49,466 bases of DNA from Solirubrobacterales bacterium (GTDB taxonomy: Bacteria > Actinomycetota > Thermoleophilia > Solirubrobacterales > 70-9): positions 1 through 49,466 of the forward strand of contig JAICSS010000020.1 in NCBI GenBank assembly GCA_025936755.1, given 5' to 3'. Made by a program: the position numbers and the translations under genes. This document shows, one piece after another, positions 1 to 49,466 of this stretch. A model generated the notes under the pieces. The model saw only the letters and a program-made list of their open reading frames with translations, had not been told where the DNA came from and did not search any database. Every line of letters starts with the position of its first letter. The first letter of the stretch is position 1.

Positions 1-827
1 CCTGCGCCGGCCTCGGCAAATACGGCGCCGCCAAGGTCTACCGGGCCAAGAGCGTTCCCGAGGGCCTGGCCCAGCCGATCGTCGACGCGATGGCAAAGGT
101 CATCGGCGACCAAGGCTTCTCCTACGCCCTGTTCGGCGGCGGCCTGCTCGGTTTCGAGATCGGCGCCGGCCTAACCGCCCGCCTCAACGCCGGTGTGACG
201 ATGGAGGTCACCGCGGTCAAAGTCCAGGACGGGAAGCTGGTCGTCGAGCGGCCGATCCTGCAGGACTCCGAGATCGCCGACGTCGGCTACGTCTCCGAGC
301 CCGGCATCATCATCGGCCGCCTCAACGCCTTCGACACCAACGAGTCCGGCGGCAGCGCCGAGGTCGTCGACGTCGACGTCGAGGTCTCCGAGTGGTCGAC
401 CAAGGCGAAGCTGGTCCAGCGCGGCGAGCAGCGCGGCGCCGACGTCAACATCGAGGACGCCGACATCCTCGTCGGCGGCGGCCGCGGTCTCGGCGCCAAA
501 GAGGGCTTCGAGCTCTGCGAGCAGCTGGCCGAGTCGATGGGCGGCGCCGTCGCCGCGACCCGAGCGGTCGTCGACGCCGGCTGGTACCCCTACGCGGCCC
601 AGATCGGCCAGACCGGGAAGACGGTGGCGCCGAAGCTGTACCTCGCCGCCGGCGTCTCCGGGGCGATCCAGCACAAGGTCGGGATGCAGAACTCGGAGAA
701 CATCCTCGCGATCAACAAGGACCCGAACGCGCCGATCTTCGAGTTCTCGGACCTCGGCGTCGTCGGCGATCTCCACAAGATCGTCCCGAAGCTGACCGAG
801 GCGATCAAAGCCAAGAGGGGAGGCTGA
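1..827 (+). CDS. etfA: Electron transfer flavoprotein subunit alpha, 5' end outside the window
   Basis: The frame is open from the first bases of the window, so the N-terminus lies upstream and the ATG at 90 is internal. The C-terminal FAD-binding domain is clear: VGGGRGLG, then an AATRAVVDAGW stretch, the QIGQTGKTVAPKLY loop, GVSGAIQHKVGM and AINKDPNAPIFE. EtfA pairs with EtfB (not in view) as a soluble FAD heterodimer that collects electrons from acyl-CoA and other dehydrogenases and passes them to ETF-quinone oxidoreductase. That oxidoreductase is encoded 39 bases downstream on the same strand, which supports one electron-transfer operon. Confidence 0.96.
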   Translation, partial: CAGLGKYGAAKVYRAKSVPEGLAQPIVDAMAKVIGDQGFSYALFGGGLLGFEIGAGLTARLNAGVTMEVTAVKVQDGKLVVERPILQDSEIADVGYVSEPGIIIGRLNAFDTNESGGSAEVVDVDVEVSEWSTKAKLVQRGEQRGADVNIEDADILVGGGRGLGAKEGFELCEQLAESMGGAVAATRAVVDAGWYPYAAQIGQTGKTVAPKLYLAAGVSGAIQHKVGMQNSENILAINKDPNAPIFEFSDLGVVGDLHKIVPKLTEAIKAKRGG

Positions 828-866
828 GCTTCGGCTCGGTCTCCTTTAGACCCCAAGGAGTCATAG

Positions 867-2570
867 ATGCCCGCCGTCGCACCCGCTGAGTTCCCGCCGC
901 CGTTCGACTCCGCCGACGTGATCGGTCCGCCGACCGACGCGCCCGAGGATCGGATCGAGGTCGGGGTAGCGATCGTCGGCGGCGGGCCCGCGGGCCTGGC
1001 CTGCGCGAACAAGCTCCTGCAGCTGCTCGAGGACGAGCCGGAGCTGACCGAGAAGCTGGGCGAAGTCCCGGTCGCGGTGATCGAGAAGGGCAAAGTCGCC
1101 GGCGCCCACCTGCTCTCCGGGGCGAACATGAAGCCCTCGGCGATGGAAGAGCTCTTCCCCGACCTGCCGAAGGAGGAGTGGCCGGTCTACCAGGAGGTCA
1201 CCAAGGACGCCGTCTACCTGCTGACCAAGAAAGCGGCGCTGCCCCTGAAGCCGATGCCGCCGAACTTCAAGAACCACGGCAACTACGTCACCTCGGTCTC
1301 GAAGCTGGGACGCTTCCTCGCCGAGAAAGCCGAAGAGGCCGGCGCCTACATCCTCAGCGAGACCGCGGCGACGAAACTGCTGGTCGAGGACCGGATCGTC
1401 AAGGGCGTGCGCTCCGGCGACCGCGGCCGCGGCAAGGAGGGCGAAGAGCTCGCCAACTTCGAGCCCGGCTCCGACGTCGTCGCCAAGGCGACCGTCCTCG
1501 CCGAGGGCACCGTCGGCCACCTCACCTACGCCGCCTACGACTACTTCGACATGCACGGCGCCGACCCGATGCGCTGGGAGCTCGGGGTGAAAGAGGTCTG
1601 GGAGGTCAAGGAGCCGCTCGACCGCGTCATCCACACGATGGGCTGGCCGCTGCGCAAATCGCCGCGCTTCAACGAGTTCGGCGGCAGCTTCATCTACCCG
1701 ATGGGCGAGGACAAGATCTGCATCGGCCTCGTCGCCGGCCTCGACTACACCGACGCCACCTTCAGCGTCCACGACGCCCTGCAGCTGATGAAGACCCACC
1801 CCTTCATCAAGAAGCTGATCGAGGGCGGCAAACGGGTCGCCTGGGGCGCGAAGACGATCCCCTCCGGCGGCTACTTCTCGATGCCCAAGCGCCTCGCGGT
1901 GCCCGGGATGATGGTCGCCGGCGACGCCGCCAGCATGGTCAACGTGCCGACGCTGAAGGGCGTCCACTACGCGATGCACGCCGGCATGTACGCCGCGGAG
2001 ACGATCGTCGACTCGCTGAAGCAGGACATCGACTCGGTCAACTTCGAGGCCTACGACGACAAGGTCCGCAACTCGCTGATCGAGAAGGAGATCAAGCAGT
2101 CGCGCAACATGCGCCAGCCCTTCTCCAAGGGCTTCTTCATGGGCGGCGCGATCGTCTCGGCGATGACCGTGACCAAAGGCGCCTTCCCCGGCGGCCACTG
2201 GAGCCAGGAGCACGACTCGGAGATCGAGATGGACCTCGGCAAGGCGGGGGACATGTACCCCAAGGCCGACAACGAGCTGACCTTCAACAAGCTGGACAGC
2301 GTCTTCCTCTCAGGCAACGCCACCCGCGACGACGCCCCCAACCACGTCCGCGTCCAGACCCACGTCCCCCGCGAGGTCGCCCAGACCTGGGTCTCGATGT
2401 GCCCGGCCCAGGTCTACGAGATCCCCGAGGACCAGCTGGAGAGCGGCACCGCCGAGGTCGACGTCCACGTCACCGCCTCCAACTGCGTCCAGTGCGGTGC
2501 GATCACCGCCAAGGGCGGCCGCCTGACCCTGCCCGAGGGCGGCGACGGCCCGCTGTACCAGGAGACCTGA
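867..2570 (+). CDS. Electron transfer flavoprotein-quinone oxidoreductase (ETF-QO)
   Basis: Membrane-associated flavoprotein of 567 residues, close to family length, that moves electrons from reduced ETF into the quinone pool. An FAD-binding GGGPAGLACA motif lies at about residues 37-46, and the central segment with KGVHYAMHAGMYAAETI is typical of the FixC/ETF-QO fold. The C-terminal ferredoxin-like part has CPAQVYEI (Cys512) and NCVQC (Cys540, Cys543), but the third Cys of the usual CxxCxxC is an Ile, so only three of the four expected 4Fe-4S ligands are visible. The start is supported by AAGGAG at 855-860, six bases before the ATG. It follows etfA directly. Confidence 0.94.
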   Translation: MPAVAPAEFPPPFDSADVIGPPTDAPEDRIEVGVAIVGGGPAGLACANKLLQLLEDEPELTEKLGEVPVAVIEKGKVAGAHLLSGANMKPSAMEELFPDLPKEEWPVYQEVTKDAVYLLTKKAALPLKPMPPNFKNHGNYVTSVSKLGRFLAEKAEEAGAYILSETAATKLLVEDRIVKGVRSGDRGRGKEGEELANFEPGSDVVAKATVLAEGTVGHLTYAAYDYFDMHGADPMRWELGVKEVWEVKEPLDRVIHTMGWPLRKSPRFNEFGGSFIYPMGEDKICIGLVAGLDYTDATFSVHDALQLMKTHPFIKKLIEGGKRVAWGAKTIPSGGYFSMPKRLAVPGMMVAGDAASMVNVPTLKGVHYAMHAGMYAAETIVDSLKQDIDSVNFEAYDDKVRNSLIEKEIKQSRNMRQPFSKGFFMGGAIVSAMTVTKGAFPGGHWSQEHDSEIEMDLGKAGDMYPKADNELTFNKLDSVFLSGNATRDDAPNHVRVQTHVPREVAQTWVSMCPAQVYEIPEDQLESGTAEVDVHVTASNCVQCGAITAKGGRLTLPEGGDGPLYQET

Positions 2571-2578
2571 GCAGGGCA

Positions 2579-2584
2579 TAGCCT
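2579..2584 (+). promoter_or_regulatory. Candidate -10 box of a leaderless transcript
   Basis: TAGCCT lies exactly six bases before the GTG at 2591 and no Shine-Dalgarno sequence lies between. The same TANNNT-N6-start layout recurs at several genes in this window. Confidence 0.4.
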
Positions 2585-2590
2585 GGCGCC

Positions 2591-3454
2591 GTGCAGGCGC
2601 TGGGCATAGCTGCGGCGATCACGGCCTCGCTGCTCTACAACACCTCGATTGCGCTGCAGGCGCTGCAGGCACGGAAGGTGCCGGAGGACCATTCGCTGCG
2701 GCCGTCGCTGCTCGGTCGGCTGGCCCGCAACCGGCGCTGGCTGGGGGCGACCGCGCTGGGCTTGCTGGGGTGGCCGTTCGAGATCGCGGCGCTGCTGCTG
2801 GCGCCGCTGACGGTGGTGCAGCCGTGCCTGGCGAGCGGGCTGATCCTCCTGCTCTGGCTGGGGACCACGCGGTTGGGGGAGACGCCGGGATCACGCGAGC
2901 TCCTCGCCGTGGCGGCGATCGTCGTCGGGATCGGCGGCGTCGCCTGGGCGGCGCCGGAGCGGACGACCGCCCACGCCACCGCCGGAGCCATCGCCCTGGC
3001 GCTCGTGCTGGTCGCGCTACCGGTGCTGGCTCCCTATGCGGCTCGCGGGCGCGCGGGCGCCGCCGGCTCCCTTGCCGTTCTCAGCGCCGGCTGCGGCTAT
3101 GCCTGGACGGCGATCGCCAGCAAGCTGCTGACCGACGAGCTGGCGAACGGGGCCCTGCTGCTCGCGGCCCTCTGGCTCGCCACCGCCGCCGCTTCGGAGG
3201 GGTTGGCGCTGTTGAGCGAGATGAGCGCTCTGCAGCGGCGGCCGGCGACGCGCGTCGCTCCGGCGATGTTCGCCGTCCAGGTGCTGGTGCCGGTGGCGTT
3301 GGCGCCGCTGATCTTCGGCGAGTCCTGGGGGGAGACCCCGGCCGGAGGGGCGGCGCTGGCCGTTTTCATCGCCATCGCGGTGCTCGGGGCCGTGTTCCTG
3401 TCCGGCTCGCGCGCGGTCGGGAGGGTGGTCGAGTCCGCACATGTCGAGGATTGA
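2591..3454 (+). CDS. DMT/EamA-like integral membrane transporter
   Basis: A 287-residue protein made almost entirely of hydrophobic helices, about nine or ten by eye, with short basic connecting loops. Organisation and length resemble the drug/metabolite transporter superfamily, including the NIPA-like branch; the first helix is followed by a basic patch and then by the GWPFEIAALLLAPLTVVQP pair of helices. The substrate cannot be read from sequence. The GTG start sits 20 bases after the ETF-QO stop and lacks a Shine-Dalgarno, but TAGCCT ends six bases before it, so it may also be transcribed as a leaderless mRNA. Confidence 0.8.
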   Translation: MQALGIAAAITASLLYNTSIALQALQARKVPEDHSLRPSLLGRLARNRRWLGATALGLLGWPFEIAALLLAPLTVVQPCLASGLILLLWLGTTRLGETPGSRELLAVAAIVVGIGGVAWAAPERTTAHATAGAIALALVLVALPVLAPYAARGRAGAAGSLAVLSAGCGYAWTAIASKLLTDELANGALLLAALWLATAAASEGLALLSEMSALQRRPATRVAPAMFAVQVLVPVALAPLIFGESWGETPAGGAALAVFIAIAVLGAVFLSGSRAVGRVVESAHVED

Positions 3455-3491
3455 GTGCCCAGGGATCGGGTGCAGGCTCCGGTTCCGCTGG

Positions 3492-3497
3492 TAGATT
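3492..3497 (+). promoter_or_regulatory. Candidate -10 box for the aminotransferase/epimerase-GT/deacetylase operon
   Basis: TAGATT in the gap after the transporter gene. It would give a leader of roughly 65 bases that carries an AAGGAG at 3563-3568 just before the aminotransferase frame. No convincing -35 hexamer is visible. Confidence 0.3.
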
Positions 3498-3570
3498 CAA
3501 CGCCGCCTATGGCGATGCAGTTTGTCTAGTCCGGCCGAGGCAGAGACCCAGCCACAGCCACCAAGGAGCC

Positions 3571-4611
3571 ATCGTAGGCGCCGCAGAGAACACTCTGCCC
3601 GACGCGAGCAAGTTCGCAATCGGGTTCGACCACCGCGACCGTGCGCGGCTGTTCGAGCTCTGGACCGAGATCCTCGACTCAGAGCAATGGTCCGAGGGCG
3701 CAAAGCTGAAGGCCTTCGAGCAGCGCTGGGAGCAGTGGAACGGGCTGCCGGCCCTCGGCCTCTCGAGCTGGGCCGGAGGGGCCCTGGCCGCGCTCGAGTT
3801 CGCCGGCGCCAGGGGCGAGACGGTGCTCTGCCCCTCCAACACCTTCATGGCGACGCCGCTGGCCGCGATCAACGCCGGCGCCGAGGTCGAGCTCGTCGAC
3901 TGCAACCGCGAGGACCTCTGCATGTCCTTTGCCGACTTCGAGCGCAAGGCCGAGCGGCATGAACCGCGGGCCGCGATCCTCGTCCACATCGGCGGCCACA
4001 TCGCCTTCGACGCCGAACGGATCGCGGCTTACTGTCGCGACAACGGCATCTTCCTGCTCGAGGACTGCGCCCATGCCCATGGGGCCGACTGGAACGGCAC
4101 CAGGCCGGGCGGTTTCGGCGACGCCGGCGTCTACTCGCTGTACGCGACCAAGACGGTCTCCAGCGGCGAGGGTGGGGTGCTGGTCTCCAGCAATCCCGAC
4201 CTGATCGAGTTCGCCGCCAAGTTCCGCAACTACGGCAAGTTCGAGCACGAGGTCGACGGCCTCAATTTCCGGATGAGCGAGTTCACCGCCGCCCTCGCCC
4301 TCGTCGGGGCGGAACGGATCGAGGAGATCGTCGCCTGGAAGAACCACTACGCGCGGGAGCGTGTCGACCCGCTCCATCCAGCCCGTCTCGAGCTGCCCGA
4401 CGGGATGACCTCGGGCCTCTACAAGTACATCGTCTTCGAACCGATCGAGAAATCGACGGGGCGGGTCTACGACCAGCCCTGCCATCGGATCATGGGCCGC
4501 TCCGAGGAGCTGCCCAACACCGACTGGGTTGCCGAGAATCACTGGTGCGTGCCGCTCTACTACCGACCCGAGAGCCGCGAGGCCGCACTGGGCGCGAAGG
4601 AGGAGTCATGA
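3571..4611 (+). CDS. DegT/DnrJ/EryC1/StrS-type PLP-dependent sugar aminotransferase
   Basis: Fold type I aminotransferase of the nucleotide-sugar family (aspartate-aminotransferase superfamily). It shows the AGGALAALEFAG segment, CPSNTFMATPLAAINAGAE, the EDCAHAHGA motif with its PLP-contacting Asp, and the Schiff-base lysine in YATKTVSSGEGG (about residue 194 from this start). These enzymes usually aminate keto-sugar nucleotides. The coding frame begins beside a strong AAGGAG (3563-3568), yet there is no in-frame ATG, GTG or TTG near it; ATC at 3571 or CTG at 3595 are the only nearby options, and the next in-frame ATG (3847) is deep in the domain. The start given here is therefore provisional. 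The stop overlaps the next start (ATGA). Confidence 0.88.
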   Translation: MVGAAENTLPDASKFAIGFDHRDRARLFELWTEILDSEQWSEGAKLKAFEQRWEQWNGLPALGLSSWAGGALAALEFAGARGETVLCPSNTFMATPLAAINAGAEVELVDCNREDLCMSFADFERKAERHEPRAAILVHIGGHIAFDAERIAAYCRDNGIFLLEDCAHAHGADWNGTRPGGFGDAGVYSLYATKTVSSGEGGVLVSSNPDLIEFAAKFRNYGKFEHEVDGLNFRMSEFTAALALVGAERIEEIVAWKNHYARERVDPLHPARLELPDGMTSGLYKYIVFEPIEKSTGRVYDQPCHRIMGRSEELPNTDWVAENHWCVPLYYRPESREAALGAKEES

Positions 4612-6932
4612 GGGTTCTGGTGACCGGAGGCGGAGGCTTCATCGGCTCTCACGTCGTCGACCGCTTGCTCGAGCGACGGGTGACGCCGCGCATCTTCGAC
4701 CTCAGCGCCTCGCCCTACCACTCGCCGCTGGAAGTCGAGACCTTCACCGGCAGCATCACCGACCCCGCCAACCTCGACCTGGCGATGCGCGACTGCGACG
4801 CCGTCATCCACCTCGCTGCGGTCGCCGACGTCGGCCACGTCCATGCCGATCCTGTGCTGGCCGAGGAGGTCAACACCCGCGGCACCCTCAACGTGCTCGA
4901 GGCTGCCTGCCGCGCCAAGGTAGGTCGTGTCGTCTACGGCTCGACCACCTGGGTCTACAGCGATTGCGTCGAGCAGGAGGTCGACGAGGAGACGCCGATC
5001 CCGGCTCCGCGTCACCTCTACACCGCGACCAAGCTGGCGGGTGAGACCTACTGCGCCGGCTATGCCGAGCTCTTCGAGCTCGAGAGCACGATCCTCCGCT
5101 TCGGCATCCCCTACGGGCCGCGCGCCCGCGCCGCCGGCGTCGTCGCCAAGTTCACCGACCTCGCCTTCGAAGGCAAGCCGCTGACGATCGCCGGCGACGG
5201 CAGTACGACCCGCAGCTTCATCTACGTCGAGGACCTCGCCGACGGCATCGTCGCCGCCCTCGAGCCCGAGGCGGCCGGTCGCACCTACAACCTCTCCGGC
5301 GAGGAGGTGGTGACGATCCTTGAAATCGCCGAGCGGGTCCAGGAAAACACCGACGACTGCGAGATCGTCCACACCCCGCCGCGACCGGGCGACTTCCCCG
5401 GCAAGGCGATCTCCAACGAGCGCGCGCTGGAGGAGCTGGGCTGGAAGGCGGACACCAGCTTCAAGGAGGGGGTCCGTCGGTATGTCGAATGGGTCCGCTC
5501 GAGCACCCGGCCGCCGGACCCGGTGCCGGGCAAGAAGCCGTCGCTGAACGGCAACGAACACGCCGCCGGGGCGCTGCTCGCGGGGGCCTCGCGCTTCGAA
5601 GAGCGCGAGCCGCGGGTGCTGATCCTCTCCGCCGACATCGGCGAGGGCCACGACCTGCCGGCGCGGATCATCAAGGCCGACATCGAAGAGGCGTACCCGG
5701 GTGCCGAAGTCGAGATCGAGAACGGGCTCGAGGCGATGGGAAGGCTGGCGGCCTCGGTGCTCCGCAACGGCTCCAAGATCACCTTCCGCTGGGCCCCCTG
5801 GATCTATGACGTTCAGTACTGGCTGATCACCAGGTTCGCTCCCACCCGCTGGCTTTTCCAGCGCATCGGCCAGCTGACCTCCGCCGGCGGGGTGCTGCGG
5901 CTGGTCGAGGAAAGCGATCCCGACGTCGTCATCTCCACCTACCCGGGGGTCACCGCGGTGCTGGGGATGCTGCGCGAAAGCGGGCGCCTGCAGGTCCCGG
6001 TGCAGTCGGCGATCACCGACCTGGCCGGGCTGCGCTACTGGGCGCATCCCGGGGTCGACCTTCACTACGTGACCCATCCGGAGTCGATCGAGGAAGTGGA
6101 GAGACTGGCCGGCCCGGGGACCGTCGAGTGGATGCGGCCGCCGGTCTCCCGCGAGTTCCTGATGCCGCGGACCCGCCGCGACGCTCGCGAGGCGCTCGAC
6201 GTACCGGCGCACGCCAGGCTCGTCCTCGTCTCCGGCGGGGGCTGGGGCGTCGGCGACCTCGAGGGTGCGATCAAGTCCGCCCTCTCCGGCGGCGACAGCC
6301 TCGTCGTCTGCATCACCGGCCGCAACGAGGCTCTGCGCGAACGCCTCGAGCAGCGCTTCGGCGACGACGAGCAGGTGCGGATACTCGGCTTCACCGAGCA
6401 GATGAGCGACTGGATGGCCGCCGCCGACGCGATGATCCACGCGACCGCCGGGCTGACCGTGCTCGAGGCGCATATCCGTGGCTGTCCGGTCGTCTCCTAC
6501 GGCTTCTCCGCCGGCCACCTGCGCGCCAACAACGCCGCCTTCGAGCGCTTCGGCCTCGCCGAGGTGGCTCGCTCCGAGCATGAGCTGGAGTCGGTCCTGC
6601 GCCACGTCACCCGTGAGCGGCAGGCGCCCGACTCCTCCTTTGCCTCGCTGCCCTCGATCGCCTCGCGGGCGCTGGACGTGCGCCCGCGGGTGAAGCCGCA
6701 GCCGGTCTGGCGGATGCGGACCGAGCGGGTCGCGGCGGCGGTAGCGGCGATGGCCGTGCTGGTGGTGATGATCCTCTCCGTAGTCAAGACCGAGAGTCCC
6801 TACAAGGTGGTCTCGACCCCGCTGAAGGGGCACATCCACATCATCACCGACGAGGACAAGGCTGCCGCCTCCTCCGGCGGGAAAGCGCCGCCGCAGTTGG
6901 CGCCGAGCTCGACGGCCTCCTCTTCTCGTTGA
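4608..6932 (+). CDS. Fusion: NAD-dependent sugar epimerase/dehydratase + MGDG-synthase-like glycosyltransferase + C-terminal membrane anchor
   Basis: A 774-residue multidomain protein. Residues 1 to about 310 are an extended short-chain dehydrogenase (TGGGGFIGSH Rossmann motif, catalytic YTATK), as in nucleotide-sugar 4-epimerases or dehydratases. From about residue 335 a second enzyme begins with LILSADIGEGHDLPAR, the GxGH entry motif of the MGDG synthase/UgtP family, followed by a GT28-like C-terminal half (SGGGWGVGD, ITGRNEAL, HATAGLTVLEA). Residues about 708-726 form a transmembrane helix and a 48-residue Ser/Ala-rich tail follows, probably outside. It overlaps the aminotransferase stop by ATGA and the deacetylase by TTGA, indicating coupled translation. 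The acceptor and sugar are unknown. Confidence 0.9.
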   Translation: MRVLVTGGGGFIGSHVVDRLLERRVTPRIFDLSASPYHSPLEVETFTGSITDPANLDLAMRDCDAVIHLAAVADVGHVHADPVLAEEVNTRGTLNVLEAACRAKVGRVVYGSTTWVYSDCVEQEVDEETPIPAPRHLYTATKLAGETYCAGYAELFELESTILRFGIPYGPRARAAGVVAKFTDLAFEGKPLTIAGDGSTTRSFIYVEDLADGIVAALEPEAAGRTYNLSGEEVVTILEIAERVQENTDDCEIVHTPPRPGDFPGKAISNERALEELGWKADTSFKEGVRRYVEWVRSSTRPPDPVPGKKPSLNGNEHAAGALLAGASRFEEREPRVLILSADIGEGHDLPARIIKADIEEAYPGAEVEIENGLEAMGRLAASVLRNGSKITFRWAPWIYDVQYWLITRFAPTRWLFQRIGQLTSAGGVLRLVEESDPDVVISTYPGVTAVLGMLRESGRLQVPVQSAITDLAGLRYWAHPGVDLHYVTHPESIEEVERLAGPGTVEWMRPPVSREFLMPRTRRDAREALDVPAHARLVLVSGGGWGVGDLEGAIKSALSGGDSLVVCITGRNEALRERLEQRFGDDEQVRILGFTEQMSDWMAAADAMIHATAGLTVLEAHIRGCPVVSYGFSAGHLRANNAAFERFGLAEVARSEHELESVLRHVTRERQAPDSSFASLPSIASRALDVRPRVKPQPVWRMRTERVAAAVAAMAVLVVMILSVVKTESPYKVVSTPLKGHIHIITDEDKAAASSGGKAPPQLAPSSTASSSR

Positions 6933-7654
6933 TCCGGGTGCTCCCCGCGGCCGGCCTGGCCGCCGGCGCGCTCTGGCACGCCGGGCCGGCGCTGGCGCCG
7001 GTCGTGCCCGTGGTCGGCCGGGGTCTCGGCGTCGTCCGGCGCCAGGATGACCTCGACGGGGTGGCGCTCACCTTCGACGACGGCCCGCACCCGCAGGGCA
7101 CCGTCTCGGTCCTGGAGATCCTGCGCGAGCACGCCGCTCAGGCAACCTTCTTCCTCGCCGGCGAGCAGGTGGAGCGGCGGCCATCGCTGGCTGCGGAGAT
7201 CGTCGCTGCGGGGCACCGGGTGGAGCTGCACTGCCACCGCCATCGCAACCAGTTGCGGCTGACGCCGCGGATGCTGCTCGAAGACGCCGAGCGGGGAAGG
7301 GCGGCGATCGAGGAGGCGAGCGGGCAGGCGATCGCCGATTACAGGCCTCCTTACGGGATCTTCAGCGCCTCCGGCCTACGGGCGGTCCGGAGCCGGGGCT
7401 GGCGGCCGCTGCTGTGGTCGAAGTGGGGACGGGACTGGGATCGACGGGCGACGCCGGCGTCGATCGGCGATCGGATAACTGCCGGCGTCAGCGCCGGCGA
7501 CGTCCTCCTCCTGCACGACGCCGACTACTACAGCGCGCCGGGCTGCTGGGCGCGCACGGCCGCGGCCCTGCCGGCGATCCTCGAGCTGCTCGAGGCGCGC
7601 GGGCTGAAGTCGAGGCTGTTGCGCCGGGGCGGCGCCGCGACGACGGTCCACTGA
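6929..7654 (+). CDS. NodB-type polysaccharide deacetylase, membrane-anchored or secreted
   Basis: Family 4 carbohydrate esterase of 241 residues: hydrophobic N-terminus, then LTFDDGPHPQG (catalytic and metal Asp), a His-rich ELHCHRHRNQL segment replacing the usual HSxxH, YRPPYGIF (RPPYG motif) and DVLLLHDADYY near the end. Such enzymes remove acetyl groups from N-acetylhexosamines in glycans. The start is TTG within the TTGA that also ends the upstream fusion gene; a GTG at 6938 is the alternative. As the third gene of the operon it probably modifies the glycan or glycolipid made by the aminotransferase and the fusion protein. Confidence 0.9.
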   Translation: MIRVLPAAGLAAGALWHAGPALAPVVPVVGRGLGVVRRQDDLDGVALTFDDGPHPQGTVSVLEILREHAAQATFFLAGEQVERRPSLAAEIVAAGHRVELHCHRHRNQLRLTPRMLLEDAERGRAAIEEASGQAIADYRPPYGIFSASGLRAVRSRGWRPLLWSKWGRDWDRRATPASIGDRITAGVSAGDVLLLHDADYYSAPGCWARTAAALPAILELLEARGLKSRLLRRGGAATTVH

Positions 7655-7734
7655 TCGCAGCCGGCAAAGGCTTCGTCGAGGCGCTGGGCCATGGTGCTGC
7701 GGGGGCGATCCTGGTCGAAGATCTGCTTGGACAT
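7528..7734 (-). CDS. Candidate SOS-induced small protein, 68 residues, unrecognised
   Basis: Reads on the minus strand from an ATG at 7734. It is preceded by AGGAGG (7745-7750) and by a promoter whose -35 overlaps a perfect LexA-type box (7814-7827). The product starts MSKQIFDQDRPRSTMAQRLDEA, has one Cys and a Trp in its first half, no signal peptide and no membrane segment, and becomes Arg/Ala/Ser-rich where it overlaps the 3' end of the deacetylase gene antisense (7528-7654). I do not recognise a family. The C-terminal half could be fortuitous antisense coding, so the gene could be a degraded remnant or a genuine short protein. Confidence 0.42.
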   Translation of the reverse strand: MSKQIFDQDRPRSTMAQRLDEAFAGCDQWTVVAAPPRRNSLDFSPRASSSSRIAGRAAAVRAQQPGAL

Positions 7735-7788
7735 CGCGCTCCGTCCTCCTGTAGGGGTTGGGGAAGTTTCACCCCGCCCGTCGGACGA

Positions 7789-7817
7789 AAAATATGCTCT
7801 TTGCGATTGTTTGGGAA
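7789..7817 (-). promoter_or_regulatory. Promoter of the SOS small ORF
   Basis: On the minus strand TTCCCA (7817-7812) and TATTTT (7794-7789) are separated by exactly 17 bases, in a locally AT-rich stretch. The -35 element overlaps the LexA-type box, the normal layout for repression. Confidence 0.5.
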
Positions 7818-7827
7818 CGTTTGTTCG
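7814..7827 (-). promoter_or_regulatory. LexA (SOS) box
   Basis: CGAACAAACGTTCC on the minus strand matches the Gram-positive SOS consensus CGAACRNRYGTTYC at all positions. It lies ten bases after the stop of the alpha/beta hydrolase gene and upstream of the 68-residue ORF. Confidence 0.65.
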
Positions 7828-7836
7828 TTCGGGCAG

Positions 7837-8673
7837 TTAGGAGGAAGTCGCAAACTCGGCGATCTCTTCGGCCAGCCGCTCCGGCTGATCGAGCGCGACG
7901 AACGTCTTCGCGCCTGGGATCCGAATGAGCTTCGCGTTGCCGGCTTCGCCCGCGAGACGCTCCGCGTAGCGGATCGGGAAGTACTTGTCGCCGGGCGCCC
8001 AGGCCAGGAGGATCGGCAGCTGGGAGCCCCGCAGCTTCTCGGCCGCGGCCAGCGTATGGCGCTTGTCCATCCCCGCGGTCACCTTGGCCGCGTCCCTCGT
8101 CACCTCCCGGTCCGACGTCGCCGGCTTCATCCAGGAAGCGATCAGCTCGTCCGGGATCTTGGTCCTGGCGAAGGGGGCGAAGGCGCGCCTCGCCACCGCA
8201 CCGATCCGGAACGGCGCCGAGAGTAAGAGCATCCCGCCCGGGAGCTTCGCCAGCGGCGGCATCGCCTTGAAGATCCCCGGCGGGAAGTTCTCGTGGGTGT
8301 CGCAGTTGGTCAGGACCAGGCGGCCGATCCGGTCGGGGTGGGAGGTGACCAGGACCTGCGACATCGCCCCGCCGGAGTCGTTGCCGACGATCGTCACGTC
8401 CTCGAGCCCGAGCTTGGCGAGGAAGTCGGCGATCAGCTCGGCGATGCCCGGAGGGGAGAGGTCGGCGCCGGGGTTCATCGCCACCTGGTGCGCCGCGAGC
8501 GGCCAGTCGGGGGCGATGCAGCGGAAGCGATCGCAGAGCTGATCGACCACCCCGTCCCAGAGCCGTCCGTCGACCAAATAGCCGTGGACGAAGACGATCG
8601 GTTTTCCCTCGCCCGCCTCGCGGTAGCGGATCGTCCCCTGGGGAAGCTGAACTTCCTTGCGCTGGTCCGTCAC
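7837..8673 (-). CDS. Alpha/beta hydrolase, haloalkane dehalogenase/epoxide hydrolase-like
   Basis: A 278-residue alpha/beta hydrolase with HGYLVDG (oxyanion region) and the nucleophile elbow GNDSGG. This places Asp99 as nucleophile, as in dehalogenases and epoxide hydrolases rather than serine esterases. Near the C-terminus the strand that normally carries the catalytic His reads PGAKTFVALDQPE, with Thr257 where His is expected, so the triad looks incomplete. The start is GTG at 8673 behind AAGGAGGGC with good spacing; the longer open frame upstream crosses the promoter and the TetR gene. It is divergent from a TetR regulator that probably controls it. Confidence 0.88.
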   Translation of the reverse strand: MTDQRKEVQLPQGTIRYREAGEGKPIVFVHGYLVDGRLWDGVVDQLCDRFRCIAPDWPLAAHQVAMNPGADLSPPGIAELIADFLAKLGLEDVTIVGNDSGGAMSQVLVTSHPDRIGRLVLTNCDTHENFPPGIFKAMPPLAKLPGGMLLLSAPFRIGAVARRAFAPFARTKIPDELIASWMKPATSDREVTRDAAKVTAGMDKRHTLAAAEKLRGSQLPILLAWAPGDKYFPIRYAERLAGEAGNAKLIRIPGAKTFVALDQPERLAEEIAEFATSS

Positions 8674-8701
8674 GATGCCCTCCTTCGCCGGTGTCGGCCC
8701 G

Positions 8702-8721
8702 TAACATACATACTGCATGCA
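8702..8721. promoter_or_regulatory. Divergent overlapping promoters of hydrolase and TetR genes, with candidate operator
   Basis: TAACAT (8702-8707, plus strand) is nine bases before the TetR ATG, and the overlapping TATGTT (8708-8703, minus strand) is a -10 for the hydrolase. The self-complementary TGCATGCA at 8714-8721 covers the TetR start codon. One bound repressor could block both directions. Positions of the -35 elements are unclear. Confidence 0.4.
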
Positions 8722-9343
8722 CGTAAGTCCAGAACCTGAGAAAAAGCGAACGCAGGCGGAGCGGACGCAGGCGACCCGCGAGGCCCTGGTCGCCGCCGCC
8801 CGCCGCCTCTTCACCGAGCGCGGCTACGACGGCGTCGGCACCGAGGAGATCGTCCGCGCCGCCGGCGTCACCCGCGGCGCGCTCTACCACCAGTTCGGCG
8901 ACAAAGCGAGCCTGCTCGAAGCGGTCTACAAACGGATCGAGGCCGAATCGACCGAGCGCGTCGCCCGCGTCGTCCTCGGCTCCGAGCTCGACAGCCCGCT
9001 GGAGGCGATGAAGGCGGGGGTGGAGGCCTTTCTCGACGAGTGCGCCGAGCCGGAGCTACGCCAGATCGCCCTCCACGACGCCCCCGCCGTGCTCGGCTGG
9101 GAGCGCTGGCGCGAGATCGGGGCCGCCAACGGCCTCGGCCTGATCGAAGCGAGCCTGGCGGCGGCGATCGAGGCGGGGGAGATCCGCGACCTGCCGGTCA
9201 GGCCGATGGCCCACCTGCTGATGGGCGCGCTCGACGAGGCGGCGATGCTGCTGGCCCGCGACGAGCGGCCGCAGAGCCGGACCGAGGTGACCGAAGTCCT
9301 AACGACGCTGCTCGACAGCTTCGCGGTCGACCGGCTCCACTGA
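8717..9343 (+). CDS. TetR/AcrR family transcriptional regulator
   Basis: A 208-residue repressor. The N-terminal helix-turn-helix is typical: ALVAAARRLFTERGYDGVGTEE, then IVRAAGVTRGALYHQFGDKASLLEAVY, followed by an all-helical ligand-binding half. No Shine-Dalgarno precedes the ATG, but TAACAT lies nine bases upstream, suggesting a leaderless mRNA. It is divergent from the alpha/beta hydrolase, the usual arrangement of a TetR regulator with its target. Its last 45 bases overlap the 3' end of the diguanylate cyclase gene on the opposite strand. Confidence 0.93.
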   Translation: MHVSPEPEKKRTQAERTQATREALVAAARRLFTERGYDGVGTEEIVRAAGVTRGALYHQFGDKASLLEAVYKRIEAESTERVARVVLGSELDSPLEAMKAGVEAFLDECAEPELRQIALHDAPAVLGWERWREIGAANGLGLIEASLAAAIEAGEIRDLPVRPMAHLLMGALDEAAMLLARDERPQSRTEVTEVLTTLLDSFAVDRLH

Positions 9344-10747
9344 CCAGGCCAGCCGCCGCGACTCCTTCTGCGCGTACATCCGCACGTCCGCGAGCTGCAT
9401 CGCCTCCGCCGGCGAGTCCGCCTCCTCGGGGACGGAGGCGATTCCCCAGGCGGCGCCGAGGTCGAAGCCCCTGCCCCTGGAGGTGAGCGCTTCGGCGGCG
9501 CCGGCGGCGATCTCGTCGCGCCGCTCGAGCCCGAGGTCGACGATCCCGCCCTCGACCAGGACCAGGAACTCGTCGCCGCCGAGCCGGTAACCGGTGGCCT
9601 GCCACTCGACCGCCGCCTTCAGGCGCCGCCCCAGCATCGCCAGCATCTTGTCGCCTGCCGGATACCCGAAGGAGTCGTTGTAGCGCTTGAAGCCGTTGAG
9701 ATCGAGCAGGATCACCGTCAGGGGCTCCGCGGGCGAGCGTTCGCGCAGCTCGAGGTCCATCCGCAGCCGCGCCTGGCTGCCGAGGCCGGTGAGGGGGTCG
9801 GTGCGGACCTGTTCCAGCAGACGGGTGTTCTCGCGCAGGCTGAGGGCAAGGCGGCCGATCACCGCCAGCATCGTCAGCGACCAGAGGATGGTGGTGAGGG
9901 CGCTGGAGCTGTGCAGGTACTGGAGGATCCCGAGGACGATCATCGCTCCGGCGACGATCCCGGGCACGATCATTTCCCGCCAGCCGTCGAAGCGGGCGTC
10001 GGGGAGGATCCGGTTTGCCTCGGGCTGCCAGGCCTCGGCGCCGAGGAGGACGGCGGAGATGAGGTAGATGGGTTCGACCCAGTCGCCGCCCGGGAGCGTC
10101 GCTTCGTAGCTCTGCAGGGTGAAGGCGACGTCCGCCACCGCCATCACCGCGAGGCCGGCGAGCAGCAGGGTCCAGGTCCGGCCGGGCCGCCAGCGGGTGA
10201 GGGCGATGACGCCGACGATCAGCGAGACCAGGACCACGTCTCCGAAGGGGTAGGCGAGGGTGGTGGCGACTTCGACCGTGCTGCCGCCGGTGCGGTCGGC
10301 GACGAACTCGAAGAGGAGCGCCGCGCCGAGGGCGCCGGTGCCGAGGGCGGCGATCGCCCCGTCCATCCAGAGACGGCGGTCGAGCTCCCTGGCCCGGGCC
10401 CGCACCAGCAGGTAGAGGCCCAGCACCGCGAGCGGGTAGAAGGCCAGGTAGCCGATGTCGGCGGGCGAGGGGTAGGGGGCGCCGGGGTTGCCTTCGATGT
10501 AGAGCGTCCACCAGATCTCCCCGCCGGCCCAGGCCAGGATCGAGGCGCCGATCGCGAGCCAGGCGCCCCGCTCGGGCCCGCCCCGGAGCGCCCGCGTCAG
10601 GCAGGCGAGGCCGGCGCAGACGACGACCGCGTCGTAGGCGACCCCGTTGATCGCGGTGTCGAGGTTGGAGCCCGCGATCCCGACCCAGTCGTGGACGATG
10701 ACCAGGGCCGCGCCGCCGAATAGGACTGCCGCAATCGCTTTCCGCAC
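9299..10747 (-). CDS. Membrane-bound diguanylate cyclase (GGDEF)
   Basis: About 482 residues. The first ~300 contain eight or so hydrophobic helices forming a membrane sensor of no family I can name, followed by a short helix ending RTDPLTGLGSQARL and a complete GGDEF domain: LLDLNGFKRYNDSFGYPAGD metal/nucleotide segment and RLGGDEF active site. The RxxD inhibitory site expected just before the motif is absent (EWQA there). It should make c-di-GMP at the membrane. The GTG at 10747 was chosen because longer starts run into rpmE; no clear Shine-Dalgarno is visible. Its tail overlaps the TetR gene by 45 bases. Confidence 0.9.
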   Translation of the reverse strand: MRKAIAAVLFGGAALVIVHDWVGIAGSNLDTAINGVAYDAVVVCAGLACLTRALRGGPERGAWLAIGASILAWAGGEIWWTLYIEGNPGAPYPSPADIGYLAFYPLAVLGLYLLVRARARELDRRLWMDGAIAALGTGALGAALLFEFVADRTGGSTVEVATTLAYPFGDVVLVSLIVGVIALTRWRPGRTWTLLLAGLAVMAVADVAFTLQSYEATLPGGDWVEPIYLISAVLLGAEAWQPEANRILPDARFDGWREMIVPGIVAGAMIVLGILQYLHSSSALTTILWSLTMLAVIGRLALSLRENTRLLEQVRTDPLTGLGSQARLRMDLELRERSPAEPLTVILLDLNGFKRYNDSFGYPAGDKMLAMLGRRLKAAVEWQATGYRLGGDEFLVLVEGGIVDLGLERRDEIAAGAAEALTSRGRGFDLGAAWGIASVPEEADSPAEAMQLADVRMYAQKESRRLAWSVEPVDREAVEQRR

Positions 10748-10779
10748 ATAGGCGTATCGGCACGGCTTGCGCGGTTCTC

Positions 10780-10785
10780 TAGAAT
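10780..10785 (+). promoter_or_regulatory. Candidate -10 box of rpmE
   Basis: TAGAAT eight bases before the ATG at 10794, with no Shine-Dalgarno in a normal position; consistent with leaderless or near-leaderless rpmE mRNA. It also selects 10794 over the upstream ATGs at 10784 and 10788. Confidence 0.4.
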
Positions 10786-10793
10786 GGATGGAG

Positions 10794-11006
10794 ATGAAGG
10801 CAGCAATCCACCCCAATTACACGCTTGCCAACGTGCATTGCTCGTGCGGCAACCAGTTCTACACGCGCTCCACGAAAGAGGACTTGCACGTAGAGCTCTG
10901 CTCCGAGTGCCATCCGTTCTACACGGGCAAGCAGAAGCTGGTCGACACCGGTGGCCGCGTCGAGCGCTTCCAGCGCCGCGCCGCCAAGCACAGGGCCGGG
11001 AAGTAG
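10794..11006 (+). CDS. rpmE: 50S ribosomal protein L31, zinc-binding type
   Basis: A 70-residue protein beginning [20 protein letters not shown], the standard L31 start, followed by [27 protein letters not shown]. The Cys residues in CSCG and CSEC are the zinc ligands of the C+ form, used under zinc-replete conditions. ATG codons at 10784 and 10788 are possible but less family-like. In actinobacteria rpmE precedes prfA and prmC, as here with one membrane protein gene in between. Confidence 0.96.
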
Positions 11007-11050
11007 CGCGTGAGCCCGCCGTCGGGCTCGGCACTGGCATCCCACGAGAC

Positions 11051-11070
11051 CCCCTCTGGCAACGGAGGGG
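11051..11070 (+). promoter_or_regulatory. Hairpin enclosing the DUF1385 Shine-Dalgarno
   Basis: CCCCTC (11051-11056) pairs with GAGGGG (11065-11070) across an eight-base loop. The right arm is the GGAGGGG that would serve as ribosome binding site for the next gene, so the fold could hide it. It could also be a weak terminator after rpmE. Confidence 0.35.
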
Positions 11071-11081
11071 ATCCCTTGCGC

Positions 11082-12026
11082 ATGCCCGACGGGGCGCTGG
11101 TCGCCAAGCGCGACGCCCCGGTCGGCGGACAGGCCGTGCTCGAGGGCGTGATGATGCGCGGGGTCTCGGTCTGGGCCGTCGCCGTCCGCACCCCCGAGGG
11201 GCAGATCGAGGTCGAGTCCGAGCCGCTCGTCCCCTGGGCCCAGCGCCACCGCGTCTGGCGCCTGCCGGTGATCCGCGGCGTCGTCGCCCTCGGCGAGTCG
11301 CTGAAGATCGGCTTCAAAGCCCTGGCGATCTCCGCCAACGCCCAGCTGGACGAGGACGAGGAGGGCGAGAAAGAGGAAATCGGCGGCTGGGTCTGGGGCC
11401 TGACGATCTTCGTCTCGATGCTGCTCGCGATCGGCCTCTTCTTCGTCGTCCCGGTCGGCCTCACCAGCCTGATCAAGGACCGCCTCGGATCGCCGTTGCT
11501 CTTCTGGCTGGTCGAGGGGGTCCTGCGGACCGGCATCTTCATCGGCTACATCCTCGCGATCAGCAAAATGCCCGACCTGCGGCGGGTCTTCGAGTACCAC
11601 GGAGCCGAGCACAAGACGATCTCCTGCTACGAGGCCGAAGACGAGCTGGTGCCCGCCAGGGCGAAGCTCTACTCGCGACTGCACCCGCGCTGCGGGACCA
11701 GCTTCCTGCTGATCGTGATGGTGCTGGCGATCTTCGTCTTTGCCCCGATCGGGCTGCCGGCCTGGTACTGGCTGCTGGCCTCGCGCATCCTCGGCATCCC
11801 GCTGATCGCCGGCCTCTCCTACGAGGTGATCAAGTGGGCGGGCAAAAATCGGCGCAAACGCTGGGTGCGGGCGGTGATGTGGCCGGGCCTGATGCTGCAG
11901 AACCTGACCACGCGCGAACCGGACGAAGAGCAGCTGGCGGTGGCGATCGCCTCCCTGAATGCAGTGCTGGCGCGCGAGACTCCTGAGGAGGCGGCTAAAA
12001 AGCCGCACATCGAGATTGTGGCTTAG
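11082..12026 (+). CDS. DUF1385 family integral membrane protein (YqhQ-like)
   Basis: About 314 residues. The N-terminus carries the family signature VGGQAVLEGVMMRG, then RLPVIRGVVALGESLKIGFKAL, an acidic loop (LDEDEEGEKEE), two pairs of membrane helices and a conserved FEYHGAEHKTISCYEAEDELVPARAKLYSRLHPRCGTSFL segment; function is unknown. ATG 11082 (or TTG 11076) is favoured because GGAGGGG lies at 11064-11070. An in-frame GTG at 11010 adds 24 residues with weak third-position GC bias and is less likely. It sits between rpmE and prfA, a common neighbourhood for this family. Confidence 0.9.
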   Translation: MPDGALVAKRDAPVGGQAVLEGVMMRGVSVWAVAVRTPEGQIEVESEPLVPWAQRHRVWRLPVIRGVVALGESLKIGFKALAISANAQLDEDEEGEKEEIGGWVWGLTIFVSMLLAIGLFFVVPVGLTSLIKDRLGSPLLFWLVEGVLRTGIFIGYILAISKMPDLRRVFEYHGAEHKTISCYEAEDELVPARAKLYSRLHPRCGTSFLLIVMVLAIFVFAPIGLPAWYWLLASRILGIPLIAGLSYEVIKWAGKNRRKRWVRAVMWPGLMLQNLTTREPDEEQLAVAIASLNAVLARETPEEAAKKPHIEIVA

Positions 12027-12033
12027 GAGCGGT

Positions 12034-12100
12034 GTGGGGTCCCCTCTCCGGACACATCTCGCTATGGCTCGATGTCGAGTGTCCTGAGAGGGGACCCCAC
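12034..12100 (+). terminator. Long GC-rich hairpin between DUF1385 and prfA
   Basis: A perfect 15-bp inverted repeat, GTGGGGTCCCCTCTC (12034-12048) with its complement at 12086-12100, extended inward after one mismatch by GGACAC/GTGTCC (12050-12055 and 12079-12084). It starts eight bases after the DUF1385 stop. There is no T-tract, so it is either an actinobacterial U-less terminator or an mRNA-stabilising structure. Confidence 0.65.
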
Positions 12101-12126
12101 CCCCGCCTGAGTAGTCGCGCCGTAGC

Positions 12127-12132
12127 TATGTT
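12127..12132 (+). promoter_or_regulatory. Candidate -10 box of prfA (leaderless)
   Basis: TATGTT exactly six bases before the ATG at 12139; no Shine-Dalgarno is present. It follows the long hairpin, which supports an independent promoter for prfA. Confidence 0.45.
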
Positions 12133-12138
12133 GTGCCG

Positions 12139-13209
12139 ATGATCGAGTCGTTGGTGCAGCAGATAGAGGGGCGGTTCGCTGACTTGGAGGCCCAGATGTC
12201 GGACCCTGAGGTGATCGGGGATCGGGAGCGCTATGCGGCTGTCGGGCGCGAATACCGCGAGCTGCAGCCTGCCAGCGAGCTGGCGGGGAGGTGGCGGACG
12301 CTTCGCGACGACCTCGAAGGGGCGCAGGAGCTGCTGGCGGAGGGCGAGGACGAGGAAATGCGGCGGGTGGTCGAGGAGACGCCGGCGCAGCTGGAGGCGC
12401 TGGAAGAGGAGATCCGCCTGGCGATGGTCGAGCGCGACCCCAACGACGCCAAGAACGTGATCGTCGAGATCCGCGCCGGCACCGGCGGCGACGAGGCGGC
12501 GCTGTTCGCGGGAGACCTCTTCAAGATGTTCAGCCGCTACGCCGAAGAGCGCGGCTTCAGCGCCGAGGTGCTCTCGCAGTCCGTTTCCGAGGCCGGCGGC
12601 TTCAAGGACGTAACCGTCGAGGTCAAGGGGGAGGGCGCCTACTCCGTCTTCAAGTTCGAGGGCGGGACCCACCGCGTGCAGCGGGTGCCGGAGACCGAGT
12701 CGCAGGGGCGGATCCACACCTCGACGGCGACCGTCGCCGTCCTGCCCGAGGCCGAGGAGGTCGAGGTCGAGATCGACCAGAACGACCTCCAGATCGACGT
12801 CTACCGCTCCTCCGGCCCCGGCGGCCAGTCGGTCAACACCACCGATTCGGCGGTGCGGATCACTCACAAACCGACGGGGGTCGTCGTCTCGATGCAGGAC
12901 GAGAAGTCCCAGCTGCAGAACAAGGAGCGGGCGATGCGGGTGCTGCGGGCGCGGCTCTACGAGCGCGAGCTGGCCGAGCAGCAGGCGAAGGTCGCCTCCG
13001 AGCGCAAGGCCCAGGTCGGCAGCGGCGAGCGCTCGGAGAAGATCCGCACCTACAACTTCCCCCAGGGCCGGGTCACCGACCACCGGATCAAGCACACCTC
13101 GCACAACCTCGAGGGCGTGCTGGCGGGGCAGCTCGGGGAATTCACCGACGCGCTGTCAGCGGAGGAGAAGCGGCAGAGGCTGGAGGCCGCTGCCTCGGCC
13201 GCTGCCTGA
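12139..13209 (+). CDS. prfA: Peptide chain release factor 1
   Basis: RF1 of 356 residues that ends translation at UAG and UAA. The anticodon-like tripeptide region reads RVPETESQGRIHTS (PxT type, as in RF1), and the catalytic SSGPGGQSVNTTDSAVRITH carries the GGQ motif whose Gln is methylated by PrmC, the next gene. ATG 12139 is chosen because TATGTT lies six bases upstream; GTG 12133 would add two residues. prmC and tsaC follow with almost no spacing. Confidence 0.97.
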   Translation: MIESLVQQIEGRFADLEAQMSDPEVIGDRERYAAVGREYRELQPASELAGRWRTLRDDLEGAQELLAEGEDEEMRRVVEETPAQLEALEEEIRLAMVERDPNDAKNVIVEIRAGTGGDEAALFAGDLFKMFSRYAEERGFSAEVLSQSVSEAGGFKDVTVEVKGEGAYSVFKFEGGTHRVQRVPETESQGRIHTSTATVAVLPEAEEVEVEIDQNDLQIDVYRSSGPGGQSVNTTDSAVRITHKPTGVVVSMQDEKSQLQNKERAMRVLRARLYERELAEQQAKVASERKAQVGSGERSEKIRTYNFPQGRVTDHRIKHTSHNLEGVLAGQLGEFTDALSAEEKRQRLEAAASAAA

Positions 13210-13212
13210 GCT

Positions 13213-14076
13213 GTGGTGACGATGACCGGCTCGAGCGTGCGCGAGGCGCTGGATGCCAGCGTCGATGCGCTGCGGGCGGCTGGGGTGGACGACCCGCGCC
13301 TCGACGCCGAACTGCTGCTGGGTGAGGCGATGGGGCGCGAACGCTCTGCGCTGATCGCCGACGGCGGGGCGGAGGTGCCGGCGTCGGCGGCGCGGGCGTT
13401 CGGCGAGATGGTGCGGCGGCGCCTGCGGCGCGAGCCGGTCGCCTACATCCTCGGCCGCAAAGGCTTCCGCAACCTGGAGCTGATGGTGGACCGGCGTGTT
13501 CTCATCCCCCGCCCCGAGACCGAGCTGCTTGTCGAACTGGCGCTGGAGCTGCAGCCGGCGAGCGTCCTCGACGTCGGCACGGGCTCGGGCGCGATCGCGC
13601 TGGCGGTCGCCGACGAGCTGCCGACGTGCGCGGTGACCGCAACCGACACGTCGCCTGGGGCGCTCGAAGTCGCCCGCGCCAATGCCAAGCGCCTCGGTCT
13701 CGCCGACCGCGTCCGCCTGCTCGAAGGCACCCTGCCTGAGGGGGGCGAGTTCGACCTCGTCCTCGCCAACCTCCCCTACGTCCCCGAGCGCGACTGGCCC
13801 GCCCTCCAGCCCGAGGTCACCCAATGGGAGCCCCGCGAGGCGCTGCTCGCAGGTCCCGACGGCCTCGACGCCTACCGCTCCTTCATCCCAGACTGCGGCA
13901 GAGCTTTTAGGCCTATAGCGGCAACAACCTCTGCCGCGCTTGCCGTCGAGGTGGGGGAGGGGCAGGCGGAGGCGGTCGGGATGCTGATGCGGGAGGTGGG
14001 CTTCGAGCGGATCGAGACGCGGCGCGACCTCGCCGGGATCGAGCGGGTCGTCTTCGGGACCGGGACGGTCGTGTGA
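13213..14076 (+). CDS. prmC: Peptide chain release factor N5-glutamine methyltransferase
   Basis: SAM-dependent enzyme of about 287 residues that methylates the GGQ glutamine of RF1 and RF2. Helical N-terminal domain with DDPRLDAELLLGEAMG, then PVAYILGRKGFRNLE, the LIPRPETE motif, SAM-binding VLDVGTGSGAIALA and the substrate motif as NLPY (a variant of NPPY). The start is ambiguous among GTG 13213, GTG 13216 and ATG 13222. A locally less GC-biased stretch (residues about 230-245, around FRPIAATTSAALAVE) still aligns in length with the family. It follows prfA by three bases. Confidence 0.95.
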   Translation: MVTMTGSSVREALDASVDALRAAGVDDPRLDAELLLGEAMGRERSALIADGGAEVPASAARAFGEMVRRRLRREPVAYILGRKGFRNLELMVDRRVLIPRPETELLVELALELQPASVLDVGTGSGAIALAVADELPTCAVTATDTSPGALEVARANAKRLGLADRVRLLEGTLPEGGEFDLVLANLPYVPERDWPALQPEVTQWEPREALLAGPDGLDAYRSFIPDCGRAFRPIAATTSAALAVEVGEGQAEAVGMLMREVGFERIETRRDLAGIERVVFGTGTVV

Positions 14077-14714
14077 CCGAAGCGATCCGACTCCGCAGCG
14101 GCGAAGCCGACGTCGCTCGCAAGGCGCTCGAACGCACCATCACCGGCGGCGGCGTCGCGGTCTTCCCCGCCGACGGTCTCTACGGGCTCGCCTGCGACCC
14201 GCTCGACGCGGGGGCGATCGCGAAGATCCACCGGCTGAAGGGGCGCGACGACGGCAAACCCTCGGCGGTCATGTACTTCTCGCCGCTGGCGATCCGAGAG
14301 CTGGTCTCCCAGCTCGGCCCGCGGACCAAAGCGGCGGTCAGCGCCCTGATGCCGGGACCGGTGACGCTGGTCGTCGCCAACCCGCAGCGGCGTTACCCGC
14401 TGGCCTGCCGCCAGGACCCCGAGCAGCTGGGCATCCGGCTGATCGGGGGGCCGCTGGGGGGGACGATGTGCCCGGTCTTCCAGACCTCGGCCAACCTCAG
14501 CGGCGAGCCGGCGCCGGCCCGCTTCGAGGACGTGCCGGAGGCGATCCGCGACGGCGCCGACCTGGCGATCGACGGCGGCGAGCTGCCGGGGCTGCCGTCA
14601 ACCGTCGTCGACCTCACCGCGATCGAGGAGGACGGCGGCTGGCGCGTCCTCCGCGACGGCGCCCTCTCGCCCGGCGACCTCGCCAGCAGGCTGGCCTCGG
14701 TCGGGCTCGGCTAG
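14073..14714 (+). CDS. tsaC: L-threonylcarbamoyladenylate synthase (TsaC/YrdC/Sua5 type)
   Basis: A 213-residue enzyme making threonylcarbamoyl-AMP from Thr, bicarbonate and ATP for t6A37 modification of ANN-decoding tRNAs. It shows FPADGLYGLACDP, the KxR-type substrate loop IHRLKGRDDGKP, and the SANLSGEPAP motif. The GTG start overlaps the prmC stop (GTGTGA), so translation is coupled. Its stop shares the palindrome CTAG with the stop of the convergent lysyl-oxidase-like gene. Confidence 0.95.
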   Translation: MTEAIRLRSGEADVARKALERTITGGGVAVFPADGLYGLACDPLDAGAIAKIHRLKGRDDGKPSAVMYFSPLAIRELVSQLGPRTKAAVSALMPGPVTLVVANPQRRYPLACRQDPEQLGIRLIGGPLGGTMCPVFQTSANLSGEPAPARFEDVPEAIRDGADLAIDGGELPGLPSTVVDLTAIEEDGGWRVLRDGALSPGDLASRLASVGLG

Positions 14715-15472
14715 CAGCCGGGCTCGCCCCTGTAGGGCAGGCGGACCAGGCGCTGGGAGACGTTGTCGTCCTCGTTCGACTCGAAGAGGTGCTGCTTCGG
14801 GTCGACGATCATTTGGTAGGCGAAGCAGCCGCGCAGCCCGCGGACGTCGATCCACTGTTGGTGGTAGGCGGCGGGGTAGATGTCCGACCAGCCGACGGAG
14901 GTCCCCAGCCGCACCCGGTCCTGGAACGGGTTCTGGTTGCAGCCGGGGTAGACCCGGCTCTCGGGGGAGCGGCGGCCGGGGCGGGTGTGGGAGAGGTCGC
15001 GCAGGCAGTAGTTGAGCTTGGGGCTGGTGCGGACGACGCCGCCGACCTTGCCGTCGGGCCCGACCCGGCGCAGCTCGAAGTTGGCCAGCTGGTGGACCTT
15101 CCAGTAGGAGCCGCCGAAGTAGGTGCCGACGTAGGTGAAATGCAGCCTCGCCTCGGTCGGGAGGACGATGTGGCCGCCGCCCTTCTTGTAGATCCACTGG
15201 TTGACCTTCATCGAGCGCGGCCCGTCGCGGCGGCCGTGCAGCTCCATCGGCCCCTTGCCGCGGCTCTCGACGTCGCTGGTCGCCCGCAGCAGCACGTGGC
15301 CGCCGACCTTTTCGGCGTACATTTCGCTCGGCGGGCCGATCCGCAGGTTCGGGCAGAGGAGGAAGCGCGCTTCGGCGCTGTTGCAGGGGTTCTGCACCGC
15401 GGCCGCGGTGGCGACCGGTAGCGCCAGCACGAGCGCCAGAGCCAGCAAAGGGAGCAGGATGCGGCTTCTCAC
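14711..15472 (-). CDS. Secreted lysyl-oxidase-like protein
   Basis: A 253-residue protein with a Sec signal peptide ([19 protein letters not shown], then ATAAA). The body resembles lysyl oxidase domains of actinobacteria: [38 protein letters not shown], the [12 protein letters not shown] segment and [15 protein letters not shown] near the end. The copper-binding HxHxH cluster is not obvious ([12 protein letters not shown] instead), so oxidase activity is uncertain. The start is GTG 15472 with TATCCT seven bases upstream, making a probable leaderless mRNA divergent from glyA. It lies opposite to its neighbours inside a conserved translation gene cluster. Confidence 0.82.
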
Positions 15473-15514
15473 CGCGGCCAGGATATCCCTACCCGTTGCT
15501 ATGGTCGGCCGACG

Positions 15515-16792
15515 ATGACCGAGGTGCCGGACAACTTCCAGACCGCCCCCCTGGCGGAGGTCGATCCCGAGATCGCCGACGTGCTCGAGGCGGAGCTGGG
15601 GCGGCAGCAGCGGACGCTGGAGATGATCGCCTCGGAGAACTTCGTCCCGCAGGCGGTGCTGGAGGCGGTCGGCTCGGTGCTGACCAACAAGTACGCCGAG
15701 GGATACCCCGGCCGCCGCTACTACGGCGGCTGCGAGGAGGTCGACGTCGCCGAGCAGCTGGCGATCGACCGCGCCAGGAGCCTGTTCGGCGCCGAGCACG
15801 CCAACGTCCAGGCCCACGCCGGCGCCCAGGCCAACAACGCCGCCTACATGGCCCTGCTCGAACCGGGGGACACCTTCCTCGGCCTCGCTCTCGACCACGG
15901 CGGCCACCTCAGCCACGGGATGAAGATCAACGTCAGCGGCAAGCTCTACAACCCGGTGCCCTACCACGTCAGCCGCGAGGACTTCCGCGTCGACATGGAG
16001 GAGGTCGAGCGCCTGGCGCAAGAGCACAGGCCGGCGCTGATCGTCACCGGCTGGTCGGCCTACCCGCGCCAGCTCGATTTCGCCGCCTTCCGCCGGATCG
16101 CCGATTCGGTCGGCGCGAAGCTGATGGTCGACATGGCCCACTTCGCCGGCCTCGTCGCCGCCGGCGAGCACCCGAACCCGGTCGAGCACGCGGACGTCGT
16201 CACGACGACGATCCACAAGACCCTCGCCGGTCCCCGCAGCGGCATGATCCTCTGCCGCGAGGAGTACGCGAAAGCGATCGACAAGGCGATCTTCCCCGGC
16301 CAGCAGGGCGGGCCGCTGATGCACACCGTCGCCGCCAAGGCCGTCGCCCTCCGGATCGCCGCCAGCGAGCAGTTCCGCCGGCGCCAGCGGCAGACGATCG
16401 CCAACGCGCGGGCGCTGGCCGCGGGCCTCGAAGCCGGCGGGGTACCGGTGCTCACCGGCGGCACCGACGTCCACCTCGTCCTCGTCGACCTCACCCCGAC
16501 CGGGCTCGACGGCCAGACCGGCGAGGACCGCCTCGACGCGGTCGGGATCACCGTCAACCGCAACGCGATCCCCTTCGACCCGCGGCCGCCGATGAACCCC
16601 TCGGGCCTGCGGATCGGCACCCCGGCGCTGACCACCCGCGGCATGGGCGAGGAGGAGATGACCGAGATCGCCGAGGTGATCGTCGCCGCGCTCGGCTCCG
16701 ACTTCGAGTCCTCGAAAGAGGACCTGGCGGCGCGAACCGGCGCCCTGATGGACCGCTTCCCCCTGTACGCCGAGCTGGCTGCGACCGTTTAA
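15515..16792 (+). CDS. glyA: Serine hydroxymethyltransferase
   Basis: PLP enzyme of 425 residues interconverting serine and glycine with tetrahydrofolate, the main one-carbon source. Clear motifs: [51 protein letters not shown], the [12 protein letters not shown] segment, and [14 protein letters not shown] with the Schiff-base Lys235. The C-terminus has [12 protein letters not shown]. No Shine-Dalgarno is evident; TATGGT ends nine bases before the ATG. It is divergent from the lysyl-oxidase-like gene and is followed after four bases by a DUF354 gene. Confidence 0.98.
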
Positions 16793-16796
16793 GCCG

Positions 16797-17846
16797 TTGC
16801 GAGTCTGGGTCGACATGAGCGCCCCGGCGCATGTGCTCGTCCTGCGCCCGATCATCGAGCGGCTGCGAGGCGAAGGTCACGAGGTCGAGATCACCTCGCG
16901 CGACTACGCCCAGACCCAGCAGCTGCTGGCGCTCCACGGGCTCGAGCACACCCCGATCGGCCGCCACGGCGGCGCCTCCCGCCTGCGCAAGGCCTACAGC
17001 CTCGCTTCCCGCAGCGCCGGGATGCTGAGGTTCGGCCGCGGCCGCGGCTTCGACCTGGCCCTGGCCCACGGCTCCAACGACCTCGCGATCGCGGCGAAGA
17101 CCCTCGGCGTGCCCGAGGCCAACATGCACGACTACGAGTACGCGGTCACCCAGCACCGGATCGGCTGCAGGCTCGCCAGGCGGGTGATGTTCCCCGACAG
17201 CGTCCCGCTCGACCGCCTCCGTCGCTTCGGCGTCACCGAGGAGAAGTACTTCCCCTACCCCGGCCTGAAGGAGGAGTACTACCTCTATGACTTCGAGCCC
17301 GACGCCGAGGCGCTGCGGCGGCTGGGGGTCGAGGAGGAGCGGGTCGTCGTCATCGTCCGGCCGCCGCCCGACGTCTCCCTCTACCACCGCAAGTCGAACC
17401 CGCTCTTCCCCAAGGTGCTCGACCGCCTCGGCCGCGACGAGGGGGTGCAGGCGGTGGTCCTGCCGCGCACGCAGGCCCAGCGCGAGTTCATCACCGGCCT
17501 GCGGCTGCCCTCGGTGATCGTCCCCCCGGGCGCCGTCGAGGCGCAGAGCCTGGTCGCCCTCGCCGACCTCGTCGTCTCCGCCGGCGGCACGATGAACCGC
17601 GAGGCCGCCGCCCTCGGCACCCCCGTCTACACCACCTACGGCGGCCGCCTTGGCGGCGTCGACGAAGCGCTGATCCGCTCTGGCCGCCTGCGCCCGCTGA
17701 CCGATTCCCGCGCGGTCGAGCTGCAGAAGCGAACGGCGGGGACGATGCCGACGCGGCGCGATCCCGCCCTTCTAGTCGAGACCATCCTCGGTACCGTCGG
17801 AGCCCAACCATTGCGCGAAGAGCCCCATCCCGTAACGCCCACCTGA
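16797..17846 (+). CDS. DUF354 family protein, probable glycosyltransferase-like fold
   Basis: A 349-residue protein starting at TTG, four bases after glyA. It has the DUF354 pattern: RVWVDMSAPAHVLVLRPIIERL, EITSRDYAQTQQLL, LALAHGSNDLAIAAKTLGVP, YPGLKEEYYLYDF, and a C-terminal LADLVVSAGGTMNREAAALGTPVY resembling the donor half of GT-B enzymes and UDP-GlcNAc 2-epimerases. The activity is not established for the family. It overlaps a sugar transferase gene and is followed by AsnB and WecA-like genes, which argues for a role in surface glycan assembly. Confidence 0.9.
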   Translation: MRVWVDMSAPAHVLVLRPIIERLRGEGHEVEITSRDYAQTQQLLALHGLEHTPIGRHGGASRLRKAYSLASRSAGMLRFGRGRGFDLALAHGSNDLAIAAKTLGVPEANMHDYEYAVTQHRIGCRLARRVMFPDSVPLDRLRRFGVTEEKYFPYPGLKEEYYLYDFEPDAEALRRLGVEEERVVVIVRPPPDVSLYHRKSNPLFPKVLDRLGRDEGVQAVVLPRTQAQREFITGLRLPSVIVPPGAVEAQSLVALADLVVSAGGTMNREAAALGTPVYTTYGGRLGGVDEALIRSGRLRPLTDSRAVELQKRTAGTMPTRRDPALLVETILGTVGAQPLREEPHPVTPT

Positions 17847-18508
17847 GCGAGCTGCCCGAGGCCGAGCCCGGCCTCGAAGAGCTCGTCGCGCCCGCGGCGG
17901 AGGGCGACCCGCGACCGATCGACCCGTTCCTGCGGGCGCTCGACGTCCTCATCTCGGCCTCGATCCTGCTCGTGCTCTCGCCGCTGCTGGGACTGATCGC
18001 GCTGGCGATCGCCCTCGACTCCGGCCGCCCGGTTCTCTACCGCGGCGCCCGCGTCGGCAAGGCCGGCCACCTCTTCTGGATGTACAAGTTCCGCACCCTG
18101 AAGCCGGACGCGGAAACCCGGCTCGGGCCCTATTACGGCGAGGAGCTGACGCGGAGGACCGAGGAAGAGCGGACCCGGATCGGCGGCGCCCTGCGAAAGA
18201 CGCACCTCGACGAGGTGCCGCAGCTTTGGAACGTGCTGCGCGGCGACATGTCGATCGTCGGCCCCCGCCCGATCCGCCCGACCTTCTACGCCGAGCTCTG
18301 CCGCGAGATCCCCCAGTACTGGCAACGCCTCGTCGTCCGCCCCGGCGTAACCGGCTTCGCCCAGACCCGGATCACCCGCGAGGAGACCTGGGCCGACAAG
18401 CTCGCCCACGACATGGAGTACATCGCCGACCGTTCGGTCCCCCTCTACTTCCAGGTTCTCCTCGCCACCGTCGCCAAGGTGCTGGGTCGCGGGCAGCCGA
18501 CCTCCTGA
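17843..18508 (+). CDS. Bacterial sugar transferase (monotopic phosphoglycosyltransferase), probable CTG start
   Basis: Initiating phosphoglycosyltransferase that moves a sugar-1-phosphate from a nucleotide sugar to undecaprenyl phosphate. Membrane segment LRALDVLISASILLVLSPLLGLIALA, then YRGARVGKAGHLFWMYKFRTL, the catalytic KTHLDEVPQLWNVLRGDMSIVGPRP and PGVTGFAQ. There is no in-frame ATG, GTG or TTG before the membrane segment; GTG 17972 would cut it in half. CTG at 17843 overlaps the DUF354 stop as CTGA, mirroring the ATGA, GTGA and TTGA overlaps elsewhere here, and gives 221 residues. Start confidence is moderate; product confidence is high. Confidence 0.9.
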   Translation: MSELPEAEPGLEELVAPAAEGDPRPIDPFLRALDVLISASILLVLSPLLGLIALAIALDSGRPVLYRGARVGKAGHLFWMYKFRTLKPDAETRLGPYYGEELTRRTEEERTRIGGALRKTHLDEVPQLWNVLRGDMSIVGPRPIRPTFYAELCREIPQYWQRLVVRPGVTGFAQTRITREETWADKLAHDMEYIADRSVPLYFQVLLATVAKVLGRGQPTS

Positions 18509-18529
18509 GCGGCTGCGAGACTGCCGCGC

Positions 18530-20395
18530 ATGTGCGGTATCTGCGGCGTCGTCGCCGCTGATCGAGAGCGGGGTCCCGACCTCGAGGCGGTGGCGCGGAT
18601 GAGCGGGCGGCTCGTGCACCGGGGGCCCGACGACGAGGGGCTCTTCCACGAGGGCCCGGTGGCGCTGGCGGCGCGGCGGCTCTCGATCATCGACCTCGCT
18701 CACGGCCACCAGCCGATCGCCGGCGAGGACGGCTCGGCGGTCGTCGTCCAGAACGGCGAGATCTACAACTACCGCGAGCTGAAGCGGGAGCTGGAGGGCC
18801 GGGGGCACCGCTTCGCCACCGACTGCGACACCGAGGTCCTCGTCCACGGCTACGAGGAGTGGGGGGAGGGGTTCGTCGAGCGGCTGCGGGGGATGTTCGC
18901 GATCGCCCTCTGGGACCAGCGCCGCCGCCGGCTGCTGCTGGCGCGGGACCGGTTCGGGATCAAGCCGCTCTACTACCGCCACGTCGGCGGCGGCCTCTCG
19001 TTCGCCTCGGAGCTGAAGGCGATGCTCGAGCAGCCTGGCTTCTCGCGCGAGATCGACCCCGAGGCGGTCTCCGCCTACCTCGCCTTCAACTCGATCCCGG
19101 CGCCGCTGACGATCTTCCTCGAGGCGCGGAAGCTGCCCCCGGGGCACTTGCTGAGCTGGGAGGGGGGAGAGGTCGAGATGCGCCGCTACGCCCGTGTGGG
19201 TGCGGTGCCAGGTGGCGAGCCGCGAAGCGGCTCCGAGGACGAGCTGGCGGCGGAGCTGCGCGAGGTGCTCGACGACAGCGTCCGCGCTCACCTCGTCGCC
19301 GACGTCCCGGTCGGCGTCCTGCTCTCCGGCGGCGTCGACTCCGGCGGCCTGGCCGCGCTCGCCAGCGCCCACGCCGGCGAACCCCTGCACACCTTCTCGA
19401 TCGGCTTCGAGGAGGCGGGCTTCGACGAGCTCTCCCGCGCCCGCCTGGTCGCCGAGCGCTACGGCACCGACCACCACGAGCTGGTCCTCCGCCCCGACGC
19501 GGTCGAGCTGCTGCCGCGGCTGGTCGAGGCCTTCGACGAGCCCTTCGGCGACTCCTCGGCGCTGCCCACCTACCTGGTCTCCCAGCTCGCCGCCGGGCAC
19601 GTCAAGACCGCCCTCTCCGGCGAGGGCGGCGACGAGCTCTTCGGCGGCTACTACACCTACGTCGCCGACCTCCTCGCCCGCCGCGTCGGTCGCCTGGCGC
19701 CGCTGGCGCGTCCGCTGGCCGAGGCGCTGCCGAGCCGCCACGACCGCGTCGGTTTCGACTACAAAGCCAAGCGCTTCGCCCGCGCCGCGTCCCTGCCGCC
19801 GCTGGAGCGCCACCACGGCTGGAAGGAGATCTTCGACCCCGAGGCGCGGGCCGAGCTCGCCGGCGCCGGGGCCTCGGCCTGGGACCCACTCGAGCTCTAC
19901 CGCGAGCGCTACGCGGAAACCGCCGGGGTCGAGCCGCTGGCGCGGCTGCAGGACGTCGACCTCGGCCTCTACCTCGTCGACGACCTCCTGGTCAAGACCG
20001 ACCGCCTCAGCATGTCCCACTCGCTGGAGCTGCGGGTCCCCTTCCTCGACCAGCGGGTCGCCGAGTTCGCCTTCTCGCTGCCGCGGCGGACGAAGGTCCG
20101 CGGCTTCCAGAAGAAGCGGCTGCTGCGCCGGGCGCTGGCGCCGCTGCTGCCGGACGAGGTCGTCCACGGCCGCAAGCAGGGGTTCTCGATCCCGCTCGCG
20201 GCCTGGCTGCGGGGACCGCTGGAGCCGTTCGCCCGCGAGGTGCTCGCCCCCGGCGCGATCGAGCGCCAGGGCCTCCTCGATCCCGCCGCCGTCAGCCCGA
20301 TCCTCGACCGCCACGTCTCCGGCCGGGAGGACCTCAGCCGCCAGGTCTGGGGGCTGATGGCGCTTACCCTCTGGTTCGACCGCTATGCCAACTGA
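18530..20395 (+). CDS. asnB: Asparagine synthase (glutamine-hydrolysing)
   Basis: A 621-residue amidotransferase. Met1 is followed by Cys2 (MCGICGVVAAD), the glutaminase nucleophile; the class II glutaminase domain continues with RLVHRGPDDEG, NGEIYNY and RDRFGIKPLYY. The synthetase half has the pyrophosphatase loop LLSGGVDSGGLAA at about residues 264-276 and SGEGGDELFGGYY. It forms Asn from Asp, or amidates another acid in specialised pathways. Here it lies between a sugar transferase and a WecA-like gene, so amidation of a surface-glycan uronic acid or peptide is a reasonable alternative to housekeeping Asn synthesis. Confidence 0.95.
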   Translation: MCGICGVVAADRERGPDLEAVARMSGRLVHRGPDDEGLFHEGPVALAARRLSIIDLAHGHQPIAGEDGSAVVVQNGEIYNYRELKRELEGRGHRFATDCDTEVLVHGYEEWGEGFVERLRGMFAIALWDQRRRRLLLARDRFGIKPLYYRHVGGGLSFASELKAMLEQPGFSREIDPEAVSAYLAFNSIPAPLTIFLEARKLPPGHLLSWEGGEVEMRRYARVGAVPGGEPRSGSEDELAAELREVLDDSVRAHLVADVPVGVLLSGGVDSGGLAALASAHAGEPLHTFSIGFEEAGFDELSRARLVAERYGTDHHELVLRPDAVELLPRLVEAFDEPFGDSSALPTYLVSQLAAGHVKTALSGEGGDELFGGYYTYVADLLARRVGRLAPLARPLAEALPSRHDRVGFDYKAKRFARAASLPPLERHHGWKEIFDPEARAELAGAGASAWDPLELYRERYAETAGVEPLARLQDVDLGLYLVDDLLVKTDRLSMSHSLELRVPFLDQRVAEFAFSLPRRTKVRGFQKKRLLRRALAPLLPDEVVHGRKQGFSIPLAAWLRGPLEPFAREVLAPGAIERQGLLDPAAVSPILDRHVSGREDLSRQVWGLMALTLWFDRYAN

Positions 20396-21632
20396 CGCCG
20401 ACGCCTACCTCGCCTTCCTCGTCGCCGGCCTGCTCGCGCTGCTGCTGGTGCCGCTGACGAAGCGCCTGGCGGTGCGGGTCGGCGCGATCGACTACCCGAA
20501 CGAGCGCAAGCTGCACCTCACCCCGAGGCCGAAGCTCGGCGGCCTCGGGATCCTCGGCGGCGTCCTCGTCGCCGGCCTGCTGTTCCTCCCGGGCGACGGC
20601 GAAAGCCACGCGATCCTGATCGGCGCCGTCGCGATCGCCCTGGTCGGCGTCCTCGACGACGTCTTCGACCTGCCGGCCGCGGCGAAGCTGCTGGGTCAGA
20701 CGGCGGCCGTGGTCATCCCGGTCGCGGCCGGGGTCACCGTCGACAACTTCACCTTCCCCTTCTTCGGCCGCCTCAGCCCGGGCACCGTCGACCTCCTCAC
20801 CCTGCCCGGGGGAGGGGTCGTCCACCTCGGCGACGTCGGCACCGTGATCGCGATCGTCGCCGTGATCAACGTGATCAACCTGATCGACGGCGTCGACGGC
20901 CTCGCCGCCGGCGTCGCCGTCATCTCCGGGGTGACGCTGGCGACGATCGCCCTCTCGCTCGACCGCACCGCCGCCGGCGTCCTCGCGGCGATGGTCGCCG
21001 GCGCCGCCCTCGGCTACCTGCGCTGGGGCTTCCCGCCGGCCAGCACCTTCATGGGCGACACCGGCTCCAACCTGCTCGGCTACCTGCTCGGCGCGGTGGC
21101 GGTGCAGGGGGCGCTGAAGACGAACGCCGTCGTCGCCCTCTTCCTGCCGCTGATCATCCTCGCGGTGCCGATCCTCGACACCGGCTTCGTCGTCGCCAAG
21201 CGGCTCAAATACGGCCGGCCGATCTACAAAGCCGACCGCTGGCACTTCCACCACCGGATGGCCGACATCGGCTTCTCCCAGCGCCGCACCCTGCTCTACC
21301 TCTACGGCTGGACCGGCGTCATGGCCCTCCTCGCGCTGGCCCTGCGCTTCGTCCCCTACAGCGACAACCACGGCAACTTCGACCCCCTCTGGACCGCGGT
21401 GATCGCCATCTTCGGCATCCTCGCGCTGGCGGCCAGCGTCTACCTGGTCGAGGTCCTGGAGATCCTCAAGCTCCGCCAGACCCGACTCCGCCAGCTGATC
21501 ACCCTCCGCCGCCAGGCCGGGGCTCCCGCGCCCGAGGCGGGAGAGGTCGAGCGGGCGGTGGAAGAGGAGCTCGAGACGGGGACGTTTCCGGCGATCGACC
21601 CGGAGACGGGCGAGTTCGAGGCGATCAAGTAG
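20385..21632 (+). CDS. WecA/TagO-type undecaprenyl-phosphate GlcNAc-1-phosphate transferase
   Basis: Polytopic enzyme (415 residues, about eleven helices) of the MraY/WecA family that primes lipid-linked glycans. The family motifs are in order: YPNERKLHLTPRPKLGG, VLDDVFDL, NLIDGVDGLAAG, FMGDTGSNLLGY, and the cytosolic HFHHRMADIGFSQR loop that distinguishes WecA/TagO from MraY. A 40-residue acidic C-terminal tail follows the last helix. The ATG overlaps the end of asnB by 11 bases. In actinobacteria this gene commonly sits just upstream of the atp operon, as here; it likely starts a wall teichoic-acid-like or arabinan polymer. Confidence 0.95.
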   Translation: MPTDADAYLAFLVAGLLALLLVPLTKRLAVRVGAIDYPNERKLHLTPRPKLGGLGILGGVLVAGLLFLPGDGESHAILIGAVAIALVGVLDDVFDLPAAAKLLGQTAAVVIPVAAGVTVDNFTFPFFGRLSPGTVDLLTLPGGGVVHLGDVGTVIAIVAVINVINLIDGVDGLAAGVAVISGVTLATIALSLDRTAAGVLAAMVAGAALGYLRWGFPPASTFMGDTGSNLLGYLLGAVAVQGALKTNAVVALFLPLIILAVPILDTGFVVAKRLKYGRPIYKADRWHFHHRMADIGFSQRRTLLYLYGWTGVMALLALALRFVPYSDNHGNFDPLWTAVIAIFGILALAASVYLVEVLEILKLRQTRLRQLITLRRQAGAPAPEAGEVERAVEEELETGTFPAIDPETGEFEAIK

Positions 21633-21681
21633 TGGCAACCCTCACGAAGTGGCTTCGCAGAGCCATTCTGGGAGCCTTTTC

Positions 21682-21689
21682 TATATAGT
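21682..21689 (+). promoter_or_regulatory. Candidate -10 region of the atp operon promoter
   Basis: TATATAGT stands out in a GC-rich gap after the WecA-like gene and would start a leader of about 40 bases before the AtpI-like ATG at 21735. No strong -35 hexamer is seen. A weak TGGCT/AGCCA hairpin at 21650-21665 precedes it. Confidence 0.5.
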
Positions 21690-21734
21690 CACCTCTGCGC
21701 CCGCTCTGCCCCGAGCCGGGCGTCTTTCCTTGTT

Positions 21735-22112
21735 ATGTCTCCTCCCAAGTACGTCGATCTAATCGCGCTGCTGGTCGCGCTCGCCGTCTTCCTGCTCGGC
21801 GGCTTTCCGCTGCTCGGTTACGCGGTGGCCGCCGCCGTCTGGCTGACGCAGCGGGGCATCCAGATGCTGGCGCAGCGCCGCATGAAGCAGGAGCTGGCGC
21901 GCGGCAATCGCCAGAAGGCGATGGGCATGGTCGCCGGCAGCACCCTCGGCCGCGTCTGGCTGATGGCCACGGCCGTCCTCCTCGTCGGCATCGCCGAACG
22001 GGAGTCCGGCCTCGCCGCGGCGATCCTGCTGCTGGCGCTGTTCACGATCTCCTTCGCCGCCCAGGGCCTCGTGTACCTGTTCGACGACCAGCCCGAGGGC
22101 CAGGGGGTCTAG
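21735..22112 (+). CDS. AtpI-like small membrane protein
   Basis: A 125-residue protein with four hydrophobic helices in two pairs, separated by a basic segment (QRRMKQELARGNRQKA). It is the first gene of the ATP synthase operon, two bases before atpB, the usual position of AtpI, an assembly factor for the c-ring. Sequence similarity to named AtpI proteins cannot be judged by eye, so position carries much of the assignment. The start has no recognisable Shine-Dalgarno. Confidence 0.72.
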   Translation: MSPPKYVDLIALLVALAVFLLGGFPLLGYAVAAAVWLTQRGIQMLAQRRMKQELARGNRQKAMGMVAGSTLGRVWLMATAVLLVGIAERESGLAAAILLLALFTISFAAQGLVYLFDDQPEGQGV

Positions 22113-22114
22113 CC

Positions 22115-23089
22115 ATGGAGGCGGCAACGGTGCAGGCGCCGGGGGGCGCCGTCGGCAACGGCGACCCCGAGAAGAAGGGTCTCAGCACCAAAGCCAAGTT
22201 CTTCATCGGCCTCGGCATCTACCTCGCCGCCGCGATCTTGCTGCTGCTGATCTTCGGCAACAACGGCAAGAACGAAGCCTTCAAGCCGCAGAACGAGTTC
22301 AAGCTCGAACCGTGGGTCTCGCTCCACCTCGCCGGCATCGACCTCAGCCTCAACAAGGCGGTCCTCTACCTCTTCCTCGCCAGCGCCCTGACGATCGCCA
22401 CGATGACCTGGATCGCGAAACGGATGGTGGAAAAGCCGAACCGGGTCCAGACCGCGGTCGAGGTCTCCTACGACCTGACCAAGAACACGATCACCGGCGG
22501 CAGCCTCCAGGGCGAGCTGGCCCGCAAGTGGTTCCCCTTCATCGCCGCCCTCTTCTTCTGGATCTGGTTCTCGAACATGCTCGGCTTCCTGCCGCTGCCG
22601 ACCAACACCGAGCACACCTTCGCGATCGGCGGCCTCGAGATCCCCTCCTTCGCGATCTACGCCGCCACCGCGAACATCGCGATCCCGCTGGTCCTCACCC
22701 TCGTCGTCTGGTTGAGCTACCACGTCGAGGGGATCCGCTCCCAGGGCATCGGCCCCTACTTCAAGAGCTGGCTGCCCCCCGGCCTGGAGGACATGCACCC
22801 GGTCGGCAAGGCCGCGATCTTCGTGATCGAGGTGATCTCCCACTTCGTGCGGCTGATCTCGCTCTCCGTCCGTCTCTTCGCCAACATCCTCGCCGGCCAC
22901 CTGCTGCTGCTGTTCATGGGCGGCGGGCTGGCGGTGCTGCTGGGGATCGCCGCGCTGGGGGCGCTGACCTTCCCGCTCGCCTTCGCCTTCTTCATCTTCG
23001 AGGTCGGGCTGGTGGCGACCCTGCAGGCATTCATCTTCGCGACCCTTAGCGCTATCTACATCGGCGGGGCGACCTCCGCCTCTCACTAG
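22115..23089 (+). CDS. atpB: ATP synthase F0 subunit a
   Basis: A 324-residue membrane subunit forming the proton half-channels against the c-ring. The essential arginine lies in SLSVRLFANILAGHLLL, and the last helices read LGALTFPLAFAFFIFEVGLVATLQAFIFATLSAIYI. An N-terminal soluble extension of about 30 residues precedes the first helix. GGGGG at 22104-22108 is a plausible Shine-Dalgarno for the ATG at 22115. Confidence 0.97.
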   Translation: MEAATVQAPGGAVGNGDPEKKGLSTKAKFFIGLGIYLAAAILLLLIFGNNGKNEAFKPQNEFKLEPWVSLHLAGIDLSLNKAVLYLFLASALTIATMTWIAKRMVEKPNRVQTAVEVSYDLTKNTITGGSLQGELARKWFPFIAALFFWIWFSNMLGFLPLPTNTEHTFAIGGLEIPSFAIYAATANIAIPLVLTLVVWLSYHVEGIRSQGIGPYFKSWLPPGLEDMHPVGKAAIFVIEVISHFVRLISLSVRLFANILAGHLLLLFMGGGLAVLLGIAALGALTFPLAFAFFIFEVGLVATLQAFIFATLSAIYIGGATSASH

Positions 23090-23106
23090 AAAAGGAGCAA
23101 CACTCG

Positions 23107-23379
23107 ATGGATCTCACCGCTATACCTCTCGCCGAGGTCACCGACGAAGGCGTGAAAAGCGCCGGCAAAGCGATCGCCCTGGGCGTGGGCGCCGGGCTGG
23201 GCTCGATCGGCGCCGGTATCGGCGTGGGCTTCATCTTCGGCAAGGAGATCGAGTCGGTCGCCCGTCAGCCGGAGATGAAAAGCGACCTGGAAAGCATCCG
23301 CTGGCTCGGCTTCGCGCTGACCGAGGCGGTCGCCTTCTACACCTTCATCTTCGGCCTGATCGCCTTCTTCCTCGCCTAG
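23107..23379 (+). CDS. atpE: ATP synthase F0 subunit c
   Basis: A 90-residue hairpin of two membrane helices. The first has the glycine-rich packing motif GVGAGLGSIGAGIGVG, the polar loop is EIESVARQPEM, and the second carries the proton-binding Glu in ALTEAVAFY. The residues after this Glu are not the ES/ET pair of sodium-type rings, so a proton-driven enzyme is inferred. AAAAGGAGC at 23091-23099 is a good ribosome binding site. Confidence 0.97.
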   Translation: MDLTAIPLAEVTDEGVKSAGKAIALGVGAGLGSIGAGIGVGFIFGKEIESVARQPEMKSDLESIRWLGFALTEAVAFYTFIFGLIAFFLA

Positions 23380-23385
23380 GCCCGC

Positions 23386-23970
23386 ATGGAGCTGCTCGGT
23401 TACATAGGGCTTCTCCCGCTCGCCGCGGAGTCGGGCGGCGAAGAAAGCGGCGGCAGCTTCCTGGTCAGCCCGGGCCTCGGCCTGATGATCTGGACGCTGG
23501 TCCTGTTCCTGATCACGATGTGGGTGTTGAGCAAGGTCGCCTTCCCGAAAATCCAGGAAGCGCTCGACAAACGCGCGAAGACGATCGCCGAGTCGATCGA
23601 CGCCGCCGAAAGGCAGCGCAAGGAATCGGACGAGCTGCTGGCCGAGTACCGCGCCCGCCTGGCCGAGGCCCGCGAGCAGGCCGACGACATCATGGCCCGC
23701 GCCCGCAAGTCGGCGGAGACCGCCGAAGCCGAGGCCGCGGCCGCCGGCAAGGAGAAACGCGAGGAGCTGGTCAGCGCCGCCAAACGAGACATCGAAGCCG
23801 AGACCCGGCGCTCGCTCGACCAGATTCGCCAGGAGGTCGCCGACCTGACCGTGCTCGCCACCGAGCGGGTGACGCGCAAATCGCTCAACGCCGAGGACCA
23901 GAAGCGCCTCGTCGAGGAGGCGCTGGGCGAGGTCGACTTCTCGACGCTCTCGGGGTCGGAGAAGAGCTAG
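23386..23970 (+). CDS. atpF: ATP synthase F0 subunit b
   Basis: Peripheral stalk subunit of 194 residues: one membrane helix (PGLGLMIWTLVLFLITMWVL) followed by a long charged coiled coil rich in Ala, Glu and Arg, including AEAEAAAAGKEKREELVSAAKRDIEAETR. It tethers F1 through the delta subunit encoded next. A short Gly/Ser/Glu-rich segment precedes the helix. It is six bases after atpE. Confidence 0.96.
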   Translation: MELLGYIGLLPLAAESGGEESGGSFLVSPGLGLMIWTLVLFLITMWVLSKVAFPKIQEALDKRAKTIAESIDAAERQRKESDELLAEYRARLAEAREQADDIMARARKSAETAEAEAAAAGKEKREELVSAAKRDIEAETRRSLDQIRQEVADLTVLATERVTRKSLNAEDQKRLVEEALGEVDFSTLSGSEKS

Positions 23971-23973
23971 GTC

Positions 23974-24507
23974 ATGGCCGACGCAGCTCGCGTATACGCC
24001 GAGGCCCTCTTCGAGGTGGGCCGCGACAAAGGCAAGCTGGACGCGCTGCAGCAGCAGCTCGCCCAGTTCGCCGACGCGGTCGACGGCAACCGCGAGCTGC
24101 AGGTCTTCTTCTTCAGCCCGTACCTCTCCTCCGCCGAGAAGGAGGCGGGGATCGAGCGGGCGATCACGGGCGCCGAGCCCGAGCTGATCAATTTCCTCGA
24201 GCTGCTCGTCGACAAGCAGCGGATGACGGAGATCTTCCGCATCCGCCGCGAGTTCGAGGAGCTCTGGAAGCGGGAGAACCGCCGTATCGACGTCACCGTC
24301 ACCAGCGCCGTCGAGCTGGACCCGGGGGTCGTCGCGAAAATCGGCCAGGAGGTCGAACGCCAGACCGGGGAGGAGGTCGACCTCTCGAGCAAGGTCGACG
24401 GAGAGATCCTCGGCGGCATCGTCCTGCAGGTCGGCAACATGGTTTTGGACGCGAGCATCCGCAGTCGCCTGGAGAAACTTCGAAAGAGCGTCGCCACCGC
24501 GGCGTAA
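23974..24507 (+). CDS. atpH: ATP synthase F1 subunit delta
   Basis: A 177-residue subunit with the typical start ARVYAEALFEVGRDKGKLDAL, the LINFLELLVDKQRM segment and the C-terminal VDGEILGGIVLQVGNMVLDASIRSRLEKLR that binds subunit b. Length is normal for the family. Three bases separate it from atpF and eighteen from atpA. Confidence 0.96.
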   Translation: MADAARVYAEALFEVGRDKGKLDALQQQLAQFADAVDGNRELQVFFFSPYLSSAEKEAGIERAITGAEPELINFLELLVDKQRMTEIFRIRREFEELWKRENRRIDVTVTSAVELDPGVVAKIGQEVERQTGEEVDLSSKVDGEILGGIVLQVGNMVLDASIRSRLEKLRKSVATAA

Positions 24508-24525
24508 GGAGGCAGAGAGCACCCG

Positions 24526-26187
<1,662 letters not shown>

Positions 26188-26205
26188 TCCGTCCGGAGCT
26201 CCGCT

Positions 26206-27129
26206 ATGGCAACGCAGAAGGAAGTCAAGAACCGCATCGCGTCGGTCAAGAACATCAACAAGATCACGCGGGCGATGGAGATGGTTGCGGCGGCGCGCCT
26301 GCGGCGGGCCGAACAGCGGATCTCCGACATGCGGCCCTATGCCGAGGGGATGCGGAAGCTGACCCGCCGCGCCGCCGCCCAGGCCGGCGGCATCCCGCGG
26401 GTCCCGGTCCTGGAAGAGCGGGAGAACGTCAACCGGGTCGGGATCGTCCTCGTCACCGGCGACCGCGGCCTCGCCGGCGCCTTCAACTCGAACATCATCC
26501 GCGAGGGGATGCGGGTGGCGGCCAAGGTGCGCGAGGAGGGCGCCGAGCCCACCTTCGCCGTGGTCGGCCGCAAGGGCGTCTCCGCCCTGACCTTCCGCAA
26601 GCAGGAGGTGACCGACTCCTACGTCGGCTTCACCGACCGCCCCGCCTTCGCCAACGCGCGCGAGATCGGCGAGGCGCTGACCGCCCGCTACGTCGACGAG
26701 GACCTCGACCGGGTCGAGCTGATCTACAACCGCTTCGTCTCGCCGCTGACGCAACATGTGTGGCGGCAGACGCTGCTGCCGCTGCAGCAGGCCGAGGTGA
26801 TCGGCGAGGGCGCCGGCGACGAGGCCGCCGCCGAGGAAGAGGAAACCGAGGCGGAGAAGGCGCAGAGCCGCTCGGAGTGGGTCTACGAGCCGGATCCGGA
26901 GGAGCTGCTGGCGCGGCTGATCCCGGAGTACGTGACGATCTCGGTCTACCGGGCGCTGCTCGAGTCCGCGGCCTCGGAGCTGGGAGCGCGGATGACCGCG
27001 ATGCGCAACGCGGCGGAGAACGCCGAGTCGATGATCGGCGACCTGACCCTGGAGATGAACCGGGCCCGGCAGGCGGAAATCACGCAGGAGATCCTGGAGG
27101 TCGTCGGCGGCGCCGAGGCGCTCGGTTAG
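26206..27129 (+). CDS. atpG: ATP synthase F1 subunit gamma
   Basis: A 307-residue central stalk. N-terminal helix NRIASVKNINKITRAMEMVAAARLRRAEQ and C-terminal helix ASELGARMTAMRNAAENAESMI are highly conserved and form the rotating coiled coil. An insertion rich in Glu and Ala (DEAAAEEEETEAEKAQS) lies around residues 205-222 in the globular part, where actinobacterial gamma subunits often carry an extra loop. Nineteen bases follow atpA. Confidence 0.97.
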   Translation: MATQKEVKNRIASVKNINKITRAMEMVAAARLRRAEQRISDMRPYAEGMRKLTRRAAAQAGGIPRVPVLEERENVNRVGIVLVTGDRGLAGAFNSNIIREGMRVAAKVREEGAEPTFAVVGRKGVSALTFRKQEVTDSYVGFTDRPAFANAREIGEALTARYVDEDLDRVELIYNRFVSPLTQHVWRQTLLPLQQAEVIGEGAGDEAAAEEEETEAEKAQSRSEWVYEPDPEELLARLIPEYVTISVYRALLESAASELGARMTAMRNAAENAESMIGDLTLEMNRARQAEITQEILEVVGGAEALG

Positions 27130-28620
<1,491 letters not shown>

Positions 28621-28630
28621 GAGCTGACCG

Positions 28631-29044
28631 ATGGCGGCGGAGCACATGGTCGACGTCGAGGTCCTGACCCCGGAGGGCGAGGTCTGGAGCGGCGAAGCGC
28701 GCCAGGTCTCGACCCGGACCGAGGTCGGCGAAATCGGCATCCTCGCCAACCACGCGCCCGTCCTCGCGGCGCTGCGGCCGACCGAGCTCCGTCTCCACCT
28801 CTCCGACTCCGAGACCAAACGCTACGCCCAGGCCCACGGCTGGCTCCAGGTCTACGGCAACCGCGCCCGGCTCCTGCTCGAGGAGGCGATCCCGCCCGAG
28901 GACCTCGACGGCGGCAGCCTCAAAGAGCAGCTCGCCGACGCCGAGCAGCGGCTCTCCGAGTGCGAGGAGGGCAGCGCCGATCAGGCCAGGGCGCAAAAAG
29001 ACCGCGACCGGGCCGAAGCGTTTCTTTCGATCGCCGGGGGGTGA
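28631..29044 (+). CDS. atpC: ATP synthase F1 subunit epsilon
   Basis: A 137-residue subunit that ends the operon. The N-terminal beta-sandwich shows VEVLTPEGEVWSGEARQVS, GEIGILANHAPVLAAL and a helical C-terminal hairpin (LKEQLADAEQRLSECEEG). It contacts the c-ring and gamma and inhibits ATP hydrolysis. GGAG at 28620-28623 precedes the ATG. An M20 peptidase gene begins four bases later. Confidence 0.95.
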   Translation: MAAEHMVDVEVLTPEGEVWSGEARQVSTRTEVGEIGILANHAPVLAALRPTELRLHLSDSETKRYAQAHGWLQVYGNRARLLLEEAIPPEDLDGGSLKEQLADAEQRLSECEEGSADQARAQKDRDRAEAFLSIAGG

Positions 29045-29048
29045 GCCT

Positions 29049-30140
29049 ATGAGCGAGGAGCTCGTTGTCCTCGCGCAGCGGTTGATCTCGTTCGAGACCT
29101 GCGAGCCGGATGCGATTTCGGAGGCTGCGGGGTTCATCCAGGGGTGGCTGGAAGCGCGGGGGATCGAGACCAGGGGCGATGAGGTTCGGGGGCTGCCCGT
29201 GGTGATGGCCGAGGTCGGGCCGGAGGGGGCGCCGACGGTGGTCCTGCACGGGCACATCGACGTGGTCCCGGCGCTGGCGGGCCAGTTCGAGCCGAAGGTC
29301 GAGGGGGACAAGCTCTACGGGCGCGGCGCCTATGACATGAAGGGCGCGATCGCGGCGATGATGATGGTGACCGCGGCGATGGCCGAGCAGGACCGGGTGC
29401 GGGTGCGGCTGGGGATCGTCGGCGACGAGGAGTCCGAGGAGGAGTCCGAGCGCGGCTCCGACCATCTCGTCGACTCGGGGTTCACCGGCGACTTCGCGAT
29501 CACCGGCGAGCCGACCGACCTCCACATCGGGATCGAGGCCAAGGGGGTGCTGGCGCTGCGCCTGGAGGTGGCCGGGACCGCCGCCCACGGGGCGACGCCG
29601 TGGCTCGGCGACAACGCCGTCCTCAACGCGATCGACGTTTTCCGCAGTATCGAGTCGCTACCGTTTGCCCGGCACAGCTCCGAGCTCTTCGACCGGCCGT
29701 CGATCAACCTGGGGAGGATCGTCGGCGGCGACGCTCTCAACAAGGTGCCCGACCGATGCGCGATCGACGTAGACATCCGCTACCTCCCGGACCAGGATCC
29801 GCGGGAGATCCTCGCCCAGGTGCGCGAGCTGCGGGGGATCGAGGTGCAGGCGCTGCTGACGCGGCCGCCGGCGACCGTCGCCCGCGACTCGCCCTTCGTG
29901 CGGGCCCTGCGCACCTCGGCGACCGAGCACCACGACGGGGAGCCGATGAGCGTCGGCCGCGACGGCGCCTCCGACGCGGTCTCCTTCCTGCGGGTGGGCG
30001 TCCCGGCGGTCGAGTTCGGCCCGATCGGGGCGGGGCACCACGGCCCCGGCGAGTGGGTCTCGGTCTCCTCGCTGGAGACCTACCGCCAGGCGCTGGAGTC
30101 GTTCCTGCTGGCGATCCCGGACCGGCTCGGCGATGACTGA
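29049..30140 (+). CDS. M20 family metallopeptidase (ArgE/DapE-like)
   Basis: A 363-residue di-zinc amidohydrolase. The expected ligands are present in order: HGHIDVVPA, GRGAYDMKGAIAAMM, the catalytic GDEESEEE, ITGEPTD and a C-terminal GAGHHGPGEW. A lid domain with VAGTAAHGATPWLG lies between. Family members deacylate N-acyl amino acids (acetylornithine, succinyl-diaminopimelate) or cleave dipeptides; the substrate cannot be fixed here. The third-position composition is slightly richer in G than in the neighbouring atp genes. Its end overlaps the LCP gene by eight bases. Confidence 0.92.
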   Translation: MSEELVVLAQRLISFETCEPDAISEAAGFIQGWLEARGIETRGDEVRGLPVVMAEVGPEGAPTVVLHGHIDVVPALAGQFEPKVEGDKLYGRGAYDMKGAIAAMMMVTAAMAEQDRVRVRLGIVGDEESEEESERGSDHLVDSGFTGDFAITGEPTDLHIGIEAKGVLALRLEVAGTAAHGATPWLGDNAVLNAIDVFRSIESLPFARHSSELFDRPSINLGRIVGGDALNKVPDRCAIDVDIRYLPDQDPREILAQVRELRGIEVQALLTRPPATVARDSPFVRALRTSATEHHDGEPMSVGRDGASDAVSFLRVGVPAVEFGPIGAGHHGPGEWVSVSSLETYRQALESFLLAIPDRLGDD

Positions 30141-31785
30141 GCCGATCCCGGGCTGGACCCCGAAGAGGCCGCCGCCGAGCGGCGACGGCGAGCCGGCGCC
30201 GAAGCCGCGGCGCTTCTGGTGGCGGTTCCTCCTCGCCGCGGTCCTGATCGTCGCCGTCTCCGCGGCGACCACCGCGACGGCGAGCCTGCTCTACCTCGAC
30301 AGCATCGCCAACGCGATCCGGCCCGAAAACGACAAGCTGCAGAAGAAGCTGAACAAGTTCCTCGCCGACGCCGACGCCGGCGGCGCCCAGACCTTCCTCG
30401 TGATCGGCTCCGACAAGCGCGCCAACGAACAAGCCGACCCCGGCCGCTCCGACACGACGATGCTCGTCCGCCTCGACCCCGACCAGGGCCTGATCTCGAT
30501 GATGTCGATCCCGCGCGACCTCAAGGTCGAAATCCCCGGTTACGGGACCGGCAAGTTCAACGAAGCGTATTCCTACGGCGGCACCAAGCTGACCCTGCGG
30601 ACGGTCAAGTCGCTGACCGGGCTGCCGATCAACCACGTCGTCAACGTCGACTTCCTCGGCTTCGCCCAGGGCGTCTACGCGATCGGCTGCGTCTACACCG
30701 ACGTCGACCGCCGCTACTACCACTCCAACGAAGGCGTCCCGCCCTCCGAACAGTACGCCGAAATCAACGTCCAGCCCGGCTACCAGCTGATGTGCGGGAA
30801 GAAAGCCCTCGCCTACGTCCGCTATCGCCACACCGACACCGACATCGTCCGCTCCGCCCGCCAGCAGGAGTTCCTCAGCGCCGCCCGCTCGCGGGTCTCG
30901 CTTCAGGACCTCGTCTTCGACCAGGACGAACTGGTCGAGGCCTTCACCAACTACACGACCTCAGACATCAGCGACGGCAAGACCCTGCTGGAAGTCCTGA
31001 AACTGCTCGCCGCCTCGCGCAACTCGACGATCAACGAGGTCCACTTCCCGGCCGAACTCGGTCCCAGCTACGTCTACACGACCGAAAGCGCGCTCAAGGC
31101 GGCGGTACGGGAATTCCTCGGCGGCGAAACCGTGCAGGAGGCGAAGGCGGCCCAGCACCGGCGCCGCCGGGAACTCGCCGCCGGCAGGAAGCACAGGAGG
31201 CAGCACAAGCCGAAGCGGAAGAGCAAGCCGAAGAAGCCGAAGCTGGAAGCCGTGAAGGCCGGCAGCGACGGGCTCGTCCCGGCGCGCGAAGCCGGCGAAG
31301 CCGAGGCGAAGCTCGCCTCCCGCCGGTCCCGCGGCTTCTTCCCGGTCTACTATCCGACCCGGCTGCCCGAAGCCGCCCACTTCGTCGAAAGCGACCCCTA
31401 CGAAAAGGTCGTCGACCCCTACGTCTACAACATCAAGGACGAAGACGGGAACCGCCACCTCGCCTACCGGATGGTGCTGGTGGCGGAAATGGCCGACGGC
31501 GACCACTACTTCGGCGTGCAGGGGATCCGCGGCTGGTCGAATCCGCCCATCCTTGAGGATCCGAGCCTGACCAAGACGATAAACGGGCGTGACTACGACA
31601 TCTACGTCGACGGCGAAAATGTGAAAATGGTCGCCTGGCGCCGGGGAGAGAACGTCTACTGGATCTCCAACGACCTGCTGCGAACCCTCAGCAACGATCA
31701 GATGATCGGGATGGCGCGGTCGGCGGAGGTGATCGTCCCGAAGCAGAAGAAGAAGCGGCACGAGGCTGGAAGGAGCAGGGGATGA
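30133..31785 (+). CDS. LytR-CpsA-Psr (LCP) family phosphotransferase with an extra C-terminal domain
   Basis: A 550-residue membrane-anchored enzyme. A Pro-rich cytosolic N-terminus and one membrane helix (about residues 30-55) precede the LCP domain with GSDKRANEQADPGRSDTTML, SMMSIPRDLKVEIPG, KFNEAYSYGG and YVRYRHTDTDIVRSARQQ. LCP enzymes ligate undecaprenyl-linked polymers to peptidoglycan. After an extremely Lys/Arg-rich linker (about residues 340-375) comes a second globular region of about 150 residues (FFPVYYPTRLPEA to the end) of no recognised family. The stop overlaps ugd as ATGA, tying it to nucleotide-sugar synthesis. Confidence 0.93.
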   Translation: MTEPIPGWTPKRPPPSGDGEPAPKPRRFWWRFLLAAVLIVAVSAATTATASLLYLDSIANAIRPENDKLQKKLNKFLADADAGGAQTFLVIGSDKRANEQADPGRSDTTMLVRLDPDQGLISMMSIPRDLKVEIPGYGTGKFNEAYSYGGTKLTLRTVKSLTGLPINHVVNVDFLGFAQGVYAIGCVYTDVDRRYYHSNEGVPPSEQYAEINVQPGYQLMCGKKALAYVRYRHTDTDIVRSARQQEFLSAARSRVSLQDLVFDQDELVEAFTNYTTSDISDGKTLLEVLKLLAASRNSTINEVHFPAELGPSYVYTTESALKAAVREFLGGETVQEAKAAQHRRRRELAAGRKHRRQHKPKRKSKPKKPKLEAVKAGSDGLVPAREAGEAEAKLASRRSRGFFPVYYPTRLPEAAHFVESDPYEKVVDPYVYNIKDEDGNRHLAYRMVLVAEMADGDHYFGVQGIRGWSNPPILEDPSLTKTINGRDYDIYVDGENVKMVAWRRGENVYWISNDLLRTLSNDQMIGMARSAEVIVPKQKKKRHEAGRSRG

Positions 31786-33092
31786 GCGAGCAGAAGAGCA
31801 CCGTTGGGGTCATCGGAGTCGGCTGGGTCGGCCTCGTCACCGCCGCCTGCTTCGCCGAGCTCGGCCACCCGGTGATCGCCCGCGACATCGTCCAGGAGAA
31901 GGTCGACGCCCTCTCCCGCGGCGAGGTCTCGATCCATGAGCCCGGTTTGGAGGACCTGCTGCGGCGGAACGCCGAGCGCCTCGCCTTCACCACCGACATG
32001 GACGAGCTGCTCGCCGGCGCGAACCTGCTCTTCGTCTGCGTCGACACGCCCCCGACCTACTCCGGAGACGCCGACCTCTCGCGGGTGCGGGCGGTCGTCC
32101 AGGAGCTGCCCGAGGACAGCGACCACGTCCTGATCATGAAGAGCACGGTTCCGGCCGGCACCGGCGAGTCGATCCGCCGCGACGTGCCCGGCCTCTCCTA
32201 CGTCTCCTGCCCCGAGTTCCTCAAGGAGGGGACGGCGGTCAAGGACTTCATGAACCCCGACCGCGTCGTCGTCGGCGCCGACCCGGGCGACGAGTCGGCG
32301 GCTGACGCCGTCGAGGGCCTCTACCGGCCGCTCGGCGGCGAGATCCTCCGCACCGACGTCGCCAGCGCCGAGATGATCAAGCTCGCCTCCAACGCCTTCC
32401 TGGCGACGAAGATCTCCTTCATCAACGAGATCGCCAACGTCTGCGAGGAGGTCGGCGCCGACGTCGGCCAGGTCGCCACAGGGATGGGGCTCGACGAGCG
32501 GATCGGCAGCTCCTTCCTCCGTGCCGGGATCGGCTACGGGGGCAGCTGCTTCCCCAAGGACGTCAGCGCCCTGAAGATGCTGGCGGGGAACACCGGCTAC
32601 CACTTCCAGCTGCTGACCGCGGTGATCGAGGTCAACGAGCTGCAGAAGCGCCGCGTCGTCGGCAAGCTCGAGAAGCACCTCGGCTCGCTGATCGGCAAGC
32701 GGGTGGCGCTGCTCGGCCTCGCCTTCAAGCCCGACACCGACGACATGCGCGAGGCCTCGAGCCTGGTCCTGGCGGCGCGGCTGCAGGGCGAGGGGGCGGA
32801 GGTCGTCGCCTACGACCCGGTCGCCGCCGAGCGCGCCGCCGGCCTGCTCGGCACGGTCGAGATGGCGACCTCGGCGATGGAGGCTCTGGAAGGGGCCGAC
32901 GCCGCGGTGCTGGTGACCGAGTGGAAGGAGTTCGCCGAGCTCGACTGGGCCGCCGCCGGTGAGCGGATGAACCGCGCTCTCGTGGTCGACGGCCGCAACT
33001 TCCTCGACCCGGAGAAGTTGATCGAGTCGGGATTCGAGTACGAGGGTATTGGGCGAACCGTGAACTCACCGCGACCCGCCACCGCCCCCTAG
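31782..33092 (+). CDS. UDP-glucose 6-dehydrogenase family protein
   Basis: A 436-residue NAD-dependent four-electron dehydrogenase of the UDP-Glc/GDP-Man dehydrogenase family. Rossmann motif VGVIGVGWVGLVTAACFAELGH, STVPAGTGESIRRD, EMIKLASNAFLATKISFINE, the catalytic Cys in GYGGSCFPKD, and AFKPDTDDMREASSL. Oxidation of UDP-glucose to UDP-glucuronate is the likeliest reaction given the UDP-Glc-type N-terminus, though UDP-ManNAc or GDP-Man cannot be excluded. It is translationally coupled to the LCP gene. Confidence 0.92.
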   Translation: MSEQKSTVGVIGVGWVGLVTAACFAELGHPVIARDIVQEKVDALSRGEVSIHEPGLEDLLRRNAERLAFTTDMDELLAGANLLFVCVDTPPTYSGDADLSRVRAVVQELPEDSDHVLIMKSTVPAGTGESIRRDVPGLSYVSCPEFLKEGTAVKDFMNPDRVVVGADPGDESAADAVEGLYRPLGGEILRTDVASAEMIKLASNAFLATKISFINEIANVCEEVGADVGQVATGMGLDERIGSSFLRAGIGYGGSCFPKDVSALKMLAGNTGYHFQLLTAVIEVNELQKRRVVGKLEKHLGSLIGKRVALLGLAFKPDTDDMREASSLVLAARLQGEGAEVVAYDPVAAERAAGLLGTVEMATSAMEALEGADAAVLVTEWKEFAELDWAAAGERMNRALVVDGRNFLDPEKLIESGFEYEGIGRTVNSPRPATAP

Positions 33093-33111
33093 CGGCGCCC
33101 CGAACCAGTCA

Positions 33112-34095
33112 ATGCAGGCAATTGTTCTAGTGGGAGGCGAGGGGACTCGCCTCCGACCGTTGACCACACACGTCCCGAAGCCGGCGGTGACGCTGGTCGA
33201 CCGGCCCTTCCTCGCCTACGCGATCGAGTGGCTGGCCGGGCACGGGGTCACCGAGGTCGTCCTCGCCTGCGGCTTCCTGCCCGACGTCCTGCGCGAGGCG
33301 CTGGCCGGCGAGGAGGAGCGGGCGGGGGTGGCGATCACCTATGTCGCCGAGCCCGAGCCGCTGGGGACGGCCGGGGCGATCCGCTTCGCCGCCGAGGCGC
33401 TCGGCGACCGGCTCGAAGACCGCTTCTTCGCCCTCAACGGCGACGTCCTCGCCGACCTCGACCTCTCGGCCCTGCTGCGCGCCCATGGGGAGCGCGGCGC
33501 CAGGGCCTCGATCGGCCTTCATCCGGTCGAGGACTCCTCGGCCTACGGCCTCGTCAGCTGCGACGACGACGGCAGGGTGCTGGAGTTCCTCGAGAAGACG
33601 GGCGAGACGGCACCGGGGGAGATCAACGCCGGGGCCTACGTGCTCGAGCGCTCGGTGCTCGACCTGATCCCCGCCGGCCGCGCCGTCTCGATCGAGCGCG
33701 AGGTGTTCCCCCGGCTCGTCGGCGCGGGGCTCTGCGGGCTCCTGCTCGCGGGCTACTGGATGGACATCGGCACCCCCGAGCGCTACCTGCAGGCGAGCTG
33801 GGACATCCTCGAGCGGCGGGTCGAGACGCGGGTGCGCCCGACCGCCCCGGGCCTGTTCGTCGGCGCCGACGCGGCGATCGACGAGGAGGCGAGCGTCGGT
33901 CCCCGTGCTGTCGTCGGCGGCGGCTGCCGGGTCGAGCGCGGGGCCGAGGTCGAGGACTCGGTCCTGCTCGACGGCTGCACGGTCGGCCGCGGCGCGCTCG
34001 TGCGCGGGTCGATCCTCGCCCCCGGGGCGGAGGTCGAGCCCGGGGCGCGGCTGGTTGACGCGGTGGTCGGCCGAGATGAAAGAGTCCCGGCCTGA
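33112..34095 (+). CDS. NDP-sugar pyrophosphorylase, mannose-1-phosphate guanylyltransferase-like
   Basis: A 327-residue nucleotidyltransferase. The N-terminal catalytic domain has AIVLVGGEGTRLRPLTTHVPKPAV (pyrophosphorylase signature) and the metal-binding NGDVLADLD; the C-terminal quarter is a left-handed helix of hexapeptide repeats (SVGPRAVVGGGCRVERGAEVEDSVLLDG). It makes a nucleotide sugar from sugar-1-phosphate, probably GDP-mannose in view of the neighbouring mannose-type isomerase. No Shine-Dalgarno is seen before the ATG. Its stop overlaps the isomerase start by one base. Confidence 0.9.
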   Translation: MQAIVLVGGEGTRLRPLTTHVPKPAVTLVDRPFLAYAIEWLAGHGVTEVVLACGFLPDVLREALAGEEERAGVAITYVAEPEPLGTAGAIRFAAEALGDRLEDRFFALNGDVLADLDLSALLRAHGERGARASIGLHPVEDSSAYGLVSCDDDGRVLEFLEKTGETAPGEINAGAYVLERSVLDLIPAGRAVSIEREVFPRLVGAGLCGLLLAGYWMDIGTPERYLQASWDILERRVETRVRPTAPGLFVGADAAIDEEASVGPRAVVGGGCRVERGAEVEDSVLLDGCTVGRGALVRGSILAPGAEVEPGARLVDAVVGRDERVPA

Positions 34096-35081
34096 TGGGC
34101 AACCTGCTCGACGACGTCCTCGGCCTTCCCGACCAGCTCCGCGACGCCCTCTGGCGGGTGGAAACGGCGCGGCTGGAGCCGGCCGACTCGGCCGGGCTGA
34201 TGATCTGCGGGATGGGCGGCTCGGCGATCGGCGGCGACCTCGCCGCCGCCGCCCTCGGAGACCGGCTGACCAGGCCGATGGTCTCGATCCGCGGCTACGA
34301 GCTGCCGAGCTGGGCGACGCCGGAGTGGACGGTGCTCTGCTCGAGCTACTCGGGCAACACCGAGGAGACGCTCGCCTGCTTCGAGGCGGCCGAGGTGCTG
34401 GGGGCGAGGCGGTTGGTCGCCAGCACCGGCGGGCAGCTGGTCGAGGCGGCGCGGGAGGCCGGGGTGCCGGTGATCGGGTTGCCCGGGATCTTCCAGCCGC
34501 GGTTCGCCGTCGCCTACATGTTCGCGATCGCCGCCGAGGCGGCGGCGCTGGCGGGGGCCGGGCCGCGGATCCGGACCGAGATCGACGCCGCCGCGGCCTT
34601 CCTCGAGGTCCGGCTGGAGGAGCTGCGGGGACGGGCCGGAGAGGTGGCCGCGGCGCTCGACGGCGCCGCCACCGTCGCCTACGGCAGCGACCTGACGGCG
34701 CCGGTGGCGCGGCGCTGGAAGACCCAGATCAACGAGAACGCGAAGGCGCCCGCCTTCTACTCGGAGCTGCCCGAGGCCGACCACAACGAGATCTGCGGCT
34801 GGTCCCCGGATTCCACGCAGGGAGGGTTGGCCGCGGTCTTCCTCGGGGACTGCGACCAGCACCCGCGCGAGCGGCAGCGCTTCGAGCTGACCGCCGGCCT
34901 GATCGAGGCCGAGGGCGCCACCGTCGTGCGCTTGGAGACCGCCGGCTCCACCCGCGTCGAGCGCCTGCTCTGGGCGACCCTGCTCGGCGACCTCGTCTCG
35001 ATGGAGATGGCGAGCTTGCGCGGCGTCGACCCGGGGGCCATCGTCGCGATCGACAGGCTGAAGGAGGGCATGGCGGCGTGA
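34095..35081 (+). CDS. Bifunctional phosphoglucose/phosphomannose isomerase
   Basis: A 328-residue SIS-domain isomerase. ICGMGGSAIGGDLAAAAL begins the first SIS domain, LCSSYSGNTEETLACFE is the phosphate-binding serine loop, and the C-terminal KTQINENAKAPAFYSELPEADHNEICGW contains the catalytic Glu/His segment of the PGI/PMI family first described in archaea and common in actinobacteria. It converts fructose-6-phosphate into glucose-6- or mannose-6-phosphate. It lies between two sugar nucleotidyltransferases, overlapping both. Confidence 0.93.
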   Translation: MGNLLDDVLGLPDQLRDALWRVETARLEPADSAGLMICGMGGSAIGGDLAAAALGDRLTRPMVSIRGYELPSWATPEWTVLCSSYSGNTEETLACFEAAEVLGARRLVASTGGQLVEAAREAGVPVIGLPGIFQPRFAVAYMFAIAAEAAALAGAGPRIRTEIDAAAAFLEVRLEELRGRAGEVAAALDGAATVAYGSDLTAPVARRWKTQINENAKAPAFYSELPEADHNEICGWSPDSTQGGLAAVFLGDCDQHPRERQRFELTAGLIEAEGATVVRLETAGSTRVERLLWATLLGDLVSMEMASLRGVDPGAIVAIDRLKEGMAA

Positions 35082-36088
35082 GGGCGATGGTGCTGGCGGC
35101 GGGGCTGGGGACGCGGCTGCGGCCGATCACCTACGAGATGCCCAAGCCGATGGTCCCGGTCCTCAACAAGCCGGTGATGGAGCACATCCTGCGCCTGCTC
35201 GCCCGCCACGGCTTCACCGAGACGATCGCCAACCTGCACTGGTTCCCGGAGCTGATCGAGGGCTACTTCGGCGACGGCGCCGGTTGCGGCGTCTCCCTCG
35301 CCTACAGCCGCGAGGAGCAGCTGCTGGGGACCTCCGGCGGCGTCCGCAACGCCGCCGGGTTCCTCGGCGACTCCTTCCTGATCATCAGCGGCGACGCCCT
35401 CACCGACATCGACCTGACCGCGATGCGCGATTTCCACGAGTCCCACGACGGGATCGCCACCCTGGCGATGAAGCGGGTGACGGACACGAGCCAGTTCGGG
35501 GTCGCGATCGTCGGCTCCGACGGGCGGGTCCAGGGCTTCCAGGAGAAGCCGGACCCCTCCGAAGCGCTCTCCGACCTGGCCAACTGCGGCATCTACATGT
35601 TCCGCAAGGAGATCTTCGACTTCTTCCCCGAGCCGGGGACCAGCAAAGCGGCGGGGAAGGGCGACCCGCCCGGGTTCGCCGACTGGGCGATGGACGTCTT
35701 CCCGCGCTTGCTGGAGGGCGACGTCCCCTTCTACTCGCACGAGATCGACGCCTACTGGAACGACATCGGCAACCTCGAGGAGCTGCGCGAGGGCAACGTC
35801 GACGCGCTCACCGGGGCGGTGCGGGTCGATCGCGAGGGAGAGCTGGTCGAGGGCTACCGCAGCGGCGAGCGGATGGAGGGAGAGCCGGACCTCGTCGGCC
35901 CGGTCCTCCTCGCTCCCGGCTGCGAGATCGGCGACGACGTCCGCATCGACGGCCCGGCGGTGATCGGCGACAACGTCAGGGTGGGCGATGGGGCCCGCCT
36001 CAAAGAGGTCATCGCCCTGCCGAACGCCGAGATCCCCGCGCGGCAGGTTCTGATCGGCGCCATCGCCGGCGCCCGGCCCTCGGTCTAG
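35078..36088 (+). CDS. NDP-sugar pyrophosphorylase, second copy (mannose-1-P guanylyltransferase/glucose-1-P type)
   Basis: A 336-residue enzyme starting at GTG in a GTGA overlap with the isomerase stop; AAGGAGG at 35061-35067 supports this over ATG 35087. AMVLAAGLGTRLRPITYEMPKPMVPV and ISGDALTDIDL define the catalytic domain, and hexapeptide repeats near the end (LLAPGCEIGDDVRIDGPAVIGDNVRVG) a left-handed helix. It is distinct from the first copy, so the two may activate different sugars, for example mannose-1-phosphate and glucose-1-phosphate (the UDP-glucose needed by the dehydrogenase encoded upstream). Confidence 0.9.
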   Translation: MRAMVLAAGLGTRLRPITYEMPKPMVPVLNKPVMEHILRLLARHGFTETIANLHWFPELIEGYFGDGAGCGVSLAYSREEQLLGTSGGVRNAAGFLGDSFLIISGDALTDIDLTAMRDFHESHDGIATLAMKRVTDTSQFGVAIVGSDGRVQGFQEKPDPSEALSDLANCGIYMFRKEIFDFFPEPGTSKAAGKGDPPGFADWAMDVFPRLLEGDVPFYSHEIDAYWNDIGNLEELREGNVDALTGAVRVDREGELVEGYRSGERMEGEPDLVGPVLLAPGCEIGDDVRIDGPAVIGDNVRVGDGARLKEVIALPNAEIPARQVLIGAIAGARPSV

Positions 36089-36164
36089 GGACGGGGAGCG
36101 GTCGGGGAGGGGGTCGTCCGAAGCGCAGCCGAATTTCGCCACAGCCCGCTGTGGTCTAAGTCGG

Positions 36165-36914
36165 ATGCGCTTTCTGGCTTGGCTGGTCTCGCTGAGGGAT
36201 CCGACGAGGTCTCAGCTTCGGCACGAAGTTGCTTCACAAGATTTGCTTCTTGCGCGCCACGGGTGCGGATTTGCTCGGCAGGGTCGGGGCGTGGATCTTT
36301 TGCCGACGATCGGGGTGGCGCTGGTGCCGCCGTTGTGCGCGGCATGCGGTCGGAGCTGCCGGTCGGAGGCGGTGGTCTGCACCCGGTGCGGGCGGCGGCT
36401 GGCGGCTGCGGATCCGTTTTTGGGGAACGGGCCGGCGGGGTTGGATCGGGTCTGGTCCTCGGCCTCCTATGAAGGGGTGGCGCGGAACCTGGTGGCGGCG
36501 CTGAAGTTCCGGCGGTTGCTGCCGGTCGCCGATCTGATGGCGGAACGGATCGAGTGGCTGGCGCCGGCGCACATGCTGAGTGGGACGGTGGTGGCGGTGC
36601 CGCCGGCGAGCCCGCGGCTGCGGCGGCGGGGGTTCGATCCGGCCGGCGAGCTGGCCGCTGCGCTGGCGGCGAGGCTGGAAGCGCCGCTCTCCCGCTGCCT
36701 CGAGCGCCGGGGAAGCGGCCGGCAGGTCGGGCGGCGGCGGGCGGAGCGGGTCGGGCACCCGCCGCGGATCGGCGCCAAGGGCCCGGTTCCGCGCAGCGTC
36801 CTCCTCGTCGACGACGTGCTGACCACCGGGGCGACCCTCACGGCCTGCGCTCGCGCGCTGCGGACCGGAGGGGCGTCCCGTGTGGTTGCGGTGACCTTTG
36901 CCCGGCGCCTCTAG
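36165..36914 (+). CDS. ComF family protein, phosphoribosyltransferase-like
   Basis: Up to 249 residues. A treble-clef-like zinc site (CAACGRSCRSEAVVCTRCG) is followed by WSSASYEGVARNLVAALKFR, VPPASPRLRRRGFDPA and the PRPP-binding loop VLLVDDVLTTGATLTACARALR typical of ComF, involved in DNA uptake or processing of incoming strands. The region before residue about 45 is unlike ComF and less GC-biased, so the true start may be GTG 36291. No Shine-Dalgarno is clear. Confidence 0.88.
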   Translation: MRFLAWLVSLRDPTRSQLRHEVASQDLLLARHGCGFARQGRGVDLLPTIGVALVPPLCAACGRSCRSEAVVCTRCGRRLAAADPFLGNGPAGLDRVWSSASYEGVARNLVAALKFRRLLPVADLMAERIEWLAPAHMLSGTVVAVPPASPRLRRRGFDPAGELAAALAARLEAPLSRCLERRGSGRQVGRRRAERVGHPPRIGAKGPVPRSVLLVDDVLTTGATLTACARALRTGGASRVVAVTFARRL

Positions 36915-36930
36915 TTGGCGCTCCGCGGCC

Positions 36931-37290
36931 CTACGGCCGTGCCTCGGCCGGGCGGCCTCGCATCTGGTCGACAAGCCGCCGCGTACGACGGCGCTTGCGA
37001 CGCAGTTCGCGGTGTTTCTTCACCTGCCGGCTGATGTCCTCAGCAAGCTCGTGAACCGAGTGGGTCATCTCCGGGCTGCACTCGCGCGCGTGCAGCGTCA
37101 CTCCCTTCAAGTAGAACGTCGCCTCCGCCACCTGGCTGTCGGCGACCCGCGGGTTGCGCTCTTCGGAGAGCACCACCTCCAGGGTCGCGAGCGGCGAGAC
37201 CTGGCGTCCCAGCCGCTGGAAGCGTTTCCGCACCGTCTCACGCAGCTCATCCGTCATCTCGACGTTCCGGCCCCGAATCTCAATCCGCAT
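36931..37290 (-). CDS. hpf: Ribosome hibernation promoting factor, short form
   Basis: A 119-residue HPF/YfiA/RaiA protein starting MRIEIRGRNVEMTDELRETV, with the beta-sheet segment LATLEVVLSEERNPRV and helix MTHSVHELAEDISRQVKKHRELRRKRRR. It binds the decoding centre of idle 30S subunits. The ATG at 37290 has AAGGAGG seven bases upstream. It ends with a very basic tail and lacks the C-terminal dimerisation domain of the long HPF usual in Gram-positive bacteria. It is divergent from secA, a classic actinobacterial pairing. Confidence 0.93.
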   Translation of the reverse strand: MRIEIRGRNVEMTDELRETVRKRFQRLGRQVSPLATLEVVLSEERNPRVADSQVAEATFYLKGVTLHARECSPEMTHSVHELAEDISRQVKKHRELRRKRRRTRRLVDQMRGRPAEARP

Positions 37291-37368
37291 GAGTGCCTCC
37301 TTGTGGGTTCCGACACGAGAGTAGCCCCCTCGGCGGAAGGGGGCAAGGGGCATTTAATCCGGCACCGC

Positions 37369-37374
37369 TACTCT
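37369..37374 (+). promoter_or_regulatory. Candidate -10 box of secA (leaderless)
   Basis: TACTCT exactly six bases before the ATG at 37381 in the hpf-secA divergent gap; no Shine-Dalgarno lies upstream of this start. Confidence 0.45.
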
Positions 37375-37380
37375 TGACCA

Positions 37381-40212
<2,832 letters not shown>

Positions 40213-40218
40213 CGGCGC

Positions 40219-40608
40219 ATGACCGATCCCGTTCGCGAGTTCGTCAGGGCATTCAACGAGCGCGACCTCGACGCCTTCGTCGCGGTGCTCGACCCCGAGG
40301 TGGAACTGCACGCCAGCCGTGGGCTGCGCAAGGGGATCGAGGCGGCGCGGGTCTGGGCGACGCGGGCGCCGGGCGGGGTGCAGCAGACGATCGAGCTGGA
40401 GCAGCTCTACGAGGACGGGACCGAGGGCGGCGGTGGCCGCGCCGTGGCCCTGATCCTGCGTCGCTGGCACTGGGAAGAGGACGAAAGCGTGGCCGGTATC
40501 GACGTCATGGCCTGGGCCTTCGAGCTGCGCGACCACAAGATCCGCAGCTGGCGCCCCTACGACAGCCGCGACGAGGCGCTCCGCGAGCATCGCTTCGTCC
40601 ACCCCTAG
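40219..40608 (+). CDS. NTF2-like/SnoaL-like small protein
   Basis: A 129-residue protein with the NTF2-fold pattern: VREFVRAFNERDLDAFVAVLDPEVELHASRGLRKGIEAAR, aromatic and charged strands (ILRRWHWEED) and WAFELRDHKIRSWRPYDSRDEAL at the end. Members serve as small enzymes (isomerases, cyclases) or binding domains, so no reaction is assigned. The ATG is six bases after secA with no Shine-Dalgarno, suggesting co-translation. Confidence 0.85.
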   Translation: MTDPVREFVRAFNERDLDAFVAVLDPEVELHASRGLRKGIEAARVWATRAPGGVQQTIELEQLYEDGTEGGGGRAVALILRRWHWEEDESVAGIDVMAWAFELRDHKIRSWRPYDSRDEALREHRFVHP

Positions 40609-40628
40609 CCAGCCGCACCGAAGCCGCT

Positions 40629-40634
40629 TACGAT
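40629..40634 (+). promoter_or_regulatory. Candidate -10 box of the methyltransferase gene (leaderless)
   Basis: TACGAT exactly six bases before the ATG at 40641, with no Shine-Dalgarno. Confidence 0.4.
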
Positions 40635-40640
40635 GGGCCG

Positions 40641-41510
40641 ATGAGCTCGGTCGCCCCCGACAACGCCGAGACCACCGAGGCCTGGAGCGGGCCGCTCTTC
40701 GATCTCTTCGTCAAGTACCGCGACCTGACCACCGGCGGCCTCGGAGCCCACGGCGAGGTGGCGATGGGGTCGAACCCGCCGCGACCGGGGGAGCGGGCGA
40801 TCGACGTCGGCTGCGGCTTCGGCGACACCACCCGGCGGCTGGCGGAGCTGGTCGGGCCCGAGGGCTCGGTCCTCGGCGTCGACGTCTCCGCTCCGTTCAT
40901 CGAGACGGCTCGCCGGGAGGCCGGGGAAGCGGGCCTCGACAACGTCGAGTTCCGCCTCGCCGACGTGCAGGCGCTGGAGCTGCCGCAGGAGTTCGACTAC
41001 GCCTTCTCGCGGATGGGGATCATGTTCTTCGCCAATCCCGTCGCCGCCCTGCGCAACGTCCGCGCGGCGCTGAAGCCGGGCGGACGCTTCACCGCCGTCG
41101 TCTGGCGGCGCAAGCTCGACAACGAGTGGGTGCGGCGGGCCGAGGAGATCGTCGAGGAGTACCTCGACCATCCCGAGGAGACCGAGGAACCGACCTGCGG
41201 CCCCGGGCCCTTCTCGATGGCCAACGCCGACACGGTCTCAGAACAGCTGAAGATCGCCGGCTTCGAGGAGATCGGGCTGCAGCGCTGCGACCTGCCGATG
41301 AAGGTGGGCGCCGACCTCGACCAGGCGGTCGAGTTCGGCATGGCCCTGGGGCCGGCCGGGGAGATCCTCCGCCTCTGGGGCGACCGCGTCGACGAGATCC
41401 GGCCCGAGATCTCCGCCAGGATCCGCGCCGCGATCGCCGACTTCGAGGGGCCCGACGGCGTCTACGCCCCGGCCTCGACCTGGATCCTCACCGCCCGCAC
41501 GCCCGCCTGA
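40641..41510 (+). CDS. Class I SAM-dependent methyltransferase
   Basis: A 289-residue methyltransferase of the UbiE/type 11 kind. SAM motif I AIDVGCGFGDTTRRLAELVG, acidic motif VLGVDVSAPFIETARREA, motif II in LADVQALELPQEFDYAFSRMGIMFF and the post-motif strand ALKPGGRFTAVVWRR are all present. The substrate is unknown. The start is set by TACGAT-N6-ATG; it lies between the NTF2-like gene and prfB, with its own probable promoter. Confidence 0.92.
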   Translation: MSSVAPDNAETTEAWSGPLFDLFVKYRDLTTGGLGAHGEVAMGSNPPRPGERAIDVGCGFGDTTRRLAELVGPEGSVLGVDVSAPFIETARREAGEAGLDNVEFRLADVQALELPQEFDYAFSRMGIMFFANPVAALRNVRAALKPGGRFTAVVWRRKLDNEWVRRAEEIVEEYLDHPEETEEPTCGPGPFSMANADTVSEQLKIAGFEEIGLQRCDLPMKVGADLDQAVEFGMALGPAGEILRLWGDRVDEIRPEISARIRAAIADFEGPDGVYAPASTWILTARTPA

Positions 41511-41524
41511 ACCGGCCCGCCCAA

Positions 41525-41530
41525 TAACCT
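41525..41530 (+). promoter_or_regulatory. Candidate -10 box of prfB (leaderless)
   Basis: TAACCT exactly six bases before the ATG at 41537, no Shine-Dalgarno. It matches the arrangement at prfA and secA. Confidence 0.45.
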
Positions 41531-41536
41531 GTGCGC

Positions 41537-42653
41537 ATGGCCGATACCGCGCAGCAGCCCGTCGCTCCTCGCCTGGCCGCCGTCCGCGAGCAGCTGTCCC
41601 TGCTCTCGGACTACCTTTGACCCTGCTGGGCTAGAAGCCGAAGCCGCGGGGCTGGAGGAGGAGATGGGGCAGCCGGGCTTCTGGGACGACCAGGAGACCG
41701 CCGCCAAGACCTCGGCGGCCCACGCCCGCGCCCAGAAGCGCCTGCAGATGTTCCGCGGCCTCGAGCAGGACGTCGCCGACCTCGGCGACCTGGCCGAGAT
41801 GGCGGCCGAGGACGAGGAGATGGCGGCGGAGCTGGATGCGCAGCTCACCTCGGTCGAGCGCCGCCTGGCCGAGCTGGAGGAGGCGCGCCTCTTCTCCGGC
41901 GAGTACGACGCCGGCGACGCAGTCGTCACCGTCCACGCCGGCGCCGGCGGCACCGATTCCCAGGACTGGGCCGAGATCCTGCTGCGGATGTACCTGCGCT
42001 GGGCCGAACGGCGCGGCTTCCCGACCGAGATGGTCGAGGCCTCGCCGGGGGAGGAGGCGGGGCTGAAGTCCGCCACCTTCATCGCCCGCGGCGAGAACGC
42101 CTACGGCCTCTTCGCCGCCGAGCGCGGCGTCCACCGCCTGGTCCGTATCTCCCCCTTCGACTCCTCCGCCCGCCGCCACACCAGCTTCGCCCAGGTCGAC
42201 GTCGGGCCGGTGGTCGAGGACGGCGTCGAGGTCGAGATCGACGAGGGGGACCTGCGGATCGACACCTACCGGGCCTCCGGCGCCGGCGGCCAGCACGTCA
42301 ACAAGACCGACTCGGCGGTGCGGATCACCCACGTTCCCACCGGCGTCGTCGTCCAGTGCCAGAACGAGCGCTCGCAGACGCAGAACAAGGCGGTGGCGAT
42401 GCAGCTGCTGCGCTCGAAGCTGATCGAGCTGGAGGAGCGCAAACGCTCCGAAGAGCTGGCGAAGGCGCGGGGCGAGGTCAAAGACGTCGCCTGGGGCTCG
42501 CAGATCCGCAGCTACGTGATGCACCCCTACACGATGGTCAAGGACCACCGGACCGAGCACGAGATCGGCGACGTGCAGAGGGTCCTCGACGGCGACATCG
42601 ACGAGTTCGTCCGCGACTACCTGAACAAGACCGCCGCCGCCTCGGCCAGTTAG
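41537..42653 (+). CDS. prfB: Peptide chain release factor 2, expressed by programmed +1 frameshift
   Basis: RF2 ends translation at UGA and UAA. It is encoded in two frames: 41537-41617 (27 codons, MADTAQQPVAPRLAAV...DYL) ends in CTT followed by in-frame TGA (41618-41620), and 41619-42653 continues in the +1 frame (DPAGLEAEAAGLEEEMGQPGFW). The joined product is 371 residues, normal for RF2. SPF (VRISPFDSSARRHTSF) identifies RF2 specificity and GAGGQHVNKTDSAVRITH carries the GGQ motif. The N-terminal pieces match the RF2 start on both sides of the junction, so the slip is needed for function. An esterase ATG follows the stop directly. Confidence 0.96.
41615..41621 (+). other. Programmed +1 ribosomal frameshift site CTTTGAC
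   Basis: CTT-TGA-C is the canonical prfB slip: the P-site tRNA moves from CUU to UUU at a poorly recognised UGA stop when RF2 is scarce, giving autoregulation. The Shine-Dalgarno-like stimulator found three bases before the slip in E. coli (AGGGGG) is not visible here (TCGGACTAC precedes CTT). Confidence 0.92.
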
Positions 42654-43292
42654 ATGCCGCTCTTCCACCTGGAGCGGGCGGCGAGCGGGGAGGCGGAGGG
42701 GCTGCTGGTTCTCCACCATGGCCGCGGCACCGACGAGCGCGACCTGCTCGGGCTCGCCGACCTCCTCGATCCCGAGCGGCGGCTGCGGGTGGCGACGCCG
42801 CGGGCGCCGCTGCAGCTGCCGGGCTCGCCCGGCTACCACTGGTACCTGGTGCCGCGCGTCGGCTACCCGGACCGCGAGAGCTTCGAGGCAGCGCGCTCGG
42901 CGCTGGCCGAGCTGCACGACGGGCTCTGGGAGGAGACCGGGATCGGTCCGGAGCGGACCGTGCTCGGCGGCTTCTCGATGGGGGCGGTGATGAGCTACGC
43001 GATGGGGTTGGGAGCCGATCGCCCCGCGGTCGCCGGCATCCTCGCCTTCAGCGGCTTCGTCCCCACCGTCGAGGGATGGGAGCCGTCGCTGGCCGACCGC
43101 ACCGGCACCCGCGCCTTCCTCAGCCACGGTCGCCGCGACCCAGTGATCGGGATCGAGTTCGCCGAACGGGCGCGGGACCTGCTCAACGAAGGCGGTCTCG
43201 AGCTGACTTACCGCGAGTCCGACCTCGGTCACCAGATCGACCCGGCGCACCTGCGCGACGCGAGCGCTTGGCTCGAAGAGGTGCTCCCGTGA
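42654..43292 (+). CDS. Phospholipase/carboxylesterase-type alpha/beta hydrolase
   Basis: A 212-residue serine hydrolase of the carboxylesterase/dienelactone group. LVLHHGRGTDERDLLGLADLLDP contains the oxyanion HG, the nucleophile elbow is GGFSMGAVMS, the acid is in SHGRRDPVIG and the His in SDLGHQIDPAHL. ATG immediately follows the prfB TAG. Its last 110 bases overlap, antisense, the 3' end of a secreted acidic protein gene. Substrate unknown. Confidence 0.9.
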   Translation: MPLFHLERAASGEAEGLLVLHHGRGTDERDLLGLADLLDPERRLRVATPRAPLQLPGSPGYHWYLVPRVGYPDRESFEAARSALAELHDGLWEETGIGPERTVLGGFSMGAVMSYAMGLGADRPAVAGILAFSGFVPTVEGWEPSLADRTGTRAFLSHGRRDPVIGIEFAERARDLLNEGGLELTYRESDLGHQIDPAHLRDASAWLEEVLP

Positions 43293-43830
43293 GGTCGAGG
43301 CGGCAGTAGCGCGGCGTGTTGACGGCCTTCAGCTCGACGCTGAACTCACGCGCCGCCAGCGCCCGCTCCATCTGCTTCTCGCCGAGCGCGAAGCTCTCGC
43401 GGTAGACGCCGGCGCGGCGGAAGCGGGTGTGCCGGGAGCCGAGGTGGAGCCGGCCCCGCGAGCCGTGCAGCCGGGCGTCGATCGCGACCGCGGCGGGGGC
43501 GAAGGCTTCGTAGTGGACCGTCAGCTGCACCGTGTCGTCCCCGGGGTGCGGGGCGACCTTGGCGGTCGCTTCTTCGAGCACGCACTCTTCGTCGCCTTCG
43601 AGTTCTTCGCAGCCGTCTTCGTCGCCGGCTTCGCAGGCTTCTTCGAGGTCGAGCTCGCCTTCTTCGGTTTCGGGCCCTTCGGCTTCTTCGCCTTCCGGTT
43701 CTTCGGCTTCGTCTTCGGCCGCGGCAGGGGATTCGCCGGGGAGGCCGGGCAGGCTCAACGCGTGCGCCGAGGCAACGGTCAGCAGCGAGAGCGACAGGAG
43801 GACGAGCAGGAAGGGGAGGAGCTTGCGCAT
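43183..43830 (-). CDS. Secreted acidic protein of unknown function
   Basis: A 215-residue protein with a clear Sec signal peptide (MRKLLPFLLVLLSLSLLTVA, cleavage near AHA), then a strongly acidic, Glu-rich segment of about 60 residues containing Cys residues, then a beta-type domain (DDTVQLTVHYEAFAPAAVAIDARL to VNTPRYCRLDL). I recognise no family. The last 37 or so residues (Arg/Ser-rich) overlap the esterase gene antisense and may be recently acquired by loss of a stop. GGGG close to the ATG is a possible ribosome binding site. Confidence 0.75.
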   Translation of the reverse strand: MRKLLPFLLVLLSLSLLTVASAHALSLPGLPGESPAAAEDEAEEPEGEEAEGPETEEGELDLEEACEAGDEDGCEELEGDEECVLEEATAKVAPHPGDDTVQLTVHYEAFAPAAVAIDARLHGSRGRLHLGSRHTRFRRAGVYRESFALGEKQMERALAAREFSVELKAVNTPRYCRLDLTGAPLRAKRSRRAGAPGRSGDRGRTRGKSARDRLR

Positions 43831-43862
43831 CGCCCCTTCATCGGAGCGGCGACGGTCCCGCT

Positions 43863-44456
43863 TTAGGAAGTGCCCTTTCCGTCCAAAACCCCCTCCAGCT
43901 CCAGCAAGCCTTCCTTCATCGGCAGGCCGCCGCCGTAGCCGCCGAGGGCGCCGCCGGTGCGCAGGACCCGATGGCAGGGGACGACGAGGGGAATCGGATT
44001 GCTGCCGCAGGCGGTGCCGGCGGCGCGGACGGCGCGCTCGTTGCCGGCTTTGCGAGCCATCTCCGTGTAGCTGCGGGTCTGGCCGTATGGAATGCGGTTG
44101 ATCGCCCGCAGGACCCGCTGCCGGAAGCCGCCGCTGAGGCGCCAGTCGAGCGGCAGGTCGAAGCGATCGAGCTTGCCCGCGAAGTAGAGGTCGAGCTCGC
44201 GGCGGGCCTCGTCCAGCTCCCCCGGCGCCTCCAGCACCCGCGGCGAGACCCGGGCGGCGAGGTCGGCGAGGAGCTCCTCGGCATCCTGGTTCGGCAGCCC
44301 GACGCGGACCAGCCCGCGCTCGGTCCGGGCCAGCAGCAGCGGCCCGAAGGGGGAGTCGGCGGTCGCGTAGGCGACGTCGAGCAGGCCCTCCGCGGCTGCC
44401 TGCGCCCTGACTTTGTCGATCGCCAAACCAATCGACCTCTCGGTTGCAGTCGTCAT
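43863..44456 (-). CDS. ogt: Methylated-DNA--[protein]-cysteine S-methyltransferase
   Basis: A 197-residue suicide repair protein that removes methyl groups from O6-methylguanine. The DNA-binding helix-turn-helix IPYGQTRSYTEMARKAGNERAVRAAGTACGSN is followed by PLVVPCHRVLRTGG with acceptor Cys161. The start is ATG 44456 behind AAGGAG, overlapping the sigma factor stop (ATGA), so the two are a coupled operon. The longer open frame upstream lies inside the sigma gene. Confidence 0.95.
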   Translation of the reverse strand: MTTATERSIGLAIDKVRAQAAAEGLLDVAYATADSPFGPLLLARTERGLVRVGLPNQDAEELLADLAARVSPRVLEAPGELDEARRELDLYFAGKLDRFDLPLDWRLSGGFRQRVLRAINRIPYGQTRSYTEMARKAGNERAVRAAGTACGSNPIPLVVPCHRVLRTGGALGGYGGGLPMKEGLLELEGVLDGKGTS

Positions 44457-44920
44457 GCCAGCTCCTTTCTCAGTCGCTTCAGGCCCTCGTGCAGGCTCCG
44501 CCGAGCCGCCTCCGGCGAACAGCCGAGGGCGGTGGCGATCTCGCTGTGGGGGAGGTCGCTGCCGTAGCGCAGCGCCACCGCCGCCCGCTGTTTCGGCGGC
44601 AGCGTCCCGACCGCGGCCCAAAGGCCGGGATCGTGCTCGGGAATGCCGTCCTCGACCGCGACCTCCCGCACCTCCGCCACCGGGACCGGCGCCCGGCCGC
44701 GGGCGCGGTGGTGGTCGATCGCCTTGCGATGGGCGATCGTCAGCAGCCAGCCGCGCAGGTTGCTCGCGTCGCCAAGCTGGGGATAGGCGCGCAGGGCGGC
44801 GAGGAAGGTCTCCTGGAAGCAGTCGTCGGCCGAGTCGCGGCCGACCGCCCCCTGCAAGATCGCCATCACGGCGGCGGAATGGTCGTCCAGGACGGTTTGA
44901 AACGGCGGCAGCGCGGTCAC
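44453..44920 (-). CDS. ECF-type RNA polymerase sigma factor
   Basis: A 155-residue sigma factor of the two-domain type. Sigma-2: DSADDCFQETFLAALRAYPQ, ASNLRGWLLTIAHRKAIDHHRAR. Sigma-4: LPPKQRAAVALRYGSDLPHSEIATALGCSPEAARRSLHEGLKRLRKEL. The GTG start at 44920 has TTTAAT eight bases upstream. It is cotranscribed with ogt and no anti-sigma gene is adjacent, suggesting a DNA-damage or alkylation response role. A perfect inverted repeat lies between it and divergent nadC. Confidence 0.92.
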   Translation of the reverse strand: MTALPPFQTVLDDHSAAVMAILQGAVGRDSADDCFQETFLAALRAYPQLGDASNLRGWLLTIAHRKAIDHHRARGRAPVPVAEVREVAVEDGIPEHDPGLWAAVGTLPPKQRAAVALRYGSDLPHSEIATALGCSPEAARRSLHEGLKRLRKELA

Positions 44921-44967
44921 TCTGTGGGATTAAACGTGGCCGCGGAAGAAAACGTGAGATCCCTCTC

Positions 44968-45014
44968 TTCGCCTGTTCCTTCTTGGCGCTGTGCGCGGAA
45001 AAGGAACAGGCGAA
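44968..45014. promoter_or_regulatory. 14-bp perfect inverted repeat upstream of nadC, candidate operator
   Basis: TTCGCCTGTTCCTT (44968-44981) and its exact complement AAGGAACAGGCGAA (45001-45014), separated by 19 bases. The right arm ends four bases before the TAGGCT -10 of nadC, so a protein bound here would cover the -35 region. Lying between divergent genes, it is not a terminator of either. Confidence 0.55.
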
Positions 45015-45018
45015 CGGC

Positions 45019-45024
45019 TAGGCT
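45019..45024 (+). promoter_or_regulatory. Candidate -10 box of nadC (leaderless)
   Basis: TAGGCT exactly six bases before the ATG at 45031, without a Shine-Dalgarno. Confidence 0.45.
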
Positions 45025-45030
45025 GCCGCG

Positions 45031-45888
45031 ATGATCGAGCTGGCGGAGGAGATCGCGGAGCTGGTCGGCCGGGCGCTGGCCGAGGACCTCGGCGAAGGCG
45101 ACATCACCTCCGAGGCGACGATCCCCGAGGACGCCCGCGCCCGCGCCCGGATCGTGCAGAAAAAGCCCGGCGTCGTCTACGGGCTCGCCGTCGTTGCCGA
45201 GGCGATGCGCCAGTGCGGCGTCGAGGACGTCGACAACCTCGTCGTCGAGGGCCAGTGGCGCGAGGACGTGCCGGCCGAGGTGCTGGTCGCCGGCGGCAGC
45301 GCCCGCGCCCTGCTCGCCGCCGAGAGGACCGCGATCAACTTCCTCGGCCACCTCTCCGGCGTCGCCACCCTCACCGCCCGCTACGCCGAAGCGGTGGTCG
45401 GCACCGGGACGACGATTCTCGACACCCGCAAGACGACTCCGGGGCTGCGCCACCTCGAGAAGGCGGCGGTCGCGGCCGGCGGCGGGCTCAACCACCGGAT
45501 GGGCCTCTACGACGCGATCCTGATCAAGGAGAACCACGTCGCCGCCGCCGGCGGACTGGCGAAAGCGGTCCATGCCGCTCGCACCGCCCAGCCGGAGAAG
45601 GCGATCGAGGTCGAGGTACGCAACCTCGACGAGGCTGCCTACGCCCTCGGGATGGGGGTTGACCGGCTGCTGCTCGACAACATGAGCCCGGCCTCGATGC
45701 GCGAAGCCGTCGCCCTCCGCGACGAGAACGCGGGCGGTTCCGACGGCGTCTCGCTGGAGGCCTCCGGCGGGGTGACGCTGGAGAACGTGCGCGAGATCGC
45801 CGAGACGGGAGTGGAGTTCATCTCGGTCGGGGCGCTGACTCACTCTGCGGCCACCCTGGACTTCTCGATGCTTTTGGAGCGGGTTTAG
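45031..45888 (+). CDS. nadC: Nicotinate-nucleotide diphosphorylase (quinolinate phosphoribosyltransferase)
   Basis: A 285-residue enzyme converting quinolinate and PRPP to nicotinate mononucleotide. ALAEDLGEGDITSEATIP, the ERTAINFLGHLSGVATLT segment, the active-site TILDTRKTTPGLRHLEK, NHRMGLYDAILIKENHV and LEASGGVTLENVREIAETGVEFISVGALTHS are all conserved. nadA, the preceding step, lies 1 kb downstream on the same strand with an Fpg-like gene between; nadB is not in the window. Confidence 0.97.
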   Translation: MIELAEEIAELVGRALAEDLGEGDITSEATIPEDARARARIVQKKPGVVYGLAVVAEAMRQCGVEDVDNLVVEGQWREDVPAEVLVAGGSARALLAAERTAINFLGHLSGVATLTARYAEAVVGTGTTILDTRKTTPGLRHLEKAAVAAGGGLNHRMGLYDAILIKENHVAAAGGLAKAVHAARTAQPEKAIEVEVRNLDEAAYALGMGVDRLLLDNMSPASMREAVALRDENAGGSDGVSLEASGGVTLENVREIAETGVEFISVGALTHSAATLDFSMLLERV

Positions 45889-45953
45889 GGACCCGGGAGA
45901 GGGGGTCGGCGGACAACAGCGGGGAGGGTCCGGCGACCCCCTCTCCCGGGTCC
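45889..45953. terminator. 20-bp perfect inverted repeat, bidirectional terminator between nadC and the Fpg-like gene
   Basis: The arm at 45889-45908 is perfectly complementary to 45934-45953, with a 25-base loop. It lies exactly between convergent genes, starting at the nadC stop and ending 13 bases before the end of the Fpg-like gene. It has no T-tract on either side. Confidence 0.75.
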
Positions 45954-45966
45954 TACGACAGTCGCT

Positions 45967-46812
45967 CTACTTCAAGAGTTTCGAGAGCCGCCGGTCCTTC
46001 AGAACCCTGCCACCGGTTTGCTCCTTTGGGCAGTAGTTGGTCTGGTGTTCCGAGAAGAAGACGGCCTCGATGGCGGTCCCGCAGCGGGGGCACGGCTCGC
46101 CCTCTCGCTTGTGGATCTTCAGCGGCATCGGGACTTTGTCCGGGACCTCGGGGCCGATCGTCTCCTCGTAGTGATTGATGGCGTCCCCAAGGACGTGAAG
46201 AGCTGCGTGGAGCTGCTCGACCTCCCCGGGGGCGAGCTCGGAGCCTTTCTTGAAAGGGGAGAGGCGGGCCTCCCAGAGGATCTCGTCGACCCAGGAGCGG
46301 CCGATCCCGGCGACGTCTTTCTGGTGGCGCAGCAGCGGGTGCAGGTGGCGCGGCTTGTCGATCGCCGCGGCGAACTGTGCGAGCGGGGGAGGGGGCCAGG
46401 CCTCCGGCCCCAGGCTGGCGACCATCTCGTCCTCGGCGACGGTCTCGCTGGGCAGCAGCTTCGCCCAGGCGCGCTGCTTGGTCCCGTACTCGCGCAGCCG
46501 CAGCTCGCGGCCGTCGGTGAGCCGGATCAGGACCCGCGAGGCCTTGTCTTTCAGCGAAGCGCGTTTGCCGAAAGCCCGCAGCCGTCCCGCCGACATCAGG
46601 TGGACCAGCAGCGCCAGGTCGCCGAACTCGACCACCGGCATCTTGCCGATCCGCCTCACCCCCGTCAGCTCCCGCCCGGCCAGCGCTTCCAGCGGCGGGT
46701 CGAAGGTCTTCATCACGTTCATCCCCGGCGCCAGCGCCGATTCCACCTCGGTGCCCGCGAGGGCGCCGTCGAGGCGGCGAGCGACGATCTCGACCTCGGG
46801 CAGCTCGGGCAT
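45967..46812 (-). CDS. Fpg/Nei family DNA glycosylase, divergent zinc finger
   Basis: A 281-residue base-excision glycosylase/AP lyase starting MPELPEVEIVARRLDG, with catalytic Pro2 and Glu3 and Lys in RRIGKMPVVEF. The helix-two-turn-helix GIGRSWVDEILWEARLSP is intact. The C-terminal zinc finger reads CPRCG...NYCPKEQ: Cys241, Cys244 and Cys261 are present but the fourth ligand is Glu264, and the DNA-contacting Arg of Fpg is His256. It is therefore a divergent member whose lesion preference cannot be inferred. TAGCCT eight bases before the ATG suggests a leaderless mRNA. Confidence 0.9.
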   Translation of the reverse strand: MPELPEVEIVARRLDGALAGTEVESALAPGMNVMKTFDPPLEALAGRELTGVRRIGKMPVVEFGDLALLVHLMSAGRLRAFGKRASLKDKASRVLIRLTDGRELRLREYGTKQRAWAKLLPSETVAEDEMVASLGPEAWPPPPLAQFAAAIDKPRHLHPLLRHQKDVAGIGRSWVDEILWEARLSPFKKGSELAPGEVEQLHAALHVLGDAINHYEETIGPEVPDKVPMPLKIHKREGEPCPRCGTAIEAVFFSEHQTNYCPKEQTGGRVLKDRRLSKLLK

Positions 46813-46916
46813 CCACGAACAGGCTAGAGGGGGGCGTCCATCCTCTAAACTTCTGGGACGTCATTCGACCGGTCCGGACCCAGTCCCGCCGGCGAACATC
46901 AGGAAAGGAAGGGCTC

Positions 46917-47948
46917 ATGCAGGAGCTCCCGACGATCCAACCTACTTTCGCGCCGGAGTTGAGCCCGGGGGAGATCGCTGAGATCAGCGACGAGGTGCGC
47001 GTGCTCGCCCGGGAGCGGGACGCGGTCATCCTCGCCCACAACTACGAGCTTCCCGAGATCCAGGACGTCGCCAACTACCGCGGCGACTCGCTCGGCCTCT
47101 CGCGGCAGGCGGCCGAAACCGACGCCGAGGTGATCGCCTTCTGCGGCGTCCACTTCATGGCCGAGACCGCTTCGATCCTCTCGCCGCGGAAGACGGTCCT
47201 GATCCCCGACCTCGACGCCGGCTGCTCGCTCGCCGACTCGATCGACGCCGGCCAGCTGCGCGCCTGGAAGGCCGAACACCCCGGCGCCCTGGTCGTGATG
47301 TACGTCAACACCTCGGCCGAGGTGAAGGCCGAGACCGACTACTGCGTCACCTCCTCCAACGCCGTCGACGTCGTCCGCCACATCTGGGAGGAGCACGGCC
47401 CCGACCAGGAGATCCTCTTCGGCCCCGACATGTGGCTGGGAGCCTTCGTCGAGCGCGAGACCGGTCTGGTCGAAGAACCCGAGCGCCGCCGCCGCTTCCA
47501 GATCTGGGACGGCGAGTGCCACGTCCACGCCGGGATCAAGCCGCTGGATATCGCCCGCACCCGCTCCGAGCACCCCAACGCCGAGTTCCTGATCCACCCC
47601 GAGTGCGGCTGCTCGACCCAGGCGATGGAGTACGTCGCCGCCGGCGACATCGATCCGGAGGGCGTCCACATGCTTTCGACCTCGGGGATGCAGAAGCACG
47701 TCGAAGCCAACCCGGAAGGCGAGTTCGTCGTCGCCACCGAGAACGGGATGCTCTACCCGCTGCAGCAGGCCGCCCCGCGGGCGAACCTGATCGAGGCCAA
47801 CCGGATGGCCACCTGCAAGTACATGAAGATGATCACGCTGCCGAAGCTGCGCGATTCGCTGCGCGAGATGAAGTTCGAGGTCAGCGTCCCGGCGGAGATC
47901 GCCGAGCGGGCCCGGATTCCGATCGAGCGCATGGTCGCGATCGGGTAG
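46917..47948 (+). CDS. nadA: Quinolinate synthase
   Basis: A 343-residue 4Fe-4S enzyme that condenses iminoaspartate with dihydroxyacetone phosphate to quinolinate. The three cluster cysteines are in FCGVHFMAETA (about residue 76), HPECGCSTQAM (about 229) and MATCKYMKMITL (about 300). AHNYELPEIQDVANYRGDSLGLS and YVNTSAEVKAETDYC are typical. Purine-rich GGAAAGGAAGGG precedes the ATG. The 104-base gap to the divergent Fpg-like gene contains TAAACT at 46846-46851 as a possible -10. Confidence 0.97.
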   Translation: MQELPTIQPTFAPELSPGEIAEISDEVRVLARERDAVILAHNYELPEIQDVANYRGDSLGLSRQAAETDAEVIAFCGVHFMAETASILSPRKTVLIPDLDAGCSLADSIDAGQLRAWKAEHPGALVVMYVNTSAEVKAETDYCVTSSNAVDVVRHIWEEHGPDQEILFGPDMWLGAFVERETGLVEEPERRRRFQIWDGECHVHAGIKPLDIARTRSEHPNAEFLIHPECGCSTQAMEYVAAGDIDPEGVHMLSTSGMQKHVEANPEGEFVVATENGMLYPLQQAAPRANLIEANRMATCKYMKMITLPKLRDSLREMKFEVSVPAEIAERARIPIERMVAIG

Positions 47949-47969
47949 CGCCGCCGTTTACCACTCGTT

Positions 47970-48026
47970 AGGGAGCTTTCGCCTCCCTCGCCGATCGGGA
48001 GCAGGCTGTAGTACTGGAGGGAGGCG
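47970..48026 (+). terminator. Competing hairpins after nadA
   Basis: AGGGAG (47970-47975) can pair with CTCCCT (47983-47988), and CGCCTCCCTC (47980-47989) can instead pair with GAGGGAGGCG (48017-48026, 10 bp). The two folds exclude each other. It may be a nadA terminator or an attenuator-like element before the secreted-protein gene; no T-tract follows. The rest of the 215-base gap to 48163 holds no gene that I can see. Confidence 0.4.
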
Positions 48027-48113
48027 CCGGGGGTCCAAGCTGGCATGCTGTACCAGACGGCCGCACTGCGAAGAACCAGATGCGCTACTGGATGGCCGAG
48101 GATTGCGTATCAG

Positions 48114-48127
48114 AATACTTGAGTATT
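48114..48127. promoter_or_regulatory. AT-rich perfect palindrome AATACTTGAGTATT
   Basis: Two six-base arms around TG, about 40 bases before the GTG at 48164, in a region notably richer in A and T than its surroundings. It could be a repressor site or, being followed by five T residues, a weak terminator. Confidence 0.4.
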
Positions 48128-48163
48128 TTTGTCTAACCGGAAGAGACGTGGTAAGAACGCCGT

Positions 48164-48817
48164 GTGAATCGCTTTGTTTTGATCTTGGGGATCATGCTCG
48201 GCCTTCTTTTTTGGTCTTGCGGCGGTGCCGTCACTGCCTCAGCTAAAACCTGCTCTCCCGTTGGCCTCGGCGCGGCCTGCGGAGGGGACCACGGCAGCGT
48301 CTATGGGGGGGCGCGGGCCCGGCCACTGGCCGCCTCCGCGAAAGCCTTCACCTTCACCTCCTCCCTCGTGAACGTTAGTTGCGAATCGAGTCTCGCCGGC
48401 AACATCAACGATGGAGAAGAAGGTAAAGGGACCATCTACAGCTTCACCTTCTCCAGCTGCACCGGAACTCTGCCCGCTATCCCCGAAGCTCCGGTCACTA
48501 AATGCAGCATGGCAAGCAACGCATCTACCGCCAGTCCTTGGCAACTCTCCACCGCTGTCGGCATCCCTCCCAACGGCACGGTGAGCATTGAAGGCCTCAC
48601 ATTCTCCTTCACCTGCGCCGTTTTCGGGATCCCCGTCACCTGCCGCTACAAAACGACGAAAGCCGGCCTGTCGTTCACCGGGGGAGAAACAGCTTCGATG
48701 AGCGCAAGCGAAGTCTCAGTGGAAAAGGAGGAAACCAGCACGTCCTCCTGTTCATCAAGTGGCACCGTCAACGCCACCTATTCGTTCTCAACGCCTGATG
48801 CGCTCTATCTGACATAG
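48164..48817 (+). CDS. Secreted protein of unknown function, atypical composition
   Basis: A 217-residue protein with a signal peptide (MNRFVLILGIMLGLLFW, cleavage near ASA). The mature part is Ser/Thr-rich with evenly spaced Cys pairs: FTSSLVNVSCESSLAGNI, YSFTFSSCTG, FSFTCAVFGIPVTCRYKTTKAGLSFTGG and a final SSCSSSGTVNATYSF. I recall similar secreted beta-rich proteins as lineage-specific families in Solirubrobacterales, but cannot name one. Codon use is clearly less GC-biased than in neighbours. TAAGAA ends six bases before the GTG start. A 10-bp hairpin follows the stop. Confidence 0.8.
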   Translation: MNRFVLILGIMLGLLFWSCGGAVTASAKTCSPVGLGAACGGDHGSVYGGARARPLAASAKAFTFTSSLVNVSCESSLAGNINDGEEGKGTIYSFTFSSCTGTLPAIPEAPVTKCSMASNASTASPWQLSTAVGIPPNGTVSIEGLTFSFTCAVFGIPVTCRYKTTKAGLSFTGGETASMSASEVSVEKEETSTSSCSSSGTVNATYSFSTPDALYLT

Positions 48818-48822
48818 GTCGT

Positions 48823-48856
48823 CCGCAAGATCGCCTGCGTGGGCGGGATCTTGCGG
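48823..48856 (+). terminator. Hairpin terminator after the secreted-protein gene
   Basis: CCGCAAGATC (48823-48832) pairs perfectly with GATCTTGCGG (48847-48856) across a 14-base loop, five bases after the stop codon. No T-tract. Confidence 0.6.
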
Positions 48857-48906
48857 AGCCGAGGGGGCGGAGGAGTCACCCTGTGCTCGCAGAAGGCACC
48901 CCTCGA

Positions 48907-49466
48907 ATGGCGATACGAAAGAAGAAGAACCAGGGCTCCGAGGAGCCGCAGCGCCCCCGCGGGCGGCGGGCGCCGATCATCGAGCTGAACGACGTGACCA
49001 AGGTCTACCCGGGCGGCCACATGGCGCTCGACCGGGTCAACCTGGCGATCGGTCGCGGCGAGTTCGTCTTCCTCGTCGGCCCGACCGGCTGCGGCAAGTC
49101 GACGCTGATCAAGATGCTGATCCGCGAGCTCGCCGCGACCGAAGGCTCGGTCAAGATCGCCGGGCGGGACATCGGCAGGCTGCCGGAGAAGAAAATCCCG
49201 CAGCTGCGGCGCAACATCGGCACCGTCTTCCAGGACTTCAAGCTCCTGCCCAACCGCACCGTCTACGACAACGTCGCCTACGCGCTGCAGGTGATCGGCG
49301 CCAGCCGCGCCGAAATCCGCGAGCAGGTGCCGGCGACGCTGCGCCTGGTCGTCCTCTCGACCAAGCTCCACAACTACCCCGACCAGCTCTCCGGCGGTGA
49401 GCAGCAGCGCGTCGCGGTCGCCCGCGCCTTCGTCATCCTCCCGCCGCTCATGCTGGCCGACGAGCC
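48907..49466 (+). CDS. ftsE: Cell division ATP-binding protein FtsE, 3' end outside the window
   Basis: ABC ATPase partner of FtsX that activates peptidoglycan hydrolases at division. After a basic 23-residue extension come [19 protein letters not shown], Walker [37 protein letters not shown] (the FtsE-typical Q-loop), signature [15 protein letters not shown] and the beginning of Walker B (LMLADE) where the window ends. ATG 48907 is the only good start; AGAAGG lies about ten bases upstream. ftsE near secA and prfB is the common actinobacterial order, here separated by about 6 kb of other genes. Confidence 0.95.

What the first reader, a model, noticed from the sequence alone, without database searches (positions are those of the whole stretch)
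3571..7654. Three-gene coupled operon built around an epimerase-glycosyltransferase-membrane fusion
One 774-residue chain joins a sugar-nucleotide epimerase/dehydratase, an MGDG-synthase/UgtP-like glycosyltransferase and a C-terminal membrane helix with an exposed tail. It overlaps a DegT aminotransferase (ATGA) and a NodB deacetylase (TTGA). The sequence order suggests making an amino-sugar donor, transferring it to a lipid, and deacetylating the product. I know of no described pathway with this exact fusion.
Basis: partly seen in the sequence, partly recalled or inferred. Interest (0 to 1): 0.62.

Follow-up and report, generated by a model that had tools for sequence, protein, structure and literature searches.

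The report
Fused sugar-lipid enzyme and deacetylase module
A soil actinobacterium carries a conserved set of genes, one of them a genuine two-enzyme fusion, that probably builds a positively charged amino-sugar lipid at the cell surface, much like systems recently shown to change membrane charge and antibiotic sensitivity in other bacteria.

Summary
The 774-residue chain (4608-6932) is a sugar-nucleotide SDR (1-300), a disordered linker, an MGDG-synthase-type glycosyltransferase (334-699) and one membrane helix. It overlaps a DegT aminotransferase and a NodB deacetylase by 4 nt. It is no sequencing error: the open fusion occurs in 34 loci of four genera. In other Thermoleophilia the same SDR and GT are separate genes, yet mostly stay clustered.

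New here: in most relatives with the C-terminal helix, it leads to an extra domain that AlphaFold2 (pLDDT 92) and Foldseek identify as a degenerate CE4/NodB fold, a pseudo-deacetylase outside the cell. The window's genus has lost it; its exposed tail is the remnant.

The GT-deacetylase-transporter core works like HexSDF of C. difficile and GpgSDF of P. aeruginosa, which make amino-sugar lipids. DegT plus SDR, the fusion and the pseudo-deacetylase are additions I found no description of. The sugar, lipid acceptor and flippase role are inferred. Verdict: a new variant of a known kind.

The parts
2591..3454 (+). DMT-type multi-spanning membrane protein, candidate glycolipid flippase
   Evidence: No Pfam hit itself; orthologues next to the GT in other genera give weak EamA / Mg_trans_NIPA matches below cut-off. 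An orthologue lies within 3.5 kb of the GT in 56 of 113 loci.
3563..3576 (+). AAGGAG Shine-Dalgarno-like box and invariant GTA codon, probable start region of the DegT gene
   Evidence: Alignment of 8 genomes of the genus: CGTAGG invariant, no ATG/GTG/TTG in frame nearby in the window.
3571..4611 (+). DegT/DnrJ/EryC1/StrS sugar aminotransferase with PLP lysine K194 and D165
   Evidence: PF01041 179 bits; motifs EDCAHxHGA and TKTxSxGEGG conserved in 50 orthologues.
4608..4611 (+). ATGA overlap between the DegT and fusion genes
   Evidence: Sequence; 4-nt overlap recurs in L065, L066, L070, L071, L077, L090, L091.
4608..6932 (+). SDR-GT-TM fusion gene, 774 aa
4608..5507 (+). SDR domain (residues 1-300): T113, Y138, K142; no dehydratase DE pair (T114-W115 instead)
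   Evidence: PF01370; nearest structures UDP-Glc 4-epimerase 4zrm and UDP-GlcNAc C4-epimerase 6wjb; ST.WVY and Y...K conserved in 63 orthologues.
5508..5606 (+). Interdomain linker (residues 301-333), disordered and variable in length
   Evidence: pLDDT 33-42; linkers open in the fused loci listed.
5607..6704 (+). MGDG-synthase/UgtP-type GT-B glycosyltransferase domain (residues 334-699), invariant H348
   Evidence: PF06925 and PF04101 above cut-off; PDB hits 9wde (processive DAG beta-glucosyltransferase) and 4wyi (MGD1); conservation over 103 members.
6705..6788 (+). C-terminal transmembrane helix (residues 700-727)
   Evidence: AF2 helix 700-727; hydrophobic peak 708-726.
6789..6929 (+). Extracytoplasmic tail, at the place where relatives carry a CE4-fold pseudo-deacetylase domain
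   Evidence: Tail 74-86 aa past the GT in g1 versus about 215-360 aa in g12 (L066), g35, g38, g45, g39, g40 and others; fold of that domain.
6929..6932 (+). TTGA overlap between the fusion and NodB genes
   Evidence: Sequence; 4-nt overlap also in L070, L072, L076.
6929..7654 (+). NodB/CE4 polysaccharide deacetylase with hydrophobic N-terminus; catalytic motifs intact (D50, D51, H101, H105, RPPYG, LLHD)
   Evidence: PF01522 95 bits; FDDGP, HxxxH and LLHD in all 87 orthologues.

Best explanation
This is an amino-glycolipid module of Thermoleophilia. In the cytoplasm the SDR and the DegT aminotransferase convert a UDP-sugar into an amino-sugar donor; I think UDP-GlcNAc or a close relative is the most likely starting sugar. 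The MGDG-synthase-type GT, held at the membrane by its C-terminal helix, transfers the sugar to a membrane lipid, most likely diacylglycerol or a monoglycosyl-diacylglycerol. The DMT-type protein moves the glycolipid to the outer leaflet. There the membrane-anchored NodB enzyme removes the N-acetyl group and exposes a free amine, giving a cationic or zwitterionic surface glycolipid. In most relatives with the C-terminal helix it carries a catalytically dead CE4 domain outside the cell; that domain may hold the active deacetylase or the lipid product next to the synthase. Fusing SDR to GT may channel the unusual donor. Shown here: gene content, linkage, fusion, fold of the extra domain, intact catalytic residues. 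Inferred: the sugar, the lipid, the flippase role, the side of deacetylation and channelling.
For: Domain matches and catalytic residues. Linkage: deacetylase within 3.5 kb of 98 of 113 GT loci, DegT within 6 kb of 58, DMT within 3.5 kb of 56. Of the 68 genomes of the order with the DegT orthologue, all but one (G126) also have the GT/SDR match. Gene order is reshuffled while content is kept, which argues for function rather than recent inheritance. The GT is the only MGDG_synth match in this genome. The GT-tethered CE4 pseudo-domain places deacetylase-like function beside the GT. GTs with DegT/SDR carry D-L-P just after the catalytic His where the DegT-less clade has A-A-A, and differ at L616/V616 and N642/T, compatible with a different substrate. 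Precedent: HexSDF = MGDG synthase + polysaccharide deacetylase + flippase; loss removes HNHDRG and lack of HexD accumulates the acetylated form (PMC10128005); gpgSDF in P. aeruginosa (PMC12713373).
Against: No lipid or enzyme data for any Thermoleophilia member were found. The SDR lacks the dehydratase DE pair and could be a plain 4-epimerase, leaving the keto substrate of DegT unexplained. The DMT protein is not of the MprF/YbhN flippase type and has no direct evidence of lipid transport. About half of the GT loci lack DegT/SDR. In some DegT-less relatives a GT87 gene or a PAP2 gene lies nearby, which would fit a polyprenyl-linked product. The substrate-signature residues are confounded by phylogeny. 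GpgD is predicted cytoplasmic, and HexD may act inside, so the side of deacetylation is open.
Confidence: 0.5

Rival explanations
1. The GT loads a polyprenyl phosphate, not diacylglycerol. The flipped and deacetylated amino sugar is then moved by a GT-C enzyme onto a cell-wall polymer, as in the Arn pathway or galactosaminylation of mycobacterial arabinogalactan.
For: The gene kinds parallel ArnB (DegT), the ArnA SDR domain, ArnD (NodB-like fold, PMC10967932) and ArnE/F (DMT). A GT87 gene adjoins or neighbours the GT in L109, L114, L118 and L122, and a PAP2_3 gene lies near in g40/g30.
Against: The GT belongs to the MGDG_synth family whose characterised members use diacylglycerol, not the GT2 type of ArnC. 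The SDR lacks the decarboxylase Glu, and no formyltransferase or ArnT-like gene is recurrent in the module. The GT87 neighbour is confined to a few loci.
Confidence: 0.22
2. The SDR is only a UDP-GlcNAc/UDP-Glc 4-epimerase supplying the GT, and DegT works on a keto-sugar made elsewhere or on an unrelated envelope sugar. The module then makes a deacetylated HexNAc lipid without extra amination.
For: Nearest structures to the SDR are 4-epimerases; the motif is STTWVY with no DE pair. GT+NodB without DegT/SDR is common.
Against: DegT and SDR occur as an adjacent pair, with 4-nt overlaps in the fused genera, and stay near the GT in most loci when present.
Confidence: 0.2
3. The cluster makes a capsular or exopolysaccharide unit, and NodB deacetylates the polymer.
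For: DegT, SDR and NodB families are common in polysaccharide loci (general knowledge).
Against: No further GT family or polymerisation gene recurs around the module across genera in the loci examined (only some neighbour families were identified); the one GT is of the lipid-glycosylating type.
Confidence: 0.08

Closest known systems
HexSDF of Clostridioides difficile (PMC10128005, PMC11898633)
   Same: MGDG-synthase-family GT plus polysaccharide deacetylase plus a membrane protein proposed to flip lipids; makes aminohexosyl-hexosyldiradylglycerol through an acetylated intermediate.
   Different: HexF is MprF-like, here a DMT-type protein; no DegT, SDR, fusion or pseudo-deacetylase domain is described there. 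C. difficile has a separate UgtA for the first hexose; the window genome has one MGDG_synth GT only.
GpgSDF of Pseudomonas aeruginosa (PMC12713373)
   Same: Synthase-deacetylase-flippase logic giving an amino-sugar lipid (GlcN-PG).
   Different: GpgS is a GT4-type enzyme, GpgD is COG3233, GpgF is a YbhN-type protein: different families throughout.
Arn pathway (L-Ara4N on lipid A)
   Same: DegT aminotransferase, SDR, GT, NodB-fold enzyme and DMT-type transporter combined.
   Different: No decarboxylase signature in the SDR, no formyltransferase, a GT of another family and no ArnT found near.
UgtP / MGD1 glycolipid synthases (9wde, 4wyi)
   Same: Same GT-B family; conserved His in the N-terminal GxGH loop.
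   Different: SDR fused at the N-terminus and a TM helix (with or without a CE4 pseudo-domain) at the C-terminus.
CE4 pseudoenzymes such as BA3943 (6hm9, 6hpa, 7bkf)
   Same: CE4 fold without the catalytic set.
   Different: Here tethered by a TM helix to a lipid glycosyltransferase.

Membership tests
MGDG_synth glycosyltransferases (PF06925 / GT28-type) | Match above the curated cut-off over the N-terminal domain, GT28-type C-terminal domain | tested here: met
   47 bits vs 25 and 25 bits vs 22; H348 invariant in 103 members.
Extended SDR, nucleotide-sugar type (PF01370) | Rossmann glycine motif, YxxxK, above cut-off | tested here: met
   171 bits vs 20.9; GGGGFIGS and Y138xxxK142.
NDP-sugar 4,6-dehydratase | Catalytic TDE motif | tested here: not met
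   S112-T113-T114-W115, ST.WVY conserved; NCBIfam TIGR01181 142 bits vs cut-off 365.
DegT/DnrJ/EryC1/StrS aminotransferases (PF01041) | Above cut-off, PLP lysine and aspartate | tested here: met
   179 bits vs 19.8; D165 and K194 conserved. No NCBIfam equivalog cut-off reached, so the substrate class is unassigned.
CE4 / NodB deacetylases, window 6929-7654 (PF01522) | Above cut-off with the catalytic motifs | tested here: met
   95 bits vs 23; FDDGP, HxxxH, LLHD in 87 of 87.
CE4 fold, C-terminal domain of relatives | CE4 (NodB) fold | tested here: met
   AF2 pLDDT 92; Foldseek top hit 6hm9 E 7e-7; VIA Z 19.0 to 4m1b, rmsd 2.7, 175 aligned. The sequence-only profile comparison was weak.
CE4 fold, C-terminal domain of relatives | Catalytic Asp-Asp and HxxxH metal site | tested here: not met
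   Second Asp position never D in 44 sequences; no conserved HxxxH column.
HexSDF-type amino-glycolipid operon | MGDG-synthase GT with polysaccharide deacetylase | tested here: met
HexSDF-type amino-glycolipid operon | MprF-like flippase encoded in the operon | tested here: not met
   The linked membrane protein has no Pfam hit; orthologues are weakly EamA/NIPA-like. An MprF-like gene elsewhere in the genome was not sought.
HexSDF-type amino-glycolipid operon | Product is an amino-sugar diradylglycerol | not testable with these tools
   Needs lipidomics.
Arn (L-Ara4N) pathway | UDP-GlcA decarboxylase signature (S-E) in the SDR | tested here: not met
   T114-W115 at these positions; the ArnA motif is from general knowledge.
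Arn (L-Ara4N) pathway | ArnC-type GT2 in the cluster | tested here: not met
   The only GT in the conserved module is MGDG_synth type.
Arn (L-Ara4N) pathway | ArnT transferase and formyltransferase in the genome | not tested
   Not sought genome-wide; the GT-C gene seen near some relatives is GT87.

The most novel reading that the evidence does not exclude
Thermoleophilia make a previously undescribed surface glycolipid whose head group is a di-amino or otherwise amino-modified sugar. It would be built by a single synthase that combines donor synthesis (SDR), lipid glycosylation (GT) and an extracytoplasmic pseudo-deacetylase that recruits the true deacetylase, so one chain organises the pathway on both sides of the membrane.
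Probability: 0.25. Interest if true: 0.72.

Novelty: new variant of a known kind. Interest (0 to 1): 0.5.

Why it matters
Amino-sugar lipids change membrane charge; in C. difficile they underlie daptomycin and bacitracin resistance. Enzymes for them were identified only in 2023-2025, in two organisms with mostly unrelated proteins. This module would extend the principle to a large, poorly cultured class of soil actinobacteria, with a new transporter type and a dedicated amino-donor pair. The SDR-GT fusion and the TM-tethered pseudo-deacetylase predict a physical assembly that spans the membrane, which can be tested directly.

Tried and rejected
Sequencing error or missing stop: rejected, because 34 loci in four genera are open across a variable linker. 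Chance adjacency: rejected, 98 of 113 loci. Recent operon of one lineage: rejected, the module is class-wide with shuffled order. Dehydratase role of the SDR: rejected on the missing DE pair. Sequence-only profile comparison of the C-terminal domain with NodB (hhalign probability 4.5 percent, P 0.009) was inconclusive; the structure prediction settled it. Pfam on 44 of these domains found nothing consistent. Paper searches for Solirubrobacterales or Solirubrobacter glycolipids, and for MGDG synthase with deacetylase, epimerase and aminotransferase, found nothing relevant. Only open-licence full text was searched, so 'undescribed' is limited to that library. The DegT orthologue was not found at E 1e-60 in any other of 296 sampled genomes of the phylum; that is a sample, not an absence proof.

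Full report
Observation. The window is a contig of a 2.4-Mb genome (G000) whose closest named relatives are Solirubrobacterales/Thermoleophilia MAGs. The 774-codon frame at 4608-6932 is intact. Pfam places Epimerase at 3-229, MGDG_synth at 355-497 and the GT28 C-terminal domain at 556-673. An AlphaFold2 model of the whole chain (mean pLDDT 87) shows two confident domains, 1-300 and 334-699, a disordered linker, a helix at 700-727 and a disordered tail; pTM 0.59 leaves the domain arrangement open. DegT and NodB flank it with 4-nt overlaps.

Is it an error or a chance fusion? No. The same open fusion is found in 34 loci: 8 of g1 (the window's genus), 2 of g12, 1 of g35 and 23 of g38. Linkers vary widely in length but stay open. 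In a GT tree the fused sequences form one clade (SH-aLRT 94) that also holds g45, where DegT, SDR and GT are adjacent but separate genes. A single fusion followed by fission in g45, or separate fusions, cannot be told apart; the tree needs 3 state changes, one of which is L144, whose SDR part was not counted as joined.

Census. In 232 genomes of the order, 108 match the fusion at E<=1e-60 and 68 have the DegT orthologue; 67 of those 68 are among the 108. Across about 100 fetched loci (113 GT loci counted), NodB lies within 3.5 kb in 98, DMT within 3.5 kb in 56, SDR within 6 kb in 62 and DegT within 6 kb in 58. Some loci are cut by contig ends, so these are lower bounds. Order and strand vary: DMT< GT> NodB> SDR< DegT< in L107, DegT> SDR> NodB< DMT> GT< in L101, and a single strand in the window. 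The module also occurs in other families of the class but the DegT orthologue was not found in a sample of the rest of the phylum. A second version, GT+NodB, usually with DMT but without DegT/SDR, is common in g39, g40 and others.

The hidden domain. In g12 (L066), g35, g38, g45, g39, g40 and other genera the GT is followed by a TM helix and roughly 170 further residues with no Pfam match. AlphaFold2 from 44 sequences gives pLDDT 92 and pTM 0.88. Foldseek's best match is the CE4 pseudoenzyme 6hm9 (E 7e-7), and the top rows are CE4 enzymes. VIA-align gives Z 19.0 to 4m1b (rmsd 2.7, 175 aligned), with ArnD at Z 11.8. The second Asp of motif 1 is never present, no HxxxH column is conserved, and Pro64 is invariant. 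It is therefore a degenerate deacetylase domain, and the positive-inside rule puts it on the outer side of the membrane. In the window's genus only 74-86 residues follow the GT, and the active NodB gene begins there, overlapping by 4 nt in the window, L070, L072 and L076. One g12 locus (L065) also lacks the domain.

Active sites. GT: the His of the GxGH loop (H348) is invariant, and the SGGGWGVGD and TxLEA loops are strongly conserved. SDR: T113/Y138/K142 with ST.WVY, so not a 4,6-dehydratase; nearest structures are 4-epimerases. DegT: D165/K194. NodB: FDDGP, HxxxH and LLHD in 87 of 87. GTs that travel with DegT/SDR carry D-L-P after the catalytic His where the DegT-less clade has A-A-A, with further differences at 616 and 642. 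This fits a change of substrate but is confounded by descent.

Mechanism. HexSDF provides the template: an MGDG-synthase GT adds N-acetyl-hexose to a glycolipid, a polysaccharide deacetylase frees the amine, and a flippase is encoded alongside (PMC10128005); hexSDF plus ugtA suffices in B. subtilis (PMC11898633). gpgSDF does the same on phosphatidylglycerol with other protein families (PMC12713373). I propose that the Thermoleophilia module works like these, with the SDR-DegT pair modifying the donor first. What is shown: content, linkage, fusion, fold, conserved residues. What is inferred: the sugar, the acceptor, the DMT's role and the side of deacetylation. The main rival is a polyprenyl-linked, Arn-like route.

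Membership. The GT, SDR, DegT and NodB belong to their broad families. The module is not filed as HexSDF, because the MprF-like flippase was tested and not met for the linked membrane protein, nor as Arn, because the decarboxylase and GT2 features were not met. 'Works like HexSDF' stands; 'is HexSDF' does not.

Verdict. A genuine, conserved and informative fusion inside a class-wide module. The principle is known, the composition is new: a new variant of a known kind, interest 0.5.

Noticed in passing
window 3563-3576; L080-L086: In 8 genomes of the genus the DegT gene has no ATG/GTG/TTG where homology begins. An AAGGAG-like box precedes an invariant GTA (CGTAGG identical in all 8, flanks variable), with in-frame stops close upstream in several. 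Possibly a conserved non-canonical GUA start codon.
   Followed up: partly
window 31782-33092: A UDP-glucose/GDP-mannose dehydrogenase family gene (PF03721) lies in the same window, one of two clear matches in the genome; a possible UDP-uronate source.
   Followed up: no
L114, L118, L122, L109: A GT87-type GT-C gene adjoins or neighbours the GT in several relatives, mostly DegT-less.
   Followed up: partly
L113, L118, L120, L122: A PAP2_3 gene sits near NodB in g40 and g30; in g40 the whole set lies between a Glycos_transf_4 gene and the ATP synthase operon or close by.
   Followed up: partly
L122, L145, L147, L158 C-termini: g40 GT proteins end in a conserved low-complexity Ser/Thr/Ala tail (SSSGERAS...SSSGASTTGTTV) after the pseudo-CE4 domain.
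   Followed up: no
L067 / L042 (7127-8400 in L067): The DegT and SDR frames of this MAG are broken and a run of N lies upstream, unlike all congeners; probably assembly errors.
   Followed up: no
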